DNA from: Nanobdellota archaeon
GTDB lineage: Archaea > Nanobdellota > Nanobdellia > Parvarchaeales > Parvarchaeaceae
Length of the DNA: 64,000 nt
Assembly (NCBI GenBank): GCA_021818905.1
Contig: JAKASS010000003.1
Location: 50,366-114,365 of the forward strand
Direction of reading: 5' to 3'
Shown here: positions 1 through 64,000 of the stretch, in pieces
Layout of the letters: each line of letters starts with the position of its first letter
How positions within the stretch are numbered: position 1 is the first letter of the stretch
Position numbers and translations under genes: made by a program
Notes under the pieces: generated by a model
Database searches by the model: none
The model's input: only the letters and a program-made list of their open reading frames with translations
What the model was told of the DNA's origin: nothing

Positions 1-11
1 GTCAAGAAAAC

Positions 12-1616
12 GTGGGTGAGGTTATAATATGTTGCAATAGCTTTGAGGAGATGGTCGTTGCGAAGGAGAAAATAATGGGACGATATGAACTCGTTGAATC
101 CAAATTAAAACCGCACATCGCAAGTTTTATTATTCTTCTTGTAGGTGCGGGATACTCTCTCAAGATAATAAGCCAAATTTTAATGAATACTCTATTCGCT
201 TCTATGAATTTTGAGTCACCCATAGTTAAAGATTTTAATGAAGCGGCTTTGCTGTCTACTATAAAAAGTGCGCCAACAATTTTCGATTTAATAAATGAAA
301 CGCCAAAATTAACAAAATTCGGGGAACTATGTTTTAGGTATAGTGGCTACGAACTAAAGGATATAAAAGAACTATGTAAGTCAATAACTAAGAAAGCAAA
401 GGATGAGACACTGAATAAAAGTGATTTAATTGAGCTAATAAACACTTTGATTTCTAAAAGAAAAAGTCAACATGCGGAATGGACTTTGCTTCTAAATGCT
501 TGGTTAAGTGGTGATAAAAATGTTCCTAAGCCTCTAGAAACTGAAAAAACGGATTTTGGAACGAAAGACTTTAAAGAGTTTAAAAAACGATCTAAAAATA
601 TAAGTAATCTAATTTGTTCACTTATAGAATATAATGACATTGATAAATCTTCAATTTTTTGGATATTCGGATTACCAAATTGCATTGAATTCGGGCTGGA
701 CCCTATTAAATACGGAGAGTTAGCCGCGATATCGAATAATAGAAAGCAGGCATGTTTACTTACAGAGGGTTTTGATGGCAGCATAAAAATAGCGAGCGAA
801 AAAACGCTTAATGAATACAGAGAGATATTAGGACATAACTCATTTGCATCTTCTATGGGTATACTTAAAAAATTAAATAAAATATTAGGAAAACCGGAGC
901 GAGTGAGCGTCGGCGAAGCAGTTAATTTTATTCATTGTCCGTTGTCGTTTTTATTAGACTATTATTACAGCTTAAAGAATATGGAAATGCTAGAGAAAGA
1001 TATACAAGAAAAAACAGAAATTGGGGGAAATGTACATAAATATATACATAAGTTCTGTGAATATTGGAATCACGTAGGAACGATAGTAAAGGCAAAAGGG
1101 CTTACATTAGACTTAATTGGAAGAGATTCTCCTAATAATATTGACGAAATAACCTCTGCTTTTAATAATTTCTGTAATTTTTTACTATCAAATAATTTTA
1201 AAGCTGCGAACTCCTCTGAAAAAGTTATAGAAAGTAAAAAATTGGAAATTCAAGGCATATTAGATTTAGTGCTTTTGGATTATAATAATTATTTAACATT
1301 AATAGAAATAAAATCTGGCGACTTTCAGGAATACAGATATGAACAATGGGACCAAAATCAAATTTATTTGTATTATCTTATTTTAAGAGACTGCGACATA
1401 GATATAAAAGATGCCTTTGTTTTATATTTAAAACCTCTAACTGCGTCATATGTTGATTTAAGCGAAGAAAAATTACGAAAAATTTCTTCTTATATAGGAG
1501 CGATGCGTAATTTAATGAGTCGCGTGGACGCACTTAAAGATGAGAATCTAAGAGGACTTTGTACTTGCAGAAACTCTTCTCATAAATGCGTATGCAATCA
1601 ACTTTTTGATGAATAA
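12..1616 (+). CDS. Cas4/RecB-like PD-(D/E)XK nuclease, 5' end uncertain
   Basis: The C-terminal third has the signature of the Cas4/RecB nuclease fold. H342 (GNVHKY) precedes a D near residue 418 (GILDLVL), an EIKSG motif near 432, and a Q-rich helix (QNQIYLYY) near 456. C309 lies in 'FIHCP', and four cysteines (517, 519, 526, 528) close the chain, so a Cas4/AddB-like Fe-S cluster is plausible. The first 300 residues match nothing I recognise. The listed start is GTG at 12, but the frame stays open to the window edge, so the true start may lie outside; an ATG at 51 is another option. The gene is visibly richer in A+T than its neighbours, which suggests transfer. A role in defence or DNA repair is inference; no CRISPR array or cas1/cas2 is in view. 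Confidence 0.7.
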   Translation: MGEVIICCNSFEEMVVAKEKIMGRYELVESKLKPHIASFIILLVGAGYSLKIISQILMNTLFASMNFESPIVKDFNEAALLSTIKSAPTIFDLINETPKLTKFGELCFRYSGYELKDIKELCKSITKKAKDETLNKSDLIELINTLISKRKSQHAEWTLLLNAWLSGDKNVPKPLETEKTDFGTKDFKEFKKRSKNISNLICSLIEYNDIDKSSIFWIFGLPNCIEFGLDPIKYGELAAISNNRKQACLLTEGFDGSIKIASEKTLNEYREILGHNSFASSMGILKKLNKILGKPERVSVGEAVNFIHCPLSFLLDYYYSLKNMEMLEKDIQEKTEIGGNVHKYIHKFCEYWNHVGTIVKAKGLTLDLIGRDSPNNIDEITSAFNNFCNFLLSNNFKAANSSEKVIESKKLEIQGILDLVLLDYNNYLTLIEIKSGDFQEYRYEQWDQNQIYLYYLILRDCDIDIKDAFVLYLKPLTASYVDLSEEKLRKISSYIGAMRNLMSRVDALKDENLRGLCTCRNSSHKCVCNQLFDE

Positions 1617-1692
1617 ATCTTATATTATTTAATTTTAATGCCAACGCTCTCTGGTCCAATTATTATCTGAGCACAGAATTAACACATGGTGC

Positions 1693-2661
1693 TCAGTTTT
1701 CATAGGTTCTCCTATTTTTTAGCGCCATTTGTATTTCGCTTATTTTTCGCTTACTAAAACCATTAGGTTGTTTGATATCCAAGAAAGCTTTTATAGCAAC
1801 TGCTTCTTTTCCTGGAAGACAGTAAATTGCCACCTTGCCGATTATTACTGATTTAATGAGTGCATTTTTCCCTATTCGCTTGAATATCATTATATTTTTG
1901 CGGTTAGATATTACATACCCTCTGTTTATCAGATTGCACAGGATTTGAAAATAAACTCCGCCTATCCTACTGTGTTTTCCTTTTAAGTCAGACGTCCACC
2001 TGACTATTGTCGGATAGCTCACTTTTAGCATGTTAGATAGTTCAGTCTTCTGAACACCGCTCTTTATCAGCCGTCTTACCTTTTTCTTAAACTTGTCTGG
2101 ATACCTTTTGAGTTCTGGCGCGCGGTTTAGCCACTTGTTAAGGGTTTTTAGGTTTATTCCTAGCTCCGCTGCGGTCTTAAGTCTGGACTTTCCTGAAGCG
2201 ACTAAATCTAGCGCTTTTTTTCTAAATTCGTCCGTATAGATTACTTGCTTGTTTGATATCGGTATGTTCCATCTGTTTATAGTGCTTATCGCTATTCCAA
2301 GACGCCCAGCCGTTTCGGTCCTGCTGAGCCCAGAAGAAAGCATTTCTACGGCTCTTTGTTTTACGCTTTCTGGTAACCTGTGATAGGTTGAAATGCCATA
2401 AAGCCATTTTGCAAGAGTTCCGTACGGGATGCCAAGTTCCGCTGATATTTTGTATCTCGACTTGCCTTCTAAAGCAAGGGCTTTAGCTTTCTCTTTTACC
2501 TCTTGCGGATAAATTCGTGCGTTAATACTTGGTATCTGCCAAGTACTTAACGTGCCTAGGGGTACACCTAATTGCAGAGCAGTAGCATATTTTGTCATTC
2601 CTGACGTTATAAGTTCCTTTGCTTTGCTTCTGATATCGTCGGGATACTTGCTTCCTTTCAT
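1693..2661 (-). CDS. Protein of five tandem helix-turn-helix units
   Basis: The protein consists of five homologous units of about 45 residues, roughly 6-41, 51-86, 96-131, 142-177 and 187-222. Each has the pattern 'YP-x-x-(ar)K-A-x-x-L-x-x-G-x-(S/T)-x-x-x-x-A-x-x-LG(I/V)-x-x-x-T(L/I)-x-x-W', with the closing Trp at 41, 86, 131, 177 and 222. This is the homeodomain-like/transposase HTH fold. Residues 230-322 form a basic C-terminal region I do not recognise. No transposase DDE motif is visible. It could be a sequence-specific DNA-binding protein, a regulator, or the targeting part of an invasive element. It lies alone between the nuclease gene and tRNA-Leu, and no partner gene is evident. Confidence 0.75.
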   Translation of the reverse strand: MKGSKYPDDIRSKAKELITSGMTKYATALQLGVPLGTLSTWQIPSINARIYPQEVKEKAKALALEGKSRYKISAELGIPYGTLAKWLYGISTYHRLPESVKQRAVEMLSSGLSRTETAGRLGIAISTINRWNIPISNKQVIYTDEFRKKALDLVASGKSRLKTAAELGINLKTLNKWLNRAPELKRYPDKFKKKVRRLIKSGVQKTELSNMLKVSYPTIVRWTSDLKGKHSRIGGVYFQILCNLINRGYVISNRKNIMIFKRIGKNALIKSVIIGKVAIYCLPGKEAVAIKAFLDIKQPNGFSKRKISEIQMALKNRRTYEN

Positions 2662-2767
2662 AGTATTTCATGAAAACGCATATTAAAACCGTCTTCGGTC
2701 GTTGCCCAAAACAGGCTATTTTTAGAGGGAGCTTTTTGCGAACCGATTTTCAGAAATGGGCACTGGC

Positions 2768-2802
2768 GGGCAATCAGTAACGTTCTGTGAAGCAGATTGC
2801 CC
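2768..2802. other. Stem-loop in the HTH gene/tRNA-Leu interval
   Basis: GGGCAATC at 2768-2775 pairs perfectly with GATTGCCC at 2795-2802 around a 19-nt loop, followed by a short A-run. A second 'TTGCCCAAAA' occurs at about 2702. It may be a terminator or a small RNA structure. The rest of 2662-2831 shows nothing I can assign. Confidence 0.35.
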
Positions 2803-2831
2803 AAAAATCACTTTCGGAACTACTGGGGAAT

Positions 2832-2915
2832 GCAGGGAGAGGGATTTGAACCCTCGAAGGCCTAAGCCACTAGCCCCTGAAGCTAGCACGTTTGACCGGG
2901 CTTCGCTATCCCTGC
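2832..2915 (-). tRNA. tRNA-Leu(CAG)
   Basis: The acceptor stem GCAGGGA/TCCCTGC pairs fully. The anticodon arm CTAGC-TTCAGGG-GCTAG gives anticodon CAG, the variable arm is long (class II), and the T arm GAGGG-TTCAAAT-CCCTC is intact. CCA is not encoded. Its 5' two-thirds (2860-2915) are repeated 911 bp upstream at 3771-3826. Confidence 0.93.
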
Positions 2916-2959
2916 GCCGTATTATATCTTTACCTCTATGCGGATTAAGAAGATGATTT

Positions 2960-3358
2960 TTATTTGTACCCTAACGTATTTTTTACAGTTATTACGAACT
3001 CTTCGGCGTTCTTCAAAGTGTTTTCTACGGCTACTTTATCAGGTTCTATTGTCACATCATATGTACTAGCTTGTCTTATAGCCAATGCGCGATTCAAATA
3101 TCTAGAAAATTTCTTTTCTAATTTTCCCGTTTTTATGTAATAGTTACTGAAAGAGGCTACAACGCCTCGGTGCGTTTTTGGAGGCCTTATTCTTGCGCTT
3201 ATTAGCGCTGCGGTGGCGGAATAGAACATTGCATAATAAGCCAGGCTTGCGGCCGGTCTAAGCAGTGAGTTCTCAAAATTAAGATAGGACTCCTCGAGTG
3301 TCTTATCCGCTAGTTTTACGTAGCTTTCCAGTAAGCTTTTCGAATACACTTCTTCCAT
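2960..3358 (-). CDS. HEPN-domain protein, partner of the adjacent nucleotidyltransferase
   Basis: This 132-residue all-helical protein is of the HEPN (COG1895-like) family. Visible marks are 'AYYAMFYSATAALI' in the second helix, 'KTHRGVV' in the middle, and the late 'RQASTYDV', which matches the R-x4-Y/H segment that forms the RNase or partner site in this family. The start codon overlaps the upstream NTase gene by 56 nt, which is more than usual, so a later start is possible. HEPN/minimal-NTase pairs act as toxin-antitoxin systems in several archaea and bacteria, where the NTase AMPylates the HEPN toxin. That role is inferred here from family and gene order. Confidence 0.8.
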   Translation of the reverse strand: MEEVYSKSLLESYVKLADKTLEESYLNFENSLLRPAASLAYYAMFYSATAALISARIRPPKTHRGVVASFSNYYIKTGKLEKKFSRYLNRALAIRQASTYDVTIEPDKVAVENTLKNAEEFVITVKNTLGYK

Positions 3359-3755
3359 AAAGTCCTATTGCGTCTTCACTAACATTTCTTATAAACGGTG
3401 TGCCTAGCATCACCGATTTCCTCAAAGTTTCTGGCGTTACAAAAAATAAAGATATAAAAAACGCGAAATCGTTCTCCAATTCGAAGTCTACCAAGGTGTC
3501 ATATGCCCTAGACGTGAAATTTAGGTCATTAGCATATTTAGTTAAGACCATGATGTCTATGTCGCTGCTTCTTTTGGCATGGCCTCTCGAAACAGAGCCA
3601 TAGAGCACTATTGCGTCTATCTTTTTGCCAAATTTCAAAGATAGTCGCCCCGCAAATTCTTGCGCTACCCTTCTATATTCTAAGCTGATGGTCTTTGCCA
3701 TATTTTTCATTGGGTGCTTAAACAATTTAAGCTTTTTAGATTTTAGAAGGCGCAT
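3303..3755 (-). CDS. Minimal nucleotidyltransferase (MNT), putative antitoxin
   Basis: The motif 'GSVSRGHAKRSSDIDIMVL' is the G-S-x(n)-D-x-D centre of the polymerase-beta-like minimal NTase fold. The open frame continues up to 3800, but those codons run through a tRNA-Leu fragment (3771-3826), so I place the start at ATG 3755; ATG 3710 is the next option. Unlike the three other NTases in this window it has no N-terminal antitoxin-like domain. It is followed by the HEPN gene and lies between the intact and partial tRNA-Leu copies, suggesting a small mobile or duplicated module. Confidence 0.8.
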   Translation of the reverse strand: MRLLKSKKLKLFKHPMKNMAKTISLEYRRVAQEFAGRLSLKFGKKIDAIVLYGSVSRGHAKRSSDIDIMVLTKYANDLNFTSRAYDTLVDFELENDFAFFISLFFVTPETLRKSVMLGTPFIRNVSEDAIGLYGRSVFEKLTGKLRKTSG

Positions 3756-3770
3756 TCTAATTGCTGTGAA

Positions 3771-3826
3771 GCCTAAGCCACTGGCCCCTGAAGCTAGCAC
3801 ATTTGACCGGGCTTCGCTATCCCTGC
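3771..3826 (-). pseudogene. tRNA-Leu 5'-fragment, direct repeat of 2860-2915
   Basis: These 56 bases match 54 of 56 bases of the intact tRNA-Leu, covering the 5' acceptor strand, D arm, anticodon arm and variable arm. The T arm and 3' acceptor strand are missing. One substitution breaks a pair in the anticodon stem. The two copies bracket the NTase/HEPN pair in the same orientation, as expected for insertion into a tRNA gene or an unequal duplication. Confidence 0.85.
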
Positions 3827-3883
3827 ATGTATCTAAATAGGTTGTAATGAATTTATTTAAAGCCTCTGCGGATAAAATATACC

Positions 3884-4303
3884 ATGAAAGTTTTGTTTAT
3901 CTGCAAATACAATGCTGGCAGGAGCAGGATGGCGGAAGCATTTTTCAATGAATTTTCAAAGGAAAATACTGCCCTGAGTCGGGGGATAGAGCCCTATCCT
4001 GATTCGCCATCGGCTGAGCGTGGACTTAAAGGGACGATAGAAGTGATGAAGGAGGTCGGCATAAAAATCCCATATAAACCCGGAAGTCCAGTTACAAAAG
4101 AAGACGTCGAAGAAGCCAATCTAGTGGTAGTCTTATTGGACGAGAAACAACGGAATATCCTGCCCGAGTACATAACAAATTCTCCAAAGACGAGATACGA
4201 CGGCGTAGTCGATTCCGACTCGAGGAGCGCAGATTTCCTAGACCAGCATAGGGCAAACAGGGATAAAATCCAAAAAATCGTCTTAAACCTGCTTAAACAA
4301 TAG
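3884..4303 (+). CDS. Low-molecular-weight phosphotyrosine phosphatase/arsenate reductase-like
   Basis: The N-terminus carries the CX5R phosphate loop, C7-KYNAG-R13, directly after the first beta strand, as in low-molecular-weight protein tyrosine phosphatases and ArsC of that fold. A late Asp-rich segment ('DSDSRSADF', about residues 111-119) is where the general-acid Asp is expected. At 139 residues it has the usual family length. A TATA-like run (TTTATTTAAAG) lies about 30 nt before the ATG, consistent with a short or leaderless mRNA. No arsenic-resistance neighbour is present, so protein phosphatase and arsenate reductase cannot be told apart from sequence. Confidence 0.8.
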   Translation: MKVLFICKYNAGRSRMAEAFFNEFSKENTALSRGIEPYPDSPSAERGLKGTIEVMKEVGIKIPYKPGSPVTKEDVEEANLVVVLLDEKQRNILPEYITNSPKTRYDGVVDSDSRSADFLDQHRANRDKIQKIVLNLLKQ

Positions 4304-4380
4304 AACGGACACGCACCAATATTTCTTTCTAGAAGACTTTTTCGTCTGGGAAAGTCGTGAAGGGGGGTACTTTGCCAGAT

Positions 4381-4430
4381 ATTACGCTTGTGCATAACTC
4401 CATTAAATAAGCCTAACTTCGTCTGACTTG
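4381..4430 (+). repeat. Diverged relic of the 8438/63879 repeat
   Basis: The first 20 bases match the segment at 63874-63893 with one mismatch, around the core TGTGCATAACTC. A weaker match (TAAGCCTAACTT versus TAAGCCGAACTA) follows after a gap of about 9 nt. The remainder of 4304-4511 contains only the promoter noted next. Confidence 0.5.
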
Positions 4431-4477
4431 CTTTGGACTTTCTTTCCTGCTGCGCCCAGCCGGAGAAGAAAAAAGTA

Positions 4478-4489
4478 TTTATACTATGA
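4478..4489 (+). promoter_or_regulatory. TATA box of the cysDN operon
   Basis: GTATTTATACTA is centred about 28 nt before ATG 4512, the spacing expected for an archaeal promoter with a leaderless or very short 5' end. It is the only good TATA element before the four-gene operon. Confidence 0.6.
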
Positions 4490-4511
4490 TTATTCTTAAT
4501 TATCTATAATT

Positions 4512-4730
4512 ATGGGGAATAAAAACAGCAGATTTACGACCGTTTCTATACCAAAGCCTTTGGCGGACAAGGCGAAAAAAATAATAGAAAAAACTGGCTT
4601 TACTTCTCTCTCAAGTTTTGTTGAATACCTTCTTAGGGAGATCGCCTCTGAAAGAAGAGGGGGCACTAAGGGAAAGGGGGAGGATTTAAAGGGCGTCGAA
4701 GAAAGGCTGAGGCGCCTTGGCTATCTATGA
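4512..4730 (+). CDS. Ribbon-helix-helix (CopG/MetJ-type) DNA-binding protein
   Basis: A 72-residue protein with a short beta strand ('RFTTVSIPKPL') followed by two helices ('ADKAKKIIEKTGF', 'SLSSFVEYLLREIASE'), the layout of ribbon-helix-helix regulators. The tail is charged and Gly/Lys-rich. It overlaps the next gene by ATGA at 4727-4730 and heads an operon ending in cysD-cysN. The simplest reading is a local or autoregulatory repressor of the sulfate-activation genes; that is inference. An antitoxin-type role is an alternative, but the partner at 4727 resembles no toxin I know. Confidence 0.75.
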   Translation: MGNKNSRFTTVSIPKPLADKAKKIIEKTGFTSLSSFVEYLLREIASERRGGTKGKGEDLKGVEERLRRLGYL

Positions 4731-5020
4731 GTAAAATAAAGGAACTGTCAGAAGCTCTATGGAAACTTCCTAGCCAGAAAAACTGGGCTGCCTTTTCAAA
4801 GGGTTTAAAAAGCAGCGGACTTAGATACTACAAAATAGTATTTGCAAACGAGGGGAAACTAAATAGAATGCAAGATCTCACAAAATCCTTTGTCGAACTG
4901 TACGATTCTAAATATGCGCTAATAACAAAGGTGCCACTTTTCAGAAAAACCGGAAATAAAGTAGACGGCGCCACAATCTATCTAATCGGACTATCTGTTT
5001 CAAATAAGGGGAAAATATGA
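4727..5020 (+). CDS. Unknown 97-residue protein in the cysDN operon
   Basis: I do not recognise this small basic protein. It has no membrane segment or cysteines and looks like a compact alpha/beta fold, with a beta-rich C-terminal half ('YALITKVPLF', 'GATIYLIGLSVS'). It is translationally coupled on both sides by ATGA overlaps, to the RHH gene at 4727 and to cysD at 5017. That tight coupling suggests it serves in the same complex or pathway, for example as a partner of ATP sulfurylase. Confidence 0.7.
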   Translation: MSKIKELSEALWKLPSQKNWAAFSKGLKSSGLRYYKIVFANEGKLNRMQDLTKSFVELYDSKYALITKVPLFRKTGNKVDGATIYLIGLSVSNKGKI

Positions 5021-5805
5021 TAAAGCAGGATTTAAAGAGTTTAGAGGGGAAGAGCATCTACATTATAAGAGAAGCCAAATTAAAGTTCAAAAACGTGGCG
5101 GCGCTATGGAGCATGGGCAAAGATTCAACAACTATGCTCGCCTTGACTAGAAAGGCCTTTTTAGGCAAAGTCCCATTTCCAGTCATACACATAGATAACA
5201 GCATAGATTTTCCGGAAACGTACAAATTTAGACAGGATCTAGCAAAAAAATGGGGCTTAAACCTTATAGTGGCTAGAAGCGAAATAAAACCGGACATTAT
5301 CGGTTCTGCTTGCTGCGGAAAAAATAAACCGGAAACGCTCAAGAAAGTCATGAAAGAATACGGCTTTGATGCACTTATAGTTTCCATAAGACGAGATGAG
5401 CATGGCATACGAAGCAAAGAGAGGTACATGAGCCCAAGAGACGAAAAATTTCGATGGAATTTCAAGGATCAACCGGCAGAACTGTGGGATGATTACTCCT
5501 CGAAGCTTGACGAAGCGGGGCACGTGCGGGTCCATCCGATACTTGACTTTAACGAGATTGACATATGGAATTATATAAAAAAGGAGCGCGTACCAGTCAA
5601 TCCACTATACTTTTCAAGAGACGGCTACCGATACAGAAGTCTAGGTTGCACGCACTGCACGACCCCTATAAAGTCCGCCGCAAAAAACGTTGACGACATA
5701 ATAAAAGAGCTATCGACTACAAAAACCGAAGAAAGATCTGGGAGGAGCATGGACAAAGAAAACGCATATGTGATGGAGCGATTGCGCCAATTTGGATACA
5801 TGTGA
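5017..5805 (+). CDS. cysD: Sulfate adenylyltransferase subunit 2 (CysD), PP-loop ATPase
   Basis: CysD makes adenosine 5'-phosphosulfate (APS) and pyrophosphate from ATP and sulfate, driven by the GTPase CysN. Visible marks are the PP-loop SMGKDST (residues 32-38), the CysD-type 'RRDEHGIRSKERYMSPRDE' and 'PAELW' segments, 'HPILDFNEIDIWNYI', 'SLGCTHCTTPI', and the C-terminal 'EERSGRSMDKE', all in the CysD order rather than that of PAPS reductase. Its 262 residues are slightly short for CysD. It overlaps the preceding gene by ATGA and lies 19 nt before cysN, as in bacterial cysDN. PAPS reductase is the main alternative but would not explain the paired CysN. Confidence 0.85.
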   Translation: MIKQDLKSLEGKSIYIIREAKLKFKNVAALWSMGKDSTTMLALTRKAFLGKVPFPVIHIDNSIDFPETYKFRQDLAKKWGLNLIVARSEIKPDIIGSACCGKNKPETLKKVMKEYGFDALIVSIRRDEHGIRSKERYMSPRDEKFRWNFKDQPAELWDDYSSKLDEAGHVRVHPILDFNEIDIWNYIKKERVPVNPLYFSRDGYRYRSLGCTHCTTPIKSAAKNVDDIIKELSTTKTEERSGRSMDKENAYVMERLRQFGYM

Positions 5806-5824
5806 AAGACCATAGACGATTTGT

Positions 5825-7048
5825 ATGAAAGTTTACCCGATATCTCTGCTAGGACATAAAGACCACGGAAAATCTACACTTATTGGCAGCTTGCTGATGC
5901 AAACCGGTGCCGCTACGCAAGCCAGAATTCAAGAAGCGGAACAATACAGTAAAAAATTGCATAAAGACTTCGAACCTGCTTTCATACTCGACAGCTTCGC
6001 TGAGGAACGAACCGGAGAGATGACCATAGATACTACAAGGGCAGAGATAACCTACAAAGGGCTTGCTTTTGCACTGATAGACGTGCCCGGGCATGAAGAA
6101 CTGATAAAAAATATGATAAGCGGGGCCAGCTACGGTGAAATAGCGATTCTACTTGTCTCCGCAAAGGGGGGAGAAGGTATACAGCCGCAAACGAAGAGAC
6201 ATCTCTACATCGCAAGAATGCTCGGAATAGACACACTGATAGTCGCGGTAAATAAAATGGACCTAATCGACTATGACCAAGAAAAATTCGAGGAGATAAG
6301 ACACGATTTATCGAGTTTCATAGAAAAAATAGGCTTTGAAAGAAGCAAAGTGCACTTTGTGCCGATTTCTGCTTACAAAGGAGAAAACTTAGTGAAAACC
6401 TGCAAGAGTCTGGATTGGTACGGCGAGGGAACACTTTTAGACGTGATTTACAGAAGCGTTAAAAAAGAAGAAAAAGCTGTCGGTGGTCCCTTAAGGATCG
6501 TAGCACAAGGCAGCATAGTCAGTGCCGGAAAAAGCATGGTGGTCGGTAGAGTGATAAACGGGAGCATAAAGAAGGGAGAAAGAGTATGCTTTCTACCATC
6601 TAAAATCGCCGCTGTCGTCAGTGATATAGTCGTAAATGGGAAAAAAGTAGGCAGAGCTTTTTCTGGAGATAACGTAGCCCTTGCCTTTAAAAATAAGATC
6701 AATGGAGAAACGCGCGGCTCTGTGATATATAGCGGTGAGAATAAACCATCACTAAAAGATTCTATAAACGCCAGGATATTCCTGGCCGGGAAACTCGGGA
6801 AGGATTTAAAAATAAAATTTAACGGTATCGATGTCGGATGCAAGGGGATAAAGATTTTGCGTAAGATAGACCCGACTACCGGCGATAGCAGCAGTGCTAA
6901 AAATATAAAACCACTAGACGCGGCAGAGGCCGAGGTGACTTTAATCAAAAATATACCCACAGAGGATTATAATATTACAAGAGAGCTCGGAAGATTCGTC
7001 TTTTACAGCGGAAATAAGTTTTTGGGTATCGGGATAATAGAACGATAA
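5825..7048 (+). CDS. cysN: Sulfate adenylyltransferase subunit 1 (CysN), EF-1A-like GTPase
   Basis: This translation-factor-type GTPase has G1 'GHKDHGKST' (residues 10-18), G3 'DVPGHEEL' and G4 'NKMD', followed by two beta-barrel domains. The G1 and surrounding sequence resemble EF-1A/CysN. The gene directly follows cysD, so CysN, which couples GTP hydrolysis to APS synthesis, is the best assignment. At 407 residues it is shorter than bacterial CysN (about 430-475), and there is no fused CysC kinase domain. No APS kinase, APS reductase or sulfotransferase is visible in this window. It ends 6 nt before the stop of the convergent sulfatase-fold gene. Confidence 0.8.
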   Translation: MKVYPISLLGHKDHGKSTLIGSLLMQTGAATQARIQEAEQYSKKLHKDFEPAFILDSFAEERTGEMTIDTTRAEITYKGLAFALIDVPGHEELIKNMISGASYGEIAILLVSAKGGEGIQPQTKRHLYIARMLGIDTLIVAVNKMDLIDYDQEKFEEIRHDLSSFIEKIGFERSKVHFVPISAYKGENLVKTCKSLDWYGEGTLLDVIYRSVKKEEKAVGGPLRIVAQGSIVSAGKSMVVGRVINGSIKKGERVCFLPSKIAAVVSDIVVNGKKVGRAFSGDNVALAFKNKINGETRGSVIYSGENKPSLKDSINARIFLAGKLGKDLKIKFNGIDVGCKGIKILRKIDPTTGDSSSAKNIKPLDAAEAEVTLIKNIPTEDYNITRELGRFVFYSGNKFLGIGIIER

Positions 7049-7054
7049 GTTTAT

Positions 7055-8389
7055 CTAAACTTCTGGCATTTTGAAATTTTCTTTGCCTTTAAATCCCTCC
7101 AATCTATTCAGAAGCCCCTTTACGACATCAGACCTATCTTTAGGATCTAGGCTTCTTCCATTTTCTAAGAATTCTTCTATTCTCCCATCTGTGCCGTTGA
7201 CAGTCAGCTTGAATCTATCATTATAAATGGCCTTTCTGACTTTTTCGTATTTTTGCTTTACGTACGCCCTTCTGTCTTTATATCCCCCCGGAAGTATTGT
7301 GACATCCCCATACGCTTCGGAAAATGCCGTTTCTTTTGTAAGTGCGCTATCGTTTCCTCCTTCCAGTATACTTTTTATTAGATCAGATAAGTTTACAAGG
7401 CTCTGGTATCCGTTCCTTTTGGGAAACTTTCTACTTTTAGGGTATTTTATTATCATTGGTATTCTGGTTATCTCATCGTAAAGATAAGTATTATGATACA
7501 TGTAACCATGTTCATTGAAAGCCTGGCCGTGGTCAGATGTTATTATGAGCATCGTATCGTCATATACCCCCCTGCGTTTTAAGGTGCTGATGATCTCTCC
7601 TAACTGGGAATCTAAATATTCGGCTTCTAATATGTATTGTTTTTTAAGATGCTTCGCCTTAGATCTTCCTATAGAGCGGATACCAGTAAAATCGTCCCAT
7701 GTTTCCTTCGGTTTGTAACCTACGTACGGTTCGTGCATCTCGACGAAATTAATGAATTTAAAGAAGTGTTCCCCCCACTTACTGTTGGCAAAAATATCGT
7801 TTATTAAATAAGCGCCTTTGTCCAATGGATAGTTAGAAACTTTTTCAAGGCGACGTATCTTCGTCCACGCCTTTGCATACCTATACAGTTCCTTAAACTT
7901 TCCGTGTTTCAAAAGCGCCGCGGCTATTGCGCCCGGACTCGGACCTAATTTTCTAGCCTCTAAAAAGAGCTCGCTCGCCCATTTTTCCCTCATTTTCGGG
8001 ATTGGGTCTAAGCTTACGAAAGATTGAAAACCGATATCAAAGGCGGTGAAGGGCGAGACCATTATATTTGTAGACAGCCCGTCTGTGGCATATCCGTTTT
8101 CTGAAAAGCGTTCTGCTAACCTTTCGGCTCTTAGATCTCGATGATATTTTGTAAGTCCAAGCAGTTTTATTTTATCCGTTTCGTGAACTCCATGTTGGCT
8201 AGGGTAAAGGCCAGTAAACAATGATACATGAGAAGGATAAGTCCATGGAGAAGGCGCGATCGCGTTCTCGTACACCATCGCATCTTTTGCGAGCAGTTTA
8301 AGCGACGGCGTTTTTGCATCCCCGCCATAAAGGCCTAGAATATCCTTTCGCATCGTATCGCAAACTATCAATAGCACATTTGACGCCAT
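7055..8389 (-). CDS. Sulfatase/alkaline-phosphatase-superfamily hydrolase or transferase with Thr nucleophile
   Basis: The N-terminal metal-binding Asp (IVCDTMR, D11) and 'ITSDHGQAFNEHG' in the C-terminal half are the metal ligands of the sulfatase fold. The usual C/S-x-P-S-R nucleophile motif is replaced by T50-Y-P-S-H, so no formylglycine can form. Thr in this place is typical of phosphoethanolamine, phosphoglycerol and related transferases and phosphonate hydrolases. No signal peptide or membrane segment is visible, so it probably acts in the cytoplasm. It converges on cysN with only a 6-nt gap. True sulfate-ester hydrolysis is less likely than phosphate-type chemistry. Confidence 0.75.
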   Translation of the reverse strand: MASNVLLIVCDTMRKDILGLYGGDAKTPSLKLLAKDAMVYENAIAPSPWTYPSHVSLFTGLYPSQHGVHETDKIKLLGLTKYHRDLRAERLAERFSENGYATDGLSTNIMVSPFTAFDIGFQSFVSLDPIPKMREKWASELFLEARKLGPSPGAIAAALLKHGKFKELYRYAKAWTKIRRLEKVSNYPLDKGAYLINDIFANSKWGEHFFKFINFVEMHEPYVGYKPKETWDDFTGIRSIGRSKAKHLKKQYILEAEYLDSQLGEIISTLKRRGVYDDTMLIITSDHGQAFNEHGYMYHNTYLYDEITRIPMIIKYPKSRKFPKRNGYQSLVNLSDLIKSILEGGNDSALTKETAFSEAYGDVTILPGGYKDRRAYVKQKYEKVRKAIYNDRFKLTVNGTDGRIEEFLENGRSLDPKDRSDVVKGLLNRLEGFKGKENFKMPEV

Positions 8390-8437
8390 ATTGCTGTTTA
8401 ATTACATATTATATATAAGGCTTAGGTAAAATTGTAG

Positions 8438-8548
8438 GCGTGTGCATAACTCGGCCAGTAAACCTTTATTCTAAGCCAAACTATGACTGATATTGCGTCT
8501 AATACCGCTAAAAAGGGATCGATAAGAAGTGGAAGCGGGGACGATCCC
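8438..8548 (+). repeat. 111-bp repeat, copy A (copy B at 63879-63989)
   Basis: It matches 63879-63989 at 105 of 111 positions with no gaps. Near its end GGGATCG and CGATCCC (8542-8548) form an inverted repeat kept in both copies. From ATG 8483 a 35-codon frame (to TAG 8590) is open and continues similarly in copy B, so this may be the start of a duplicated small gene plus its upstream region. Of the four differences inside the frame, three change the residue, which does not favour strong selection on a protein. Confidence 0.8.
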
Positions 8549-8665
8549 CAGGGAAGCCGCGAAAAGGAGTGCTTCGTCAAATATCAATAGTATTTATCCT
8601 AGTTCTAATCTTATAATACTCTGTATTTAGATGATTTTCCCATTAGAGTGGAGGTCATCCTAAAG

Positions 8666-8700
8666 TGTGCAAGGTCCGAGACTTTGCACATATTTTTCTA
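8666..8700 (+). terminator. Strong hairpin followed by a T-run
   Basis: TGTGCAAGGTC (8666-8676) pairs with GACTTTGCACA (8680-8690) over 11 pairs, one of them G-U, around the loop CGA. TATTTTTC follows. It looks like the 3' end of a transcript from the 8438 element, possibly a non-coding RNA of roughly 200 nt. The rest of 8390-8783 has no recognisable gene. Confidence 0.5.
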
Positions 8701-8752
8701 ACACCGCGTTATACTCTTTCGGCGTCATAAAAAACTTATTTGTCAAATAAAG

Positions 8753-8761
8753 CTATAAATA
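8753..8761 (+). promoter_or_regulatory. TATA box of the EF-2 gene
   Basis: CTATAAATA lies 23-31 nt before ATG 8784, the standard archaeal spacing for a leaderless or near-leaderless transcript. Confidence 0.7.
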
Positions 8762-8783
8762 GAATAAGATGTATTTTTAGGAA

Positions 8784-10967
8784 ATGCCCGAAAAGGAATC
8801 TCTTACTGAGAAGGTAGTTAGGCTGATGACGCAGCAACGACGGATAAGAAACATCGGCGTCATCGCTCATGTCGACCATGGGAAAACTACGACCTGCGAC
8901 AGCTTGCTTGCGGGATGCGGCATGCTTTCCGAAGAAAAGGCTGGAAAGCAGCTTTACTTAGACTCGGAAAAAGTAGAGCAGGAAAGGCAGATGACCGTAA
9001 AATCCTCCAACGTAAACATGGTCTACGAGCTAAAGGAAGGGGACGAATATCTTATAAACCTCATTGACACGCCCGGCCACGTGGATTTTGGCGGACACGT
9101 CACCCGCGCGGTCAGGGCTATCGATGGCGCGATAGTAGTCATGGATTCGGTAGAGGGCGTGATGCCGCAGACGGAAATGGTCCTGAAACAGGCGTTAAAA
9201 GACAAGGTAAAACCGATCTTATACATAAACAAGATAGACAGGTTGATCACGGAATTGAGGCAGACCCCCGACCAGATGCAAAAGCACCTCATAAAATTGA
9301 TACTTCAGATAAACTCTTTCATAAAAGACCTCGCCCCTGCGGAGATGCGGGAAAAATGGCAGGTAAACGTCCAGGATAACACGGTCGCCTTCGGCGCATC
9401 AAGAGAGAATTGGGCTCTTTCCTTCAAAAGGATGAAAGAGACCGGTCTTTCATTCAAAGACATATACGACGCCTACACCGCAAATGACAAGGAAAAGATA
9501 AAAGAGCTTTCTAAGAAGACCCCCGTGCACAAGGTCCTTTTGGATATGGTGATAGAACACCTGCCGAGTCCACTCGACGCCCAGAGATACAGGATCCCGA
9601 TAATATGGCATGGGGACATGGAAAGCGAAGTCGGCAAGGGACTTGTCAACTGCGATGTAAACGGGCAGCTTATGCTATCCGTCACCAACATAGAGATAGA
9701 CCCGCAAGCGGGAGAGGTCGCCGTCGGCAGGATATTCTCTGGAAAAGTAAACAAGGGCCAGGACGTGTTTTTGGTGAACAACAAGCAAGTGAACAAGATA
9801 CAAAATATATACATCTGGAAAGGCCCTCAAAAGTTCCAAGTAGACACCGCAAACGCGGGCAACCAAATAGGGATGGCAGGGTTAAAAAACATAGTCGCAG
9901 GCGAGACGCTTTCTTCAAGCCAGGACGCGACTCCGTTTGAGCCAGTAAGGCACATATTGCAGCCAGTGATGGTGAAAGCCATAGAGACAAAAAATCCAAA
10001 AGACCTGCCAAAATTAGTGCAGGCGCTTCATGAGCTAAGCGTTTACGACATAACGTTAAAAGTCTCGATAAACCACGAGACTGGAGAGAACCTGATCGCC
10101 GGGCTCGGGACATTGCATCTGGAGATCGTGGAAGACAAGCTTAGGCGTACTTATGGGATAGACATAGTAAGTTCGCAACCGATAGTAGTCTACAAGGAGA
10201 GCATCTCGACGAGAGGGGCCGTGGTCGAAGGCAAGTCCCCGAACAAACACAACCGATTCTACTTATACGTAGAGCCGATCAGCCAGGAAGTCTCGACCGC
10301 TATGGAAGAGACTGGGATGCAGACTGGAAAAATAAAGAGCCTTACTCCAGAACAACTTAACGCTTTGATGGCCGCGGGGATGTCAAGAGACGAAGCAAAA
10401 AGGATAGCCGCGGTCTATGGCAATAATATCTTCATAGACGGGACGAAGGGGGTCATACACATCGGCGAGATAATGGAGATGTGCATAGAAGCTTTCAATG
10501 ACGTAATGAAGACCGGGCCACAGGCAAAAGAAGAGGTCTGGGGGGTAAAAGCCGTGCTTACCGATACGATATTGCACGAAGATGCGATACACCGCGGGCC
10601 CGCACAGGTCATACCTGCGGTAAGGGACGCTATAAAGGACGCATTTATGACGGCTGGCCCCGTCCTATTGGAGCCTATACAGCTGATAAGGATAGACATG
10701 CCCATGGCTTTCCTAAGCAACGTAAGCCCGCTCATACAATCAAAGAGGGGGATGATAAACGACGTAAAAGAGGACGGCGACAAGGTGGTCATCCTCGCAG
10801 ACCTGCCAGTGGCTTCGTCTTTCGATTTTACGAATGAACTGAGATCCGGCACGGAAGGAAGAGGTTCCTGGTCTTTGTCGGGAGAAAAATTCAGAAAAGT
10901 GCCAAAGGATCTTTATCCCGGCGTGTTAAAGCAGATAAGGGAAAGAAAAGGATTGCCCCCGCTTTGA
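8784..10967 (+). CDS. fusA: Translation elongation factor EF-2
   Basis: EF-2 drives ribosomal translocation with GTP hydrolysis. The protein opens with the archaeal start 'RRIRNIGVIAHVDHGKTT', then has G2/G3 ('RQMTVKSSNVNMVY', 'LIDTPGHVDFGGHV') and G4 'NKIDR'. Domains II to V follow at the full archaeal length of 727 residues. 'DAIHRGPAQVIPA' near the C-terminus contains the His that is diphthamide-modified in archaea and eukaryotes. A TATA box precedes the ATG. The gene stands alone, and its GC-richer, regular codon use differs from the AT-rich accessory genes nearby. Confidence 0.97.
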   Translation: MPEKESLTEKVVRLMTQQRRIRNIGVIAHVDHGKTTTCDSLLAGCGMLSEEKAGKQLYLDSEKVEQERQMTVKSSNVNMVYELKEGDEYLINLIDTPGHVDFGGHVTRAVRAIDGAIVVMDSVEGVMPQTEMVLKQALKDKVKPILYINKIDRLITELRQTPDQMQKHLIKLILQINSFIKDLAPAEMREKWQVNVQDNTVAFGASRENWALSFKRMKETGLSFKDIYDAYTANDKEKIKELSKKTPVHKVLLDMVIEHLPSPLDAQRYRIPIIWHGDMESEVGKGLVNCDVNGQLMLSVTNIEIDPQAGEVAVGRIFSGKVNKGQDVFLVNNKQVNKIQNIYIWKGPQKFQVDTANAGNQIGMAGLKNIVAGETLSSSQDATPFEPVRHILQPVMVKAIETKNPKDLPKLVQALHELSVYDITLKVSINHETGENLIAGLGTLHLEIVEDKLRRTYGIDIVSSQPIVVYKESISTRGAVVEGKSPNKHNRFYLYVEPISQEVSTAMEETGMQTGKIKSLTPEQLNALMAAGMSRDEAKRIAAVYGNNIFIDGTKGVIHIGEIMEMCIEAFNDVMKTGPQAKEEVWGVKAVLTDTILHEDAIHRGPAQVIPAVRDAIKDAFMTAGPVLLEPIQLIRIDMPMAFLSNVSPLIQSKRGMINDVKEDGDKVVILADLPVASSFDFTNELRSGTEGRGSWSLSGEKFRKVPKDLYPGVLKQIRERKGLPPL

Positions 10968-11010
10968 TTTGAAACGCTACGAGGTATATTGAATAAATTT
11001 CTTGACGAGA

Positions 11011-11412
11011 TCAACTTTCAATCACAGACGCTAAAAGGTTTATCAACTTTTTAACTATCGGCAGCGTCTCTTCCACCTCCGCTTTGAAGTTATTTTTTAT
11101 CGGAGAAAATCCATAGCCAGCCATATTCCGTGATGCCAGCAATTCGCTGTATGTCCTTATTATCTCGGGCAGATTTGCTTTCAACGCAGAAAACTTTTTT
11201 TTATTATTTACCAAGTCTTTGAATTGATCTATTACGTCGTGCTTCTTTGGAAAATTTACCTCCTCTTCCAGTAAAACGGCCTTCACGCTTATCTCCAACG
11301 CCATTTCAAGAGAGTACAAAGCTATGCTAAAATTACGACCGTTCGCCTCGAGTTCTGCGGATAAGAGCCAATCATTCGCCATCCGCATCGCTTCTTTAGC
11401 TACGTTTTCCAT
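11011..11412 (-). CDS. HEPN-domain protein, putative toxin of module 2
   Basis: A 133-residue helical HEPN protein of the type 'W-L-x-S-A-E ... ALYSLEMALEISVKAVLL ... FPKKHDVI'. The C-terminal 'SRNMAGYGF' carries the R-x4-Y segment of this family. The start overlaps the end of the upstream antitoxin-NTase gene by 13 nt, as in the modules at 20577 and 50231. By family it is expected to be an RNase-like toxin or a substrate of the NTase; this is inference from pairing. Confidence 0.8.
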   Translation of the reverse strand: MENVAKEAMRMANDWLLSAELEANGRNFSIALYSLEMALEISVKAVLLEEEVNFPKKHDVIDQFKDLVNNKKKFSALKANLPEIIRTYSELLASRNMAGYGFSPIKNNFKAEVEETLPIVKKLINLLASVIES

Positions 11413-11981
11413 GATAACATTTCGCCTTTTTCTGAAAATCGCCTCTCGTGTTTTATCCTTCGCATCGACATCAAAAAATCGGCAAGTGTTTCATTGCAGT
11501 CATAGAGTATCAATCCATAGTCCAGAAGATCCAGATATATCGGCCTGAATGTCTTTAAATCTTCGATGGCCAATAGCAAAACGCTTATCCTCAAGTGGAA
11601 TCCTCGCTTCACGAAAGCGTCCCGCAGAGGTTCTATTTGCTGTTGTATTTTTGAAAGTCTGCTACGTAAATTTCTGGTCGCGTCTTCCGCTATCACGAGA
11701 ATGTCTATATCGCTGTATTCATTGAACGTCCCCTTTATTACGGAACCGAAAAGCATGATGCCGACTACGTCGCGTTCCTTTGAAGCGGACTTGACAAAAG
11801 TCTCTATATAATTTCGTATGTCGGCTGGTAAGGCGATAAAGCGCAGCTGTTTACCCATAAAGTCTTCTATGATCTCGTTAAACGTGATCTTTCTGCCCGC
11901 CGCCTTCGAAAACTCTTCTTTCAGCGCCTTGATCTTAGAATAAGCCGTTGCGCGCAGCAATAGCTGTTTATTCTTTTCCAT
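11400..11981 (-). CDS. VapB-like domain fused to a minimal nucleotidyltransferase, putative antitoxin of module 2
   Basis: From ATG 11981 the first 45 residues ('MEKNKQLLLRATAYSKIK ... KITFNEIIEDFM') resemble the DUF217/VapB-type antitoxin DNA-binding segment. A minimal NTase domain with 'GSVIKGTFNEYSDIDILVI' follows. The longer frame back to 12122 runs through the AT-rich promoter and is not believable. Upstream, TTTATATATAAA at about 25 nt is a good TATA box inside a run of AT palindromes. The gene precedes and overlaps its HEPN partner. The fusion implies that one protein both represses the operon and modifies the toxin. Confidence 0.82.
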   Translation of the reverse strand: MEKNKQLLLRATAYSKIKALKEEFSKAAGRKITFNEIIEDFMGKQLRFIALPADIRNYIETFVKSASKERDVVGIMLFGSVIKGTFNEYSDIDILVIAEDATRNLRSRLSKIQQQIEPLRDAFVKRGFHLRISVLLLAIEDLKTFRPIYLDLLDYGLILYDCNETLADFLMSMRRIKHERRFSEKGEMLSWKT

Positions 11982-12090
11982 ATTAATTATATATATAATT
12001 TTATATATAAACTTTACCATGTTAAATTCTTTAAGCGATAAAGGCCGCCTGTTCGCACAGGCTAAATTATTAAAATGACGGGCGCCGCAA

Positions 12091-12567
12091 GTGTATATGG
12101 CATGTCCGTTCTGCGACGACACAAATATAAACCTCCGAAAATTCTATGAGAATGATCTCTTTGTCGGGATATACAATCTTAGGCCTTTCGTAGAAGGGCA
12201 CGTCCTTTTTATGCCCAAGAGGCATGTCGACAGCATATTTAAACTTAATGACATGGAGAAAAAAGGTCTGATGTCTTTCGCCGACAGATGCGTCTTTATA
12301 GCCCTAAAATACGCCGGCGCTTATCAGTTCGATCTTCTGCTACAAGAGGGTGGATCCGCGGGGCAGAGCATACCGCACGCGCATTTTCATGTCCTGCCTA
12401 GGAAATTCGACGACAAAGTGGCTACAAGCAAAAAGGAATGGCTTGCAGAGTTTGGCAAAAGGGAAAAAAGCTCTAGAGGCAACCTAACAAACGAAGAAAC
12501 AGAAAAAATAGTCAAAAGACTCAGGTTTATAGCAAAAGAACACGCGATACAACTCGAAACGCTTTAG
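12091..12567 (+). CDS. HIT-family nucleotide hydrolase/transferase
   Basis: The histidine-triad motif 'HAHFHV' follows 'GGSAGQSIPH', and the N-terminal 'CPFCD' gives a zinc-type CxxC, as in HIT/FHIT-like dinucleoside polyphosphate or adenylyl-nucleotide hydrolases. At 158 residues it is slightly longer than the smallest HIT proteins. The listed start is GTG 12091; ATG 12097 is equally possible. A TATA-like AT-rich stretch at about 12066 fits either. It is transcribed away from NTase/HEPN module 2. Its physiological substrate cannot be told from sequence. Confidence 0.87.
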   Translation: MYMACPFCDDTNINLRKFYENDLFVGIYNLRPFVEGHVLFMPKRHVDSIFKLNDMEKKGLMSFADRCVFIALKYAGAYQFDLLLQEGGSAGQSIPHAHFHVLPRKFDDKVATSKKEWLAEFGKREKSSRGNLTNEETEKIVKRLRFIAKEHAIQLETL

Positions 12568-13241
12568 ATGGTGCTATCGCAAAAGCTGCTGACATTTGTA
12601 TCCGCACAAATGTCCTGTAAAATTTGGGGAAGCGTCTGGTAACCTTTGACCACGTATTTTCCGTTTATTACTAACGTCGGGAATGTAGTTATATTAAACG
12701 CCCGATTAAGAGATGAAACCACTTGTAGATTTACAGTGCCATCTAAAACTACCCCGATGGAAGCGTTAGTTTCAGACGATAGGTATGCTATTTCATTGCC
12801 CTCGGTGACACAATTCGGACAATTCTTCGGTGAATAAAACATAAGTTCCGTAACTATCTTATTGCCACATTGGTCATTTATTCTTTGGGCGATCAACCAG
12901 TAACTTACACGTGTATAGGCCAGTTGGACGATCACCCCCGTATAGTTCACACCTGGAGTCGGCTGGCTTGTGAGATCTATTGCTTCTGTCGATAGGGTGT
13001 TAAGTTGTGAAGATAGACTTGACAGGCTGGAATAAAGTATACCGCATGACGCGGATGAATTCGAATTGCCGAGCGATGCCGCTAGAAGCAGGTTATCCAA
13101 GTCTCCGTTATATTGTTGCAAAGAGTTTAAAAGAGACGGGACCTGCACCCGCCCGATATTATATCCTAAAGAAAAAGCCAAAGAAACCACTAAAACTGTG
13201 CATATCGCAGCCAACATCAATTTTTGATTTTTGCTTTCCAT
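12564..13241 (-). CDS. Membrane-anchored thioredoxin-fold protein
   Basis: Starting at ATG 13241, an N-terminal hydrophobic segment (about residues 8-30) anchors an extracytoplasmic domain. The thioredoxin-type C141-P-N-C144 follows a beta strand ('TELMFYSPKN'), and 'ITTFPTLVINGKYV' supplies the cis-Pro strand. Further cysteines (66, 125 and several at the C-terminus) may form disulfides. A role in disulfide formation or maturation of surface proteins is likely, but oxidant or reductant is not decidable. The start overlaps the end of the upstream glycosyltransferase gene by 25 nt; the longer frame to 13292 would extend further into that gene. Confidence 0.8.
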   Translation of the reverse strand: MESKNQKLMLAAICTVLVVSLAFSLGYNIGRVQVPSLLNSLQQYNGDLDNLLLAASLGNSNSSASCGILYSSLSSLSSQLNTLSTEAIDLTSQPTPGVNYTGVIVQLAYTRVSYWLIAQRINDQCGNKIVTELMFYSPKNCPNCVTEGNEIAYLSSETNASIGVVLDGTVNLQVVSSLNRAFNITTFPTLVINGKYVVKGYQTLPQILQDICADTNVSSFCDSTI

Positions 13242-14491
13242 TCTGAACCTTGCTTCCCCGTAAATAAATACTGTATAAATGCATAAAGCCAAGTGAATGC
13301 AAGTATGTAAGAATAAACAAATATATATAGTAGCAAACCGAGGACGTCTCTTTTTATATCAAACTTCTTTTTGACGCCGTGCAAAGCGTAGAACAACATG
13401 TAAGCCCCCACGGCTAATACCGCCAATCCCAACACGGACAATGCATCAAAACTAAATAAAAAGTAGTTTACATTTAATGAATTTGCCATCACGTATAAAA
13501 TACTGGTGTTCGCCGCGGTAACATAGAAAGCATAAGCGTAAGTCCAAATAACGTATATAAACGTAGGGATCACTAAGATCGAAAGCGCAACGGACGAGAA
13601 TATAAGTCCAAAGACCGTAATATCTAACCTGCCGTCTTTCGTAGAGAAGATATTTTTTCTGTATTTAGCCATGTTGAAGAAGAAACCGTAATACCACCTT
13701 ACTCTCTGTTTTACGAAACTTGACAAAGTCCTAGGGACTACCGTCAAGGATACGGCCTCCAAAGAATTCTCGACCTTGTAACCTCTGCTCAAAAGTCTTA
13801 ACGCTATCTCCATATCTTCCGTCTTATTATGCTCGTCGAAGTAACCTATTTTTTTGATTATGGCCGTTCTAAAAAGCGAGCCGGGGCCCGGCGCTACAGT
13901 AAGCGTACCGATATAACTAAACGCCTTTCTCAAGGCGACCGAAAGCAGATAATCGTATTCTTGAAAAAACTCTATCCAGTTCCCGACATTTAGAGCTTTT
14001 ACCGCGGGAGTGACCGCTCCGACGTTTTTATCGTCGGCATGGGATAAAAGTTCTACGAGTATTGCTTTATCGAATATCGTATCCGCATCCATAGTCAAGA
14101 TAAATTCTTCTTTCACAAAGTTCTGGATAGTGTAATTCATTACTCTTGCCTTTCCGTCAAACGGCGCGTCTATTATTTTTACCCTTTTATCTCTAAATGA
14201 CCTGGCGGCAGCTATTGTGGCGGCATCCGCGGACTTATTAAGCACTACGTAGATCTTGTATTTGTCTTGCGGATATTTTATTTTTAAAGCACTGTCTACA
14301 CAAGTTTTAAGAAAACCGCCTTCAAATATCGTGGGTATGATCACCGCGACATCCGGGTCCATGCGATTTCTCTTCTCCCCCTTCTCCGAAGAGAATATAT
14401 CATAATAAACGAATATCCAAAAAAAGATTATAAAAAGTGCCACGCCTATGATTATATAAAGATATAATAAAACTGGATAAGAGTATTGCAT
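13217..14491 (-). CDS. Membrane glycosyltransferase, family 2 (processive type)
   Basis: One N-terminal membrane helix (about 8-30) is followed by a GT-A domain with 'VAVIIPTIFEGG', DxD at 135-137 (DADT), 'TEDMEIALRL' as the catalytic TED, and the Q-x-x-RW-type motif 'KQRVRWYYG'. Several C-terminal membrane helices follow. This order is that of processive beta-glycosyltransferases such as cellulose or hyaluronan synthase relatives, which polymerise a sugar chain and export it. The sugar is unknown. It is probably co-transcribed with the thioredoxin-like gene and lies near the S-layer gene, pointing to cell-surface work. Confidence 0.87.
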   Translation of the reverse strand: MQYSYPVLLYLYIIIGVALFIIFFWIFVYYDIFSSEKGEKRNRMDPDVAVIIPTIFEGGFLKTCVDSALKIKYPQDKYKIYVVLNKSADAATIAAARSFRDKRVKIIDAPFDGKARVMNYTIQNFVKEEFILTMDADTIFDKAILVELLSHADDKNVGAVTPAVKALNVGNWIEFFQEYDYLLSVALRKAFSYIGTLTVAPGPGSLFRTAIIKKIGYFDEHNKTEDMEIALRLLSRGYKVENSLEAVSLTVVPRTLSSFVKQRVRWYYGFFFNMAKYRKNIFSTKDGRLDITVFGLIFSSVALSILVIPTFIYVIWTYAYAFYVTAANTSILYVMANSLNVNYFLFSFDALSVLGLAVLAVGAYMLFYALHGVKKKFDIKRDVLGLLLYIFVYSYILAFTWLYAFIQYLFTGKQGSEWKAKIKN

Positions 14492-14536
14492 TAAATTTAT
14501 ATAAGGCCAGGTTTTTAAAGTCTTTTTTGCACAGAC

Positions 14537-15739
14537 TCAAAACCGTTTAAACATCTCCAGCAAAAATATCGTGGCGTAAGCGCCTTTCTTTAAATCAAAA
14601 TGCAGGATGACATCGTTGCCGTCCGAGTCGTACGCCAGGTTTTCTGGGTATACCAACGTTTCCCTTTCGAAAGTCTTTAGACTGGCTTCTGGCATCTCTT
14701 TTATTTCCAGTTTTGCCAGGTCGTCTAGTTTTTCTTCCGCCAGGACCGAATCCACCGCGTCCCTGACGTTCGGCGTCAGTTTGCTTAATTCCAAGTCATA
14801 CCCTATCGTCGGTAACGTCTCTGAGAGGTCGCCTTTTGGATCCAGCCTGCTCAGCGTCAAATTGAAAACGTAGGCCTGAAGCGACTGTATTATAAGCAGA
14901 AGGAAATATTTAGGCACAGATCTTAGCGCGCCTATATAATCGTGCCTATTGCCTAATAAGTGCCTGATCATGCTTGTCTCGGAGTGCATGAATCCCGGCA
15001 AGGAACTTAAGACTTCGTTTGCCTTTACGTGGTCCAGATCCGAATCGCCTGTCACGTAATCATAGAAAGTATCTTTCAAAGTGCCCCTGGCGGACTTTGC
15101 GACCCCGCTTTCGTCGCGTTCTGTGAAGGCAAAGTCGATCATCGCCTGTTTAAAATTCCGCCCTACGACGGATTTCGATATCGCGATGTTCAGTGCGGAG
15201 GTGCCAAAATGCTGCGGGCCATAAAAATTCGGCATGCCGTCCCTTATTTCGCTTAAAAACGCGTCCAGATCCTTTTTTCCGATAAAATCCCTTATGCGTA
15301 TCGTAAACCGATTACCATATAGCGCGCCTATTTTGCATCCGCTATCCGCATATGCCAGGTCCTTTATGAAAAACCTGCCATATCCTTTCTTTAGCGTATT
15401 TGCATCCCCTTTGAAAAGGCTTATCCGTTGGGAGGTTATCGCGTTCCTATCCTTGTTACCCAGATATCCGATCCGTTTTATGCCGACGTGGTTGTCTCGG
15501 GATATCGTCTTTAACGCATCCTGCGTAGAGACCCCTTTTTTTATGAGGGTAAAAATAAGAAAGTCCTTTTTATTTTCGGGGATTATTGCGCCGCTATCGT
15601 TTGTGTTTGTGGAGAGTATCTCCCCGTCGTTTTCTATCTCTTGGACTATGAAATCTTCTTTTTCTTTGAATAATCCGCCATTAAAATCGAAGTTTGTGGT
15701 CCTGAAAGAGGTTATGCCTATCTTCTCCGAAGGATACAT
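14537..15739 (-). CDS. truD: tRNA pseudouridine(13) synthase TruD
   Basis: TruD converts U13 of certain tRNAs to pseudouridine. 'GYLGNKDRNAITSQ' contains the catalytic Asp (D97) in the TruD-type motif, and 'NFYGPQHFG' matches the conserved 'N-x-x-G-x-Q-R/H-FG' segment. The length of 400 residues and C-terminal 'KGAYATIFLLEM' also fit the archaeal family. The start ATG 15739 lies 7 nt after the stop of the small membrane protein gene upstream. Confidence 0.93.
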   Translation of the reverse strand: MYPSEKIGITSFRTTNFDFNGGLFKEKEDFIVQEIENDGEILSTNTNDSGAIIPENKKDFLIFTLIKKGVSTQDALKTISRDNHVGIKRIGYLGNKDRNAITSQRISLFKGDANTLKKGYGRFFIKDLAYADSGCKIGALYGNRFTIRIRDFIGKKDLDAFLSEIRDGMPNFYGPQHFGTSALNIAISKSVVGRNFKQAMIDFAFTERDESGVAKSARGTLKDTFYDYVTGDSDLDHVKANEVLSSLPGFMHSETSMIRHLLGNRHDYIGALRSVPKYFLLLIIQSLQAYVFNLTLSRLDPKGDLSETLPTIGYDLELSKLTPNVRDAVDSVLAEEKLDDLAKLEIKEMPEASLKTFERETLVYPENLAYDSDGNDVILHFDLKKGAYATIFLLEMFKRF

Positions 15740-15746
15740 AGGCGCT

Positions 15747-16154
15747 TCAACTTAGTCGCTGGCAGACGCCTTGGTTCGCAGCGAGCACCTCGTTGGATCG
15801 CAGAGCATCGCATACGCAGCTTAATACGCTAGTGTTGGTCTCACCCGCTTTTTCGCATGCGGCCGCCGAGTAATAGCAATAAAATACCGCACCACAGCTC
15901 GGCAATTTACTGCCGTTTTGATTCTGGCAGGCGGGGGTATCGAGATTTGAAGCGGCCGCACTCGTAAGCTGCTGACCGTATCCTGCGCATTCTAGATTTA
16001 AAGTGCTTATCTGCTGTTGAGTCTTCGCATTGTTGACAGAAACGGAAACAAAGTACGCAAGTGCGATGGCGGTCACGAGTATAGCTACCGTGATCATAAG
16101 CCATTTATTTATCGGCCTGCTTTCTTTTCGGCCCTTTTTTATCAATATCCTCAT
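15747..16154 (-). CDS. Single-pass membrane protein with Cys-rich extracytoplasmic domain
   Basis: I do not recognise this family. A basic N-terminus ('KKGRKESR') precedes one membrane helix (about 18-40), followed by an external domain of about 90 residues with eight cysteines. The spacing suggests a disulfide-stabilised fold. It is 7 nt upstream of truD and close to the thioredoxin-like gene at 12564, which could help form its disulfides. No catalytic motif is visible. Confidence 0.65.
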   Translation of the reverse strand: MRILIKKGRKESRPINKWLMITVAILVTAIALAYFVSVSVNNAKTQQQISTLNLECAGYGQQLTSAAASNLDTPACQNQNGSKLPSCGAVFYCYYSAAACEKAGETNTSVLSCVCDALRSNEVLAANQGVCQRLS

Positions 16155-16241
16155 ATAAAACTAATGATCAAACGCGATCAGATTATAAAAAGAAGCCTCG
16201 TAATCTTAAATAACTTAGCTAAGAAAATCCTAACCATTAAA

Positions 16242-16277
16242 TAAAAAAAATAAACTTGGGCCTTTTTTAAGGGCCCA
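16242..16277 (-). terminator. Terminator of the S-layer gene
   Basis: On the minus strand a TGGGCC/GGCCCA stem (16272-16277 with 16257-16262) is followed by a U-rich run (complement of 16242-16254). It lies just after the S-layer stop codon at 16299, as expected for a very highly expressed gene. Confidence 0.65.
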
Positions 16278-16298
16278 TTAAATTGTCTAATGTATCGC

Positions 16299-18899
16299 CT
16301 AAGACTTTTCACTTACTACCTTTACACCAGTATAACTGGATGCTGAAGTACTAAGTACCATCTGTGTCCCGTTAAGAGCGACGACCGGGGTCCCCAGCAA
16401 TGCCTCTGCGACTACTTCTGCAGCGTTCAATGTGTCATCAGGATTATAACCTGCTACCCAAAGTGCGTTTTGCTTACCAAATGCCGAAACGTTTGTGAAC
16501 CATTGTACTAATGCTTCGCCTGCGACTACGCCCGTCAAGTTAGTAAATTGGGGTCCGCCACCGTAACCAGTGACATTGTATTCACTGTCATACAACGTTT
16601 CTGCTAATGTGTTGACTGCTGGGCCACCGACCACGACTACTGGTACCGAATTTGTCGCACCAGCGAATGACGCATCTGTTTCTGCAAGAGGGAATACCCC
16701 TGTCCCGAATAAGCCTGCTGCTGTGAATGAAGAGCCACCGACGCCGATGACCTCCAGCTTTTCATTTGCGGATGCCGTAAGTACGGCTCCTGCCGTATAA
16801 TTAGCAATCGATGTAAGTACGGATATTCCTCCAAGGGCCACCGTGTAATTCTGCGCCGGGATTGCGAACGTAGCATGCGCAGCACTTACAGTTGTTACAT
16901 AGTCTCCCCATGTGTTTGCAGTTGTATTTGCTGTTGCTGGAAGAGCTACAGATGTAGCGAAGTTACTCTTATTTTCAGCTACAGTAACTGTCTGCGCAGC
17001 ATTAAGTGGGTCCGTGTATGTAAGTACGCTTCCACTAAATGAAAGTTGACCGAACGCAACTGTAGACGAAACGTTTACTTTAGTCAGTTCCTTTCCGGTG
17101 CTCGAATACAGTCCCGGGTACCCTGGCACTAGACTGTACGTATCAACCGGAGTTGTGGCTGTTGCGACTGGTCCAGTCAAGTTAAAGTCAACCAACTTAT
17201 TATTATATATGCCAAACGTCAAGTTATAACCGCCCATACCAATCGTGTTATGACCCGGGACCACATCGACTAATGATACCGTCGGGTTACCGGTCGTAGA
17301 AGCAGTGTAGGTAAGCACTTTCGTTATATTCCATCCCTTCGTATCCCCCCCAGCAGACAGCCCAACCTGCGCGAACTGGAGTGCGAAATCATTGCCATTA
17401 GGTAATTCGTAAACTAATCTAACCATAGCTTTACTCGAAGTTTTATTTAGGAAGGTGAAGTTGGCGTCGCCTACAGGCGTATACCAGTCTGTCGCTGCCC
17501 CAACTATAGGTTTAGGCCAGATATACTCCGAAGAGTAGTTGACATACTGCCCGCTAGTAGAGTTAAATAAGGATTCATTTCCCTCTAAAAGCAGATTTGG
17601 AGCGCCTGCACCAGATGACGAAGGAGTACCTCTGTCGTTGACACCGAATGCTACGCCAGACAAGCCATGAGTGGCGTTAAATGTGACATTCGTTAGGGGC
17701 GCGACTAGTGTGGTTGTATTGCTAACTGATATAAACCTGTCCATACCGGACGCGCCGGTCGTTACTGTAACGTTGTTAGCGTCGTGATAATCGTGTGTCA
17801 ATGGCCTAAGCTCAATGTTCTTAAGAGAATCTGGCAATGCGAAGCTGCTCGTAGCCGAAAACGAGTAATTTAATGTCTCGTTTGCGTCATTTTTAAATCC
17901 AAGTCTACCGGCACCAGGAGAAGCAGCAGTAGTTGCATTCCATGCGCCTAGTCCAAATTTATTCATTGCGGACCAGTTTTGCACTATGCTCGCACTTGAT
18001 ACGCCAAGATGCGCTAGATAGGTACCTGACGAGTTTGTAAAAACCAAATCAGATGCGCCGAAGGTCAATGTTACTGGTCCGGTGGTTACATAGCTTGTCA
18101 AGTTTGTATAACTCGATGCTCCACCGTTCACTGCGTATTCAAGTTTATAGTATGATGTCGAAGGAGAGGTTCCCACTGTTGCTATTCCCTGAAGAGCTAC
18201 CGTATTTGTCCCTACTGTAAGAGTACTTGGCACTTTAGCATTCGTAAGTTCCGTCATTACACCAGCGGTGTAATTTGCGGAATTTTCTGCTACTAATGTC
18301 TCAAGAGTTGTTCCTACTTCGTATTCAAGTCCTGGTGTCCATGTTACGACTGTCGCGTTAGCGTCGGATCTGTTAACTACTGACGAAACAAGTTCCAATG
18401 ATCTAGCCGGTACTATTACGTTAAGTCCAGACGGTGCTATTGGACCACCTGAATCAAATACCGGACTTGATAGGAACGTAACGTTCTCGACTGCAGAATA
18501 ATTTTCTTTACCCGCACCTTGGTAGTTTACTTTTAATAATGCTACGGTCGATGGAGACCATGATGTAAATGAACTGCTTCCGGTGTGTGCAAAGCTTGAT
18601 GCGTTTGCTGGCAGACTAAGTATTCCTAGCTTTACGACTCCGTTACCAGTCACGTGACTTGCTGCCGCCGAAGCTGTAAGCGCACTTGCGATGTCTATTG
18701 AACCAAGGACGTCCGTCGCCTGTGAATTCGCCCCCACTACTACGACTGCATTTACTGCACCGTTGTGTACAAGGTTCGCTGGTAATGTACTAAGTCCACT
18801 ACCGAACACGCCCGCTATGCCTAATGTCGCTCCTACAAAAAGAGCGCCCGTCGTTATAGCTGCTAATTTTTTTACACTATTCATTACTTTCACTTTCAT
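16299..18899 (-). CDS. S-layer glycoprotein
   Basis: The 866-residue protein starts with a signal peptide ('KLAAITTGALFVGATLGIAG') and then 'NAVVVVGANSQATDVLGSIDIA', the conserved start of the S_layer_N family known from Methanococcales and DPANN archaea. The C-terminal quarter ('PVVVVGGPAVN ... NPDDTLNAAEVVAEALLGTPV') matches the S_layer_C part. In between it is rich in Ser, Thr, Gly and Asn with dozens of N-x-S/T sequons, so N-glycosylation is likely. It should form the cell's outer lattice. Its own promoter, Shine-Dalgarno leader and terminator mark it as a highly expressed single gene. The glycosyltransferases at 25-43 kb may decorate it, which is inference. Confidence 0.9.
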   Translation of the reverse strand: MKVKVMNSVKKLAAITTGALFVGATLGIAGVFGSGLSTLPANLVHNGAVNAVVVVGANSQATDVLGSIDIASALTASAAASHVTGNGVVKLGILSLPANASSFAHTGSSSFTSWSPSTVALLKVNYQGAGKENYSAVENVTFLSSPVFDSGGPIAPSGLNVIVPARSLELVSSVVNRSDANATVVTWTPGLEYEVGTTLETLVAENSANYTAGVMTELTNAKVPSTLTVGTNTVALQGIATVGTSPSTSYYKLEYAVNGGASSYTNLTSYVTTGPVTLTFGASDLVFTNSSGTYLAHLGVSSASIVQNWSAMNKFGLGAWNATTAASPGAGRLGFKNDANETLNYSFSATSSFALPDSLKNIELRPLTHDYHDANNVTVTTGASGMDRFISVSNTTTLVAPLTNVTFNATHGLSGVAFGVNDRGTPSSSGAGAPNLLLEGNESLFNSTSGQYVNYSSEYIWPKPIVGAATDWYTPVGDANFTFLNKTSSKAMVRLVYELPNGNDFALQFAQVGLSAGGDTKGWNITKVLTYTASTTGNPTVSLVDVVPGHNTIGMGGYNLTFGIYNNKLVDFNLTGPVATATTPVDTYSLVPGYPGLYSSTGKELTKVNVSSTVAFGQLSFSGSVLTYTDPLNAAQTVTVAENKSNFATSVALPATANTTANTWGDYVTTVSAAHATFAIPAQNYTVALGGISVLTSIANYTAGAVLTASANEKLEVIGVGGSSFTAAGLFGTGVFPLAETDASFAGATNSVPVVVVGGPAVNTLAETLYDSEYNVTGYGGGPQFTNLTGVVAGEALVQWFTNVSAFGKQNALWVAGYNPDDTLNAAEVVAEALLGTPVVALNGTQMVLSTSASSYTGVKVVSEKS

Positions 18900-18978
18900 A
18901 ACACCTCACTTGATTTCTCGGACTGATTTAAACAGGCATTTTGCCTAACTACTCGATGATTTGGGTATTTATAAACCT
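18900..18978 (-). promoter_or_regulatory. S-layer promoter and 5' leader with Shine-Dalgarno site
   Basis: On the minus strand GGTTTATAAATACCC (18963-18977) is a strong TATA box about 70 nt before the ATG, so the mRNA should carry a leader of roughly 40-45 nt. The leader ends in GAGGTG (18903-18908), 3-5 nt before the start codon, and contains the small hairpin AGGCA-AAA-TGCCT. Most genes here look leaderless, so this leader stands out. Confidence 0.65.
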
Positions 18979-19019
18979 TTCTTAAATTAAAAAGTCACTA
19001 TTTTAGAGTGAATCGATCG

Positions 19020-19457
19020 TCATTTCGTGCCTTCCAATTTCTTTTTCAGCTGCGAGTTCTCATTGCCGAGGATCACGCTCTGCGCGGAAAACGTCTTTAT
19101 GCTCTGGTCCATCTGGTTTAACCTGCCGGATATGTCGTTCAATATCCCTTGGAGGTCGGACATCGACAGTTTTAGTTCCCTCGTATTTAGCACCTCTATG
19201 CTGGAAGGGGCGTAATCGAGAACGAACCCGAATATGGAAGTGGGGTCCGCTTTTATCTTAAAAGTGGCGAAGGCGCTGTAAAAATCCGCTTCCACTTTCT
19301 GCGGTTCGCTGTAAGTGACGTCCTTTACGCCGAGCTTATTGCCTTCTTCCTCTATATTTGAAAGTATCTTTTTTAATGCGTCGACGGCGACTTCTTTTGG
19401 TTTCGCCAAAAGCTCCAGCATGCATCTCAATTCTATCTGCGGTTCTTCCACGTTCAT
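19020..19457 (-). CDS. Conserved small protein with C-terminal coiled coil, function unknown
   Basis: The first 95 residues look like a compact alpha/beta domain ('IELRCMLELLAKPKEVAVDALKK', 'ADFYSAFATFKIKADP'). The last 50 form a likely coiled coil ('LQGILNDISGRLNQMDQSIK', then 'NSQLKKKLEG'). No catalytic motif, cysteine cluster or membrane segment is seen. It is a single gene between the S-layer gene and tRNA-Gly. A scaffold or adaptor role is possible, but no function can be assigned. Confidence 0.65.
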   Translation of the reverse strand: MNVEEPQIELRCMLELLAKPKEVAVDALKKILSNIEEEGNKLGVKDVTYSEPQKVEADFYSAFATFKIKADPTSIFGFVLDYAPSSIEVLNTRELKLSMSDLQGILNDISGRLNQMDQSIKTFSAQSVILGNENSQLKKKLEGTK

Positions 19458-19492
19458 AACAGAATCCTATGAGTTTTTACTATTATTAACTT

Positions 19493-19578
19493 TGCGCCGA
19501 CCGGGAATCGGACCCGGATTAATGAATTTTCCTCATCGCTGTGGGAATCCATTGTTCTGACCGTTAAACCATCGGCGC
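19493..19578 (-). tRNA. tRNA-Gly(CCC) with a short intron
   Basis: Acceptor stem GCGCCGA/TCGGCGC and T arm CCGGG-TCCGATT-CCCGG pair fully. The anticodon stem ATGGA/TTCAT encloses 21 nt, which fits a 7-nt loop TTCCCA+A plus a 14-nt intron at position 37/38, giving anticodon CCC. Removing the intron leaves 72 nt. Amino-acid identity rests on that intron placement. Confidence 0.7.
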
Positions 19579-19689
19579 ACTTGATGAATTAGATCGTATT
19601 ATTATTTATAGGATCTTTTTATTGTTGATCCAAAATATTCTGTAACTGCATAGCAAGTATTTAAAAGTCTGGCGTATTAAATTATTATT

Positions 19690-20184
19690 ATGTTATTCGG
19701 AAAAAAGAAAGGCGCGACTCCCGCAAATCCTTATTATAACGGCGATAACGCCAAACCTGCGACGCCGGCTACCCCACAAACGCCGTCCTTCCCTGCACTG
19801 CCGCAAGCCCAGAATGCACAGAATAATATGGTGCCGCGGACGCCTTTTCCGGTCCCTTTACTTCCTACCCCCGAACCGATAAACCTGCCGAATCCGCAGC
19901 CGGAGCCGATAAAAATCAGCGGCGGGCTTAGCGCCTTTGATATGATGAAGATGGGGGCTGAAACAAAATCATTTGCGTTCGTAAAATTAGGCGATTTTAA
20001 GAGGATCCTTGACGACATAAAAATGCTTGAAAACAAGATAAGCGAATCGCAAGGCGACCTAGAAGAATTCTCAAAGGTAGTAAAAGAGCAGGAAGAATAT
20101 CTTAACAGGTACGCGACTGTTATAAGAGACTTGAGAAGGACTATAAGCGAAATTTCCTCTTCTTTGTCCCGCGTAGAAGATTAA
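19690..20184 (+). CDS. Pro-rich/coiled-coil protein, function unknown
   Basis: Residues 1-75 are rich in Pro, Ala, Asn and Gln and look disordered after a basic start ('MLFGKKKG'). Residues 95-164 form a long amphipathic helix or coiled coil ('FKRILDDIKMLENKISESQG', 'EEYLNRYATVIRDL'). It is 6 nt upstream of the tRNA-binding OB-fold gene and likely co-transcribed. No enzymatic motif is visible. The layout suggests a structural or linker protein. Confidence 0.65.
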   Translation: MLFGKKKGATPANPYYNGDNAKPATPATPQTPSFPALPQAQNAQNNMVPRTPFPVPLLPTPEPINLPNPQPEPIKISGGLSAFDMMKMGAETKSFAFVKLGDFKRILDDIKMLENKISESQGDLEEFSKVVKEQEEYLNRYATVIRDLRRTISEISSSLSRVED

Positions 20185-20190
20185 TTTCTT

Positions 20191-20538
20191 ATGGCTGGGC
20201 AAAGCCAAAATGATTTGATCGATATTGACTATTTTGAAAAAATGAAGATGAAAGTAGGAAAAGTAATTTCTGCTGAAACCCTAGAAAAGAGCGGCAAGCT
20301 CTTGAAATTAAGAATCTCTCTGGGCGATAAGGAAAGGACCATACTAAGCGGGATAAGGAAATACTACAAACTGGAAGACCTCATCGGCAAGAAGGTGATT
20401 ATATTAGATAATCTTAAGCCTGCGAAAATGTTGGGGATAGATTCGGAAGGCATGGTGCTGGCGGCAATGGATGACGCCGGAAACCTTTCGTTGCTTTCTT
20501 TAGATAAGGACCTCAAAGAAGGAAGCGAGATTTCTTGA
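20191..20538 (+). CDS. EMAP/Trbp111-type tRNA-binding OB-fold protein (MetRS beta-like)
   Basis: The protein is a single tRNA-binding OB domain of the kind found at the C-terminus of MetRS or as free Trbp111: 'MKMKVGKVISAETLEKSGKL', then 'RTILSGIRKYY', 'GKKVIILDNLKPAKMLGIDS' and 'GMVLAA'. In many archaea this domain is a separate MetRS beta subunit that improves tRNA binding. MetRS itself is not in this window. The gene follows the coiled-coil gene after 6 nt. Confidence 0.87.
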   Translation: MAGQSQNDLIDIDYFEKMKMKVGKVISAETLEKSGKLLKLRISLGDKERTILSGIRKYYKLEDLIGKKVIILDNLKPAKMLGIDSEGMVLAAMDDAGNLSLLSLDKDLKEGSEIS

Positions 20539-20576
20539 GATGCTTACCGATGCAAGGAACATTTTGTATCGGTTTC

Positions 20577-21002
20577 TTATCGTTTATTCATAAAGCTTAC
20601 GGCGCGCTCGCATAGTCCTATCGAATTTACCGCCTTATTATGATACTTTTTAGAAAAAGCTTTGAAGTCTTCCTTGCTCACGTCACTTTCAAAGTTATAA
20701 CCGCTTGCGGCCTTAAGCTCCAGAAGCTCGTTGAATGTCGTTTCTATTTCTTCTAAAGATTCGTTTAATTCTTTCGGTAGCTTATTTTTATTCGCGATCG
20801 CTGTCTGTCTGAATAAAGTACCTATCTCATGCTTTTTGGGAAAATTCTTCCCTAGGGCTAGCATCACCGCTTTTATAGCGAGTTCCAGCGACATTTCCAG
20901 ATCGTATAAGTTTTTGGCGTAATTGTCGTTGTCCCTATTCAACGTAGCACTCTTGAGCCATTCCTTTGCACGTTCTATCGCTGCTTTACTTACACCTTCC
21001 AT
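20577..21002 (-). CDS. HEPN-domain protein, putative toxin of module 3
   Basis: A 141-residue HEPN protein closely related in layout to those at 11011 and 50231: 'AKEWLKSATLNRDNDNYAK', 'NLYDLEMSLELAIKAVMLAL', 'NFPKKHEI' and 'LKAASGYNF'. The family Arg before the Tyr appears to be Lys here (LKAASGY), so any RNase activity may be weakened. Its start overlaps the upstream antitoxin-NTase gene by 13 nt, which implies translational coupling. Confidence 0.8.
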   Translation of the reverse strand: MEGVSKAAIERAKEWLKSATLNRDNDNYAKNLYDLEMSLELAIKAVMLALGKNFPKKHEIGTLFRQTAIANKNKLPKELNESLEEIETTFNELLELKAASGYNFESDVSKEDFKAFSKKYHNKAVNSIGLCERAVSFMNKR

Positions 21003-21574
21003 TCCAAAACCTCCCCAGACTCTGTAAACTTTCTTGAATATTTTATTTTTTCTATATTGTCAATAAAGTCTGTCAGGACAGCGCCGCGTTCAAACAATGG
21101 CACCCCATAATCTACAAGATCGAAGTATATCGGCTCTAATTTATCCAGAGAGCCGATTTTAAGTATTAACGGGTTTATGCGAAGGTATAATCCTCTGTCT
21201 TCCAGCAATCTCTTTTTTTCTTCTTTAAGGGAATATATGGCCTTATTCACGGCCGTGAAGGCGTTCGGAAAACTATCATTTGCGATTATCGCTATGTCAA
21301 TGTCGCTATACTTAGAGAAATTGCCTTTGGCGACCGATCCAAAGAGCATGATGCCGAGAACGTTTTTATTGAGCGAAATCTTCGATACAAAAAGGGATAT
21401 GTAGTTTTTTATTCCAATGTCCAGATGCAATAAACGTAGGTCTCTTGTTAGCAGCTTCTTTATTATATCGCCAAAGGTAAGTTTTTTGCCGGTCTCCTTC
21501 GATATATCCACTCTCGATTGCTTGAGTCTCGCGTATACGTCCTCGTCGAGCATCACTGGTTTTCTTTTTTCCAT
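20990..21574 (-). CDS. VapB-like domain fused to a minimal nucleotidyltransferase, putative antitoxin of module 3
   Basis: Residues 1-45 ('VMLDEDVYARLKQSR ... KKLTFGDIIKKLL') have the DUF217/VapB antitoxin pattern. 'GSVAKGNFSKYSDIDIAII' is the minimal NTase motif, and an internal 'DIGIKNYISLFVSKISL' links the two. I choose ATG 21574 over the TTG at 21583, because the TTG lies inside a 19-bp palindrome (21576-21594) that looks like the operator for this protein's own DNA-binding domain. The HEPN partner follows. Confidence 0.85.
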   Translation of the reverse strand: MEKRKPVMLDEDVYARLKQSRVDISKETGKKLTFGDIIKKLLTRDLRLLHLDIGIKNYISLFVSKISLNKNVLGIMLFGSVAKGNFSKYSDIDIAIIANDSFPNAFTAVNKAIYSLKEEKKRLLEDRGLYLRINPLILKIGSLDKLEPIYFDLVDYGVPLFERGAVLTDFIDNIEKIKYSRKFTESGEVLEWKV

Positions 21575-21575
21575 A

Positions 21576-21594
21576 GTATACAAAATTTGTATAC
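21576..21594. promoter_or_regulatory. Palindromic operator at the module-3 start codon
   Basis: GTATACAAA-A-TTTGTATAC is a perfect 9-bp inverted repeat with a 1-bp centre. It begins 1 nt upstream of ATG 21574, where a bound antitoxin would block transcription. It includes TATA-like sequence. Confidence 0.7.
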
Positions 21595-21667
21595 ATTTAT
21601 AGCATAAATATGTATCGCTATGCGATAAATGATTTCTTATCGCAATGAAACAAGCTAAAAACCGAAA

Positions 21668-23434
21668 TCAGTTAAAGCCAGACTCGTTTATAAGTCTGAT
21701 CGGGCTTCCATTTACCGTCTTTACGCCAGAAGGAAGATATTTTCTGAAGACCCCCGATTCAAATCTAGAATCTATCAGCAGTATTACAGCACGGTCTTTT
21801 GATGATCTTATCGCGCGGCCCGCGGCTTGCAAAGTTTTTATCATAGAAGGCAGGACCTGCGCGTACTCAAACCCGTTTAAAAATTTGTTCTGATAATAAT
21901 TTTGCAGGGCCTTCAATTTTATCGATGGCGGTTCAAAGGGGACTCCTACGATAGCTATCAACCTTATTACATTGTCCTTTATCCCTATACTTTCGGAAAA
22001 ATTGCCGCCTATTACCGCGAATAGGCATCTGCCTGGCTTGCTTAACTCTGAGATTATTCTTTGTTTCTCTTCACGCTCGATCTTAGGCGCTTCTTTTATT
22101 ATTCTGTCCTTGTTCTGCATCAGACGCGATACAGACTCCATGAAAGAGTAAGACGGGAAAAATATTATCATATTATGCTTGAAACTTTCTAGCAGGTCGT
22201 CTATCCTAGCAGCTATTAATTCGAACTGCAAGCCGCGGCTAATGAATCTTGAGGTTAAGTCGGTTTCATTTATTATTAACCTGTTGGAGTCGGTGTTTTT
22301 ATCCTCTATGACGAGCTTTTTTGCATCCGGTATGCCGAGAAGATTGGCAAACATTTCCATTGGTTTGAAAGTACCGCTTATGAGTATCGTAGAGGCAAAA
22401 GAGTTCATTGTGCTTCCGGCGTAAACCGATGGGTCCAGCGAAAAAACGTTCACCTTCACATGCCCATTCTCATTTAAAGCATATTGGACATACGAATCGT
22501 CCGCCTTAAGGAGAAAAGCGATGAATTTTTCCAGCGTAAATGACGCAGGTATGTTATAGCCTTTTTCGTTTTGCTTTGTTATTGAGGCCGCCTTGTCTAA
22601 ATCCGATTCTTTGAAAATTTCGTTCAGGTCTATCTTTTCTTCTCGTTCTGTTTTTCTTACCCGAGCTATAATCCTGTCTATTTTCGCAGCGAGTGTGTTT
22701 TCATTCGCAACGAGAGCTTCATTGTAAGCTCTTTCTAGCGTACGCAGCGATATTGAAAAAGAGTTCATGTCTATTATTTTATTGTGCAGGTTGTGTGCTT
22801 CGTCGACTATTATTATAGTATTCTTTGGGTCTATCCCCGTTTTTGACATAAAACTTTTTGACGTGTCTGGGTCGAATATATGAGAATAATTTGCGATTAT
22901 CACGTCCGATTGCTTGGCATTCAGGAGCGATATTTCATAAGGACACACTTCAAACTTCCTGCCGGCTTCCATTATCGACTCGGGGTCCGACAATCCTTGG
23001 CTTAGCGCCTCGATCGCATTTGGTTTTATATCTTTTGACTTTGAGAAAGTGTTTTTGTAGAAGTCGCATAAGTTCTGTTCTCTAACCGCCCTGCAGAATT
23101 CTATAAACAGCGATGGTTCTACGTTGTTCTCGAAAAGACACATTGATCTTTTCCCATTCACTCCTGTGAAAATTACTTTATCTGTCGAAGCGCCGTTAAT
23201 CTTCCTCAATGTCTCGTAAACTATATTCTGGTGCGTATGCTTGGCCGTCAAGAAAACCAGCCTTAAGCCTTGCTCTTTGGCTGCGCTCAAGGCGCCAAAA
23301 AGCACTGGTGCGGTCTTGCCCATACCGGTAGAAGCCTGTATCATCAATTTTTCTCTTTTCTTTATTACATTCTGGACCGCGTCCACTATATTTTGTTGTC
23401 CTTCTCTAAGTTCGGAAAAAGGGAATGAGAGCAT
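21668..23434 (-). CDS. XPD/Rad3-family DNA helicase with Fe-S cysteines
   Basis: Superfamily-2 helicase: Walker A TGMGKT (36-41), 'FLTAKHTHQN' (motif Ia region), four cysteines at 99, 114, 123 and 164 that fit the XPD [4Fe-4S] domain, DEAH at 211-214, 'LISGTF' (motif III region), and 'QAAGRAIRSSKDRAVILLID' (motifs V-VI). At 588 residues it matches archaeal XPD, which unwinds DNA 5' to 3' in repair and related work. The gene lies 3 nt after a HerA-like ATPase gene, so the two are probably one transcript. A DinG-like role is the alternative. Confidence 0.9.
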   Translation of the reverse strand: MLSFPFSELREGQQNIVDAVQNVIKKREKLMIQASTGMGKTAPVLFGALSAAKEQGLRLVFLTAKHTHQNIVYETLRKINGASTDKVIFTGVNGKRSMCLFENNVEPSLFIEFCRAVREQNLCDFYKNTFSKSKDIKPNAIEALSQGLSDPESIMEAGRKFEVCPYEISLLNAKQSDVIIANYSHIFDPDTSKSFMSKTGIDPKNTIIIVDEAHNLHNKIIDMNSFSISLRTLERAYNEALVANENTLAAKIDRIIARVRKTEREEKIDLNEIFKESDLDKAASITKQNEKGYNIPASFTLEKFIAFLLKADDSYVQYALNENGHVKVNVFSLDPSVYAGSTMNSFASTILISGTFKPMEMFANLLGIPDAKKLVIEDKNTDSNRLIINETDLTSRFISRGLQFELIAARIDDLLESFKHNMIIFFPSYSFMESVSRLMQNKDRIIKEAPKIEREEKQRIISELSKPGRCLFAVIGGNFSESIGIKDNVIRLIAIVGVPFEPPSIKLKALQNYYQNKFLNGFEYAQVLPSMIKTLQAAGRAIRSSKDRAVILLIDSRFESGVFRKYLPSGVKTVNGSPIRLINESGFN

Positions 23435-23437
23435 AGC

Positions 23438-24745
23438 TCATTTCTTCGGCGGCGGTATGGATCTTGGCGTTTCTCCACCATGCCACGTAAATCTTGGTTT
23501 TATTTGGACGGGGTATATCCTTTCAGAGTTGTCATCCAATATTATGCACGCACCCGGTAGCTTTGGCAAGTCCATAAGGTACTTTTTAATGTCGGATGAC
23601 ATGTAAATTTGCATTACCGTATTAAGCGCATCTATATCCAGTTTTGCCGTTACGTGCTGGGATATTATTAGGTCAGATTGAGTTATTATGTCCGTATCTA
23701 ATTTTCCTGGTTGCTGCGTGGCTATCACTAAGCCTATGCCCGGCTGCCTGCCTCCCTTTATTAGTCTCGAAAGAGCCGGTGTCGCTGCTGTCCTGCTATT
23801 CGCGGGCAGGAACTCATGCACCTCATCTATAAACAACCATACTATCGGTATCTGCTTTTTAGACGACTCTTCCCTTAGCATTATAGTAGAATTTATTTCT
23901 TGAAGTTCTTCTGAGCGTCGCTCAAAAGTCCTAAGCTCAAGTATTTTCTGTGAAAGCAGCCCTATGACAAGTGCGCGCAGGTTAAATTCACCCAGGGAGT
24001 GCGCATAAAGGCTTATGTCTAATATGTTTATGTAACCGGGGGTAAGTATCGACTCTATAGGCGTGCCTATCTTCTCGAATATCCCCCAGCCTTTCGCCGT
24101 TTCGAATCTTTGCTTGCACGCCTCTTTTATCGTGTCGCTGGCTATCTGCCGGTCTGTCTCCTCGATTATATCTTTGAAATCATATCTCTGCCCGCTTTCT
24201 TTTAGCTCTTCTATAACTTTGTTTATCAAAACGCCATACTCGTCGTTTATTGAAAACCCGAACATGTCCGACCAGTCGTTTGCAGATAGATCGGTGATGG
24301 TCAGCGAAAACGCGGCGTCCACCATGTTGGGATTCTGGTCCTTTATCGCATCAAATGAACCTTTAGGCACAAAGACTTTTACGTTGCTAAAACCCTTCGG
24401 CTCTTCACCCCACTCCTTTAGTATGTTTGCTTCTTTGTAATTCGGATTCTTCATCGTCCAGTATATCCCCATGGTGTCTATTATAAGAGAAGTTATGTTC
24501 TGCGACACTTCGGTAGGCAATGATGCTAGCCCTTCGGCTATTACGCCCATGGTATAGCTTTTACCGGAACCTCGTTTACCTGCTATTAAAATCACATGTG
24601 GCCTAAGCGCATCTAAAAGGATCTGGTTACCTAGGCTTGTGAGATTGCCCATTTGTATATATTGTTTACCTATTTGCGTCGTGGCAAGATCCCCATAAAT
24701 TTTGAGGTCCCTCTCGTTTCTGCCGATTATTACATTATAAGACAT
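23438..24745 (-). CDS. HerA/FtsK-superfamily ATPase (DUF87)
   Basis: Walker A 'GKRGSGKSY' spans residues 56-64, Walker B is 'VWLFIDEVHEF', and 'LVIATQQPGKLDTDII' supplies the sensor region typical of HerA. HerA works as a hexameric DNA translocase with NurA in end resection. The N-terminal barrel is short here, and the 435-residue length is slightly below archaeal HerA. No NurA is adjacent; instead the XPD-like gene follows after 3 nt. It may be a HerA paralog of the 'ATP-binding protein DUF87' type. Confidence 0.85.
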   Translation of the reverse strand: MSYNVIIGRNERDLKIYGDLATTQIGKQYIQMGNLTSLGNQILLDALRPHVILIAGKRGSGKSYTMGVIAEGLASLPTEVSQNITSLIIDTMGIYWTMKNPNYKEANILKEWGEEPKGFSNVKVFVPKGSFDAIKDQNPNMVDAAFSLTITDLSANDWSDMFGFSINDEYGVLINKVIEELKESGQRYDFKDIIEETDRQIASDTIKEACKQRFETAKGWGIFEKIGTPIESILTPGYINILDISLYAHSLGEFNLRALVIGLLSQKILELRTFERRSEELQEINSTIMLREESSKKQIPIVWLFIDEVHEFLPANSRTAATPALSRLIKGGRQPGIGLVIATQQPGKLDTDIITQSDLIISQHVTAKLDIDALNTVMQIYMSSDIKKYLMDLPKLPGACIILDDNSERIYPVQIKPRFTWHGGETPRSIPPPKK

Positions 24746-24880
24746 AAAGTCTATTCTCTCGGTCAGGATTTATCCTTTTTCTAGACGCGGCGCTCCAAAA
24801 ATAACAACAAAGGATTAAAAGGTGAAAAGCGACTAGATTTATAGTACCTATATCTAGAAACTATCCCGGCAAAATTTATC

Positions 24881-25186
24881 ATGGAAAAGAAGTCTCTACA
24901 TAAAATATTGAATATAGCGAGATGGACATTTGCGGTGCTAGCAGTAATTTTTGTAGCTTATTATTTCTATTCAAGCGAGGCTTCGACATGGGCTTTATTT
25001 ATAGGCGAAATTTTCTGGTTTTTGGCTGTCGGCTTGACTGCGATTATGATATACGCCCAATTCTATAACCAAAACAGAAGATCAGAAAAGAATATTGTTC
25101 AGTTGGCGCTTTTAATTTCCTTTGTCGGAATAGCCATCGCCTTTGGAGCATTATATATAATTATATATAGTTCTTCGATAGGCTAA
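24881..25186 (+). CDS. Small membrane protein with three helices, function unknown
   Basis: The 101 residues contain three hydrophobic segments, at about 13-32, 38-62 and 75-98, separated by short polar loops ('YNQNRRSEKN'). No conserved motif is recognised. A TATA-like AT-rich stretch lies upstream of the ATG. It is transcribed divergently from the HerA-like gene and convergently to the MazG gene. Confidence 0.6.
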   Translation: MEKKSLHKILNIARWTFAVLAVIFVAYYFYSSEASTWALFIGEIFWFLAVGLTAIMIYAQFYNQNRRSEKNIVQLALLISFVGIAIAFGALYIIIYSSSIG

Positions 25187-25282
25187 TTAACATTACCTGT
25201 ATATCCCTTCAGGCGCTTTTGTATCCTGATAGTTACTAAAAGAAGCAATTTGCTATAAATAGGCTTATTTACGCCAAAGTAA

Positions 25283-25648
25283 CTAATTTTGTGAGGGAAT
25301 TTTGGTCGGGTCGCCCTTTACTTTCTTTTTGTCGTAACGCGTATCAAGTTCGCCTAATTTTGATAGAAATGCATCGCCTAGATCGAATCCTGCCTGATCC
25401 GCTATCGCAAGACACGAGAAGAAGACATCCGCAGTCTCGTTCTTTATTTTATTTATAAGTTCTTTGTCCTTGCCGCCAAGTATTTTTTTATCCAATTCTT
25501 CCCCGTCCTGCCATAGAAAAAGCTCTAACAGTTCATTCGCTTCAACAGAAGCATTGGCAGCAAGTTCTTTTACAGTCTGGAATTTTCTCCAATCCCTTTC
25601 ATCTACAAATTTCTTGGTTTTCTCCTGCAGTTTTTTCAAATCAACCAT
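25283..25648 (-). CDS. MazG-like nucleotide pyrophosphohydrolase
   Basis: An all-alpha NTP-PPase of 121 residues. 'VEANELLELFLW' is the E-x-x-E helix and 'NETADVFF' the E-x-x-D helix that hold Mg2+ in MazG/dCTPase-type enzymes. The N-terminal 'RDWRKFQTVKELA' is typical of the RS21-C6/MazG-like short group. It should remove non-canonical or excess (d)NTPs; the preferred nucleotide is unknown. It is a single gene next to a decayed tRNA-Gly. Confidence 0.85.
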   Translation of the reverse strand: MVDLKKLQEKTKKFVDERDWRKFQTVKELAANASVEANELLELFLWQDGEELDKKILGGKDKELINKIKNETADVFFSCLAIADQAGFDLGDAFLSKLGELDTRYDKKKVKGDPTKIPSQN

Positions 25649-25695
25649 AGATTTAATTATGCGCCAAAGAATAAAAATCTTTTATAAAAAATAAC

Positions 25696-25759
25696 TGCGG
25701 GATTCGAACCCGGGTTAGTGACTTGGAAGGCCACTGTTCTACCGCTAGACCATGGCCGC
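25696..25759 (-). pseudogene. tRNA-Gly(TCC) pseudogene
   Basis: The 5' acceptor strand, D arm, anticodon arm (loop CTTCCAA) and most of the T arm match the intact tRNA-Gly at 27915-27985. About 6 nt spanning the T stem and the 3' acceptor strand are deleted, so the acceptor stem cannot form. It is the left copy of a duplicated block that continues into the Lrp-like gene fragment. Confidence 0.75.
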
Positions 25760-25854
25760 ATCGACTTAATTATCACGCCATTGATTTTTTACAAACGTCT
25801 GTGCTATGATTAGCCCAAAATAAGGTTATATACCGAAAGACCTCAATAAATTGA

Positions 25855-25926
25855 GTGGCCAAGGCATTGATCTTAGTCGACTTAGACCCTAACAAAAGCG
25901 AAGAGACATTCAAAAGATATAATTAA
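25855..25926 (+). pseudogene. Truncated copy of the Lrp/AsnC-like gene
   Basis: From GTG 25855, 23 codons match the start of the intact gene at 28082 ('AKALILVDLDPNKSEETFK'), then a TAA at 25924 ends the frame 11 nt before the glycosyltransferase ATG. Together with the tRNA-Gly pseudogene it forms an older, diverged copy of the 27.9-28.2 kb block. Confidence 0.7.
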
Positions 25927-25936
25927 GTAAACGTAT

Positions 25937-27145
25937 ATGAAAATAGCATTTTTAAATTCGGGGCCATCTTCCACAAAAAATTTTTCCACGTCAAATGCCT
26001 GCAGAAGTATGGCCATGATGCTAGGAAAGTTAGGAGATGACGTAATGCTTTTTGCGATGGGCGAAAAGGAAGCTGAAATAAAAGAGAATTTTTACACTGA
26101 AAAGATCGTAAGGCGGGTTTCGCCGCCAGGAACTAATTTAAAAGTTAGAATTATGGACATTGTATATTTAACCTTATTTAAAAAAAGATATAGTAGTATC
26201 AAAAATAACCAAAATCGGGATCTGATTAGCGATTTAAAAGAATTTGCTCCTGAAATTATTATAAGTTTTAATCGGTATTTTGTTGATTTATTGGTAAATT
26301 ACAAAAAAGTTACAAAAGTTAAATTGTTTGCGGTAACTGATGACATATCCGAAGTTTGTAATGCGGAAAAAATTCGTGAAGATATGCCAAACGAAAACAA
26401 TAAGAATGCGATAATAAGATACCTCAAGATACGGGTTCTTAGATTTTTGAGTTATAGGCTTATAAATTTTTATGAGAGCAAATATGACTTAATGCTCCGA
26501 GAATTCAATAAAATAATATTCTTCACAAAAGAAGACATGAAAAGAACATTAAATAAACATCGAGAATTTAAATCGAAATTATTGGTTATCCCGCCGTCAA
26601 TCGAAATAACAAAAACAAAAATTGTTAAACCCAAGAAAGTAGCTAAAAACGTTTTGTTTGTAGGTAACTACACCGACATGAAAAATGTCGATGCAATAAG
26701 AATAATAAAAGAAAAAATCGCACCTGCGACAAGCGGCCTTGATTTCATAGTAGCTGGTAAGGGCGGAAAAAAGGAAACCTACAAGAACTTTAAATCGCTT
26801 GGACCTGTAAAGGACATTGGGCGTTTAATAGATTCGGCCGACATTTGCATTGTGCCATTAAGATATGGAACCGGAATAAAAATTAAGATCCTAGACTTTT
26901 TAAGCCATCATAAACCTGTTGTTGGCACGAGTATTGCGTTCGAAGGGTTCGACGTAAAAAATGGAAAGAACGCAATAATTTGTGATGACTTGGATTCTTA
27001 CCCGCGTGTCCTTAACGCTCTTGCGATAGATTATAAATTGAGAAAGAAGATATCAGATGAAACTGGAGAGCTACTTGACTTTTTCTCAGACAAAAGAGTA
27101 AGCAAGATCTGGTTGAAGTTACTGGACGCACAAAAATTAGTTTAA
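25937..27145 (+). CDS. Glycosyltransferase, GT4-like (GT-B fold)
   Basis: The C-terminal half shows the GT-B donor domain: 'NVLFVGNYTDMKNVDAIRI', 'FIVAGKG', 'DICIVPLRYGTGIKIKILDF' and 'KPVVGTSIAFEGFDV'. The N-terminal half ('MKIAFLNSGPSSTK') begins with the usual first strand. It should move a sugar from a nucleotide donor to a lipid- or protein-linked glycan in the cytoplasm. The gene is richer in A+T than its flanks and sits between a decayed tRNA-Gly/Lrp-like block and tRNA-Ser, within a scrambled duplication, which suggests acquisition by recombination. Confidence 0.83.
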   Translation: MKIAFLNSGPSSTKNFSTSNACRSMAMMLGKLGDDVMLFAMGEKEAEIKENFYTEKIVRRVSPPGTNLKVRIMDIVYLTLFKKRYSSIKNNQNRDLISDLKEFAPEIIISFNRYFVDLLVNYKKVTKVKLFAVTDDISEVCNAEKIREDMPNENNKNAIIRYLKIRVLRFLSYRLINFYESKYDLMLREFNKIIFFTKEDMKRTLNKHREFKSKLLVIPPSIEITKTKIVKPKKVAKNVLFVGNYTDMKNVDAIRIIKEKIAPATSGLDFIVAGKGGKKETYKNFKSLGPVKDIGRLIDSADICIVPLRYGTGIKIKILDFLSHHKPVVGTSIAFEGFDVKNGKNAIICDDLDSYPRVLNALAIDYKLRKKISDETGELLDFFSDKRVSKIWLKLLDAQKLV

Positions 27146-27151
27146 ACCAAA

Positions 27152-27233
27152 CGCCGGGTACAGGATTCGAACCTGTGGATCCTTACGGAAACTCGCTCTC
27201 GAGGCGAGCGCGTTGCCGCTCCGCCAACCCGGC
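27152..27233 (-). tRNA. tRNA-Ser(CGA)
   Basis: Acceptor stem GCCGGGT/ACCCGGC is followed by discriminator G. The anticodon arm CTCGC-CTCGAGA-GCGAG gives CGA. The variable arm is long, and the T arm ACAGG-TTCGAAT-CCTGT is intact. No intron. Confidence 0.93.
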
Positions 27234-27364
27234 ATAAGCAGATAAAGACAAGATATTATTAATAAAGCTATTTTGCAGATACGAGAAAAATTAAGAAACG
27301 ATAAAGCCATATAGGGATATTTAATGCAGACACATTTTTATATGTCAAATAAATAAGCAAGACT

Positions 27365-27898
27365 ATGTCGTCGAGTCTTGTTAGTGTTTTATCCTCTACA
27401 TCGATTTCAAGTAGCGGAAGTCAGAGTTCGACCATAATAATCCTAATAATCATAGCCGTAATACTCACCCTTAGGGCCTATCGTGGATTTAAAGGCGTCA
27501 AGTTCAGCAAATCCGCCGTTTATTTCAGACCGGTAATTTACACGATATTAACGATATTTTCTGTTTTACTGATCTCTGTCTCTTACATAGAAATTTTATA
27601 CGTTGTAATAGCTATCGGGGCGGGATGCTTGATTGGGCTGAAGATAGGCGGCAACGTGCGCTTTTTTGAAAAAGATTATTTGGTATATTCCAAAAGATCG
27701 GCGATCGTTATGACCTTATGGCTCGCCTCTTACGCGGCGCGGCTTGCAATGGGCTATTTGTATCCATCAAACTTATACATTAGCCTTGCCCTCGACCTTT
27801 TACTAGCGTCAATCACGGGAATCATAATAGGCGAAGCTTATCATATAAACGACAAATACAAAAAATATATCGAAAAAATGACTAGAAAAACAAAGTAA
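27365..27898 (+). CDS. CcdC-like (DUF1453) membrane protein
   Basis: After a Ser-rich start, four or five hydrophobic helices alternate with conserved loops of the DUF1453/CcdC type: 'RAYRGFKGVKFSKSAVYFRP', 'GLKIGGNVRFFEKDYLVY' and 'KRSAIVMTLWLASYAARL'. CcdC is linked to cytochrome c biogenesis in some bacilli, but its molecular role is unclear and no cytochrome genes are present here. A 128-bp piece of this gene (27692-27819) is repeated at 29684-29811 with 97% identity. Confidence 0.75.
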   Translation: MSSSLVSVLSSTSISSSGSQSSTIIILIIIAVILTLRAYRGFKGVKFSKSAVYFRPVIYTILTIFSVLLISVSYIEILYVVIAIGAGCLIGLKIGGNVRFFEKDYLVYSKRSAIVMTLWLASYAARLAMGYLYPSNLYISLALDLLLASITGIIIGEAYHINDKYKKYIEKMTRKTK

Positions 27899-27914
27899 GG
27901 CGGCGTCTAAAATA

Positions 27915-27985
27915 TGCGGTCACCGGGATTCGAACCCGGGCTGGCGGCTTGGAAGGCCGCAGTTCTACCACTAGACTATGACCGC
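27915..27985 (-). tRNA. tRNA-Gly(TCC)
   Basis: Acceptor GCGGTCA/TGACCGC plus discriminator A, anticodon arm TGCGGC-CTTCCAA-GCCGCC with anticodon TCC, and T arm CCGGG-TTCGAAT-CCCGG are all intact. It is the functional counterpart of the pseudogene at 25696. Confidence 0.94.
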
Positions 27986-28081
27986 ATCGACTTAATTATT
28001 ATGTTGTCGTTTTTTATAAGCGTCTTTGTTAAAATTTGTAACGAATAAAAGCTTATATAGCGAAAGTTCAAAATAAATTGG

Positions 28082-28309
28082 ATGGTCAAGGCTTTGGTAC
28101 TAGTCGGCATAGACCCGAACAAAAGCGAAGAGACGTTCAAAAAGATAAAATCGATGAATAGTGTGAAAGACGCCATGCAAGTATACGGCGAATATGACGC
28201 TGCGTTTGTAATAGAGACTGAACACACCGTCGGGGTACAAGACTTCGTAAAGGCCGTAAGAAGATTACAGGGGATCACAAGGACCGTCACCTTGCTGGAA
28301 TATACATGA
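28082..28309 (+). CDS. Stand-alone Lrp/AsnC ligand-binding (RAM) domain protein
   Basis: The 75 residues form a single RAM domain ('VKALVLVGIDPNKSEETFKK', 'VYGEYDAAFVIETE', 'TRTVTLLEYT') with no HTH. Such proteins sense amino acids or modulate full-length Lrp regulators. The stop codon overlaps the rpoN start (ATGA at 28306-28309), so the two are coupled. A diverged, truncated copy lies at 25855. Confidence 0.83.
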   Translation: MVKALVLVGIDPNKSEETFKKIKSMNSVKDAMQVYGEYDAAFVIETEHTVGVQDFVKAVRRLQGITRTVTLLEYT

Positions 28310-28497
28310 TACCGATTAGATGTTATAGTTGCGGAAAACCCATAGCGCACCTCTGGGAAAAGTATAAGGACATAACAAAGAGCGAATCGCCTAAAGACGC
28401 ATTGGATGAACTTGGCCTCAAAAGGTATTGCTGCAGAGCGATATTCTTAGGCACGATAGACGAAGACAATATAATAAACTTCTCTAATCTGGATTAA
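28306..28497 (+). CDS. rpoN: DNA-directed RNA polymerase subunit N (Rpb10)
   Basis: The start 'MIPIRCYSCGKPIAHLWEKY' with C6 and C9, plus the later 'LDELGLKRYCCRAI' cysteine pair, form the zinc bundle of archaeal/eukaryotic Rpb10. At 63 residues it is full length. It is an essential small subunit joining the RpoD/RpoL assembly platform. It overlaps the Lrp-like gene by ATGA. An 18-nt piece of its 3' end recurs at 31147-31164. Confidence 0.95.
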   Translation: MIPIRCYSCGKPIAHLWEKYKDITKSESPKDALDELGLKRYCCRAIFLGTIDEDNIINFSNLD

Positions 28498-28556
28498 TGA
28501 GCATTGTAATCATTTTGTATACATCTTTTTATGCATAAACAGAATGTGAGTCTACG

Positions 28557-29705
28557 ATGAAAGATGAAAAGGATTCGAAGCAAAAGTTAATAGTAACTTA
28601 TTTTTGTACTAAGCCTACCATCGGTGGCGCGGAATATGTAACTAAGTTACTGATTGAAAATTTAAGTAAATTTTATGACGTTACATATGTAGGATATAAT
28701 GGTTACCAGACAACTATAAAGTGCGATAAAAAATTCTATCCATTTACTAAGGCCTTTGATTTGCTTCCAATGAAAAGCGGCATTGGCATTGTGATGAGAT
28801 CTTTACCTTTCTTAAGGCATGTTTTTATCAAGAAAATCGATTTAGACTGTGATGTACTTATCTCAAATAGTACTGATGATGACCTACTGTTGATTAACAA
28901 TAAAATAAATTATAAAGCGCTTGTGGCAGTAAAACACCTCCCGAGGGAATTTTCCCCCGTTTACCCAGACCATTTAATTTCAAACAGGCCGTTCAAAGCT
29001 GTTGCGCTCAACAGGAGTGATTATGCCCGCTTATCTCAAAAATATGGAAAAAATAATACTGTTCTGATATATAATGGGATCGATACAAAGAAAAACAAAA
29101 AGCCTGCCGGAAGTGGGAATTTAGATATAGACAAAAAAGACAAAATAATCTTTAGCATTTGCAGACTTGAAGATGATCAGAAAAAACTTTCGTACGGGAT
29201 AAAAGCCATTGGAAAATTAATAAACGCATATCCAAATATAAAATATCTGATTGCGGGGAGCGGGCCAGACAAAGAAAAGTACCTAAGATTAGTAAAGGAC
29301 TTGGGGCTCAAAAAAAATGTTAAATTATTGGGTTTTATAAGCGATGCGGAAAAACTAACTTTATTGGGCCGGGGGGAAATAGCATTATATCCATCTGTTA
29401 CGGAAGGTTTTAGTATAAGTACATTAGAAGCTCTTCGTGCGGGAAAAATCGTTATATCCGGTAAAAGTCTTGGTTCTATGGATATAATACAAGACGGCAG
29501 AAACGGGTTTTTTACAGAGTTAGATAGTGACGCCATTGCAGATGTGGTTAAGAAGGTATTTCTTAGTAATAAGGAAAACATAAATAAAATAAAAAGAAAC
29601 GCTGTTCTTACGGCCAAGAAGTTTTCAACTAAAAATATGATAAAAAATTATATCGATGTAATTGACGAATTAGAAAATAAAATAAAAGATCGGCAATCGT
29701 TATGA
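28557..29705 (+). CDS. Glycosyltransferase, GT4 family
   Basis: 'FCTKPTIGGAEYVTKLLIENL' is the acceptor-domain start. 'IIFSICRLEDDQKKLSYGIKA', 'YLIAGSGPDKEKYLRLVKDL' and 'ALYPSVTEGFSISTLEALRA' give the GT4 donor site with its E-x7-E motif. It should extend a surface glycan. The gene is AT-rich, and its last codons and stop (about 29684-29705) are supplied by a duplicated fragment of the CcdC-like gene, so the native C-terminus may be lost. It is not closely similar to the glycosyltransferase at 25937. Confidence 0.85.
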   Translation: MKDEKDSKQKLIVTYFCTKPTIGGAEYVTKLLIENLSKFYDVTYVGYNGYQTTIKCDKKFYPFTKAFDLLPMKSGIGIVMRSLPFLRHVFIKKIDLDCDVLISNSTDDDLLLINNKINYKALVAVKHLPREFSPVYPDHLISNRPFKAVALNRSDYARLSQKYGKNNTVLIYNGIDTKKNKKPAGSGNLDIDKKDKIIFSICRLEDDQKKLSYGIKAIGKLINAYPNIKYLIAGSGPDKEKYLRLVKDLGLKKNVKLLGFISDAEKLTLLGRGEIALYPSVTEGFSISTLEALRAGKIVISGKSLGSMDIIQDGRNGFFTELDSDAIADVVKKVFLSNKENINKIKRNAVLTAKKFSTKNMIKNYIDVIDELENKIKDRQSL

Positions 29706-29811
29706 CCTTATGGCTCGCCTCTTACGCGGCGCGGCTTGCAATAAGCTATTTGTATCCATCAAACTTATACATTAACCTTGCCCTCGACCTTTTACTAGCG
29801 TCAATCACGGG
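29684..29811 (+). repeat. Fragment of the CcdC-like gene (copy of 27692-27819)
   Basis: The 128 bases match with four mismatches, all G in the full gene and A here, and no gaps. The copy sits in the 3' end of the glycosyltransferase gene and beyond it, and includes the glycosyltransferase stop codon. Confidence 0.9.
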
Positions 29812-29847
29812 GCCAAAAAACGCCGTCTATCATTTTTTAATCCCATT

Positions 29848-30465
29848 TTACATGGTTCCGAGGAGCCTTTTACCCTCTTTCGAGAAAGCATGCACATTCG
29901 TGTTCAGATACGACAGTATATCGGTATCTCTTGTGCGCAAAAATCCTTTTATTATATCTAGATAATCTTCGTGCTCATATTTTATAAGAGTCTCCTTTAA
30001 AAGCTTTATACTCAGGTTCTCGTTCAACAGCAAACCTATGACATCGACTTCGTCTTTCTTCCCTTTAGCGCTATCCTTTCTGGACAGGAAAGCCGCGATT
30101 TTTAGCGCTATAAGAACATCGATCCTCGGCAGGAGGAAGCCCCCGATACTTACGGTCAATGATTTTAATATGTCCTCTGGAGGCACGGCTAGTTTTGAAT
30201 AGTGTGGCAGATGCACGTCTATATCGAATGACGGCAGCTTTACCTCGTATTTTCTGAGTATGTCATTCTTGTGCAGATTATATTTTCTGTTTAGCTCTTC
30301 TAGCTCCCCATAATCCACGATTATGTCTATGTCTTTTGATTTATTCAATCCAGTGTACGTATAAGTCGCCCATCCACCTATCAGGACGAACCTGATCTCC
30401 GCGTTTAAATCCTTAAGTTTTCCCCAGCTCGCGTTGGTTATAGCCTCATTCCAGAATTCCATCAT
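29848..30465 (-). CDS. AbiEii/DUF6036-type nucleotidyltransferase, putative toxin
   Basis: From ATG 30465 the protein shows 'FVLIGGWATYTYTGLNKSKD' and 'IDIIVDYGELEEL', the GG-x-A ... D-x-D centre of the AbiEii-like NTase family. 'DIDVHLPHYSKLAVPPEDIL' and 'RIDVLIALKIAAFLSRKDSA' follow. The start overlaps the stop of the upstream regulator by ATGA, so the two are coupled. AbiEi/AbiEii form a type IV toxin-antitoxin system in bacteria, with the NTase as toxin. The frame runs further back to 30561, but that stretch overlaps the upstream gene and lacks homology. Confidence 0.8.
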   Translation of the reverse strand: MMEFWNEAITNASWGKLKDLNAEIRFVLIGGWATYTYTGLNKSKDIDIIVDYGELEELNRKYNLHKNDILRKYEVKLPSFDIDVHLPHYSKLAVPPEDILKSLTVSIGGFLLPRIDVLIALKIAAFLSRKDSAKGKKDEVDVIGLLLNENLSIKLLKETLIKYEHEDYLDIIKGFLRTRDTDILSYLNTNVHAFSKEGKRLLGTM

Positions 30466-31067
30466 TTCGCCAGCACGTCCATCAATCTCTCCGTGAATTC
30501 TTTTGCATACCATTCGCGTACGTTCCACAGGTCCACAAATGCCTGTGCGAGACTGACGCACGAATCTTTTAACTCGTTGCCTGCTATTTTTTTCTCCAGA
30601 TACCTGTCCGCTTTAAGTACGAAAAGATTCTTCGTACCTTTCTTCTGGGGAAAACGTTCTTTCAAGATGCCAAGTACTGCTGCACTGGAATATACATACA
30701 CCTGGCTGTAATCCGCTGGAGGTTCCCCCACAATGAATTTGAATGCTGTAAATGCGGTGAATGCGATGTCTGGTGGCATCGAGCTCTCTATCCTGCCGAT
30801 GTCTATATCTACATGAGTGGAGTATACTACATCCCTATCCAGATTGCGGTGTGTAGCCCAATAAAGAAGCAGCCTTTTGAAATCGATCACCCTGAAGTTT
30901 CTTCTCCCTATGTCGACGATGGAGAGCCTTTTTAGATTATTTATGGTCTTATTGACGGCGCTGACCGCTACCCCCACCCTCTTCGATATCTCTGACTGCG
31001 TAAATGCATGCTCTCCCCCTATGAAAGATTCAGATACTGCTTCTAGCACTATCCCTTCGGTTTTCAT
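30462..31067 (-). CDS. AbiEi-like winged-helix regulator, putative antitoxin
   Basis: The N-terminal 75 residues form a winged helix ('AFTQSEISKRVGVAVSAVNK', 'LKRLSIVDIGRRNFRVIDF'). The remaining 125 residues ('PPDIAFTAFTAFKFIVGEPP', 'SSAAVLGILKERFPQ') resemble the C-terminal part of archaeal AbiEi-like antitoxins. It lies directly upstream of the NTase gene and overlaps it by 4 nt. Expected role: repress the operon and neutralise the NTase. That is by family and context only. Confidence 0.72.
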   Translation of the reverse strand: MKTEGIVLEAVSESFIGGEHAFTQSEISKRVGVAVSAVNKTINNLKRLSIVDIGRRNFRVIDFKRLLLYWATHRNLDRDVVYSTHVDIDIGRIESSMPPDIAFTAFTAFKFIVGEPPADYSQVYVYSSAAVLGILKERFPQKKGTKNLFVLKADRYLEKKIAGNELKDSCVSLAQAFVDLWNVREWYAKEFTERLMDVLAK

Positions 31068-31196
31068 TTCTGTTATTATAAATGGTAATATTTAAATCTT
31101 TCTCTAAAATGAGAATCGTCTAAAAATTTAGCCTACGATATAGTGGCTTCTCTAATCTGGATTAGATTTATTAAATGCCGCGTCTAATTTTTAGGA

Positions 31197-32405
31197 TTAA
31201 AACTTATCTAAGAATCCCGTGAAAGTGTCCTTTATCTTGTCTATGTGCTCTCTCCCTAAGCCTTGATTACAACCGATAAGTAAACCGTTTTTCATTATAT
31301 AGTCCGCATTTGGAAACTTTTTTGCGAACTCTGGCGTTTTCAAATTCTTAAAGGCCGGCTGCCTCAAAACGTTTCCGGTAAACACCGGCCTCGTCTGGAT
31401 ATTATTTTCTTCTAAGTGTTTTACCATGTCTAGTCTACTAAATTTAGCGTTCTCTTTTATTGTTAAGGGGAAGGCTAGCCACGCTGTATCCGTTTTCATC
31501 GCTTGTTCGGGGAGATTGAAGAAATCACTGTAATTAGAGAAAAACTGCCTGAGTTCAGAAAAGTTATTTTTCCTTATTTTTATAAAATTTGGAAATCTTT
31601 TCAATTGTTGTAGCCCGAATGCCGCGCTGATCTCAAGCGGTAAAAAATTATACCCGACTTCTTCGAATATAAATTTTGAATCGTATTGTATGCCTTCTAT
31701 GTCCGCACCAAATCTTTTATTTATGTCTTCAGACTCATCTACAGAAGAGCTTCTCCCCCATCCACGCAATATCCTGGCTCGCCTATCCAAAGCGTCTTCG
31801 TTAACGCACAGCATCCCCCCGCCGCCAGCAGCGGTTATTATATGGGAACCATAAAAACTCGTCGTCGATATATGTGAATATTCGCCTGAAGGTCTGCCAT
31901 CAAATCTGGCTCCTAATGTATCACAAGAATCTTCTACGTAAGACAGCGAATTTTTAGCGGCTATCTTGTTTATTTTTTCCATGTCCGGCAGATTTCCTAA
32001 CAAAGATGGGATCATTAGGACTTTCACTCCCGGCTCAAGCGCTTCTTCTATCTTTCCACTGTCCACAACATACGTCTGCAAGTTAACATCGACAAAAACC
32101 GGGTCCAACTTCTTTTGTAAAATCGGGGCTAAAGTCGTCGAGAATGTCAAAGCGGGAGTTATGACTTTGCTGCCTTCCTTTAAATTTAGCAGCTCCAGTG
32201 CCAATAAATTTGCCGAAGACCCAGAATTAACCATCACGCCGTGTTTCTTACCAAACAATCGTGCTACTTCTCTTTCAAATTCGGTTATGTTTTCTGAAAG
32301 ATGCGATTTGTGTTCTTTTAGAACCGTAGAAACTGCGTTTATCTCTTCATCGCCATAAACAGAAAGAGCGTAAGGCACCCTCAAATTGTTTTTAGATTTT
32401 TGCAT
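31197..32405 (-). CDS. RfbH/ColD-like PLP-dependent sugar 3-dehydratase lacking Fe-S cysteines
   Basis: DegT/DnrJ/EryC1-fold enzyme. 'SFYGSHIITAAGGGGM' carries H188 where aminotransferases have the PLP Lys. This exchange marks 3-dehydratases (RfbH/E1, ColD) that remove the C3 hydroxyl of 4-keto-6-deoxy sugars. The overall sequence follows RfbH ('GWGR', then 'KRFG', 'YDSKF', 'EEVGYN'), but the cysteine-rich loop after GWGR that binds the [2Fe-2S] cluster in RfbH is 'SSSVDESEDIN', with no cysteine. It may therefore work like ColD, or on a different reaction. RfbG and RfbF homologs lie at 33943 and 34954. Confidence 0.85.
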   Translation of the reverse strand: MQKSKNNLRVPYALSVYGDEEINAVSTVLKEHKSHLSENITEFEREVARLFGKKHGVMVNSGSSANLLALELLNLKEGSKVITPALTFSTTLAPILQKKLDPVFVDVNLQTYVVDSGKIEEALEPGVKVLMIPSLLGNLPDMEKINKIAAKNSLSYVEDSCDTLGARFDGRPSGEYSHISTTSFYGSHIITAAGGGGMLCVNEDALDRRARILRGWGRSSSVDESEDINKRFGADIEGIQYDSKFIFEEVGYNFLPLEISAAFGLQQLKRFPNFIKIRKNNFSELRQFFSNYSDFFNLPEQAMKTDTAWLAFPLTIKENAKFSRLDMVKHLEENNIQTRPVFTGNVLRQPAFKNLKTPEFAKKFPNADYIMKNGLLIGCNQGLGREHIDKIKDTFTGFLDKF

Positions 32406-32481
32406 GACTACATAAAATATTGCGCTTATTTAAACTTTAATAAGTTAAGATTTATATATCGATAGATTCAATTGTCTCTCT

Positions 32482-33054
32482 ATGCCATTCAAATTCGAGA
32501 ATACCCAGATACCCGATGTAAAATTGATAACGCCGCATATATTCAATGACGCGCGGGGATTTTTAATAAAACCTTATATGCGATCTGAGTTTGAAAAAAA
32601 CGGCATCCCGTGCGGCTTTAACGAGGAGCTCCATTCAAAATCAGAAAAGGGAGTGATACGTGGATTGCATTTTCAATTAAGGCCTGCGGCGCAGGGGAAA
32701 TTACTTAGGGTGATAAAAGGCGAGATATTTGACGTCGCCGTCGATATAAGAAAAAATTCGCCTACATACGGAAAATGGGTTTCTACCATATTGTCCGAGG
32801 AAAATAAGATGCTTTTTTGGGTCCCTGCTGGATTTGCCCACGGATTTTTAGCTCTGAAAGACTGTGAAGTGACATATAAAGAAACCGCAGAATACTCAAA
32901 AGAGAAGGAACGTGGCATCAGGTGGGATGATCCGCACATAAACATAAAATGGCCACTAAACGGCTTGACGCCAAAGGTCTCAGAAAAAGACGCCGGTCTA
33001 CCTTTTCTAAAAGATGTGGACAACAATTTAGTGTACGGCGAAAGCGTTTGTTAG
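32482..33054 (+). CDS. RmlC-like sugar-nucleotide epimerase
   Basis: A cupin of the dTDP-4-dehydrorhamnose 3,5-epimerase family: 'HIFNDARGFLIKPY', 'EKGVIRGLHFQLRPAAQGKL' with the catalytic His, 'VIKGEIFDVAVDIRKNSPTY', and 'WVPAGFAHGFLAL'. At 190 residues it is full length. With RfbF/RfbG-type genes nearby, a CDP-4-keto-(di)deoxyhexose may be the real substrate, as for AscE in ascarylose synthesis, rather than dTDP-rhamnose; no RmlA or RmlB is present. It is followed after 1 nt by the RmlD-like gene. Confidence 0.88.
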   Translation: MPFKFENTQIPDVKLITPHIFNDARGFLIKPYMRSEFEKNGIPCGFNEELHSKSEKGVIRGLHFQLRPAAQGKLLRVIKGEIFDVAVDIRKNSPTYGKWVSTILSEENKMLFWVPAGFAHGFLALKDCEVTYKETAEYSKEKERGIRWDDPHINIKWPLNGLTPKVSEKDAGLPFLKDVDNNLVYGESVC

Positions 33055-33055
33055 T

Positions 33056-33946
33056 ATGAAGATACTGATCACGGGCGGCAGCGGAAGAATCGGCTTTAAG
33101 CTGGTAAAGCGATTTGCGTCATCCGGGAATGAGGTCGTTTCCATATCAAAAACCAGCACGATAAACGTTCCTAAAGTCAAGAGCTCCTTTTTTGATCTAG
33201 CAGATGCTGGAAAAACCAGTAAGGCCATGAACGATTTTATCCCGGATATTGTCATACATACCGCAGCCTTGACCAATGTCGACATGTGTGAGACTGATCC
33301 AAAATTAGCTTATGCACAGAATGTAAACGCTACTAGAAATATTATAGAAAGTTGCAAAAAAACGGATAGCAAAGTCGTATTCGTATCATCCTCATTCGTA
33401 TTCGATGGGAAAGGGGAACTTTTTACAGAAGATTCTGGACCGTGCCCAATCAATTATTACGGGAAAACAAAACAGATCGCAGAAGAAGTCGTAAAAGACA
33501 GCGGTTTGGAATACTTGATATTGAGGACTGACCAGCCATACGGAAAATTAGAGGCGTGGCAAAAAGACGACAATGTGCGTAGGGTCTTGAAAGCTTTGCA
33601 GCAAAGTAAGGAGGTCCACGAACCCCTAGATTGGTACAATAATCCTACGTATATCAACAACTTCGTAGACGCGACGGCTGAATTAATAAAGAAGGGTTCA
33701 AATGGTGTATTTAACTTGGTCGGAAAAGATTTTATAAATAGATACGAATGGGCTATAAAAATAGCAAAAATCTTTAATAAGGACATAACAAAAGTAGAAG
33801 GAGTAGACTCAACTAGTTTCCACCTTGCGGCGATACGCCCGACTGCGAATATCAGCAACGATAAAGTCGTAAAAGAAACGGGCGTAAGATTCTTTGGTGT
33901 CGAAGAAGGTCTTTCAGAATTGAAGAAGGTGGCTTACAGAGACTAA
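33056..33946 (+). CDS. RmlD-like NAD(P)H-dependent sugar-nucleotide reductase
   Basis: Short-chain dehydrogenase of the extended RmlD family. 'ILITGGSGRIGFKLVKRF' binds the cofactor, 'FIPDIVIHTAALTNVDMCET' is the family segment, and 'INYYGKTKQIAEEVV' holds the Y-x3-K catalytic pair. It should reduce the C4 keto group after epimerisation to give the finished deoxyhexose nucleotide. Gene order (RmlC-like, then RmlD-like, 1-nt gap) supports a joint step. Its stop overlaps that of the convergent RfbG-like gene by 4 nt. Confidence 0.87.
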   Translation: MKILITGGSGRIGFKLVKRFASSGNEVVSISKTSTINVPKVKSSFFDLADAGKTSKAMNDFIPDIVIHTAALTNVDMCETDPKLAYAQNVNATRNIIESCKKTDSKVVFVSSSFVFDGKGELFTEDSGPCPINYYGKTKQIAEEVVKDSGLEYLILRTDQPYGKLEAWQKDDNVRRVLKALQQSKEVHEPLDWYNNPTYINNFVDATAELIKKGSNGVFNLVGKDFINRYEWAIKIAKIFNKDITKVEGVDSTSFHLAAIRPTANISNDKVVKETGVRFFGVEEGLSELKKVAYRD

Positions 33947-34944
33947 ACGCTATAATACTTATTTACTCTTTCTACGACTGAGATCCATTCGGGGTTCGCG
34001 TCGTACCATTCTAAAGTCTCTTTAAGCGCTTCTTTTAATGTATACGCGGGCTTCCAGCCAAGAACTCGTCTTATTTTACCAGAAGATATATATTGCTTGT
34101 CTATTTCCCCCAGTGTATCGCCTTTAAGTAAAATTGGTTTTATCTTCTTTGGCCGGTCCGCAATCGCTATTACCATATTAGCTAGCTGTATAACCGACGT
34201 GGGTTTACCCGTCCCTAGATTAAAAACTTCTCCATTTGACTTGTTTTGTTTTTCTGCTACTAGTTTTATGCCGGCTACCGCATCTTTTACATACAAATAA
34301 TCTCTTATATGTTTTCCGTTGCCTCTTATAACTGGCGCTTTGTTGGACAAGACGTTCAATATGAAGTCCGGTACGGCCCTTAATATATTCGCGTCCCCTC
34401 CGCCTATGATGTTTGACATCCTAACTATGCTACTTTTTAAGCCGTAGCTGATATTGTAAGAATTTACCAGACGATCTGCTGCTAATTTTGCCGCGTCGTA
34501 TGGAGATTTACTTGAAACGGGGCAGTCCTCATCGATAGGGACGTATTTTGGTTCGCCATATACTTTATCAGTACTTACAAACAAAAGGAACGGTGGTCTA
34601 GCGGATTTCCTTAGAGCTTCGAGTATATTCAACGTACCGTTCGCATCTATATTGAATGTATCTACGGGGTGCGTCTTACTATATAAAACTTGAGTTATCG
34701 CGGCCAAATGAAAAAGCGCGTCCTGACCATTAACAAGTCCTTTCATTGCGTCTGGGTCTCGTACATCGCCGTATAATACTTTTATCGAATTCTCTCTGCC
34801 CTTAAATCTGATCAGGCCTCGTGGGCTGTTTTTTCTCATTAGAAGTGTGATATTTGCGCCTTCATCTAAAAGCGAGTTAGCTAGCCAAGCGCCGATAAAT
34901 CCGGTCGCACCGGTCAAAGCGATATTTTTACCTTTCCACTCCAT
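33943..34944 (-). CDS. CDP-glucose 4,6-dehydratase-like (RfbG)
   Basis: Extended SDR with 'NIALTGATGFIGAWLANSLL', 'FHLAAITQVLYSKTHP', 'FVSTDKVYGEP' and 'YDAAKLAADRLV' (Y-x3-K). The C-terminal landmarks 'NIIGGGDANILRAVPDFI' and 'EIDKQYISSGKIRRVLGWKP' are typical of CDP-glucose 4,6-dehydratase and set it apart from RmlB and GDP-mannose dehydratase. It should convert CDP-glucose to CDP-4-keto-6-deoxyglucose. The partner cytidylyltransferase lies 9 nt upstream in the same direction. Confidence 0.87.
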   Translation of the reverse strand: MEWKGKNIALTGATGFIGAWLANSLLDEGANITLLMRKNSPRGLIRFKGRENSIKVLYGDVRDPDAMKGLVNGQDALFHLAAITQVLYSKTHPVDTFNIDANGTLNILEALRKSARPPFLLFVSTDKVYGEPKYVPIDEDCPVSSKSPYDAAKLAADRLVNSYNISYGLKSSIVRMSNIIGGGDANILRAVPDFILNVLSNKAPVIRGNGKHIRDYLYVKDAVAGIKLVAEKQNKSNGEVFNLGTGKPTSVIQLANMVIAIADRPKKIKPILLKGDTLGEIDKQYISSGKIRRVLGWKPAYTLKEALKETLEWYDANPEWISVVERVNKYYSV

Positions 34945-34953
34945 TTTTATGTT

Positions 34954-35757
34954 TCAACTCCAAACTTTCCAGGGCGCTTTTCCTAGATTCTGCCCAGCTT
35001 CAGAGAAAACCCCCGTTTCCCACAATTTGTTAAGACGTGTAACGTCCTTATGCGTATCCATACATGCCCAAAAGCCCTCGTGTTTGTATGCCATTAGTTC
35101 TCTTTCGTTAGCAAGTCTTTGTAAAGGTTCCATCTCAAGTACAGAATTCTCAGATAATCGGTCAAATATTCGATCACTAAAGACAAAAAAGCCACCGTTT
35201 ATATAACCCGGCAAAGTGGGTTTCTCTTTAAATGAGTCGACTACTCCATTTTTTATTGTAACCACTCCAAACGGGTTCATGGTGTGCACGGCAGTAAGCG
35301 TGGCGGTTTTTCCTTTCTTTTCATGAAAACTTAACAATTTTTTTATGTCTACATCCGAAACCCCGTCACAATATGTCATGAAAAAGGTGTCTGAGTTTAC
35401 GACGTTTTCCAAACGCTTTAAGCGCCCCCCAGATTCGGTTTCCAATCCGGTTTCTATAAAATTTATATTGAATTTGTAGTCCTCGAATGGCGCGTAGTCC
35501 AAGGTGGCGTCTTCTATCTTTATAGAGAACCTTTTTTCGTGAGATTCTCTTTCAAAGTACTGTTTTATTGAGTCGCCTTTATACCCAAGAGCGACTATAA
35601 AATCATTAAATCCGTAATGTGAATAAATCCGCATAACGTGCTCTATGATGGCCATTTTACCGATAGGTACAAGAGCCTTAGGAATCCTGGCAGAAAAGTC
35701 CCTCATTCTGGTACCTAAGCCTCCCGCCAGTATTACGACCGGAATTTCTTCTGACAT
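34954..35757 (-). CDS. Glucose-1-phosphate cytidylyltransferase (RfbF)
   Basis: Nucleotidyltransferase with 'VVILAGGLGTRMRDFSARIP' and 'KALVPIGKMAIIEHVM'. The RfbF-specific marks 'FFMTYCDGVSDVDIKKLLSF', 'HEGFWACMDTHKD' and the C-terminal 'APWKVW' separate it from thymidylyl- and guanylyltransferases. It makes CDP-glucose from CTP and glucose 1-phosphate, the entry step of CDP-deoxyhexose synthesis. Usual length (267). It is first in the two-gene minus-strand unit with the RfbG-like gene. Confidence 0.9.
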   Translation of the reverse strand: MSEEIPVVILAGGLGTRMRDFSARIPKALVPIGKMAIIEHVMRIYSHYGFNDFIVALGYKGDSIKQYFERESHEKRFSIKIEDATLDYAPFEDYKFNINFIETGLETESGGRLKRLENVVNSDTFFMTYCDGVSDVDIKKLLSFHEKKGKTATLTAVHTMNPFGVVTIKNGVVDSFKEKPTLPGYINGGFFVFSDRIFDRLSENSVLEMEPLQRLANERELMAYKHEGFWACMDTHKDVTRLNKLWETGVFSEAGQNLGKAPWKVWS

Positions 35758-35816
35758 ATTATCATTAAAGAAAACCGCTAGTATTTAAATTAGAACGCGT
35801 TTGAATTATTAAAAAT

Positions 35817-36770
35817 ATGGCAAAGGTCGATGGATTAAATAGTCTTTTTACCAGTAAAAACCCTACCGATGTCCTTGATTTCTATACGAGATTCAAAGAT
35901 GCAAATGCTTTGATAAAATGGTCCATGGGTCGCCCCCATGGGCGAGCAAAGATATATGAAGTGCATGGCAGAAAGGACGTGATAGTGGTGATCCCTACGG
36001 CTGACCGATTTGGTGAGATGGCTAAAGACTGCGAAGAGACATTCAGAGGCCAGCAGATAATATTCGTAGAAAGCGGCGGGCTTGGGGACCAATATTTTAA
36101 CTACTCAAGAAATTGCAATGTCGGCATGAAATATGCGTTGAAATATAAGCCAAAATGGATCGTTGTTTCTGGTGACGATGTTTACAAGATAGACAGTCTA
36201 GACATATTGAGAGATGGACTCAAAAAGTTAGATGGTAAGAGGATAGACGCGGTCTTTATAGACCCCCGCCCAGACTACTACCATTCCTACCCCTCCAGCA
36301 TAGTAAAGATCAGGAATTGGACGATGTATATGGCTTATCGTCATTTGCGTAGGCTTCCGTACTTAGAGATTGACCGCTTTATGCGCAAATTTGATTCTAA
36401 ATACGTCCTTTATGACCTAAACGACCGCGGCTCAAAGGGTAGCATAAGGACGATTTTAATGAAAATGATATTTAAAAAGATCGATGACTTGTTTACAGTC
36501 GGAGATTTTTGTGTCTTTAGCCTTGATTTTGTCAAAGGTTCTGGGGGCAAAGTATTCGATGAAACGTACATAAACGGCGGGGAAGATTGCGACTTATCCG
36601 TTCTTATCCGTAAAAGTAAAAGGTATGCTCAAATAAATTTTAGGATAGGGTCTAAGAATGGCGGCGGAAACTCTCTCGGAAAAGGGGACGCTAGGGGTGC
36701 TAGGGGATACCGGGACTTATTTGCTTTTATTTATTTCAATAGCAAGTGCCCTAAATATTTAAAGAGCTGA
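35817..36770 (+). CDS. Putative GT-A-type glycosyltransferase, unassigned family
   Basis: I do not recognise a named family, but the layout is GT-A-like: 'DVIVVIPTADRFGEMAKDCE' as the first strand, 'FNYSRNCNVGMKYALKYKPK' then 'WIVVSGDDVYKID' giving a DD-type metal motif, and 'VFDETYINGGEDCDLSVLIR' as the E-D catalytic segment. The N-terminal 'LNSLFTSKNPTDVLDFYTRF' and 'GRAKIYEV' recur in the next gene, so the two are tandem paralogs. It lies within the surface-sugar locus, so sugar transfer to a glycan is the likely role. No membrane helix is seen. Confidence 0.7.
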   Translation: MAKVDGLNSLFTSKNPTDVLDFYTRFKDANALIKWSMGRPHGRAKIYEVHGRKDVIVVIPTADRFGEMAKDCEETFRGQQIIFVESGGLGDQYFNYSRNCNVGMKYALKYKPKWIVVSGDDVYKIDSLDILRDGLKKLDGKRIDAVFIDPRPDYYHSYPSSIVKIRNWTMYMAYRHLRRLPYLEIDRFMRKFDSKYVLYDLNDRGSKGSIRTILMKMIFKKIDDLFTVGDFCVFSLDFVKGSGGKVFDETYINGGEDCDLSVLIRKSKRYAQINFRIGSKNGGGNSLGKGDARGARGYRDLFAFIYFNSKCPKYLKS

Positions 36771-36799
36771 AAATTAAAAATAGACCTGGTAAAACTATA

Positions 36800-38089
36800 A
36801 TGGGTTTCGTAAATACGTTCGGGGCGCATAAACTCCTAAAACTGGAAGCCTTTATAAGGATATTTAAACGGATAAAAGACGACGGCCTGGAGTTTCGTAT
36901 ATACGGCCCAAACTTCCCACGCCCGGATCTGATAGCCGATGACAAACGGATAAAATATTTTGGGCGGTTAGACGAATCCCTTATCGTAGATACTTATAAC
37001 ACTTTCGATGCATACCTGCAGACTTCTCCTAAAGAAGGATTTGGCATCCCGATTATGAAATCAAAGGCCTGCGAAGTGCCTGTCTTGTGTTACGACCGGC
37101 ATATCTTTGTCTGTCATAATTTTAATGATGTAATCGCTTATATCAAGAAAAATTATCTGTTGGCCTTAAGGCTTATAAATAATAAAACTTACTATACGCG
37201 TATGGACGAATTAAACCGTTTATTCACAAGTAAGAATCCAGAAGACGTTATGAAATTTTATTCTTATTTCAATACGCCTAAACAATTAATTAAATGGGCT
37301 AAGGATAGGCCGCGTGGACGGGCAAAGATATACGAAATAAATGGCGACAGGAATGTGGTAGTCGTTGTTCCAACCGCAGATCACAATGGTAAATATGCGA
37401 ATAACTGTAAGAAACTCTTCAAAGGTCAACAGATAATTTTCGTAGAGAGTGGCGGGGCGAACGATAAGTTTTTTAATTATTCACGCAACTGCAACGTTGG
37501 CTTAAATTACGCCATGAGATACAAATCTAAGTGGGTAGTGTTAAGCAATGATGATATGTATAAGATTGATGACGTTTCTAAACTAGCGGGCGAATTACAA
37601 GAAGTAGATAATACCAAGTTTGACGCGGCGTTTCACATTAACGACCAAAGAATAGTGTACATAGTAAGGAGGACTCTGCTTTCTAGACTTGCCATGAAAT
37701 TTTCACACCAACATAGATCGATAGAGAGGTTGATTGATAAATTTGGGGTCAAATATGCTTTTCTAAATAAAAGAGGGCCTCTCTATATGATGGCGACTAG
37801 AATTATTTATCCAAAACGCTTGATAAAGTTCGCTGATATCCTGGATTTCTGTGCATTTAGCCGTGAATTTCTTAAGACGCAAAATAAAAAAGTTTTTGAT
37901 GAAAACTTTATTAATGGCGGCGAAGACTTTGACATTTCACTAAGAATAAGAAAGTTAGCGGATATCTCATTTAGAATAGGGACCTATGGCGCGAGAACCA
38001 TCGGTGGCGGTGTAGCCGTAAAACTTAGACGCATCGTGAACAGGGTTTATTTTTTTACAAAACTAGATCTATTAAATCGTGCTAATTAA
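36800..38089 (+). CDS. GT-A-like paralog preceded in frame by a GT4 C-terminal remnant
   Basis: Residues 135-429 are a paralog of the preceding protein ('LNRLFTSKNPEDVMKFYSYF', 'VVVVVPTADHNG', 'WVVLSNDDMYKID', 'FINGGEDFDISLRIR'). Residues 1-134 instead match only the second half of GT4 enzymes such as the one at 39967 ('DDKRIKYFGRLDESLIV', 'YLQTSPKEGFGIPIMKSKA'), with no acceptor domain before them. An ATG at 37202 corresponds to the paralog's start, and TTATAAAT lies about 25-30 nt before it. The true gene may therefore start at 37202, with the upstream part a glycosyltransferase relic joined in frame. A genuine fusion is the alternative. Confidence 0.65.
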   Translation: MGFVNTFGAHKLLKLEAFIRIFKRIKDDGLEFRIYGPNFPRPDLIADDKRIKYFGRLDESLIVDTYNTFDAYLQTSPKEGFGIPIMKSKACEVPVLCYDRHIFVCHNFNDVIAYIKKNYLLALRLINNKTYYTRMDELNRLFTSKNPEDVMKFYSYFNTPKQLIKWAKDRPRGRAKIYEINGDRNVVVVVPTADHNGKYANNCKKLFKGQQIIFVESGGANDKFFNYSRNCNVGLNYAMRYKSKWVVLSNDDMYKIDDVSKLAGELQEVDNTKFDAAFHINDQRIVYIVRRTLLSRLAMKFSHQHRSIERLIDKFGVKYAFLNKRGPLYMMATRIIYPKRLIKFADILDFCAFSREFLKTQNKKVFDENFINGGEDFDISLRIRKLADISFRIGTYGARTIGGGVAVKLRRIVNRVYFFTKLDLLNRAN

Positions 38090-38183
38090 TTATACTAGTA
38101 TTTAATTACGCCGAATAAAATACTTTAAGATGCGCAGATAGTGATTTATTACGTTACAACGCATAAAAATAATATACAGTGTT

Positions 38184-38271
38184 GGGGTGGTGATCTAACT
38201 TGGCTATGATACCTGACTTGGGACCTAGTCGAGACCTCAGGTTGTTCTGGGTTCAAATCCCAGCTACCCCA
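38184..38271 (+). tRNA. tRNA-Pro(TGG) with a short intron
   Basis: Acceptor GGGGTGG/CTACCCC (one G-T pair), discriminator A, and T arm CTGGG-TTCAAAT-CCCAG are intact. The anticodon stem CCTGA/TCAGG encloses CTTGGG plus 14 further nt, which fits anticodon TGG with a 13-nt intron at position 37/38. The D loop (GGCTATGAT) also resembles tRNA-Pro. A T-rich run follows. Confidence 0.8.
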
Positions 38272-38330
38272 CTTTTATTTTAAAATAAAGACCTGGACAA
38301 ACGAGAAAAATCACGACCTATCATTAAGAT

Positions 38331-38717
38331 TTACGCTTTGTGAGTCAAGCCCATTATGCTCCCTACCAAGCCAAGTATGAAGCCTATTACGAAGCCGCCG
38401 CCGGAGACTATCCCGATGAGTGTAAAGACAAGACCTATCACGGACCATGTCCTTATCTGGTTGGCATCGGTAGAGTTGATGTACATCGCGGCAACGATCA
38501 TTAATGCGCCGCAAACGACTCCTAATGCGCCGGCAGCTATCATCAATGCGCCGAATGTGCCGGTAGCCATCATTAATGCACCAAAACCTGCAGCCGATAA
38601 TAATAACGATGTAGCGAACAATGAGGCTGAAAGAGCAAACAGGCCGGACAACAGTGTAAGTATACCGCCGACTAAAAGGAGCACATAAGCAACCTGTCTT
38701 TCTTGTTTGTGTGCCAT
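38331..38717 (-). CDS. Four-helix membrane protein, function unknown
   Basis: The 128 residues contain four hydrophobic helices. The middle part has an internal repeat: 'FGALMMATGTFGALMIAAGA' followed by 'GVVCGALMIVAAM'. The general look is that of small DUF4064-like membrane proteins, without catalytic residues. Its promoter region is occupied by four copies of a 14-bp tandem repeat. Confidence 0.6.
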   Translation of the reverse strand: MAHKQERQVAYVLLLVGGILTLLSGLFALSASLFATSLLLSAAGFGALMMATGTFGALMIAAGALGVVCGALMIVAAMYINSTDANQIRTWSVIGLVFTLIGIVSGGGFVIGFILGLVGSIMGLTHKA

Positions 38718-38720
38718 ATA

Positions 38721-38776
38721 ATAAGTTAAAATTAATAAGTTAAAATTAATAAGTTAAAATTAATAAGTTAAAATTA
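38721..38776. repeat. Four exact tandem copies of a 14-bp AT-rich unit
   Basis: The unit ATAAGTTAAAATTA is repeated four times without change and fills the gap between the stop codon at 38774 and the start at 38717. It includes TATA-like sequence for the downstream gene, so copy number could tune expression. Confidence 0.9.
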
Positions 38777-39181
38777 TTTCTTCTTAGCGTGATGCTTTGC
38801 CGCTTTGTGCTTCACTGCTTTATGTGGTTTTGCCGCTGACATTGCAGCGTGCTTGTGCGGAGTTACTTCCTTCTCTGCGGCTTCATCTGCAGGTTCCTGT
38901 ACCACGGTCACTCTGCGTATCGCTTCTAAAGAAGTTAATATTACACCGACGTTGTTCTTTACCTTTGCGTTTATGTCTCTTACGGCCTCTTCCTTTGAAT
39001 GTGTAAGGTCTTGGAACTCTTCTCTCGCGATCTCGCCCGCGGCATATCTCTTGCTGTTATCATTATAAGTGGCAAGAACATTTTCCAACTCTTCCTGCAT
39101 GCCTCTTACAGCATCTGTAGACTCTTTCGCCTGCCTAAGGTCGGTATCTACTTCGTGGATCTCTATTTTCTTGAGCGGCAT
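38774..39181 (-). CDS. Helical protein with a Lys/Ala/His-rich tail, function unknown
   Basis: Residues 1-95 form a likely helical hairpin or coiled coil ('VDTDLRQAKESTDAVRGMQE', 'SKEEAVRDINAKVKNNVGVI'). Residues 105-135 are a basic, low-complexity tail of Lys, Ala and His repeats ending 'KHHAKKK', similar in composition to histone H1-type tails. Nucleic-acid binding through the tail is plausible. The gene is flanked by two small membrane-protein genes on the same strand. Confidence 0.6.
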   Translation of the reverse strand: MPLKKIEIHEVDTDLRQAKESTDAVRGMQEELENVLATYNDNSKRYAAGEIAREEFQDLTHSKEEAVRDINAKVKNNVGVILTSLEAIRRVTVVQEPADEAAEKEVTPHKHAAMSAAKPHKAVKHKAAKHHAKKK

Positions 39182-39217
39182 AAAACATAGAATAATTTGT
39201 AGTATTTAAATGTTGTA

Positions 39218-39898
39218 TCAGGATTGCGACTGACGCCACAGATAGTAAAATGCTATGGCTTGCAGGATGAAAGCGACGAAGATTATTATCAGACCAAGAC
39301 CGAAAACCGCTGTAAGGGCCGCGCCAACTAGGTAAACCATACCTGTTGAAGCGAAAAGATGAACGCCCGTTCTTTCTGCTATCGCATTGAAACTTCGCCT
39401 AAGGAATATGGCACTTATCACGAAGGTCGCTACAAGCACAGCCAAAGTCAATACCACTGGTACGAGCAGAGTTTGTATTACGGAAGATTCCAATGATGCC
39501 GAGATGGAAGTGGCGTTTGTTATCTGAGTCACTAGACTGGAGACCTGCGACGAACTGAGGACGATAAGGATGTAGGTTGCCGCAGCTGCTATCCCTACTG
39601 CGACGGTCACGAGATATAATGCGTAATTCTTAAAGATCGGTGGATAATTGAAGTTTTTAGACAGCGTGTACACGGCTATGCCGACAAAGACAAAGCCTAC
39701 TATCGCGACAGCCCAACCTAAGGACACGAATTCGATTAGCAGTATAAGGATTGAACCGATTATCCCGAAAAGTCCTATCTTACCCGCGTCCTTAAGCGCT
39801 TTTTTAGGACCGAGACCCTTCCCGCAGTGCCCGCAGAACTTTGCGCCCTTCGCATTTTTAAAACCGCAATTTGGACAAAAGTGGGATTCTTGCTTCAT
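39218..39898 (-). CDS. Zinc-ribbon membrane protein, function unknown
   Basis: An N-terminal zinc ribbon (C8-PN-C11 and C22-GH-C25) is followed by five or six hydrophobic helices in 226 residues. Proteins with this layout are common in archaea, but the biochemical role is not known. No protease or transporter motif is visible. It is transcribed in the same direction as the coiled-coil gene, 36 nt upstream of it. Confidence 0.65.
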   Translation of the reverse strand: MKQESHFCPNCGFKNAKGAKFCGHCGKGLGPKKALKDAGKIGLFGIIGSILILLIEFVSLGWAVAIVGFVFVGIAVYTLSKNFNYPPIFKNYALYLVTVAVGIAAAATYILIVLSSSQVSSLVTQITNATSISASLESSVIQTLLVPVVLTLAVLVATFVISAIFLRRSFNAIAERTGVHLFASTGMVYLVGAALTAVFGLGLIIIFVAFILQAIAFYYLWRQSQS

Positions 39899-39966
39899 AT
39901 GGTCTAAATAAGATTCCGATTTATAAAGTTTTATTAAATTGACCAGTTTTGGTAGCTTTTTGCTCT

Positions 39967-41121
39967 TTACTGCCCGTTTTTACGCGGTAAACTGGGGTCA
40001 TTTTCATTCAAAACTTTTCTGTAAACGTCTAATGTTCTTTTCGCTACGTACTTGGCATCGCATTTTTTGGCATCATTCGCAGCCTTATCCAAGTCTGCGC
40101 TCTTCCACTCTTTGTCATCCAGCATCCGAGTCAAATCTTTCGCATCCTTGAATTGGAGCGTGTTTCTCTTGACGATTTCTGTTATCTCTCCTTTTGCGTA
40201 CGTTATCACTGGGACCTTGCACTTCTTTGCCTCCATTACTGGCATCCCAAAGCCTTCCCATATGGAAGGGAATACAAAGACATCAAACGAATTCATTATT
40301 TTTGGAAGGTCTTCAGTCGCAGGAAAGCCGCGGTATCTTATCCTTTTGTCATCGCTTATCTTATACGGCATCTGCCCACCATAAAGCCTTAGCTCCAGGT
40401 TTTTGTCCTTCGTCTTCTTAAAGGCTTCTATTAGCATCCTAACGTTTTTATTCGGAAGATAGCTGCTTATGTGGCCTACAATCGTCTTTTGGCCGCTCTT
40501 TTTTGATCTCTCCGGCTTAAACGAGTCATTTATTATGGGATATATTATAGGACACCGCGCTTCCGATACTTTGTATCTTTCCATGACTTCTTTCTGCGTC
40601 TTTTCGCTGACGCATATGGCTGCCTTCGCACGCCCCATTACAAAACTAGTGGCTGCCATCCTAGTCAGGCTTATAAACGGGGCAGAGATGACCATGAGGG
40701 GCTTCCTCAAAAAATTATGCGGCGCGTTGTATTCCTTTATCATCCCTTTAAGAGTTGGGACCTTGAAAACGTCTAGGTCGTGCATTGTAACGACATAAGT
40801 CGATCTTCTGAGCCCCAGCGGATTAAATAGCGCGTCAAAACTTATGAATCCCGGATCGAGGTAGTGTGTCAGGTCCGCGCTCTCCTTCGCCTTTGGATGC
40901 GCTTGCCTTTCTTTGTACAAGTGCTTTGGCATGTTGAAAACGTTGCCTTTTATCAACGCCGTTTCACAGATATCGAACTCGCTTTTTTCTTTCTTTAATG
41001 CATCCAGCAGCCTGACACCATATTCTATTATACCGACACCGCTGTTTGCAACGAAGCTTCCAGAAACTAGTTTGACCAGATATTTTTGCTTTGAACGTGA
41101 AATACGTTTTTTATTCAACAT
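39967..41121 (-). CDS. Glycosyltransferase, GT4 family
   Basis: 'SGVGIIEYGVRLLDAL' starts the acceptor domain. 'TIVGHISSYLPNKNVRMLIE', 'LELRLYGGQMPYKISDDKRI', 'DVFVFPSIWEGFGMPVMEAK' (E-x7-E) and 'KVPVITYAKGEI' build the donor site. It is a paralog of the enzyme at 42317, and a stretch of about 145 bp in the donor domain is nearly identical at DNA level, suggesting gene conversion. It probably acts in the same surface-glycan pathway, with a flippase-like protein encoded between the two. Confidence 0.88.
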   Translation of the reverse strand: MLNKKRISRSKQKYLVKLVSGSFVANSGVGIIEYGVRLLDALKKEKSEFDICETALIKGNVFNMPKHLYKERQAHPKAKESADLTHYLDPGFISFDALFNPLGLRRSTYVVTMHDLDVFKVPTLKGMIKEYNAPHNFLRKPLMVISAPFISLTRMAATSFVMGRAKAAICVSEKTQKEVMERYKVSEARCPIIYPIINDSFKPERSKKSGQKTIVGHISSYLPNKNVRMLIEAFKKTKDKNLELRLYGGQMPYKISDDKRIRYRGFPATEDLPKIMNSFDVFVFPSIWEGFGMPVMEAKKCKVPVITYAKGEITEIVKRNTLQFKDAKDLTRMLDDKEWKSADLDKAANDAKKCDAKYVAKRTLDVYRKVLNENDPSLPRKNGQ

Positions 41122-41196
41122 ATCGGCGCTTGATTAATTGATACGAAACAAAATCAGAATTTAAGCATTTCCAAGCTGATTCTGTGGAGTTTATCT

Positions 41197-42246
41197 CTAT
41201 TTTGCGGTCCGTTTCGTATTCTTTTTAGATTTAGAGTCTGATTTAGAAAAAGGGCTTCTAAAGGCCATTTGCTGGATACGCCGTGGGATCACCAACTCGA
41301 TCCTAGTTAAAAACCCTAGGCCGGCTAAGCAGGCATAGCCGAATATCGGCAATATCATGTTCATGAAAAGCCGGTAAATTATTATGGTAGAGAGCGCTAT
41401 CGCACCTGGAACTCCTAACGCCGCCATAAAGCCTATAAAGGATATGTCGAGGGCGCCTGCTGCGAGCGGTATCAAGGATATCTGGCCTATAATGTCCGCC
41501 AAACAGAAGAAAAATAAAACATATAGAAACGAAACGTTTTGGTTGAAAGCAACGAGTATAAAATATACCAGCAGGTTTTCCGCTATCAGGCTAGGCACAA
41601 ATGCCAATGTTTCGAATAATATATCTTTTTGGGAAAGAAATGCTCTAGTCTTCTTAAGTGTATGGAAATATTTTAAGCCCGTCCTTATTATATTTGATTT
41701 TAGCCTTAAGTTTACTCTCCTCAAAAAATTTATGGCATACTTAGTCCAGCTAGGTTTGCCGAGCAAAGACATTATAAGATAAACCACCGCAAGAAGCGCG
41801 ATCAGATAAGGGATGTAAACCGAGATGAACAATGACACCACTACTGCTACGCAAATCAAAGCAAAAAATCCCGCCAAATTTGTCGACAAGAGAATGCTGC
41901 CGGAAAAAAGCTTGATGTTTTTCTTTAATCTTTCCAGATATTCTAATGAGATTACCTGAAAGACCACGGGGATCATGCCTAGATCAAAGAAGGCCTGCAT
42001 CGCAAGAAAGCTGTGAAGCAAACCCGCCTTTAGTTCCGTTTGCCTTATGAGATAAGCCCAGGGGAGATATCTTAAAACCACGTAGGCTATAAATGCCGCT
42101 ATGGCGAGCAGCACATAAATCGGCTTTAGATGAGAAAAGGCCTGTATCGCACCGCTAAAGTTATAGGTAAGTATCAATGCGAGTATTACAATGATCCCTA
42201 TCGCGAGACTGACTATCCTAAAAATATTCGCTGCCTGCATAACCAA
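41197..42246 (-). CDS. LPG-synthase-TM/UPF0104-type integral membrane protein
   Basis: Eight or so membrane helices over 349 residues follow the pattern of the UPF0104/AglD C-terminal (PF03706) family, including 'RYLPWAYLIRQTELKAGLLH' and 'LADIIGQISLIPLAAGALD'. Members act in lipid or glycolipid transfer or flipping, or are fused to glycosyltransferases in archaeal N-glycosylation. Placement between two GT4 genes supports a glycolipid-handling role, which is inference. The C-terminal tail is strongly basic. Confidence 0.78.
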   Translation of the reverse strand: MVMQAANIFRIVSLAIGIIVILALILTYNFSGAIQAFSHLKPIYVLLAIAAFIAYVVLRYLPWAYLIRQTELKAGLLHSFLAMQAFFDLGMIPVVFQVISLEYLERLKKNIKLFSGSILLSTNLAGFFALICVAVVVSLFISVYIPYLIALLAVVYLIMSLLGKPSWTKYAINFLRRVNLRLKSNIIRTGLKYFHTLKKTRAFLSQKDILFETLAFVPSLIAENLLVYFILVAFNQNVSFLYVLFFFCLADIIGQISLIPLAAGALDISFIGFMAALGVPGAIALSTIIIYRLFMNMILPIFGYACLAGLGFLTRIELVIPRRIQQMAFRSPFSKSDSKSKKNTKRTAK

Positions 42247-42316
42247 TATATAACAGAGCGGTATTTTAAATCGCCTTTCGTCTGCGAAGGAGTATAACGC
42301 GATCGGGTCGGGGAGT

Positions 42317-43378
42317 CTATTTATGGCTTAGCGCCTGTCCATATACCTTTATAATTTCCCTTACGACGTTCTTTTCTTCACATATTTTCACATCTTCATA
42401 TGCTTTATCAACGTCCACGTCTCTCCATTTTTCACCTTCTAGAATGCGTACCAAATCCTTTTCGTCTTTAAACTGGAGCGTGTTTCTCTTGACTATGTCC
42501 GGTAAATTTCCTTTTGCGTACGTTATCACTGGGACCTTGCACTTCTTTGCCTCCATTACCGGCATCCCAAAGCCTTCCCATGTGGAAGGGAATACGAAGA
42601 CGTCGAACGAATTGAAGACCGCCGGTAACTCAGCAGACGGCAAGAAACCCAAACGTTTTATACGTGGATCATCGTTTATTTTATATGGCATTACTCCTCC
42701 GCCTAAGTGCAATTCATAATTTTTATTGTGGACCTTCTTAAAAGCTCGGATCAATACGCCTGCATTCTTACTTCTAGAATAACTGCTTATGTGACCTATC
42801 ACAACGTCGCTTTTCCTATGCTTTTTAAGAGGCCTGAACCTGTCGCCGACTATCGGCGGTATAACGTGGCATTTATCGCTGTCGACTTTAAATCTTTTGA
42901 CGAAATCTCTCATGGTCAAGTCGCTTACAAAAATAAAATGGTCTTCGTTTTTTAGGGCTTGCCTTAATCCGATTATCGACGGTATCCTCAAGAGATAAAA
43001 AAGCAGGTGCTCTTCTGGCTTTGTGAAAAACGTCGACATGCCGCCGGAGTAAGATGTAAACTTATTACTACGGTGATGCGCATCCAAGAAATCAAGGTCG
43101 TGTATAGTTACTATCGATGGCTTTGATTTGAACATAAACTGCACGGAGGCAGCTGAAGGATCCAAATAATGATATATGACGTCTTTGTCTTTTGCGTGTA
43201 ATCTGCCGAACTTGTGCGATAAAAGCTGACGCGGGCTGAAAGCGTCTATCTTTCCGATATGCAAGCCCGTCTTCGCCAACGCACTGTAGATCCTAAAGGC
43301 GTGTTCTATGACACCGCGCCCGCTTTCTTCTCTTATTATGGGCCCCACCAGCTCTATTACTGAATCTTTTGGCAGCAT
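42317..43378 (-). CDS. Glycosyltransferase, GT4 family (paralog of 39967)
   Basis: 'GRGVIEHAFRIYSALAKTGL' (acceptor side), 'DVVIGHISSYSRSKNAGVLI', 'DVFVFPSTWEGFGMPVMEAK' and 'KVPVITYAKGNL' show a GT4 enzyme closely similar to the one at 39967, including 'KRNTLQFKDEKDLVRIL'. The N-terminal acceptor domains differ much more than the donor domains, so the two probably share a sugar donor but add to different acceptors. Confidence 0.88.
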   Translation of the reverse strand: MLPKDSVIELVGPIIREESGRGVIEHAFRIYSALAKTGLHIGKIDAFSPRQLLSHKFGRLHAKDKDVIYHYLDPSAASVQFMFKSKPSIVTIHDLDFLDAHHRSNKFTSYSGGMSTFFTKPEEHLLFYLLRIPSIIGLRQALKNEDHFIFVSDLTMRDFVKRFKVDSDKCHVIPPIVGDRFRPLKKHRKSDVVIGHISSYSRSKNAGVLIRAFKKVHNKNYELHLGGGVMPYKINDDPRIKRLGFLPSAELPAVFNSFDVFVFPSTWEGFGMPVMEAKKCKVPVITYAKGNLPDIVKRNTLQFKDEKDLVRILEGEKWRDVDVDKAYEDVKICEEKNVVREIIKVYGQALSHK

Positions 43379-43428
43379 ATTACAGATATTCTATTTGATT
43401 TTAAATGGCTTTAGACTGCATTTCAAGT

Positions 43429-44106
43429 TTAGCCGTTATTTGTGCTAAGTTTTTTCATTCTAAAGTATTTGTATGTGCTTATGAAAGCTTGCGCCGTTAC
43501 ATAGCCAACCGCTATATATATCGCAAGATCGTAACCCTGTATTGCGCCCGGTATGAGTCTTGATGGTTCGTCTATCCATTTAGCGAACCCGCTTAACGGA
43601 GTATTCGCATACGTCCCTATGCGCCAAGTATAATCTCCCCGCGGCAAAGGCAGCACATTTACTCTACCAGCCATTATAGCGGCGGACGTATAATCCAGAC
43701 AGACGGCATGTGGCGCTGTCATAGAAACGCTCATAAGATTTCGTTTCTTGCCCCACCTCTTGTCATAAAGGCTCCACGCCGCGAGACTACAATCAAGAGC
43801 GATTAGCGTCGTCTGATAAAGAAAGTTCGCACCGAAAAACGGAAAATAGGTCTGGAATCCGGATGGCAGGTGATTCTGCAAAAAAGCGCCTACTTGTGAG
43901 AAAGGCAGTGCGTTTCCACCGCCGACAGCATCGAATGCGCCCAAAGTCACAGCCGAAAAAACAAATTTTAAAAGTTTATTCGAGGAGGTCTTAAGTTCAG
44001 AAAAAACTGAATATGCCGTCGGAAAACGTCGTTGGGACGCACTTGGTTCTACTTCTTTAGGCTCCAGGAGCTTCTCGAGCAGGCTTCCTTTGGGTTTTTC
44101 GTCCAT
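43429..44106 (-). CDS. Membrane protein, function unknown
   Basis: I do not recognise this 225-residue protein. A charged N-terminus (about 1-40) is followed by three or four hydrophobic segments (about 45-60, 95-112, 135-150, 195-212) and a long external-looking loop with 'PLPRGDYTWRIGTYANTPLS'. No catalytic motif is evident. It sits downstream of the 44148 gene in the same direction. Confidence 0.55.
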   Translation of the reverse strand: MDEKPKGSLLEKLLEPKEVEPSASQRRFPTAYSVFSELKTSSNKLLKFVFSAVTLGAFDAVGGGNALPFSQVGAFLQNHLPSGFQTYFPFFGANFLYQTTLIALDCSLAAWSLYDKRWGKKRNLMSVSMTAPHAVCLDYTSAAIMAGRVNVLPLPRGDYTWRIGTYANTPLSGFAKWIDEPSRLIPGAIQGYDLAIYIAVGYVTAQAFISTYKYFRMKKLSTNNG

Positions 44107-44147
44107 AAAGCGATAAGCTTATCTTTAGAATATGTATCGGAGAATAT

Positions 44148-44714
44148 TTATAGGGCTTTTTGACACTTTGGCAAAAATCGCCTGTCTTTTCTTTCAAAAT
44201 ACAGTAATCCTTCGCGATAAACGATTCTTGTGCCGTCCTGCTTTACTATTTCTACGGTTTTGCTACGTTTTAGATAGTCATAAAGAAAGAATACGTGCCT
44301 TAGACCACTTATCTTAAAAGATCCGTTCTCTGAGTTGTTTATCAAAGCCGCTAATAACATCTCTCGTACGCCGCTCCTGACGTCGAAATCGGGCGGCATG
44401 CTCGGTAACGTTTCAAAGTCTTTTGATTGTTCCAAAGCCATGGAAAAATCGTCCATTATCTGGTTTATCCTGCCGCTGCACAGCGTCTTGTAAATGTCTT
44501 CTTTATTTATCCTGTGCATAAGATCCTTGTAGAACGCCTCATAAAGCATGAGGTCCGAAACGTATTTTGGGCTGAAGTATATCGGCTGGCGTCCCCCCTT
44601 CTCTTCTCTCTCGTATAGTCTAAAGTGTTTCGACCTGTATTCGCTGAAAGACTCTTTAAGAGCTTTCGTCGCCTCGCATAAAAGTGCGGTTTCTAGCGAA
44701 ACTTTTCTGTCCAT
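44148..44714 (-). CDS. Soluble protein of unknown function
   Basis: The 188 residues are mostly helical and charged ('LETALLCEATKALKESFSEY', 'YVSDLMLYEAFYKDLMHRIN'), with a C-terminal beta hairpin ('VEIVKQDGTRIVYREGLLYF'). There are no membrane segments and no motif I can name. It is 41 nt upstream of the membrane-protein gene and 60 nt downstream of the UDG gene stop on the same strand. Confidence 0.55.
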   Translation of the reverse strand: MDRKVSLETALLCEATKALKESFSEYRSKHFRLYEREEKGGRQPIYFSPKYVSDLMLYEAFYKDLMHRINKEDIYKTLCSGRINQIMDDFSMALEQSKDFETLPSMPPDFDVRSGVREMLLAALINNSENGSFKISGLRHVFFLYDYLKRSKTVEIVKQDGTRIVYREGLLYFERKDRRFLPKCQKAL

Positions 44715-44774
44715 AATCTCATTGGCTAAGAAAGCACTTTCTATAAATACCTAGTTTAGAGCGGGCGAGGGCTT

Positions 44775-45335
44775 TTAATCTTTTAGTATCTCATTCACTC
44801 GTTTCAAATCGTCCAAGAAAGTCTGCCTTGGTTTCGTAAATCTCATTGGGAACGACGGATGAAACGTCACAAAAACTTTTATTTTCATGCCTCCGAATTC
44901 CGTATCGGCCGCCTTGCCTCTAACATCTGATAGGTGTTTGTATTTTATACCAAGAGCATTGCAAGCAGACGTCCCGAGAGCCAGCACGAGCTTTGGTTTT
45001 ATTATAGAAAGCTGCCTGACGAGATAAGGCCTGCACGCATTTAGTTCTATGTCGTTCGGCTTCCTGTTGTTTGGGGGCCTGCACTTTACCGCATTGGTAA
45101 CGAATGCCTCGTCTCTCTTTATCCCGGCGGCCTCGAGGTAGCTGTTAAGAAATTTACCTGAAAGACCTACAAATGGTTTGCCCTGTTCATCTTCATATCG
45201 CCCGGGCGCTTCGCCTATTATCACAAGCTTTGCGGATGCCGACCCGACGCCAGGTACGGCATTTTTCCTTTTCAAGGAGAGGTCACAAAGGGGACATACG
45301 ACCGCCCTGGAAGCTATAGTATCCAGCGTTTCCAT
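44775..45335 (-). CDS. Type-4 uracil-DNA glycosylase
   Basis: Family-4 UDG removes uracil from DNA. The four Fe-S cysteines are visible at 14, 17, 85 and 101, with catalytic 'GEAPGRYEDEQGKPFVG' (41-57), 'NAVKCRPPNNRKP', and the C-terminal 'HPSFPMR'. The length of 186 residues is typical of thermophilic and archaeal enzymes. It begins 1 nt after the AlaX-like gene stop, suggesting co-transcription. Confidence 0.95.
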   Translation of the reverse strand: METLDTIASRAVVCPLCDLSLKRKNAVPGVGSASAKLVIIGEAPGRYEDEQGKPFVGLSGKFLNSYLEAAGIKRDEAFVTNAVKCRPPNNRKPNDIELNACRPYLVRQLSIIKPKLVLALGTSACNALGIKYKHLSDVRGKAADTEFGGMKIKVFVTFHPSFPMRFTKPRQTFLDDLKRVNEILKD

Positions 45336-45336
45336 T

Positions 45337-46269
45337 TCAGATTATTAGGCTTGAAAACTCGGCCAAAACTAGTTTGGCTTCGTCGTAATCCAATATTTTC
45401 CCGTTTATGTAGTCCGATCTTACATCGCCAACGAAAGCTTTCTTTTCGCGTAGCCTCTCGCCAATCGCCTTAAAATCAGAATCGTTACTTGCACCCTTGA
45501 TCGCGATCAGCTGCGAGCTGGACATTAATATAACGGACCTGTCCGGGTTCGATTTCGCGAAATTGTTCATAGTCTTATAAAATCTTGAAAGGCTTAGATC
45601 GCCTACTTCTATAAACTTATTTTCCGAGTTTTTCAGGAGCTGAAGAAATGTTTTTTCTATTTCTTGATTTGTCTGGTCAAGGTCTTTTAGAAGTTTATTG
45701 TAAGCCTTCTTTATTTCTTTTGGATTAAAATTGTTTTGTTGTCCGAGCTCTAGAACGTCATCATTATTCGATAAGAGATAGTTTATCGCGTCGCGCCCCG
45801 CCTTGAATTCTATCTCTGTTTCGCCGCCGAGATGCGACAAGCCTATTATCACAAAAGCTTCTATTTCAGACGTGTTTTCGACATGTTTATTCTTGCATGC
45901 GCAAACGTCGAAGTCGCCTATTTTTACAAGTCTTATGTTTTTTGTGTCTTTGAGCCTTTCTTCATTGAAACGCAGGTTTGGGTAGCGCTTAGTTGCGGCA
46001 TCGATATCATCGAATGTTTCGATCGTCGTTTTTAGATTCTGCGGGATAACCGCATTAACGTTTATTTCCGCTTCGAATAGTCTAGTCGACGGTATTTTGC
46101 CCTGAAGCAGAAGAAATGCTTTTCCATCCGCTCTGAATGTGTCCGCTTTTATGACTTTTACGTTTATCCCCAAGTTCTGGAGAGACCTTGCGAACATGTG
46201 TTCAGCAGAATGCAAAACGTATCCGTTGTCATTTTCTGCCATAAAGCTAAGGCGACACCCACTGTACAT
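45337..46269 (-). CDS. AlaX-like trans-editing domain protein with C-terminal DHHA1-like region
   Basis: 'HSAEHMFARSL' (H20, H24) and 'ACKNKHVENTSE' (Cys and His) form the zinc site of the AlaRS/AlaX/ThrRS second-additional-domain editing fold. The last 150 residues, after a coiled coil ('DLDQTNQEIEKTFLQLL'), resemble the DHHA1 domain ('DRSVILMSSSQLIAIKGAS'). It could deacylate mischarged tRNA-Ala, but the AlaRS-like 'GG-x-H' part is weak. ATG 46242 is an alternative start. It lies 27 nt after glnA's stop. Confidence 0.72.
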   Translation of the reverse strand: MYSGCRLSFMAENDNGYVLHSAEHMFARSLQNLGINVKVIKADTFRADGKAFLLLQGKIPSTRLFEAEINVNAVIPQNLKTTIETFDDIDAATKRYPNLRFNEERLKDTKNIRLVKIGDFDVCACKNKHVENTSEIEAFVIIGLSHLGGETEIEFKAGRDAINYLLSNNDDVLELGQQNNFNPKEIKKAYNKLLKDLDQTNQEIEKTFLQLLKNSENKFIEVGDLSLSRFYKTMNNFAKSNPDRSVILMSSSQLIAIKGASNDSDFKAIGERLREKKAFVGDVRSDYINGKILDYDEAKLVLAEFSSLII

Positions 46270-46296
46270 TTACAGCACCAAGAATATAAAGTTGTG

Positions 46297-47703
46297 TTAT
46301 ATAGAACCGTAAACAGAAAATTCAATCGGATTTGGGTAGCTCCCTATTTTCTTTGCTTCCGCGCGTTTTAATCCTAGATAGGTATCTATTACGCTGACAG
46401 GAAAAGCTTTACGCAAGAATTGATTATCGGATTCGAGTTCGTCCAATGCTGTGTTTAAGTCTCCAGGAAGCTCCTTTACTCCGAGCTCATTTCTTTTCTG
46501 CTTACTAAGGTGATAAATATTCTCGTCTATCGGGTCTCCCGGTTCTCTTTTCTTTTCTATGCCGTCTAAAGCCGCTAAAAGTAAAGCTGAAAACGAGAGG
46601 TAAGGGTTTGCGAGCGGGTCCGGAGGCCGGTATTCTATTCTTTTTGTTGCTTCTTGGCCACGATGGTAAGTCGGTATCCTTATTGCCGCGCTTCTGTTTG
46701 ATTTGCTCCAGGCAATGTATACGGGCGCCTCATAACCTGGGACAAGACGCTTGTAGCTGTTGGTCGATGGCGAAACTATAGCTGATAGCGCTCTAGCGTG
46801 TTCCATTAGTCCTCCTACGGCATACCTTCCTAGCTGACTCAATTCAGAGTATTTGTCTCTGGCATCGTACATCAGGTTCTTTTCTTGGGATTCATTCCAA
46901 ATACTAAAATTAGTGTGCATGCCGCTGCCGTTATCGCCAACGAAAGGTTTTGGCATAAATAACGCTAACATGTTATCTCCCTTTGCTATGTTCCTAGCAA
47001 CGAATTTAAGCGTCTGGAATCTATCGGCGGCATCGAGCATTTCAGAATATCTATAGTTAATCTCTGCCTGCCCCGCGGTCGCAACTTCGTGATGCGTCGC
47101 TTCTATTTTGAAGTCAAAATTATTCTTTAGCGTGTTTACGATCTTTAGCCTGGTGCTGTAAGTTTTGTCTAGGGGAGTAACCGGATAGTAACCGCCTTTG
47201 TATGGTATACTAGAAATGCTACCGGAAGCTGGGGCTTCTGATGATTTTATTTTGTACCCTATCCCCGAAGCCGGGTTGTCTATGTCAAGCTCCAAGCCAT
47301 CAAAAAGGAAAAATTCGGATTCTGGTGCAAAGAAAGAAGAATAGCCCTTCCCAGATAAATATCCCTGTGCACGTTCAGCAACATTTCTTGGGTCTCGTTC
47401 AAATCTTTCGGAGCCTGCTTTATAATAAATTTTATTCAAAACCCTCGCTACGCCCTGCGCCCAAGGAAGCATCGTAAGGCTTTCGGGTATCGGCATTAGG
47501 ACCATGTCGCTATCTTGAATGTCTGCAAATCCGACGATGCTGCTGCCGTCTAATTTGGCGAAGCCGGTCTTCATCGTTTTCTCATTAAGCTCGTCTGCTG
47601 GAACCAGAACCTGCCTAAGACTACCGAAAAAGTCTGTAAATTGCAATTCGAGCCAATCCACATTATTTTTAGTAAGAAAGGATTTCACGTTTTTAGAATC
47701 CAT
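46297..47703 (-). CDS. glnA: Glutamine synthetase, type I
   Basis: GlnA makes glutamine from glutamate, ammonia and ATP. 'DWLELQFTDFFGSLRQV' starts the beta-grasp domain. 'GYSSFFAPESEFFLFD' and 'ATHHEVATAGQAEINYR' hold metal-binding Glu residues, and 'MPKPFVGDNGSGMHTNFSIW' and 'NRSAAIRIP' are family signatures. ATG 47703 is preferred over GTG 47712: TTTATATATAAG is centred about 24 nt upstream, fitting a leaderless mRNA. The 3' end is partly copied at 55284. Its product feeds GatCAB encoded nearby. Confidence 0.95.
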   Translation of the reverse strand: MDSKNVKSFLTKNNVDWLELQFTDFFGSLRQVLVPADELNEKTMKTGFAKLDGSSIVGFADIQDSDMVLMPIPESLTMLPWAQGVARVLNKIYYKAGSERFERDPRNVAERAQGYLSGKGYSSFFAPESEFFLFDGLELDIDNPASGIGYKIKSSEAPASGSISSIPYKGGYYPVTPLDKTYSTRLKIVNTLKNNFDFKIEATHHEVATAGQAEINYRYSEMLDAADRFQTLKFVARNIAKGDNMLALFMPKPFVGDNGSGMHTNFSIWNESQEKNLMYDARDKYSELSQLGRYAVGGLMEHARALSAIVSPSTNSYKRLVPGYEAPVYIAWSKSNRSAAIRIPTYHRGQEATKRIEYRPPDPLANPYLSFSALLLAALDGIEKKREPGDPIDENIYHLSKQKRNELGVKELPGDLNTALDELESDNQFLRKAFPVSVIDTYLGLKRAEAKKIGSYPNPIEFSVYGSI

Positions 47704-47747
47704 TTTATACACGTGAAGACATCTTATATATAAAGAAATATTTTGAA

Positions 47748-49526
47748 TTATTTTTCTATTCTTAGGTTGTAATCATTCTTAAGTCTGTTTTGTTCTACAG
47801 GGGACGGGGAGTTATCCAGAGGAGAATCGAATCTTCTGTTTCTAGGAAATAATATGAAATCTTTTATGTCATCTTGGCCTGCAAGCGTGGCTACAAACCT
47901 ATCAAGACCTATCGCGGCCCCCCCGTGGATTGGCGCCCCGTAAGAAAGTCCTTCGATCATGAAGCCCAATGAATTTTGTATCTCGTCTTCTGATAGTCCC
48001 ATCCTTCTAAACACTTTCATTTGTAACTCTGGGTCGTTTATTCTTATGGATCCTCCCGCTATTTCTATCCCGTTTAGCACAAGATCGTAACGCTTGCCCA
48101 AGACCTTCTCCGGATCCGATTCCATAAAATGCACTGTGTCTTCGGTAGGCGAGACGAATGGATTGTGAGCTGGTTGCAGCGCTCCCGTTACCTCATCTTT
48201 CTCATATAGCGGAAAACGGTCGACCCAAAGAAATGCATGCTGCGTCTTGAACTTGCCGATCTTTATCCCTACGGCCCTTCTAAGTTTTGACATGGCGGCT
48301 AAGAGTACGTTCTCCGAAGTGTCTGCGCCGATTATTATTACGTCTCCATCGCCCGCTTTGGTTTTCACTAGGATTTCTTTCTCTACGTTCTTGAAAGCGT
48401 CTGATATAGATTCCGGAGAAGAATTTAATTTGGAATCCTTTACATACAACCAGGTAAGCCCCTTTAACCCGAGGTTCTTCGCTGTTTCGACCAAAGAAAG
48501 CATGTAATTTTTGTCTATAGATGAACCATCCTTAGAGAAATCCGCCCGGAATGCTATTGCTTTTACGCCGCCTTTATTTTCGATTACTCTTTTCAAAATA
48601 TTGTAATTGCTCTTTGCAGATTCTTCGGTCATGTCAAATATCTTGTATCCAAACCTAAGATCCGGCTTATCATTTCCGTATTCGGCTATCGCTACTTTGT
48701 AATCCATGCGCTCGAATGGGGTCTTGATATCTTGGTTTAACGTTTCCTTGAACACCTGTCTTACAAGTCTCTCGATAAGGTCCTGTATATATTTTTCGTC
48801 TTTGAATGAAACCTCGAAATCTATCTGTGTGAACTCTAGTTGTCTGTCTTCTCTCGGGTCTTCGTCTCTGAATACCCTTGCGACCTGGAAATATTTATCC
48901 AGACCAGAAACCATGCATAGCTGCTTATAAATCTGCGGTGACTGCGGGAGCGCAAAAAATTTGCCTTTATTTGTCCTGGACGGAATCAAAAGCGTCCTAG
49001 AGCCACTTACATCGTGCGTGTCTCTGACCAGGTTGGGCGTCTCCAGCTCTAAAAAGCCTTCATCCCAAAAGAATTTTCTTATCGATTTTGTAACATTATC
49101 TCTGAATTCTATGTTTGCTATCATTTTCCTTCGCCTTAGGTCGAGGTACCTGTACTTTAATCTTAAATCTTCCGATGGAAGAAAGCCTTCTTTTTCTTCT
49201 ACGATTTCAAACGGGGGGACCTTGGATTTGCCGATTATTTTCAATGATTTGGCTTCGACTTCCACCATGCCCGTCGGCATTCCGTTGTTTATAGCATCGC
49301 TCTCGCGCTTCCTTACCCTTCCGACTACGTTTACCACGTATTCTCGGCCCAATTGGTCGGCGGCTCCTTTTATAGGCCCTTCAAAGACTACCTGGATTAT
49401 GCCATATCTGTCTGCTAAATCTACAAATAGCTTTCCGCCGTGGTCTCTTATGTACCTACACCAGCCGTTCAGCGATATCTCTTTGCCAGCGTCTTTTTCT
49501 CTTAAGGCGCCGCAGTTAGTTTCCAT
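47748..49526 (-). CDS. aspS: Aspartyl-tRNA synthetase, bacterial type
   Basis: The OB-fold anticodon domain ('ISLNGWCRYIRDHGGKLFVD') is followed by class II motif 2 ('FQVARVFRDEDPREDRQLEF'), then a roughly 110-residue insertion of the bacterial GAD type ('FDMTEESAKSNYNILKRV' to 'KLRRAVGIKIG'), then motif 3 ('YGAPIHGGAAIGLDRF'). Archaea normally carry the shorter archaeal/eukaryal AspRS without GAD, so this gene looks bacterial in origin. Start ATG 49526 is chosen because AAATATAAATATAAA lies just upstream and the extra N-terminus to 49586 lacks homology. With GatCAB nearby it may be non-discriminating and also make Asp-tRNA-Asn. Confidence 0.93.
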   Translation of the reverse strand: METNCGALREKDAGKEISLNGWCRYIRDHGGKLFVDLADRYGIIQVVFEGPIKGAADQLGREYVVNVVGRVRKRESDAINNGMPTGMVEVEAKSLKIIGKSKVPPFEIVEEKEGFLPSEDLRLKYRYLDLRRRKMIANIEFRDNVTKSIRKFFWDEGFLELETPNLVRDTHDVSGSRTLLIPSRTNKGKFFALPQSPQIYKQLCMVSGLDKYFQVARVFRDEDPREDRQLEFTQIDFEVSFKDEKYIQDLIERLVRQVFKETLNQDIKTPFERMDYKVAIAEYGNDKPDLRFGYKIFDMTEESAKSNYNILKRVIENKGGVKAIAFRADFSKDGSSIDKNYMLSLVETAKNLGLKGLTWLYVKDSKLNSSPESISDAFKNVEKEILVKTKAGDGDVIIIGADTSENVLLAAMSKLRRAVGIKIGKFKTQHAFLWVDRFPLYEKDEVTGALQPAHNPFVSPTEDTVHFMESDPEKVLGKRYDLVLNGIEIAGGSIRINDPELQMKVFRRMGLSEDEIQNSLGFMIEGLSYGAPIHGGAAIGLDRFVATLAGQDDIKDFILFPRNRRFDSPLDNSPSPVEQNRLKNDYNLRIEK

Positions 49527-49636
49527 AAGACAAAGAGAACCGCTGTTTATATTTATATTTCGGATTTTCCGGCGCCGGTGTCGCACGGATTAGGCCAAAC
49601 TCCGTAGTTAAACCGCTTGTATCGACAAAAAGTTTA

Positions 49637-49659
49637 TATATGTATGATACATACATATA
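49637..49659. promoter_or_regulatory. Palindromic operator before module 4
   Basis: TATATGTATG-ATA-CATACATATA is a perfect 10-bp inverted repeat with a 3-bp centre, ending 2 nt before ATG 49662. Its position is equivalent to the operator at 21576, but its sequence is different. Confidence 0.7.
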
Positions 49660-49661
49660 AT

Positions 49662-50240
49662 ATGGGAAAATTTAAGCAGACATTACTAACGGAGGAGGCG
49701 TATTCGCAACTTAAAGAAACGAAAGAACTCCTAAGTAAAATCGAAGGTAAGCGAGTCTCGTTCACGGAAGTCATAAAACGCATGGTGAGCAAGCCGCTGG
49801 TTATGCTGAAGCTTGACATAGACATAAAAAATTATATAACTGCATTCGTTGACAGGATAAGTCTCAACAGACACACCTTGGGCGTGGTACTCTTCGGTTC
49901 CGTTGCTAAAAGCACATTCACAAGATTTAGCGATATAGATGTCGCGATCGTAACTGATTCTGACTTCTTAGATTATTTGGACTACCTAAATAAAGAAATA
50001 AAAGAAATAGATCACGAACAGGACAAATTAATCAAGGCCGGGCTCTCGCTTTACATAAGTCCGCTTATAATAACCAAAAAAGACACGCAAAGAATCAACC
50101 CGATATATTTTGATGTATTGGACGACGGCATATTATTGTACCAAAGGGAAAATACCATTTCGGACTTCTTCGGGGCTTTGGCGAAAATAAAGCACAAAAG
50201 AATAAATACGGCGGCTGGGCAGATCTTAAAATGGGGATAG
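49662..50240 (+). CDS. VapB-like domain fused to a minimal nucleotidyltransferase, putative antitoxin of module 4
   Basis: Residues 1-45 ('KQTLLTEEAYSQLKETKELL', 'KRVSFTEVIKRMV') follow the DUF217/VapB pattern. 'GSVAKSTFTRFSDIDVAIV' is the NTase centre, with 'DIDIKNYITAFVDRISL' between them as in module 3. The ATG at 49662 follows a 10-bp palindrome; the upstream GTG-type start at 49617 would lie before it and is rejected. The HEPN gene overlaps its end by 10 nt. Confidence 0.85.
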   Translation: MGKFKQTLLTEEAYSQLKETKELLSKIEGKRVSFTEVIKRMVSKPLVMLKLDIDIKNYITAFVDRISLNRHTLGVVLFGSVAKSTFTRFSDIDVAIVTDSDFLDYLDYLNKEIKEIDHEQDKLIKAGLSLYISPLIITKKDTQRINPIYFDVLDDGILLYQRENTISDFFGALAKIKHKRINTAAGQILKWG

Positions 50241-50650
50241 AAATTTCGAGGGAAGCTATCAAAACTGCGGAAAGCTGGATAAAAACTGCTGAAACGATGC
50301 TTGATAAGAAAGTCTATAATACCGCTCTGTACAGTGAAGAGATGGCTGTAGAGATAGCATTGAAGGCTGTCATGCTGGCGATGGAGATCGAGCCGCCTAA
50401 AGTCCACAATATAACGGAAATCGTGGAGACGAACGTCCTGAATTCTGACAGGTTCCCCCGTAAATACAAGGAAGAGACAAGGGAGATGACCAGGTCATTA
50501 TTGCCAGAGCTTTTACGAAGCAGGCAAATAAGCGGATACACGTTCAATTATAACATAAATCAGAAAGATCTGGAGAAGTTGGCGATAAAATACTTGGAGG
50601 CGGCGCAGACCGCAGTTAAAACGTGCAAAAAGGTTGTCGACTGCCTCTAA
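50231..50650 (+). CDS. HEPN-domain protein, putative toxin of module 4
   Basis: HEPN protein of 139 residues: 'AIKTAESWIKTAETMLDKKV', 'ALYSEEMAVEIALKAVMLAM', 'PPKVHNITEIV' and 'LRSRQISGYTF', whose R-x4-Y is the family's late motif. It is coupled to the preceding antitoxin-NTase by a 10-nt overlap. This is the only one of the four modules on the plus strand. Confidence 0.8.
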   Translation: MGIEISREAIKTAESWIKTAETMLDKKVYNTALYSEEMAVEIALKAVMLAMEIEPPKVHNITEIVETNVLNSDRFPRKYKEETREMTRSLLPELLRSRQISGYTFNYNINQKDLEKLAIKYLEAAQTAVKTCKKVVDCL

Positions 50651-50676
50651 AAACCTATAAATTATATTCAACCGGA

Positions 50677-51957
50677 TCAAAGTTTATTGATCACGCCCTC
50701 TACCCTTGCGGCGGCGTCCCTTGGCTGTATTCCGTATTTCTTTGATATAGTCCCGACTATGAAGTTTACAACGTTTTTGTTCTTCTTGTATTTTTCCACT
50801 ATAGTTTTATCCGAGTTTAGCATTTCGCGTATCGTCTCGTCTATCTGCGGCTCAGAGAATTTCTTTATCTCTACTTTATCGCCCGCTTTTATCTTTTTAA
50901 GAACGTCCCTGGTTATGTCTATCTTCTGATCCGTTAAACCCAGTATCTCTTTGAAAACGCCGCTATTTGCCGGTTCTCCAAATCTTTTCATTATCTCCAA
51001 AGAAGCTATTATAGTTTTGAAATCAAATTCTTCTTCAAACTCGTTAATGAGGTTAAGGGCACCAGTATCAAAAGCTATAAGCTCAAGTATAGTGCTGTAA
51101 TTTGCCTTATGCTTGACTGCCAGCCCCATTGCTATTTTTGTCGGTATCCGCATAGCATTTTCAGAAAGATTTTTTGTATCATAAACGGTAAGATCTGGTT
51201 CGTAAATGAAACCGTATTCCTCTTCGCTTTCTTTTTTACGAGAGGTCTTCGTCGTGCCTGAGGCTGCGTCGAAAGACCTTGTTTCTTTCTCGGGAACGCC
51301 ACCTTTTTTAATTATCGCGCCTTGTCTTGTGATCTCATATTGTGCCGCGGCTATTAGATTCTTTATCCCGGTGACGTTTTTTATTTCGACTCTTTCCTCC
51401 GCTAATGATATGTTAAGATCCGTCTTTACCTCTTGATTTACATCGACTCCTTGGTAATGAAGTATGGTCCTTAAAGTAAACACCATCTCTCTAAGCTCCT
51501 CTTCAGTTGTTATGTCGGGCTCTGTGACTATTTCGACTAAAGGGATGCCGGAGCGATTAAAGTCTAGCAGAGTATAGCCTTCTTCTCTTATTATCCGCGC
51601 CGGATCTTCTTCTATCTGTATTCTCCTTATCCCGACCCTTTTTTTCTCCAATTCTAGGAATCCGTCGCTCCCTATCGATTCGGAAAGCTGTGTTATCTGA
51701 AAAGACTTCGGCAGGTCGGGATAGAAATAAACTTTTCTTATGAAAGAAATATCTTCCCTTACCCTGCAGTTAAGCGCTATCGCGATGGATTTAGCTACCC
51801 TGACCGCTTCCTCGTTTAGGACCGGCCTTGAGCCGGGAAAACCGACACATATCGGGCATATTTGTGAGTTTGGTTCCCTTGTTTCGCTTGTAGAGTCGCT
51901 GCAGAACAGTTTTGTTTTGGTCGGAAGTGCAACGTGAACTTCTAGTCCTATCTTCAT
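50677..51957 (-). CDS. gatB: Asp-tRNA(Asn)/Glu-tRNA(Gln) amidotransferase subunit B
   Basis: GatB binds the misacylated tRNA and phosphorylates its Asp or Glu. 'IGLEVHVALPTKTKLFCSDS', 'CPICVGFPGSRPVLNEEAV', 'RIQIEEDPARI', 'LLDFNRSGIPLVEIVTEPDI' and 'EVKTDLNISL' are family signatures. The C-terminal YqeY/tail domain is present but short; 426 residues is below the usual 470-490. The start overlaps the gatA stop by 4 nt, giving the order gatC-gatA-gatB. Confidence 0.95.
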   Translation of the reverse strand: MKIGLEVHVALPTKTKLFCSDSTSETREPNSQICPICVGFPGSRPVLNEEAVRVAKSIAIALNCRVREDISFIRKVYFYPDLPKSFQITQLSESIGSDGFLELEKKRVGIRRIQIEEDPARIIREEGYTLLDFNRSGIPLVEIVTEPDITTEEELREMVFTLRTILHYQGVDVNQEVKTDLNISLAEERVEIKNVTGIKNLIAAAQYEITRQGAIIKKGGVPEKETRSFDAASGTTKTSRKKESEEEYGFIYEPDLTVYDTKNLSENAMRIPTKIAMGLAVKHKANYSTILELIAFDTGALNLINEFEEEFDFKTIIASLEIMKRFGEPANSGVFKEILGLTDQKIDITRDVLKKIKAGDKVEIKKFSEPQIDETIREMLNSDKTIVEKYKKNKNVVNFIVGTISKKYGIQPRDAAARVEGVINKL

Positions 51958-53303
51958 ATGGCACCGATATTATATTTGAATCTGTATTTGAATTTCCCTT
52001 CCCAATTTTCGACAAAAGATATGGGCGCATAGTCGTTGAAGTGGTCGCCAACTATCTGCGCGCCAATCGGCATGTCGTCAATATACTCATACGGAAAAGA
52101 AACGTGGGGGAAACCGCATAGATTCGGCGGGATAGTCAACATATCCAAAGCATAAGTTTGCACGGGCGAAAGCTTTTCTACCTCGGATATTTTAGGCGTG
52201 GTTATCGACATAGTAGGAGATATTATGAGACTTTCCCTAAGAATCCTGCGCATCTTTTCGCCAAGCATCGCTCTTACCTTCAATGCCTTGACATAATACC
52301 TGTTCTTGACGCTTGCCCCCCTAACGAACGTCCCTAATATTATCCTTCTCTTGGCTTCCGAACCAAATTGCATCCTGGCTTCTGTAAAGAAATCGTTATA
52401 TCTTTTTGAAAAGTCTCCCACCTTAAAACCATATTTGAAGCCAGTATACCTGGCAAGATTCGTCGAGGCCTCCGCGGTGGATATGATATAATAAGCCGGT
52501 ATGGCCGCTTCTATGTCTTTCAAATCAACATAGTTTATCTTATAATCCATCGACTTGAGCTTTTCCAAAAGCTTATCAAACGCGGACCTTACTTTGTCGT
52601 CCAGACCGTTCATAAGCTGGTTTATCACCGAAAACTGTATTTTTGGTTCGTCTCTCAACCTTGCATCAAGAGAAGTCGTGTCTTTTTCGTCCCTACCAAC
52701 AGACATGTTTAATACTTTTCTTATATCTGCCGCCGATCTTGCCATAAAACCTATCTTGTCCAGAGAATTTGCATAATCTATAAGACCATTCCTTGATACG
52801 ACCCCATAGGTGGGTGTAAATCCGACGACGCCGCAGAACGCTGCGGGTGCGGATATAGAACCGCCCGTGGACTCTGCCACCGCCACATGATATTTTAAGA
52901 TAGAGGTCGCCACTGCCGCTCCGCTACTCGAGCCGCCCGCGACGTAATCGACATTAAAAGGATTTCTAGCCGGGGTCTCGCAATTTATGCCAAAACTCCC
53001 GAAGCCGAATTCGTCCATGTTTGTTTTGCCTAAAAATGCGAAGCCCTGTCTCTGCAATCTTTCCACAACTGTCGCGTTAAACGGTGGCTTGTAAGTCTTT
53101 AGTATTTTTGATGATGCTGTGCTTTCGACTCCCCTTACACAAATATTGTCCTTCACGCTGAAAGGAAAACCATCTCGCAAGTCTTCATTAAGATTGTTAA
53201 ATACGTGTAACTCTCTATTTTTTCCTTTAAGCTCTTCTAAAAGTTTCTGGTAATAGTCCTTGGGTTTGTCTTTTGACTCAAATTCTGAAATATAACTTTT
53301 CAT
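51954..53303 (-). CDS. gatA: Asp-tRNA(Asn)/Glu-tRNA(Gln) amidotransferase subunit A
   Basis: GatA is the amidase-signature subunit that releases ammonia from glutamine. The catalytic Lys is K51 ('FPFSVKDNICVRG'), the Ser pair lies in 'VAGGSSSGAAVATSI' and 'ESTGGSISAPAAFCG'. At 449 residues it is near normal length. The start overlaps the gatC stop (ATGA). Its first 50 codons were copied into the chimeric pseudogene at 55284-55526. Confidence 0.95.
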   Translation of the reverse strand: MKSYISEFESKDKPKDYYQKLLEELKGKNRELHVFNNLNEDLRDGFPFSVKDNICVRGVESTASSKILKTYKPPFNATVVERLQRQGFAFLGKTNMDEFGFGSFGINCETPARNPFNVDYVAGGSSSGAAVATSILKYHVAVAESTGGSISAPAAFCGVVGFTPTYGVVSRNGLIDYANSLDKIGFMARSAADIRKVLNMSVGRDEKDTTSLDARLRDEPKIQFSVINQLMNGLDDKVRSAFDKLLEKLKSMDYKINYVDLKDIEAAIPAYYIISTAEASTNLARYTGFKYGFKVGDFSKRYNDFFTEARMQFGSEAKRRIILGTFVRGASVKNRYYVKALKVRAMLGEKMRRILRESLIISPTMSITTPKISEVEKLSPVQTYALDMLTIPPNLCGFPHVSFPYEYIDDMPIGAQIVGDHFNDYAPISFVENWEGKFKYRFKYNIGAI

Positions 53304-53572
53304 ACTTCTGGTCCTACGACGTACAGGCGATGGGTCTTTGTGTTGTCCAAAAGCTCTTTCTTTTCCTTAAATTCCTTAGGAATGTCCTTTCTCATGATGC
53401 CTGGTATCTCTACTGGATGGTAAGCAGGTTCTACATTTCCGCATTCTACACCGTCGAGTTTATTAAAATAGTTTATAACTTCCTCTAAGTCATTCTTTAT
53501 TGTTTCTGATTCCGTTTCTGTAAGGCCGATCCTTGCGGTTTCTAGCAAAGATTTGAATTCCCGATCATCCAT
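53300..53572 (-). CDS. gatC: Asp-tRNA(Asn)/Glu-tRNA(Gln) amidotransferase subunit C
   Basis: The 90-residue GatC fits the family: 'LLETARIGLTETESETIKND', 'LEEVINYFNKLDGVECGNVE' and the C-terminal 'MRKDIP'. GatC wraps around GatA and stabilises the complex. It is first in the gatCAB operon. A close paralog lies at 55523. Confidence 0.9.
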   Translation of the reverse strand: MDDREFKSLLETARIGLTETESETIKNDLEEVINYFNKLDGVECGNVEPAYHPVEIPGIMRKDIPKEFKEKKELLDNTKTHRLYVVGPEV

Positions 53573-53709
53573 AAATTAGAAACTAGTTTTATCCTTATAA
53601 CCATTAATCTGATTATTTGACGGTAGGTTTAGCCGTTTCAGAATTTAAATGAAGAGAACGCTGAGAGGCCGAGGGCTGCTAAATAGTGCGGCCGTCTTTA
53701 TCCCGACGT

Positions 53710-55026
53710 TTAAACGTCAAGGAGCCACTTCCACAATGGGATGAACCTTATCTTCTTGCCTTTTACCTTTTCCTCGGCTTCGTAGTCCCAGGTTATGACA
53801 TGACCGATATCTAACTTATAAAAATCCATTGCGGCAAGGAGAGCGCTTTTTTCTCTCTCTTTTGTAGGGCTATCCGAAACCGTGTATGCACATTGTATCA
53901 GTTTTTCTACTTTATTCCCGTCAGTCACGACAAAATCGACTTCTTTCCCGCTTAGATCTTTCCAAAATCCTACGGTAATCGTAGCTTTTTCCTCCTTTCT
54001 TCTTAATAATTCTATATAAACTAAATTTTCTAATAGCCTGCCTTTTTGCATGTCGGAATTGAAAAGCGTCGCCATCCCGGTGTCGACAATGTATAATTTT
54101 TTGTGGGTCTGGGGCCTCTTTTTTATGCTTCTGGAGTAAGGGAATAATTGATAGAGTAAAAACACTTCCTGTGCGTATTTTATAAAGCTATTTATCGTCT
54201 TCTTACTTGCGTTCACGTCGATAGTCTTGAAAAAATTGTTTATTTTTGTGACGCTGAATTGCTGAGAAAAGCTCCCTATCGAATAGCGGATAGTCTTGTC
54301 GAGGAGGTCTACGTCTCTTATCTTGAACCTCTTTATTATGTCTCTAAAAAATATCGCATTGTAGTATTCAGAGAGGATCTTTATCTTTTTATTTACGTCC
54401 TCCTCCTCGGATACTTCGGGGAACCCGCCGTACACTAGATATTCATCTAAAAGCCCGAGTATGGCCGCTAGTTTTTTCTGTGAATATATCGTCGTTTTAT
54501 CGAGTGCGAAAGCTTTCGCTAGAATGAACTCCCGAAATGAAAAGGGGTAGACTATGTAAGTCAAGTTTCTGCCGCTAAGCGAGGTGGATATTTCCGCACT
54601 TAAGAACTTAGAACTTGAGCCCGTAACGAATATATTATATTTTCCGCTATCATACATCCGCCTTATCCACTTCTCCCAGCCGTCCACGTTTTGTATCTCG
54701 TCGACGAACAGCCATATCTTGTCTTTTTTGGCTCCATACAACTCATAATACGCGCCGGTCAAGTCTTCGAGGTCGCCTGCAGATATACTTCCAAGCCTCT
54801 CATCCTCAAAATTTATATAGATTATCGATTTTTTGTCTATGTTTTCATTTACGATTAGATCATTTATTGTCGAGAACAGCAGGTAGGTTTTACCAGAGCG
54901 TCTCACTCCCGTTACCACCACGATTTTCTTGCCGCTTACATCTAGTTTTAATTCCCTGCCGATCATTTCGGGTAGTTTTCTCTCCGACCATTCTACCAAA
55001 AGCTTCTTGAAGATTTCCTTTTTCAT
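53710..55026 (-). CDS. AAA ATPase with DUF4143 domain, copy 1
   Basis: Walker A 'GVRRSGKTYLL', Walker B 'KIWLFVDEIQNVDGWEKWIR' and 'IFVTGSSSKFLSAEISTSLS' belong to the AAA_14 family. 'FSFREFILAKAF' and 'LVYGGFPEVSEE' lead into DUF4143. The C-terminal nuclease-like fold has 'KEVDFVV', but the expected E-x-K strand reads 'LIQCAY', so it is probably not a nuclease. It ends with 'YEAEEKVKGKKIRFIPLWKW', shared almost exactly with copy 3. ATG 55026 is chosen because TATA and two palindromes lie immediately upstream. The cellular role of these ATPases is unknown; defence, mobile-element or partner-binding roles are possible. Confidence 0.83.
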   Translation of the reverse strand: MKKEIFKKLLVEWSERKLPEMIGRELKLDVSGKKIVVVTGVRRSGKTYLLFSTINDLIVNENIDKKSIIYINFEDERLGSISAGDLEDLTGAYYELYGAKKDKIWLFVDEIQNVDGWEKWIRRMYDSGKYNIFVTGSSSKFLSAEISTSLSGRNLTYIVYPFSFREFILAKAFALDKTTIYSQKKLAAILGLLDEYLVYGGFPEVSEEEDVNKKIKILSEYYNAIFFRDIIKRFKIRDVDLLDKTIRYSIGSFSQQFSVTKINNFFKTIDVNASKKTINSFIKYAQEVFLLYQLFPYSRSIKKRPQTHKKLYIVDTGMATLFNSDMQKGRLLENLVYIELLRRKEEKATITVGFWKDLSGKEVDFVVTDGNKVEKLIQCAYTVSDSPTKEREKSALLAAMDFYKLDIGHVITWDYEAEEKVKGKKIRFIPLWKWLLDV

Positions 55027-55075
55027 GTTTTCTATAGGAAACGTAAATATATAAATCTTGTTTCTTATAAGAAAC
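55027..55075. promoter_or_regulatory. Twin palindromic operators around the TATA box of AAA ATPase copy 1
   Basis: GTTTTCTATAGGAAAC (55027-55042, one mismatch between arms) and GTTTCTTATAAGAAAC (55060-55075, perfect) flank the TATA element at 55044-55056. Both are followed by GTAA, and their centres are 33 bp apart. The first abuts the start codon. Confidence 0.75.
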
Positions 55076-55283
55076 GTAATTATGGCGATGATTTGACCGG
55101 TCAAGGCGACGTCGATCGGACATCTGTCGCTACACTGCTGTTATCGTCGCCTGGATGGTCGTAATGGCTTGGGTACCTTTAGAGCAAGCGGACCTGCCCA
55201 TATGTCGTCATTTACTCCAAGGCTGACTGAAATCTGTTGATCGTGCTTTGAATCAAGTATCTGACGATGATAATAAGTTTAGT

Positions 55284-55526
55284 TTATATGGAACCGTAAA
55301 CAGAAAATTCGATCGGATTGGGATAACTTCCTATTTTCTTTGCCTCTGCGCGTTTTAGTCCTAGATAGGTATCTATTACGCTGAATGGAAAACCTTCGTG
55401 TAACTCTTCATTAAAATTGTTGAAAGCGTGGAGCTCTTTGTTCTTTTCCCTAAGTTCTTCTAAAAGCTTCTGATAATAATCCTTTGGCTTCTATTTTGCC
55501 TCGAATTCGGATATTAGACTTTTCAT
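55284..55526 (-). pseudogene. Chimeric pseudogene: gatA N-terminus joined in frame to glnA C-terminus
   Basis: Codons 1-48 match gatA ('MKSLISEFEAK' then 'KPKDYYQKLLEELREKNKEL'), and codons 49-80 match the glnA C-terminus ('SVIDTYLGLKRAEAKKIGSY', 'PNPIEFSVYGSI'). Codon 12 is TAG where gatA has Asp. The junction lies at a short stretch similar in both parents (ACGCTGA-A/C-AGGAAAA). It overlaps the end of gatC copy 2 by 4 nt, exactly as gatA overlaps gatC. The spacer 55105-55283 shows nothing I recognise. Confidence 0.88.
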
Positions 55527-55795
55527 ACTTCCGGCCCGATGACATAGGAACGATGGGTCTTTGTGTTGTCTAAAAGTCTTTTCTTCTCTTTGAAATCTTC
55601 TGGCGTGTCTTCCCTCATCATGCCGGATATCTCCACGGAGTGATAGGCGGGTCCTACGTTCCCGCATTCGATATCGTCCAATCTGTTAAAATAGACTATG
55701 ACCTCCTCTAGGTCTTTCTTTATCTCTTCTGATTCGGCTTCCGTAAGGCTTATCCTCGCGGTTTCCAGCAACGATTTAAATTCTTTATCGTGCAT
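55523..55795 (-). CDS. Second copy of GatC
   Basis: The 90 residues are collinear with gatC at 53300 ('LLETARISLTEAESEEIKKD', 'IECGNVGPAYHSVEISGMMR', 'KTHRSYVIGPEV'), with about four-fifths identity and no frameshift or stop. It came with the duplicated gatC-gatA block, but its gatA partner is the dead chimera at 55284. It may still be translated and compete with or back up GatC, or be at an early stage of decay. Confidence 0.8.
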   Translation of the reverse strand: MHDKEFKSLLETARISLTEAESEEIKKDLEEVIVYFNRLDDIECGNVGPAYHSVEISGMMREDTPEDFKEKKRLLDNTKTHRSYVIGPEV

Positions 55796-55809
55796 AATTT
55801 ATGCTCGAA

Positions 55810-57063
55810 TCATTTTAAATCCAGCAGCCACTTCCATAGGGGAATCAACTTTATCCTGCCGCAGTCTACCTTCTCTTCAAGTTCGTCTTTTTTTGTTATG
55901 ATAACGCCTTCTTTTTTACCGAATCTTTTCATGAATTCTTCTACTGGCTTTAGATCGTTTTTATCGATTCGCTCCCGGTATTTGACTTCTATCGGGACAT
56001 CCTCGTAGACCATGTCTACCTCATTTGAATTTTTCCAGAAAGCCGAGGCTTTTGCCTTGTTTATCACTGCGGACTCTACCATCCTGCCGAAGAACGTGTC
56101 GTCTATATTCTGTTTGTATAAGTAAGTTATCGCATTATCTGTAGGATATGCCCTTTTTCTTTTTCTTAACGTAGCTGCATTACCTTTTCTGTAATTGCCA
56201 AGCATAGAAATCAAAAAGCTCTCCTGAAGATAGGAGATGTAATCTTTTATGACTCTTCTATCCTTTCCAAATTGCCTGCTTAGAGACTGATAATCCACGT
56301 ACATGCCGGGGTTTGTAGCTATTAATTCGAGGAGGGTCTTGAGAAATCCTGGATCGTCTATTTTAGAAATCTTCGGGATATCGCGGTATATTATTCTGTC
56401 GATCACTAATGCCCCTATATATTCCCTGAACTCAGTGTCGTTTTTAAGAGAGAAGGTTTCCGGGAACCCCCCCATGCGCACGAACTTCACGAGGAGTGGC
56501 CTAAGTACGGTTTCGTAAGGCGTCTTTTCTTTAATGTTATTGAATTTTAGGTATTCTTTAAACGAAAAAGTCCTTAAAATAAACTGGAAAACCCTGCCGG
56601 CAAGGGTCTCTTTGGTCTTCTTTTTTATGAACAGCGATTCCGAACCACTTATAATGAATTTAAGTTTCGGATATAAGTCGTAGTATTTCTTGACCTCGTT
56701 TTCCCAATTTTCGCTTTTCTGGATCTCATCAAGGAATATATAAACGCGTCTGGCTCTTAGGTCCTTGCCGTGAATATCATTATACGCATTTATTATGTCG
56801 CCGAGACCCCCCGAGGTTTCATCAAAGGAGAAAAAGAGCACGTCCGTCGGATCCGCCCTTTCACTGATAAGCTTTTGTATCAGTTGATATATCACCGTGG
56901 TTTTGCCTGTCCTTCTTAGCCCTACGAGCGCGATGATAAATCTGTCCGCCATGTGCTCTAAGACGTCATAATAGCAATCTCTTTTGAACGACAGTGCTAG
57001 ATCGGGATCGACTTTCCCGCTCAGCCACCAATGATTGAATTCTTCGATTACGGCTCTTTCCAT
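55810..57063 (-). CDS. AAA ATPase with DUF4143-like nuclease-fold domain, copy 2
   Basis: Walker A 'GLRRTGKTTVIYQL', Walker B 'RVYIFLDEIQKSENWENEVK', 'FIISGSESLFIKKKTKETLA' and 'FSFKEYLKF' mark the same AAA family. The C-terminal domain has 'NEVDMVYEDVPIEVKYRERI', with an intact D ... E-x-K pattern, so this copy could retain nuclease chemistry, unlike copies 1 and 3. It ends 'IKLIPLWKWLLDLK'. ATG 57063 is chosen over the frame up to 57177, since TATA and two palindromes lie directly before it. It lies 14 nt upstream of gatC copy 2. Confidence 0.83.
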   Translation of the reverse strand: MERAVIEEFNHWWLSGKVDPDLALSFKRDCYYDVLEHMADRFIIALVGLRRTGKTTVIYQLIQKLISERADPTDVLFFSFDETSGGLGDIINAYNDIHGKDLRARRVYIFLDEIQKSENWENEVKKYYDLYPKLKFIISGSESLFIKKKTKETLAGRVFQFILRTFSFKEYLKFNNIKEKTPYETVLRPLLVKFVRMGGFPETFSLKNDTEFREYIGALVIDRIIYRDIPKISKIDDPGFLKTLLELIATNPGMYVDYQSLSRQFGKDRRVIKDYISYLQESFLISMLGNYRKGNAATLRKRKRAYPTDNAITYLYKQNIDDTFFGRMVESAVINKAKASAFWKNSNEVDMVYEDVPIEVKYRERIDKNDLKPVEEFMKRFGKKEGVIITKKDELEEKVDCGRIKLIPLWKWLLDLK

Positions 57064-57064
57064 A

Positions 57065-57114
57065 TGTACATCAGGATGTATATGTTTATATATATTACGT
57101 ACATCGCGATGTAC
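57065..57114. promoter_or_regulatory. Twin palindromic operators around the TATA box of AAA ATPase copy 2
   Basis: TGTACATC-AG-GATGTATA (57065-57082, one mismatch between arms) and GTACATCGCGATGTAC (57099-57114, perfect) flank the TATA element at 57085-57097. Centres are 33 bp apart and the first site begins 1 nt before the start codon. This is the same layout as for copy 1, with an unrelated sequence. Confidence 0.75.
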
Positions 57115-57245
57115 ATGAAAAAGTGGGAAATTTTCCCGCTTTTCTAAATTATTGGTGCCGAAAGAAGCTTTTATCACTTTGCGTACTAAGTTAACTTTCT
57201 TTCTGGGAGAATATCTTTATCGCGATAAAGAAAAATGCCAAAGAT

Positions 57246-57400
57246 ATGAAGAGGACGCCGAGAGTCCGAGGACGACTAGACAGTGCGGCCGGTTTTATCC
57301 CGGCGTTTAAACGTCAAGGAGCCACTTCCACAAGGGAACGAACCTTATCTTCTTTCCCTTGACCTTTTCCTCGGCTTCGTAGTCCCAGGTTATCACGAGA
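57246..57400 (-). repeat. Repeat covering the 3' end and downstream flank of ATPase copies 1 and 3
   Basis: This segment aligns with 53649-53804 at high identity. The match covers the last 30 or so codons and about 60 bp beyond the stop codon (TAAACGTCAAGGAGCCACTT region). Upstream of it the two genes diverge strongly. The rest of 57178-57306 has no gene. Confidence 0.75.
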
Positions 57401-58587
57401 AGGTTGTCGCAACGTAACTCTTTAGAGGCCCCAATAAGATTGTTTATTTCTCTATCGTTTATGTACCGTCTATCCGACGCATATGTAACTTGGATCAACT
57501 CTGTGATTTTACTCCCGTTCTTTAACGCGAAATCGACTTCTCTTTGTTGGTGGTCTTTCCAATAGAATATGCCATATGCATTTATGCCGATTTTTGATGT
57601 TCTTCTGGATAATTCTACCGCAACTGCATTTTCCATAAGGATGCCCTTCCTCTCACTAAGGGTCGGGCTCATGTAAACTGAGAGCCCCGTGTCTATGGAA
57701 TAGATTTTTTTAGGGGCGAACACCGCTTCCTTTAATTTAAAAGAAAACCTTGTTAGCTTCAAAAATAGGTACGCTTCTTCTAGATATCCGACCCATTTGG
57801 ATATAGTTATCTTGTGTTTGACCCCAGTCAATTTTATTAGGGAGGAATAACTAAATTCCTTTGAGATGTTGGCCATCAAAAACGCGGCTACCGCTTTCAA
57901 ATCCTCTTCATTTTTTACCTTATGGCGCTTTATTACATCCTTCGTTATTATGTCATTGTAAATCGATTTTAAAAAATCTTTTCCAAATTTTAGGACTTCT
58001 GGAAATCCGCCTTCATTTAGATATGTATGCAATGCCACACCTACTCTGGCCCGCTCTGCGGTAGTCAATGCGCCGAGATATTTGGTCCCCATGTATCCCA
58101 GATACTCTCTGAAACTAAACGGAAAAAGGATGAAATCTAGATGCCTGCCAGTCAAAGACGTAGCTAATTCTCCGCTCAAAAGTGCGGAGTTGGAACCGGT
58201 CACAATCACTTTTTTTGTGTCTCTCAGCCTACTAACGAATTTTTCCCAACCGTATACCTCCTGTATTTCATCGAGTACTATATTTTCTATATCGTCACCA
58301 TAAAGTTCATAAAATGCCTGCAAAACTTTGTTTAAATCAGAAGTTTCGAGTTTTATCAATCTATCATCATCGAAATTTATGTATCCGGATTTTTTGCCTC
58401 TAAAAAGTTCCTCAGAGAGTGTTGATTTTCCGCATCTACGTATACCGAGTATGATGATCGCGTTTGGATGAGAAAGATATTTTTCTATTTTTATATCCTC
58501 TCTATTTATTATCTTTTCTTTCTTAAACTTCTCTTCAAGCTGTGCTCTTTGATCGATTATTACCTGCTTTAGTTGCTCAATGTCCAT
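57307..58587 (-). CDS. AAA ATPase with DUF4143 domain, copy 3
   Basis: Walker A 'GIRRCGKSTLSEEL', Walker B 'IENIVLDEIQEVYGWEKFVS' and 'VIVTGSNSALLSGELATSLT' with 'FPFSFREYLGY' mark the family; 'LNEGGFPEVLKF' precedes DUF4143. In the C-terminal fold 'REVDFALKNGSKITELIQVT' lacks the E-x-K strand (IQV instead), as in copy 1. It ends 'WDYEAEEKVKGKKIRFVPLW', nearly identical to copy 1. A TATA element (TTTTTATATGC, complement of 58607-58617) is centred 24 nt before ATG 58587. Confidence 0.83.
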   Translation of the reverse strand: MDIEQLKQVIIDQRAQLEEKFKKEKIINREDIKIEKYLSHPNAIIILGIRRCGKSTLSEELFRGKKSGYINFDDDRLIKLETSDLNKVLQAFYELYGDDIENIVLDEIQEVYGWEKFVSRLRDTKKVIVTGSNSALLSGELATSLTGRHLDFILFPFSFREYLGYMGTKYLGALTTAERARVGVALHTYLNEGGFPEVLKFGKDFLKSIYNDIITKDVIKRHKVKNEEDLKAVAAFLMANISKEFSYSSLIKLTGVKHKITISKWVGYLEEAYLFLKLTRFSFKLKEAVFAPKKIYSIDTGLSVYMSPTLSERKGILMENAVAVELSRRTSKIGINAYGIFYWKDHQQREVDFALKNGSKITELIQVTYASDRRYINDREINNLIGASKELRCDNLLVITWDYEAEEKVKGKKIRFVPLWKWLLDV

Positions 58588-58611
58588 CCTAAATGATCTA
58601 TTTTCGCATAT

Positions 58612-58666
58612 AAAAAGCTTTCTATTAAGAATAGAAAGCTTTTATAAAAAGCTTTCTATTAAGAAT
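58612..58666. promoter_or_regulatory. Inverted and direct repeats between ATPase copy 3 and a divergent small ORF
   Basis: AAAAGCTTTCTAT (58613-58625) and its exact complement at 58631-58643 form a 13-bp inverted repeat with a 5-bp spacer. A 21-bp unit starting at 58612 is repeated at 58646, a 34-bp period. A TATA-like TTTATAAAAA at 58641-58650 faces the plus strand. The site could control both directions. Confidence 0.65.
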
Positions 58667-58676
58667 TACAGTGTAT

Positions 58677-58838
58677 ATGTTAAAGAAGAATCTGGATCAA
58701 ATGCCAGACGCCCATACAAAAAAGTTAAAAAAGAGAGCTGCACTGGGAACAGCAAATAGAACAATGAAGCGCCAAAAGCATACTGAAAGAAATTTTTTAT
58801 CCAGTATAGCGGGTACAAATAATAAAAACCGTCAGTAA
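58677..58838 (+). CDS. Possible small basic protein, 53 residues
   Basis: The frame from ATG 58677 to TAA 58838 encodes a Lys/Arg-rich, helical-looking peptide ('MLKKNLDQMPDAHTKKLKKR'). A TATA-like element lies about 30 nt upstream, inside the repeat shared with ATPase copy 3. No family is recognised and chance cannot be excluded in this 380-nt spacer. Nothing else is seen in 58839-58966. Confidence 0.35.
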   Translation: MLKKNLDQMPDAHTKKLKKRAALGTANRTMKRQKHTERNFLSSIAGTNNKNRQ

Positions 58839-58966
58839 ATTTAGCGCATGTTTTCTTGGGTTTATAATTGAGGCCGCTATAATGACGATAGCGACAGTAA
58901 ATTTAAAGCTTACAAGCAAAGCTGACCTTAGTGCCGAAAGAGGCATTTACTTTAGGACATACCAAG

Positions 58967-60058
58967 TCAGCTTTCTTTCCAGGAAAACACTCTCATAGAA
59001 ATAAAGAAGAACGCCAAAGAGATCGCAGCGACTATGCCCGTATTAAACAGCAAGCCAGGCACATTCCCGAACAGCATTATCGCGTTCATACCGTTTATTA
59101 CATAGTAAAGTGGCAGGAATTTTGCGATTTCCTGCAGATACATCGGCATCGATGACACCGGGAAAAACGTGCCGGCCAAAAACATCATCGGGAAGGTTAT
59201 CACGTTGCCTATTATCGCGGCGGTCTCTTCATTCTTTGAGATAGAGCCGGCGACTATTCCGAGCGAAATGAACCCAAAGACTCCAAAGAAAACAATTGGC
59301 AATATGTATAGATTGAACGTTATCCCGGCACCGAATACGAGATCCCCCACGCTTATCATCAGGACGATCGCTACCACCGCCATTATCGCATTCCACGTGA
59401 ATTTTGAGACCATCCACTCGCCTTTAGTCAAGGGAGTTAGTGAAAGCTGTCTGAATATTTTTTCTTTCTTGTAGGAACTTACTATGTTTGTCATAGAAAA
59501 CACGCCTGCAGTCAGCACGGAAAAACCTATCAAGCCGGGTATAAGGTAATTTATGTAGCCGACTGCGGTCGTAGAGACCGGGCTTACATAAGCGTGTATG
59601 ATCGGTGTGGCATTGGCGATTTTAAAATTAAAACTTTGTATCACCAAGTTGACTGCCTGTTCTGCTGTCTGGGCGCTAGACTGGCTCGGATTATAATAAA
59701 AAGAGATGTTCACATTTTGACTAGAAGCTACTTCCTGTGCAAAGTCCGCTGGTATGACCAGCGCTGCATCTATAGAATTCTGGTTTATGTAAGTCTGTAT
59801 GTTGGCGTTTGACGGGACGGCGGTTATAGTCACTAGACCTGTACTGTTAAGCGCCGAAACAAAGCTCAAAGATATGGCTGAACCATTATTTAGATTCTGT
59901 ACGGACAGCGGCACTTTAGTGCTCCCCCCGGAGAATATTGCGCCAAAGACCAGCAGAAATATTATCGGAAACAGAAGGGTAAAGAACAAAGCGGAGCGTG
60001 TCCTAAGAAAGTTTCTGGCGTACACTACAAAATCTGCTTTTATGTTCGCTAGCCTCAT
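58967..60058 (-). CDS. ABC-2 type exporter permease
   Basis: A 363-residue ABC-2 membrane protein: one N-terminal helix ('ALFFTLLFPIIFLLVFGAIF'), a large external loop of about 130 residues, then five helices including 'INYLIPGLIGFSVLTAGVFS' and 'TFPMMFLAGTFFPVSSMPMY'. The order matches the YhaP/DrrB-like permeases that export drugs, lipids or polysaccharides. The ATPase gene lies 1 nt upstream, so the two form one transporter. Substrate unknown. Confidence 0.9.
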   Translation of the reverse strand: MRLANIKADFVVYARNFLRTRSALFFTLLFPIIFLLVFGAIFSGGSTKVPLSVQNLNNGSAISLSFVSALNSTGLVTITAVPSNANIQTYINQNSIDAALVIPADFAQEVASSQNVNISFYYNPSQSSAQTAEQAVNLVIQSFNFKIANATPIIHAYVSPVSTTAVGYINYLIPGLIGFSVLTAGVFSMTNIVSSYKKEKIFRQLSLTPLTKGEWMVSKFTWNAIMAVVAIVLMISVGDLVFGAGITFNLYILPIVFFGVFGFISLGIVAGSISKNEETAAIIGNVITFPMMFLAGTFFPVSSMPMYLQEIAKFLPLYYVINGMNAIMLFGNVPGLLFNTGIVAAISLAFFFISMRVFSWKES

Positions 60059-60059
60059 T

Positions 60060-60989
60060 TTAATCTTTCTCCTTGGTCCCTATTAAGTCCAAAAATACGT
60101 CTTCCAAAGTCTCGTTGCTTATTTTTAGATTAGACCATTTTTTGCCGCTCTTTTCCAATGCTCTTACCATTTTGACTATGTCCTTTTCCGAATTAAAAAT
60201 TACGGTAAACTTCCCGGATCCGTATTTTGTTTTTATCCCCTTTATTTTTCTAAAAACCTTTAGCAGACCTGCTTCTCCGTCTACATTTAACCTCATTCCG
60301 TTCCCGTACTCTTTTATTATTTCGTGGGGGGTGCCTTCCGCCATTATTTTGCCGTTGTCGACTATCGCCACCCTGTCAGCCAGCTCTTCCGCTTCTTCAA
60401 GATAGTGCGTCGTCAGGATTATAGTCCTTTTTTCCGATTTTAGTTTTCTTATTACTTCCCATATGTTTCTTCTTGCTTGCGGGTCTAATCCCGTCGTAGG
60501 TTCGTCCAAGAAGAGAATCTCCGGGTCGTTTGAAAGCGCAAGACAAAGGCCTACCTTTTGTTTTTGGCCGCCGGACAGATCGGTGAATATGACGTTTGAA
60601 ACGTTTGTAAGATTGGTCATTTTTATTAGTTCTTCGGACCTGTTAGGAACGTTAAAAAGTGTCGAGTAGTAAGCTATCGCTTCTTTAGGCGTTATTTTCT
60701 CTATGAAATTGAATCCCTGCGGGATTATGCCTTCCTTTCTGCGGAGATCCTGTACATTTTTTATCGGATCTAGCCCAAGGATTTTTATACTGCCCGAGTC
60801 GGGAGTCCTTATGCCTTCGAGCATCTCGACCGTAGTGGTCTTACCTGCGCCGTTGGGACCTAGCAGGCTAAAGACCTCCCCTTTTCTTATCTTAAGATCT
60901 ATTCCATTTACGGCTTTTATTTTTCCGTAGGATTTAAAAAGTCCCTTGGCTTCGACCGCGAGCGTTTCGTTTTTGTCTTGATCTTGCAT
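60060..60989 (-). CDS. ABC-2 exporter ATP-binding protein
   Basis: Walker A 'GPNGAGKTTT', signature 'LSGGQKQ', Walker B 'ILFLDEPTTGLD' and switch His in 'ILTTHYLEEAEEL' are all intact, so it should be active. The C-terminal extension ('LRLNVDGEAGLLKVF'-like region) is as in DrrA-type ATPases. It pairs with the permease at 58967 and lies 13 nt after the frameshifted permease gene of the second system. Confidence 0.93.
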   Translation of the reverse strand: MQDQDKNETLAVEAKGLFKSYGKIKAVNGIDLKIRKGEVFSLLGPNGAGKTTTVEMLEGIRTPDSGSIKILGLDPIKNVQDLRRKEGIIPQGFNFIEKITPKEAIAYYSTLFNVPNRSEELIKMTNLTNVSNVIFTDLSGGQKQKVGLCLALSNDPEILFLDEPTTGLDPQARRNIWEVIRKLKSEKRTIILTTHYLEEAEELADRVAIVDNGKIMAEGTPHEIIKEYGNGMRLNVDGEAGLLKVFRKIKGIKTKYGSGKFTVIFNSEKDIVKMVRALEKSGKKWSNLKISNETLEDVFLDLIGTKEKD

Positions 60990-61002
60990 AGAGATTATTA
61001 TT

Positions 61003-61855
61003 TTAACCTTTTAAAAGCTTCCAGGAAAGCACTATGCTTATCGCACCCATGCCCGCTGCAAATATCCCCAAATAAAGAAATGACAAAAAGACTGGCGTAG
61101 CGGCGGTTATGCCCAAGAGCGCGTTTCTGCCTATTGATATGGCATAGCTGACCGGATTGAAACTTGCGACCGTCTGGAGCCACGCCGGCATTTCAGCTAC
61201 CGGGAAGAAGGCGTTGCTTGCAAAAAGGAGCGGGAGCATAAGAAGGTTTATTATCATCATCTGGGACTGCCAATCCCTGGCTCTAAGCGCGAGCAAAATA
61301 AACAAAGAAGACATGCCGAAGCTCAATAAAAACAGTGCGGCGAAGGTCGTAAGTAGCCCGGTCACGGTAATGTAAGTGAGCGTCATGCCCAAAGCCACTG
61401 CTATCACGAGTACGACTCCCGCCTGAACTAGAGACCTTATGACCGCATTGAATATTTTACCTAAGATTATGGCTGCGCGCGTGACGGGGGTACTGAGTAT
61501 CTTGTCTATGAACCCAAATCTCCTGTCCCATACTATCGACATCCCCCCCCATCATCGAGGTAGAGATTGCCATAAAGGCGAGCATCCCGACGGCCAGGAA
61601 TGAAAAGTAACTAGTCGTCCCGAATACGCTTAATAGTACTGAAGTCCCGCCTGCCCCGGTAAAAAGTGCGCCTAGGTTGAAGGCTTTGCCAAAAAGTGAA
61701 AGCCATATCACCGGCTGTGTGAGAGAGATTATCAGGAGCGCCGGGGCGAGATACCATTTCTTCAGGTCTCTATTCGCAAGCGACCAGACAGTCCTTAGAA
61801 AATTAGGACGATGCACTTTTCTTTTATCCTGCGTTTTTGACGATCGTTTGTCCAT
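61003..61855 (-). pseudogene. ABC-2 exporter permease interrupted by a frameshift in a run of eight G/C
   Basis: Two frames together make one ABC-2 permease. The first (from ATG 61855) ends in frame just after 'AISTSMMGG', and the second continues 'MSIVWDRRFGFIDKILSTPV' to the stop at 61003. The break is a homopolymer of eight C at 61543-61550 (G on the coding strand). With seven, the codons read through as M-M-G-G-M-S-I-V-W without interruption. It may be a sequencing error, a slippery phase-variable tract, or a real mutation. The start lies 1 nt after the ATPase stop. The partner ATPase at 61857 is intact. Confidence 0.88.
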
Positions 61856-61856
61856 A

Positions 61857-62852
61857 TCAACGCCTTGTCGCCTGCATCTGCCTATTTTGGGCAAACTTAT
61901 CGAAGCCACCCTGCTCTTCTCTTAGCGACTTGCCGGTGTATTCGAGATAAACTTCATCTAAAGAAGGCTTTGTCATCGACAGTCTTGTCACTTGGTATTT
62001 TTTGGAGGAAAGCAGCGATATCAATTTTGGAGTAAGGGTTTCGGACGACTTCGCCTTTATCCTGTATTCATTGCCGATTTTCTTGACTTCTTTCACGCCG
62101 ACTGCATTTTCTAAGATTCTTTTAAGTCCCGGTCTATCGTTGCTTACGCTCAATTGTATTATGTCTCCGCCAAGTTGGGCTTTTAAAGCCGCCGGGGCGC
62201 CGATCTTTATCAGCTTTCCATGATCTATGATCGCTATTCTGTCGCAAAGATGGTCGGCCTCCTCGAGGTAGTGTGTCGTCATGAAAAGTGTCATCTTATA
62301 TTTTTCTTTCAGTCTTTTTATGTAAGCCCATACCGCCGTTCTAGTCTGGACATCGAGGCCTAGCGTAGGCTCATCCAAGAAAAGCACGGGCGGGAAGTTT
62401 ATCAATCCTATCGCGAGTTCTAGTCTCCTCCTCATGCCGCCGGAGTAAGTAGCTACTTTTCTCTTTGCTGCATTGCCTAGTTCTACAAGTCCTAGCAACC
62501 CCGCTATTCTCTTTTTTGCGACGTCCCTTGGTATCCCGTATAGGTCTGCTAGCAAAAGTATATTGTCATATCCGGTAAGGTCTTCGTCGGCCGTGTATTC
62601 CTGTGGGACGACGCCTATAGACGCCCTGACTTCCGGCGCGTTCCTTTTTATACTGTAACTTAAAACTTGTGCGTCTCCGGCGGTCGGGGATATGAGAGTC
62701 GTAAGCATCTTTATTGTGGTAGTCTTGCCGGCGCCGTTTGGACCGAGGAATCCAAATATTTCGCCTTCTTTTACGTCAAAAGAGACTCCCTCTACCGCCC
62801 TTATGTTTCCATTGAAAACCTTTGACAGGTTCCTTACTTTTATTATGTCCAT
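61857..62852 (-). CDS. ABC exporter ATP-binding protein, DrrA-like
   Basis: Walker A 'GPNGAGKTTT', signature 'YSGGMRRR', Walker B 'VLFLDEPTLGLD' and switch 'FMTTHYLEEADHL' are intact in a 331-residue protein of the daunorubicin-resistance (DrrA) type, with the C-terminal 'PSLDEVYLEYTGKSLREEQ' typical of that group. It forms an operon with the upstream PadR gene (6-nt gap) and the downstream permease. Confidence 0.93.
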   Translation of the reverse strand: MDIIKVRNLSKVFNGNIRAVEGVSFDVKEGEIFGFLGPNGAGKTTTIKMLTTLISPTAGDAQVLSYSIKRNAPEVRASIGVVPQEYTADEDLTGYDNILLLADLYGIPRDVAKKRIAGLLGLVELGNAAKRKVATYSGGMRRRLELAIGLINFPPVLFLDEPTLGLDVQTRTAVWAYIKRLKEKYKMTLFMTTHYLEEADHLCDRIAIIDHGKLIKIGAPAALKAQLGGDIIQLSVSNDRPGLKRILENAVGVKEVKKIGNEYRIKAKSSETLTPKLISLLSSKKYQVTRLSMTKPSLDEVYLEYTGKSLREEQGGFDKFAQNRQMQATRR

Positions 62853-62858
62853 AATTTT

Positions 62859-63305
62859 CTAAATCTTTTTGAGTTTTTCCGCCAATTTCTTTAATTGCGC
62901 CTTTGTACTTGGATTTTTATTTATATCTTCCGATTTCTCCGTAAGGTATTCTATCTCGTTTTCCATGTCGTTTAAAGTATTCTCTACGGTATTCGTAGTC
63001 TGGGGCTGCATGAACTTTTTCCATGGAAACCAGGAATCGTTTATAAGTTCCCTGCCTTTATCCGTTATTTTATAATATTTTTTACCGTCCTGCGCTTTAA
63101 GTTTAAGATAGCCGTCCGATACTAGCGTACTAAGAAGTGGATATACGCTTCCCGGCGAAGGCTTCCAAAACCCCATGGAAGACCGTTCCATCTTGTCTAT
63201 AAGCATTGCGCCTGTCGATTCTTGCTTTTCCAGCAAGGAAAGCAACCAAAATTTTAGTCCAAACTCTCTACGGCCCTGATGCATATTCCTGATCTTGTCA
63301 AACAT
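62859..63305 (-). CDS. PadR-family transcriptional regulator
   Basis: The winged helix shows the PadR landmarks 'FWLLSLLEKQESTGAMLIDK' and 'WKPSPGSVYPLLSTLVSDGY', then 'KYYKITDKGRELI', with a C-terminal dimerisation helix of about 60 residues. PadR proteins often repress ABC exporter operons and release DNA on binding a drug-like ligand. Here it is the first gene before a DrrA-like ATPase and permease, and an inverted repeat overlaps its start codon, so autoregulation is likely. Confidence 0.9.
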   Translation of the reverse strand: MFDKIRNMHQGRREFGLKFWLLSLLEKQESTGAMLIDKMERSSMGFWKPSPGSVYPLLSTLVSDGYLKLKAQDGKKYYKITDKGRELINDSWFPWKKFMQPQTTNTVENTLNDMENEIEYLTEKSEDINKNPSTKAQLKKLAEKLKKI

Positions 63306-63344
63306 ATCGAAAACCGATATCGTTTTTAGATATTTATTATATAA
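63304..63344 (-). promoter_or_regulatory. Promoter and likely PadR operator
   Basis: ATATCG-AAAAC-CGATAT (63304-63320) is a perfect inverted repeat overlapping the PadR start codon (63303-63305). A TATA-like TATTTATTATATAAA lies at 63330-63344, about 30 nt upstream of the ATG. Confidence 0.6.
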
Positions 63345-63377
63345 ATACCTTTACATTAGCCGACTCGCCCGAGATAT

Positions 63378-63875
63378 TTACTTTGCAAACCTAATGTAAA
63401 TCCTACGGTACAGCAATAGCACTGATACGATCAGGACCGCTGCTGTCGCCAGATATACGTATAGAAACGGATAAGCCGCGGCGCTGCCCTTGATGCTTGT
63501 GCCTATCGAGATCGCCAAAAGCAGACTTAAGAAGCCTACTACAGCCAGCACCAGGGCGTGCACTGTGAATATCATGCTGAATGCGATGCTCTGTTTGCTT
63601 GTGCCTTTTTGTTCTCCAAGATGATAGAACAACGAGGGAAGAGTCATAAGATATGGATATTTTTCAAATAACGTATATCTGTATCGGATTATCAAAAGTA
63701 GCAACGCTGAAACACAGGTGAATACGAAAGGCGCTATGAACAGTGCGGGCTTGCCGGTTAGCCCGAAATAATAAACTCCCGCAAACCAGGCAAAAAGAAT
63801 AAGAAGCAATCCAACGGCGATAAGTATCTTTGCTATGCCTTCCACGCCGTATCTCTTAAGCATTTTCCTAGCCAT
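63378..63875 (-). CDS. Four-helix membrane protein, function unknown
   Basis: The 165 residues contain hydrophobic helices at about 15-38, 42-62, 98-125 and 132-158, with a basic N-terminus ('MARKMLKRYGVEG') and a short cytoplasmic loop ('RYRYTLFEKYPYLMTLPSLF'). No named family is recognised. It lies 72 nt upstream of the PadR gene and could belong to the exporter operon, though PadR has its own promoter. Repeat copy B begins 3 nt beyond its start. Confidence 0.6.
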   Translation of the reverse strand: MARKMLKRYGVEGIAKILIAVGLLLILFAWFAGVYYFGLTGKPALFIAPFVFTCVSALLLLIIRYRYTLFEKYPYLMTLPSLFYHLGEQKGTSKQSIAFSMIFTVHALVLAVVGFLSLLLAISIGTSIKGSAAAYPFLYVYLATAAVLIVSVLLLYRRIYIRFAK

Positions 63876-63878
63876 TAC

Positions 63879-64000
63879 GCGTGTGCATAACTCGACCAGT
63901 AAACCTTTATTCTAAGCCGAACTATGACTGATATGGCGTCTAATATCGCTAAAAAGGGATCGATAAGAAGTGGAAGTGGGGGCGATCCCGTCTACAACGA
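63879..64000 (+). repeat. 111-bp repeat, copy B, with a possible partial ORF at the right edge
   Basis: Bases 63879-63989 match 8438-8548 at 105 of 111 positions. The frame from ATG 63924 ('MTDMASNIAKKGSIRSGSGG') stays open to the window end, so copy B may be the real gene start and copy A a truncated duplicate. The upstream 45 bp are equally conserved, consistent with a promoter or RNA element. Confidence 0.75.

Follow-up and report, generated by a model that had tools for sequence, protein, structure and literature searches.

Promoters of AAA_14-DUF4143 ATPase genes from a Nanobdellota archaeon, its genus, and many further families of its phylum often carry pairs of similar short sites repeated at 32-33 bp. 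We consider it likely, in the absence of binding or expression data, that each ATPase binds its own pair of sites and thereby controls its own gene, with repression the most likely mode. The AAA_14-DUF4143 proteins are a large and poorly understood family of ATPases thought to be antiviral. In PADLOC they make up the phage defense candidate PDC-S01 (AAA_14, PF13173, and DUF4143, PF13635), an ATPase carrying a fused PD-(D/E)XK-superfamily domain that is the fourth most common (candidate) defense in prokaryotes, with 9,986 archaeal and 29,494 bacterial systems; validation of most PDC candidates is pending (PMC12988326). The sections of that report bearing on PDC-S01 mention neither regulation, nor an operator, nor DNA-binding specificity, and we found no biochemical function of PDC-S01 in the literature searched, which left out most subscription papers. 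To this knowledge we add putative operators, of which the sites and their fixed spacing are demonstrated here, and autoregulation, which is probable and lacks binding data.

The window, a 64,000-nucleotide stretch of contig JAKASS010000003.1, contains three such genes, here called w1, w2, and w3, and the genome has 13 copies. In all three proteins AAA_14 is followed by DUF4143 across most of the length, and the PDC-S01 profiles match near full length (for w1, Pfam AAA_14 E = 4.9e-38, DUF4143 E = 2e-26, and PADLOC PDC-S01 E = 2.6e-112). A domain search recognized no sensor domain in any of them. The nuclease motif D..ExK (EVDMVYEDVPIEVKYRE) is retained in w2. A profile search of genome contigs with a 32-row alignment did not yield a usable conserved stretch. 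Turnover is seen in the gene family, along with relic promoters and exchange of 3' ends.

Coordinates, within the window, of the three ATPase genes and their promoter features
Feature	Position	Strand	Remarks
w1, AAA_14 + winged HTH + PD-(D/E)XK-like (DUF4143) ATPase	53710..55026	-	438 aa; PDC-S01
w1 start-side operator (putative), GTTTCCTATAGAAAAC on - strand	55027..55042	.	immediately precedes ATG; kept in two orthologues
w1 TATA box (TTTATATA)	55048..55055	-	~29 bp ahead of ATG
w1 upstream operator (putative), GTTTCTTATAAGAAAC	55060..55075	.	perfect palindrome, 33 bp from start-side site; 1 exact genome copy
w2, AAA_14-DUF4143 ATPase	55810..57063	-	417 aa; PDC-S01 E = 4.3e-62
w2 start-side operator (putative), GTACATCAGGATGTAT	57066..57081	.	
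w2 TATA box region (TATATATAAA)	57085..57094	-	
w2 upstream operator (putative), GTACATCGCGATGTAC	57099..57114	.	perfect palindrome, 33 bp from start-side site
w3, AAA_14-DUF4143 ATPase	57307..58587	-	426 aa; PDC-S01 E = 1.1e-100
w3 proximal operator (putative), inverted repeat AAAAGCTTTCTAT-TAAGA-ATAGAAAGCTTTT	58612..58643	.	abuts and overlaps TATA box
w3 distal operator (putative), second AAAAAGCTTTCTATTAAGAAT copy	58646..58666	.	34 bp upstream

An initial annotation, made from the sequence alone, had described a design shared by w1 and w2, in which a palindrome, the TATA box, and a second palindrome are met in this order going upstream from the start codon, with the two centers 33 bp apart. 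This description held and its coordinates were confirmed: the centers lie at 55034.5 and 55067.5 for w1 and at 57073.5 and 57106.5 for w2, exactly 33 bp apart in both cases, and one member of each pair is imperfect, with three mismatches to the perfect one. The 13-bp inverted repeat (58613-58625 and 58631-58643) and the 21-bp direct repeat (58612-58632 and 58646-58666, period 34) that it had reported at w3 held as well. Unlike w1 and w2, w3 has a second layout in which both sites are upstream of the TATA box. At all three genes the start codon is ~27-29 bp past the TATA box, so the transcripts are probably leaderless, and the paired sites would therefore be located in promoter DNA and not in the mRNA.

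When promoters of related genomes were examined for repeats, the 32-33 bp spacing recurred across the phylum. Direct repeats upstream of AAA_14-DUF4143 genes peak at 33 and 32 bp both in the genus (z = 6.7 and 5.1) and in other families (z = 9.2 and 7.7), compared with a top z of 2.4 at any spacing for control promoters, which were 161 TATA promoters of the same genome picked by the same TATA rule. A replication on 59 new promoters, following a plan fixed in advance, gave z = 7.3 at 33 bp and 6.1 at 32 bp, with an additional peak at 23 bp (z = 4.5), about one helical turn shorter. A repeat matching at 13/16 positions or better at 32-34 bp was present in 45 of 152 family promoters and in none of the 161 controls, and dyad, paired, and four-half-site scores were all higher than in controls (Mann-Whitney p 1e-9 to 5e-15). 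Chance similarity of AT-rich sequence near TATA boxes has to be considered, since the family promoters are ~75% A+T and TATA boxes are themselves partly palindromic. It can be practically ruled out for the family as a whole by the controls without a spacing peak, by shuffles preserving dinucleotide content, and by the replication, and may still account for single weak promoters. Only about one-third of family promoters have a clear 32-34 bp repeat; the rest have a single dyad, half-sites spanning the TATA box, a different spacing, or no recognizable feature. Of the 45 clear cases, 26 have the whole pair upstream of the TATA box, usually with the nearer site directly adjoining it; in 19, a site falls between TATA box and start codon. 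The layout described in the initial annotation, with the TATA box flanked by the two sites, is thus one of two. Outside DPANN, we found repeats unmatched by 300 shuffles only in single promoters, from Methanoregulaceae (33 bp) and Thermoplasmatota (32 bp); some bacterial family promoters have strong dyads and others have nothing.

Paired sites of this kind are rare in the genome. A whole-genome scan (944,665 bp, spacings 17-79 bp) detected five pairs of similar 16-bp palindromes, three of them being the promoters of w1, w2, and w3, and at 33 bp spacing the w1 and w2 pairs are the only two. In a genome-wide scan with the operators themselves, each type was close to unique, and the w2 upstream operator had no further copy within two mismatches. 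Extra operator copies were found at C22:40556, C15:10317, and C23:2637; these resemble, and may be, relics of ATPase promoters, and at C22:40556 a recognizable w1-like gene start is still present downstream. In the same scan the 3' ends of w1-w3 lacked any matching site, and terminal-repeat mobility of the gene was rejected on this ground. A broader possibility is that the sites are not transcriptional at all and serve for recognition or cleavage by the nuclease domain, or as homing- or transposon-like ends. The presence of a PD-(D/E)XK-like domain and the turnover, relic promoters, and 3'-end exchange of the family speak for it. We regard it as very improbable: across many unrelated genomes the sites keep a fixed position relative to the TATA box and start codon, the sites that terminal repeats would require at the 3' ends are missing, and, by a rough motif count, Q-x-T or similar replaces E-x-K in many copies of the genus, so that cleavage activity may have disappeared from copies whose operators remain.

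The operators are alike in orthologues and different in paralogues. Orthologues of w1 are 81-89% identical in the -55..-1 region, compared with 30% further upstream, and the operator accompanies the ATPase gene from one locus or genome to another. A site that is present at a gene's own promoter, common to its orthologues, and rare elsewhere meets the criterion for an autoregulatory protein. No linked regulator was apparent, as the neighbors of ~100 loci include no recurrent ORF. A type II toxin-antitoxin operon was rejected because these loci offer no recurrent neighbor ORF as antitoxin. Separate dedicated repressors encoded elsewhere, one per operator, cannot be excluded by the DNA alone, which does not name the binder, and the operators do resemble ordinary dimeric-repressor sites. 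However, because the operators of paralogues differ, a genome of 0.94 Mb would have to encode about ten unlinked repressors, each dedicated to one operator; the neighborhoods share no regulator, and the operator travels with the ATPase gene. We therefore hold this explanation to be highly unlikely. Of the remaining claims of the initial annotation, that the palindromes differ between copies held, and neither result it had named as refuting was borne out: relatives do not lack the sites, which w1 orthologues keep while their flanks diverge, nor do the sites occur at random in the genome. Its proposal that the operators are dedicated, are bound cooperatively, and may be targets of the ATPases themselves is supported, with ATPase binding, cooperativity, and repression still inferences.

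A candidate DNA-binding element is present in the ATPase itself. An AlphaFold2 model of w1 (pLDDT 89.9) consists of an AAA domain, a winged HTH (residues 239-294), and a nuclease-like domain; an AAA+ core followed by a winged HTH is the STAND/ORC-like arrangement. The closest solved folds are those of SSO1545, PABY2304, and DNA-bound Cdc6/Orc1 (2fna, Z 16.6, rmsd 4.1, 271 residues; 2qen, Z 16.6, rmsd 4.5, 272 residues). Fold-search matches are almost confined to residues 5-326; the C terminus is modeled as an alpha/beta domain with a PD-(D/E)XK-like order of elements. A phmmer search against PDB sequences gave no match at E 0.01. Across the family, an acidic residue at the start of the recognition helix covaries with a CG/GG half-site (p = 0.017 in the first set and p = 0.0008 in the new set at 60% clustering). 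Because the new set had been inspected before this rule was drawn up, it does not amount to a blind replication. Two rules fixed in advance are not claimed: the association of H/N with GCA/ACA, strong in the first set, did not reach significance in the new set, and that of Q/S/T/I with TAGA disappeared after clustering. Nearest-neighbor tests did not single out the HTH, since operator similarity was predicted no less well by the ATPase domain; where AAA identity was below 50%, however, the HTH was a better predictor of the operator than the nuclease domain. Mantel-type comparisons of operator similarity with domain identity gave weak correlations that did not distinguish the HTH, and per-column mutual information revealed no overwhelming residue/operator pair.

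We propose that the central winged HTH of the ATPase, probably dimeric, reads a short private palindrome, and that a spacing of 32-34 bp between two such sites, about three turns of the helix, would let two dimers bind next to each other on the same face of the DNA. Bound next to or flanking the BRE/TATA element, these dimers would block TBP/TFB and keep expression low. As each paralogue would read a different palindrome, the 13 genome copies would be regulated independently, and gene and operator would move, diverge, and decay together as a unit. The identity of the binder, its dimerization, cooperativity, and repression rather than activation are inferred, as is a role in defense in which the operator controls a costly effector. 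Alternatively, the ATPase may bind its own operators and activate the promoter, as the STAND regulators MalT and IniR do at their targets. The nearest folds are STAND-like and ORC-like ATPases; IniR, whose ATPase domain is SSO1545-like, reportedly binds the iniBAC promoter and activates it (PMC5760070); and the 26 of 45 upstream-only layouts are compatible with an activator too. Yet in the other 19 a site lies past the TATA box and ahead of the start codon, where a bound protein would be expected to obstruct TBP/TFB or RNA polymerase, and we consider activation unlikely.

The window ATPases and their proposed autorepression have partial parallels in known systems. In both MalT and IniR an SSO1545-like ATPase module is coupled to a DNA-binding domain that acts on a promoter (PMC5760070), as proposed for the window ATPases. 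IniR differs in its MalT-like sensor, its C-terminal SdiA-like domain, and its activation of another operon, whereas in the window ATPases the HTH directly follows the ATPase, a nuclease-like domain is at the end, and the presumed target is the protein's own gene. Archaeal Cdc6/Orc1 proteins likewise have an AAA+ domain followed by a winged HTH and were solved on DNA (2qby, 2v1u), but they bind origins and lack a PD-(D/E)XK domain, in contrast to sites at the TATA boxes of the protein's own gene. arCOG03166, described as 'AAA+ superfamily ATPase fused to HTH and RecB nuclease domains, likely involved in defense' (PMC4158269), has the same stated domain order and suspected role; the window genes were not mapped to it, and its table line names no promoter feature. 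BrxR and CapW are defense-linked repressors whose dimeric sites overlap the promoter and keep the defense gene low. There the repressor is a separate protein, whereas in the window ATPases the putative effector itself would repress.

A bolder reading, which we think improbable, is that each ATPase is a one-gene, self-monitoring immune device occupying its own promoter. Occupancy would be lost through titration by foreign DNA with look-alike sites or through a change of ATP state on infection, releasing expression and freeing the nuclease-bearing ATPase to act. If this were true, new operator/HTH pairs would be the way in which a genome keeps many non-cross-reacting copies. A conserved, gene-specific operator provides a defined DNA ligand for each protein, and therefore binding, ATP dependence, oligomeric state, and the sign of control can be tested together. 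Well over a hundred natural protein/operator pairs offer material for a recognition code and for the study of insulation among paralogous regulators, and the paired sites at the family's own promoters are a first experimental handle on its role.

The interval 53710-58587 contains three genes (w1, w2 and w3), all on the minus strand and all encoding AAA_14-DUF4143 ATPases. The initial annotation had placed palindrome pairs with centres 33 bp apart before w1 and w2, and a direct repeat of period 34 before w3; the palindrome positions, both centre distances and the repeat held exactly. GTTTCTTATAAGAAAC and GTACATCGCGATGTAC each occur twice in the window at up to 3 mismatches, in both cases at their own promoter. 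The genome is archaeal (944,665 bp, 25 contigs) and carries 13 genes of the family; named relatives retrieved with w1 were MAGs called Nanoarchaeota or Candidatus Parvarchaeota archaeon. All contigs were scanned for pairs of 16-bp palindromes, with all spacings between 17 and 79 bp allowed (at least 6/8 pairs in each, 13 in sum, 12/16 identical). Five palindrome pairs were detected, three of them the window promoters, and the 33-bp spacing was seen only at the two pairs first annotated. Random occurrence elsewhere in the genome, which would have refuted the initial reading, is contradicted.

Features in the window and on other contigs (C numbers) of the same genome
Feature	Location	Remark
End of glnA	46297-46409	last 113 bp
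Nucleotidyltransferase/HEPN gene pair	49617-50650 (+)	composition of PDC-M05 candidate
gatC	53300-53572	
w1	53710-55026 (-)	palindrome centres 55034.5 and 55067.5
w2	55810-57063 (-)	palindrome centres 57073.5 and 57106.5
w3	57307-58587 (-)	13-bp inverted repeat, 21-bp direct repeat
Shared 3' ends	53648-53798 (w1), 57246-57396 (w3)	final ~30 codons plus up to ~70 bp of following DNA, 88% identical
Mosaic of duplicated gene pieces	55284-55540, 55523-55795	between w1 and w2
Extra operator copy	C22:40556	near-perfect; upstream of apparent w1-like pseudogene start
Extra operator copies	C15:10317, C23:2637	
Operator without its gene	C23:2560-2760 (L141)	exact copy of that of the C22:42258 ATPase
Palindrome pair outside the window	C6:8811 (L051)	ATAGTTAACTAT type, spacing 45

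Most operators scanned for the genome's ATPase genes are single-copy or nearly so genome-wide. The near-perfect extra copies examined are accounted for, since the one on C22 precedes an apparent w1-like pseudogene start and those on C15 and C23, judged from sequence alone, look like promoters that remained after loss of an ATPase gene. The gene-less operator at C23:2560-2760 sits just upstream of another nucleotidyltransferase/HEPN-like pair. The C6 palindrome pair, one of two outside the window, adjoins a predicted DNA methylase gene and could be an unrelated autoregulated promoter.

Between w1 and w2, a second gatC (75% DNA identity to the first) precedes the opening ~50 codons of another gatA copy, which contain an internal TAG and are fused to a piece matching the glnA end at 89% identity. 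The 3' ends of w1 and w3 are also ~87-91% identical to those of copies on C22, C16, C19 and C15, and the whole proteins are far more divergent than these ends; 3'-end gene conversion or a common downstream element is possible. For the 49617-50650 pair, PADLOC matched the first gene weakly to PDC-S09/PDC-M05A, and the second gene had no match.

Lack of the sites in relatives, the other proposed refutation, is contradicted as well. Orthologues retain them, and the proximal region is better conserved in 7/7 orthologue groups examined, clearly in five and less so in two; for w1, identity is 81% at -55..-31 and 89% at -30..-1, against 30% further out. A set of 59 genes was collected from the genus and a small number of related genomes. 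In almost all of them a TATA box precedes the start codon by ~27-30 bp, as in leaderless transcripts, with start codons picked partly by a TATA-distance rule that was also applied to controls. Dyad, paired-dyad and four-half-site scores were higher than in 161 control promoters, all from the window's own genome. Visual inspection and clustering showed sites particular to each orthologue group: TGTATCAGTTACTGATACA, TGCTCTAACAGAGCA, GTATCTTATRTGATAC, ACATTRTAATGT, TTCGTA-N9-TACGAA, and GGGTAA/TTACCC half-sites across the TATA box.

The spacing extends across the phylum. Direct repeats in 70 promoters of other families peaked sharply at 33 bp (z 9.2) and 32 bp (z 7.7), with no other spacing above z 2.6 and no peak in control promoters. 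The prediction was recorded before testing on 59 new promoters, which gave z 7.3 at 33 bp and 6.1 at 32 bp, plus an extra peak at 23 bp (z 4.5), about one helical turn shorter; 8/23 significant repeats in this set were spaced 23 bp rather than 33. The z-scores assume independent promoters; near-duplicates were removed, but deeper kinship was left in, so exact values are generous. A repeat of at least 13/16 at 32-34 bp was present in 45/152 promoters versus 0/161 controls, with one site either side of the TATA box in 19 and both sites upstream, the nearer usually abutting the box, in 26. In some subfamilies (loci L165-L171, L255, L258, L293 and L294) the dyad apparently lies downstream of the TATA box, e.g. 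TTTGTATTATCCAAAATACAAA. Beyond DPANN, repeats in a Methanoregulaceae promoter (33 bp) and a Thermoplasmatota promoter (32 bp) were each reached by 0/300 shuffles, and strong dyads occur in several bacterial homologues' promoters but not in others; these results are no more than a lead.

The AlphaFold2 model of w1 (pLDDT 89.9) predicts three parts: an AAA+ core, a winged HTH spanning ~239-294 and, at the C-terminus, an alpha/beta domain whose element order is that of a PD-(D/E)XK nuclease. The closest solved structures are SSO1545 and PABY2304, followed by ATPases of the ORC/Cdc6 and apoptosome types. PADLOC assigns all three proteins to PDC-S01, a defence candidate for which PMC12988326 gives no experimental validation. 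The D..ExK motif is intact in w2, and its ExK part is replaced by Q-x-A in w1, by Q-x-T in w3 and similarly in many genus copies (rough motif count); nuclease activity may therefore be lost or altered in these proteins, as far as sequence alone can indicate.

Operators differ between paralogues and move together with the gene, and no recurrent neighbour gene was found among the ATPase loci. The ATPase itself is therefore the economical candidate binder, an inference made without binding data. Operators track the protein in nearest-neighbour tests, with the AAA domain and the HTH performing much alike and the nuclease domain less well. Covariation lends support: an acidic residue where the recognition helix begins was associated with a half-site containing CG or GG (60% clustering: p=0.017 in the first set, p=0.0008 in the new set), a replication weaker than a blind one because the rule was framed after the new set had been inspected. 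Of the two preset rules, H/N to GCA/ACA missed significance in the new set (p=0.11, 60% clustering) and Q/S/T/I to TAGA was gone after clustering (p=0.7).

Activation rather than repression is the main alternative; we regard it as unlikely, in the absence of expression data. Autorepression, for which there are likewise no binding or expression data, is the simplest reading: the sites lie on the same side of the DNA, separated by three helical turns and beside BRE/TATA, which suggests that two dimers would bind them and would thereby exclude TBP/TFB.
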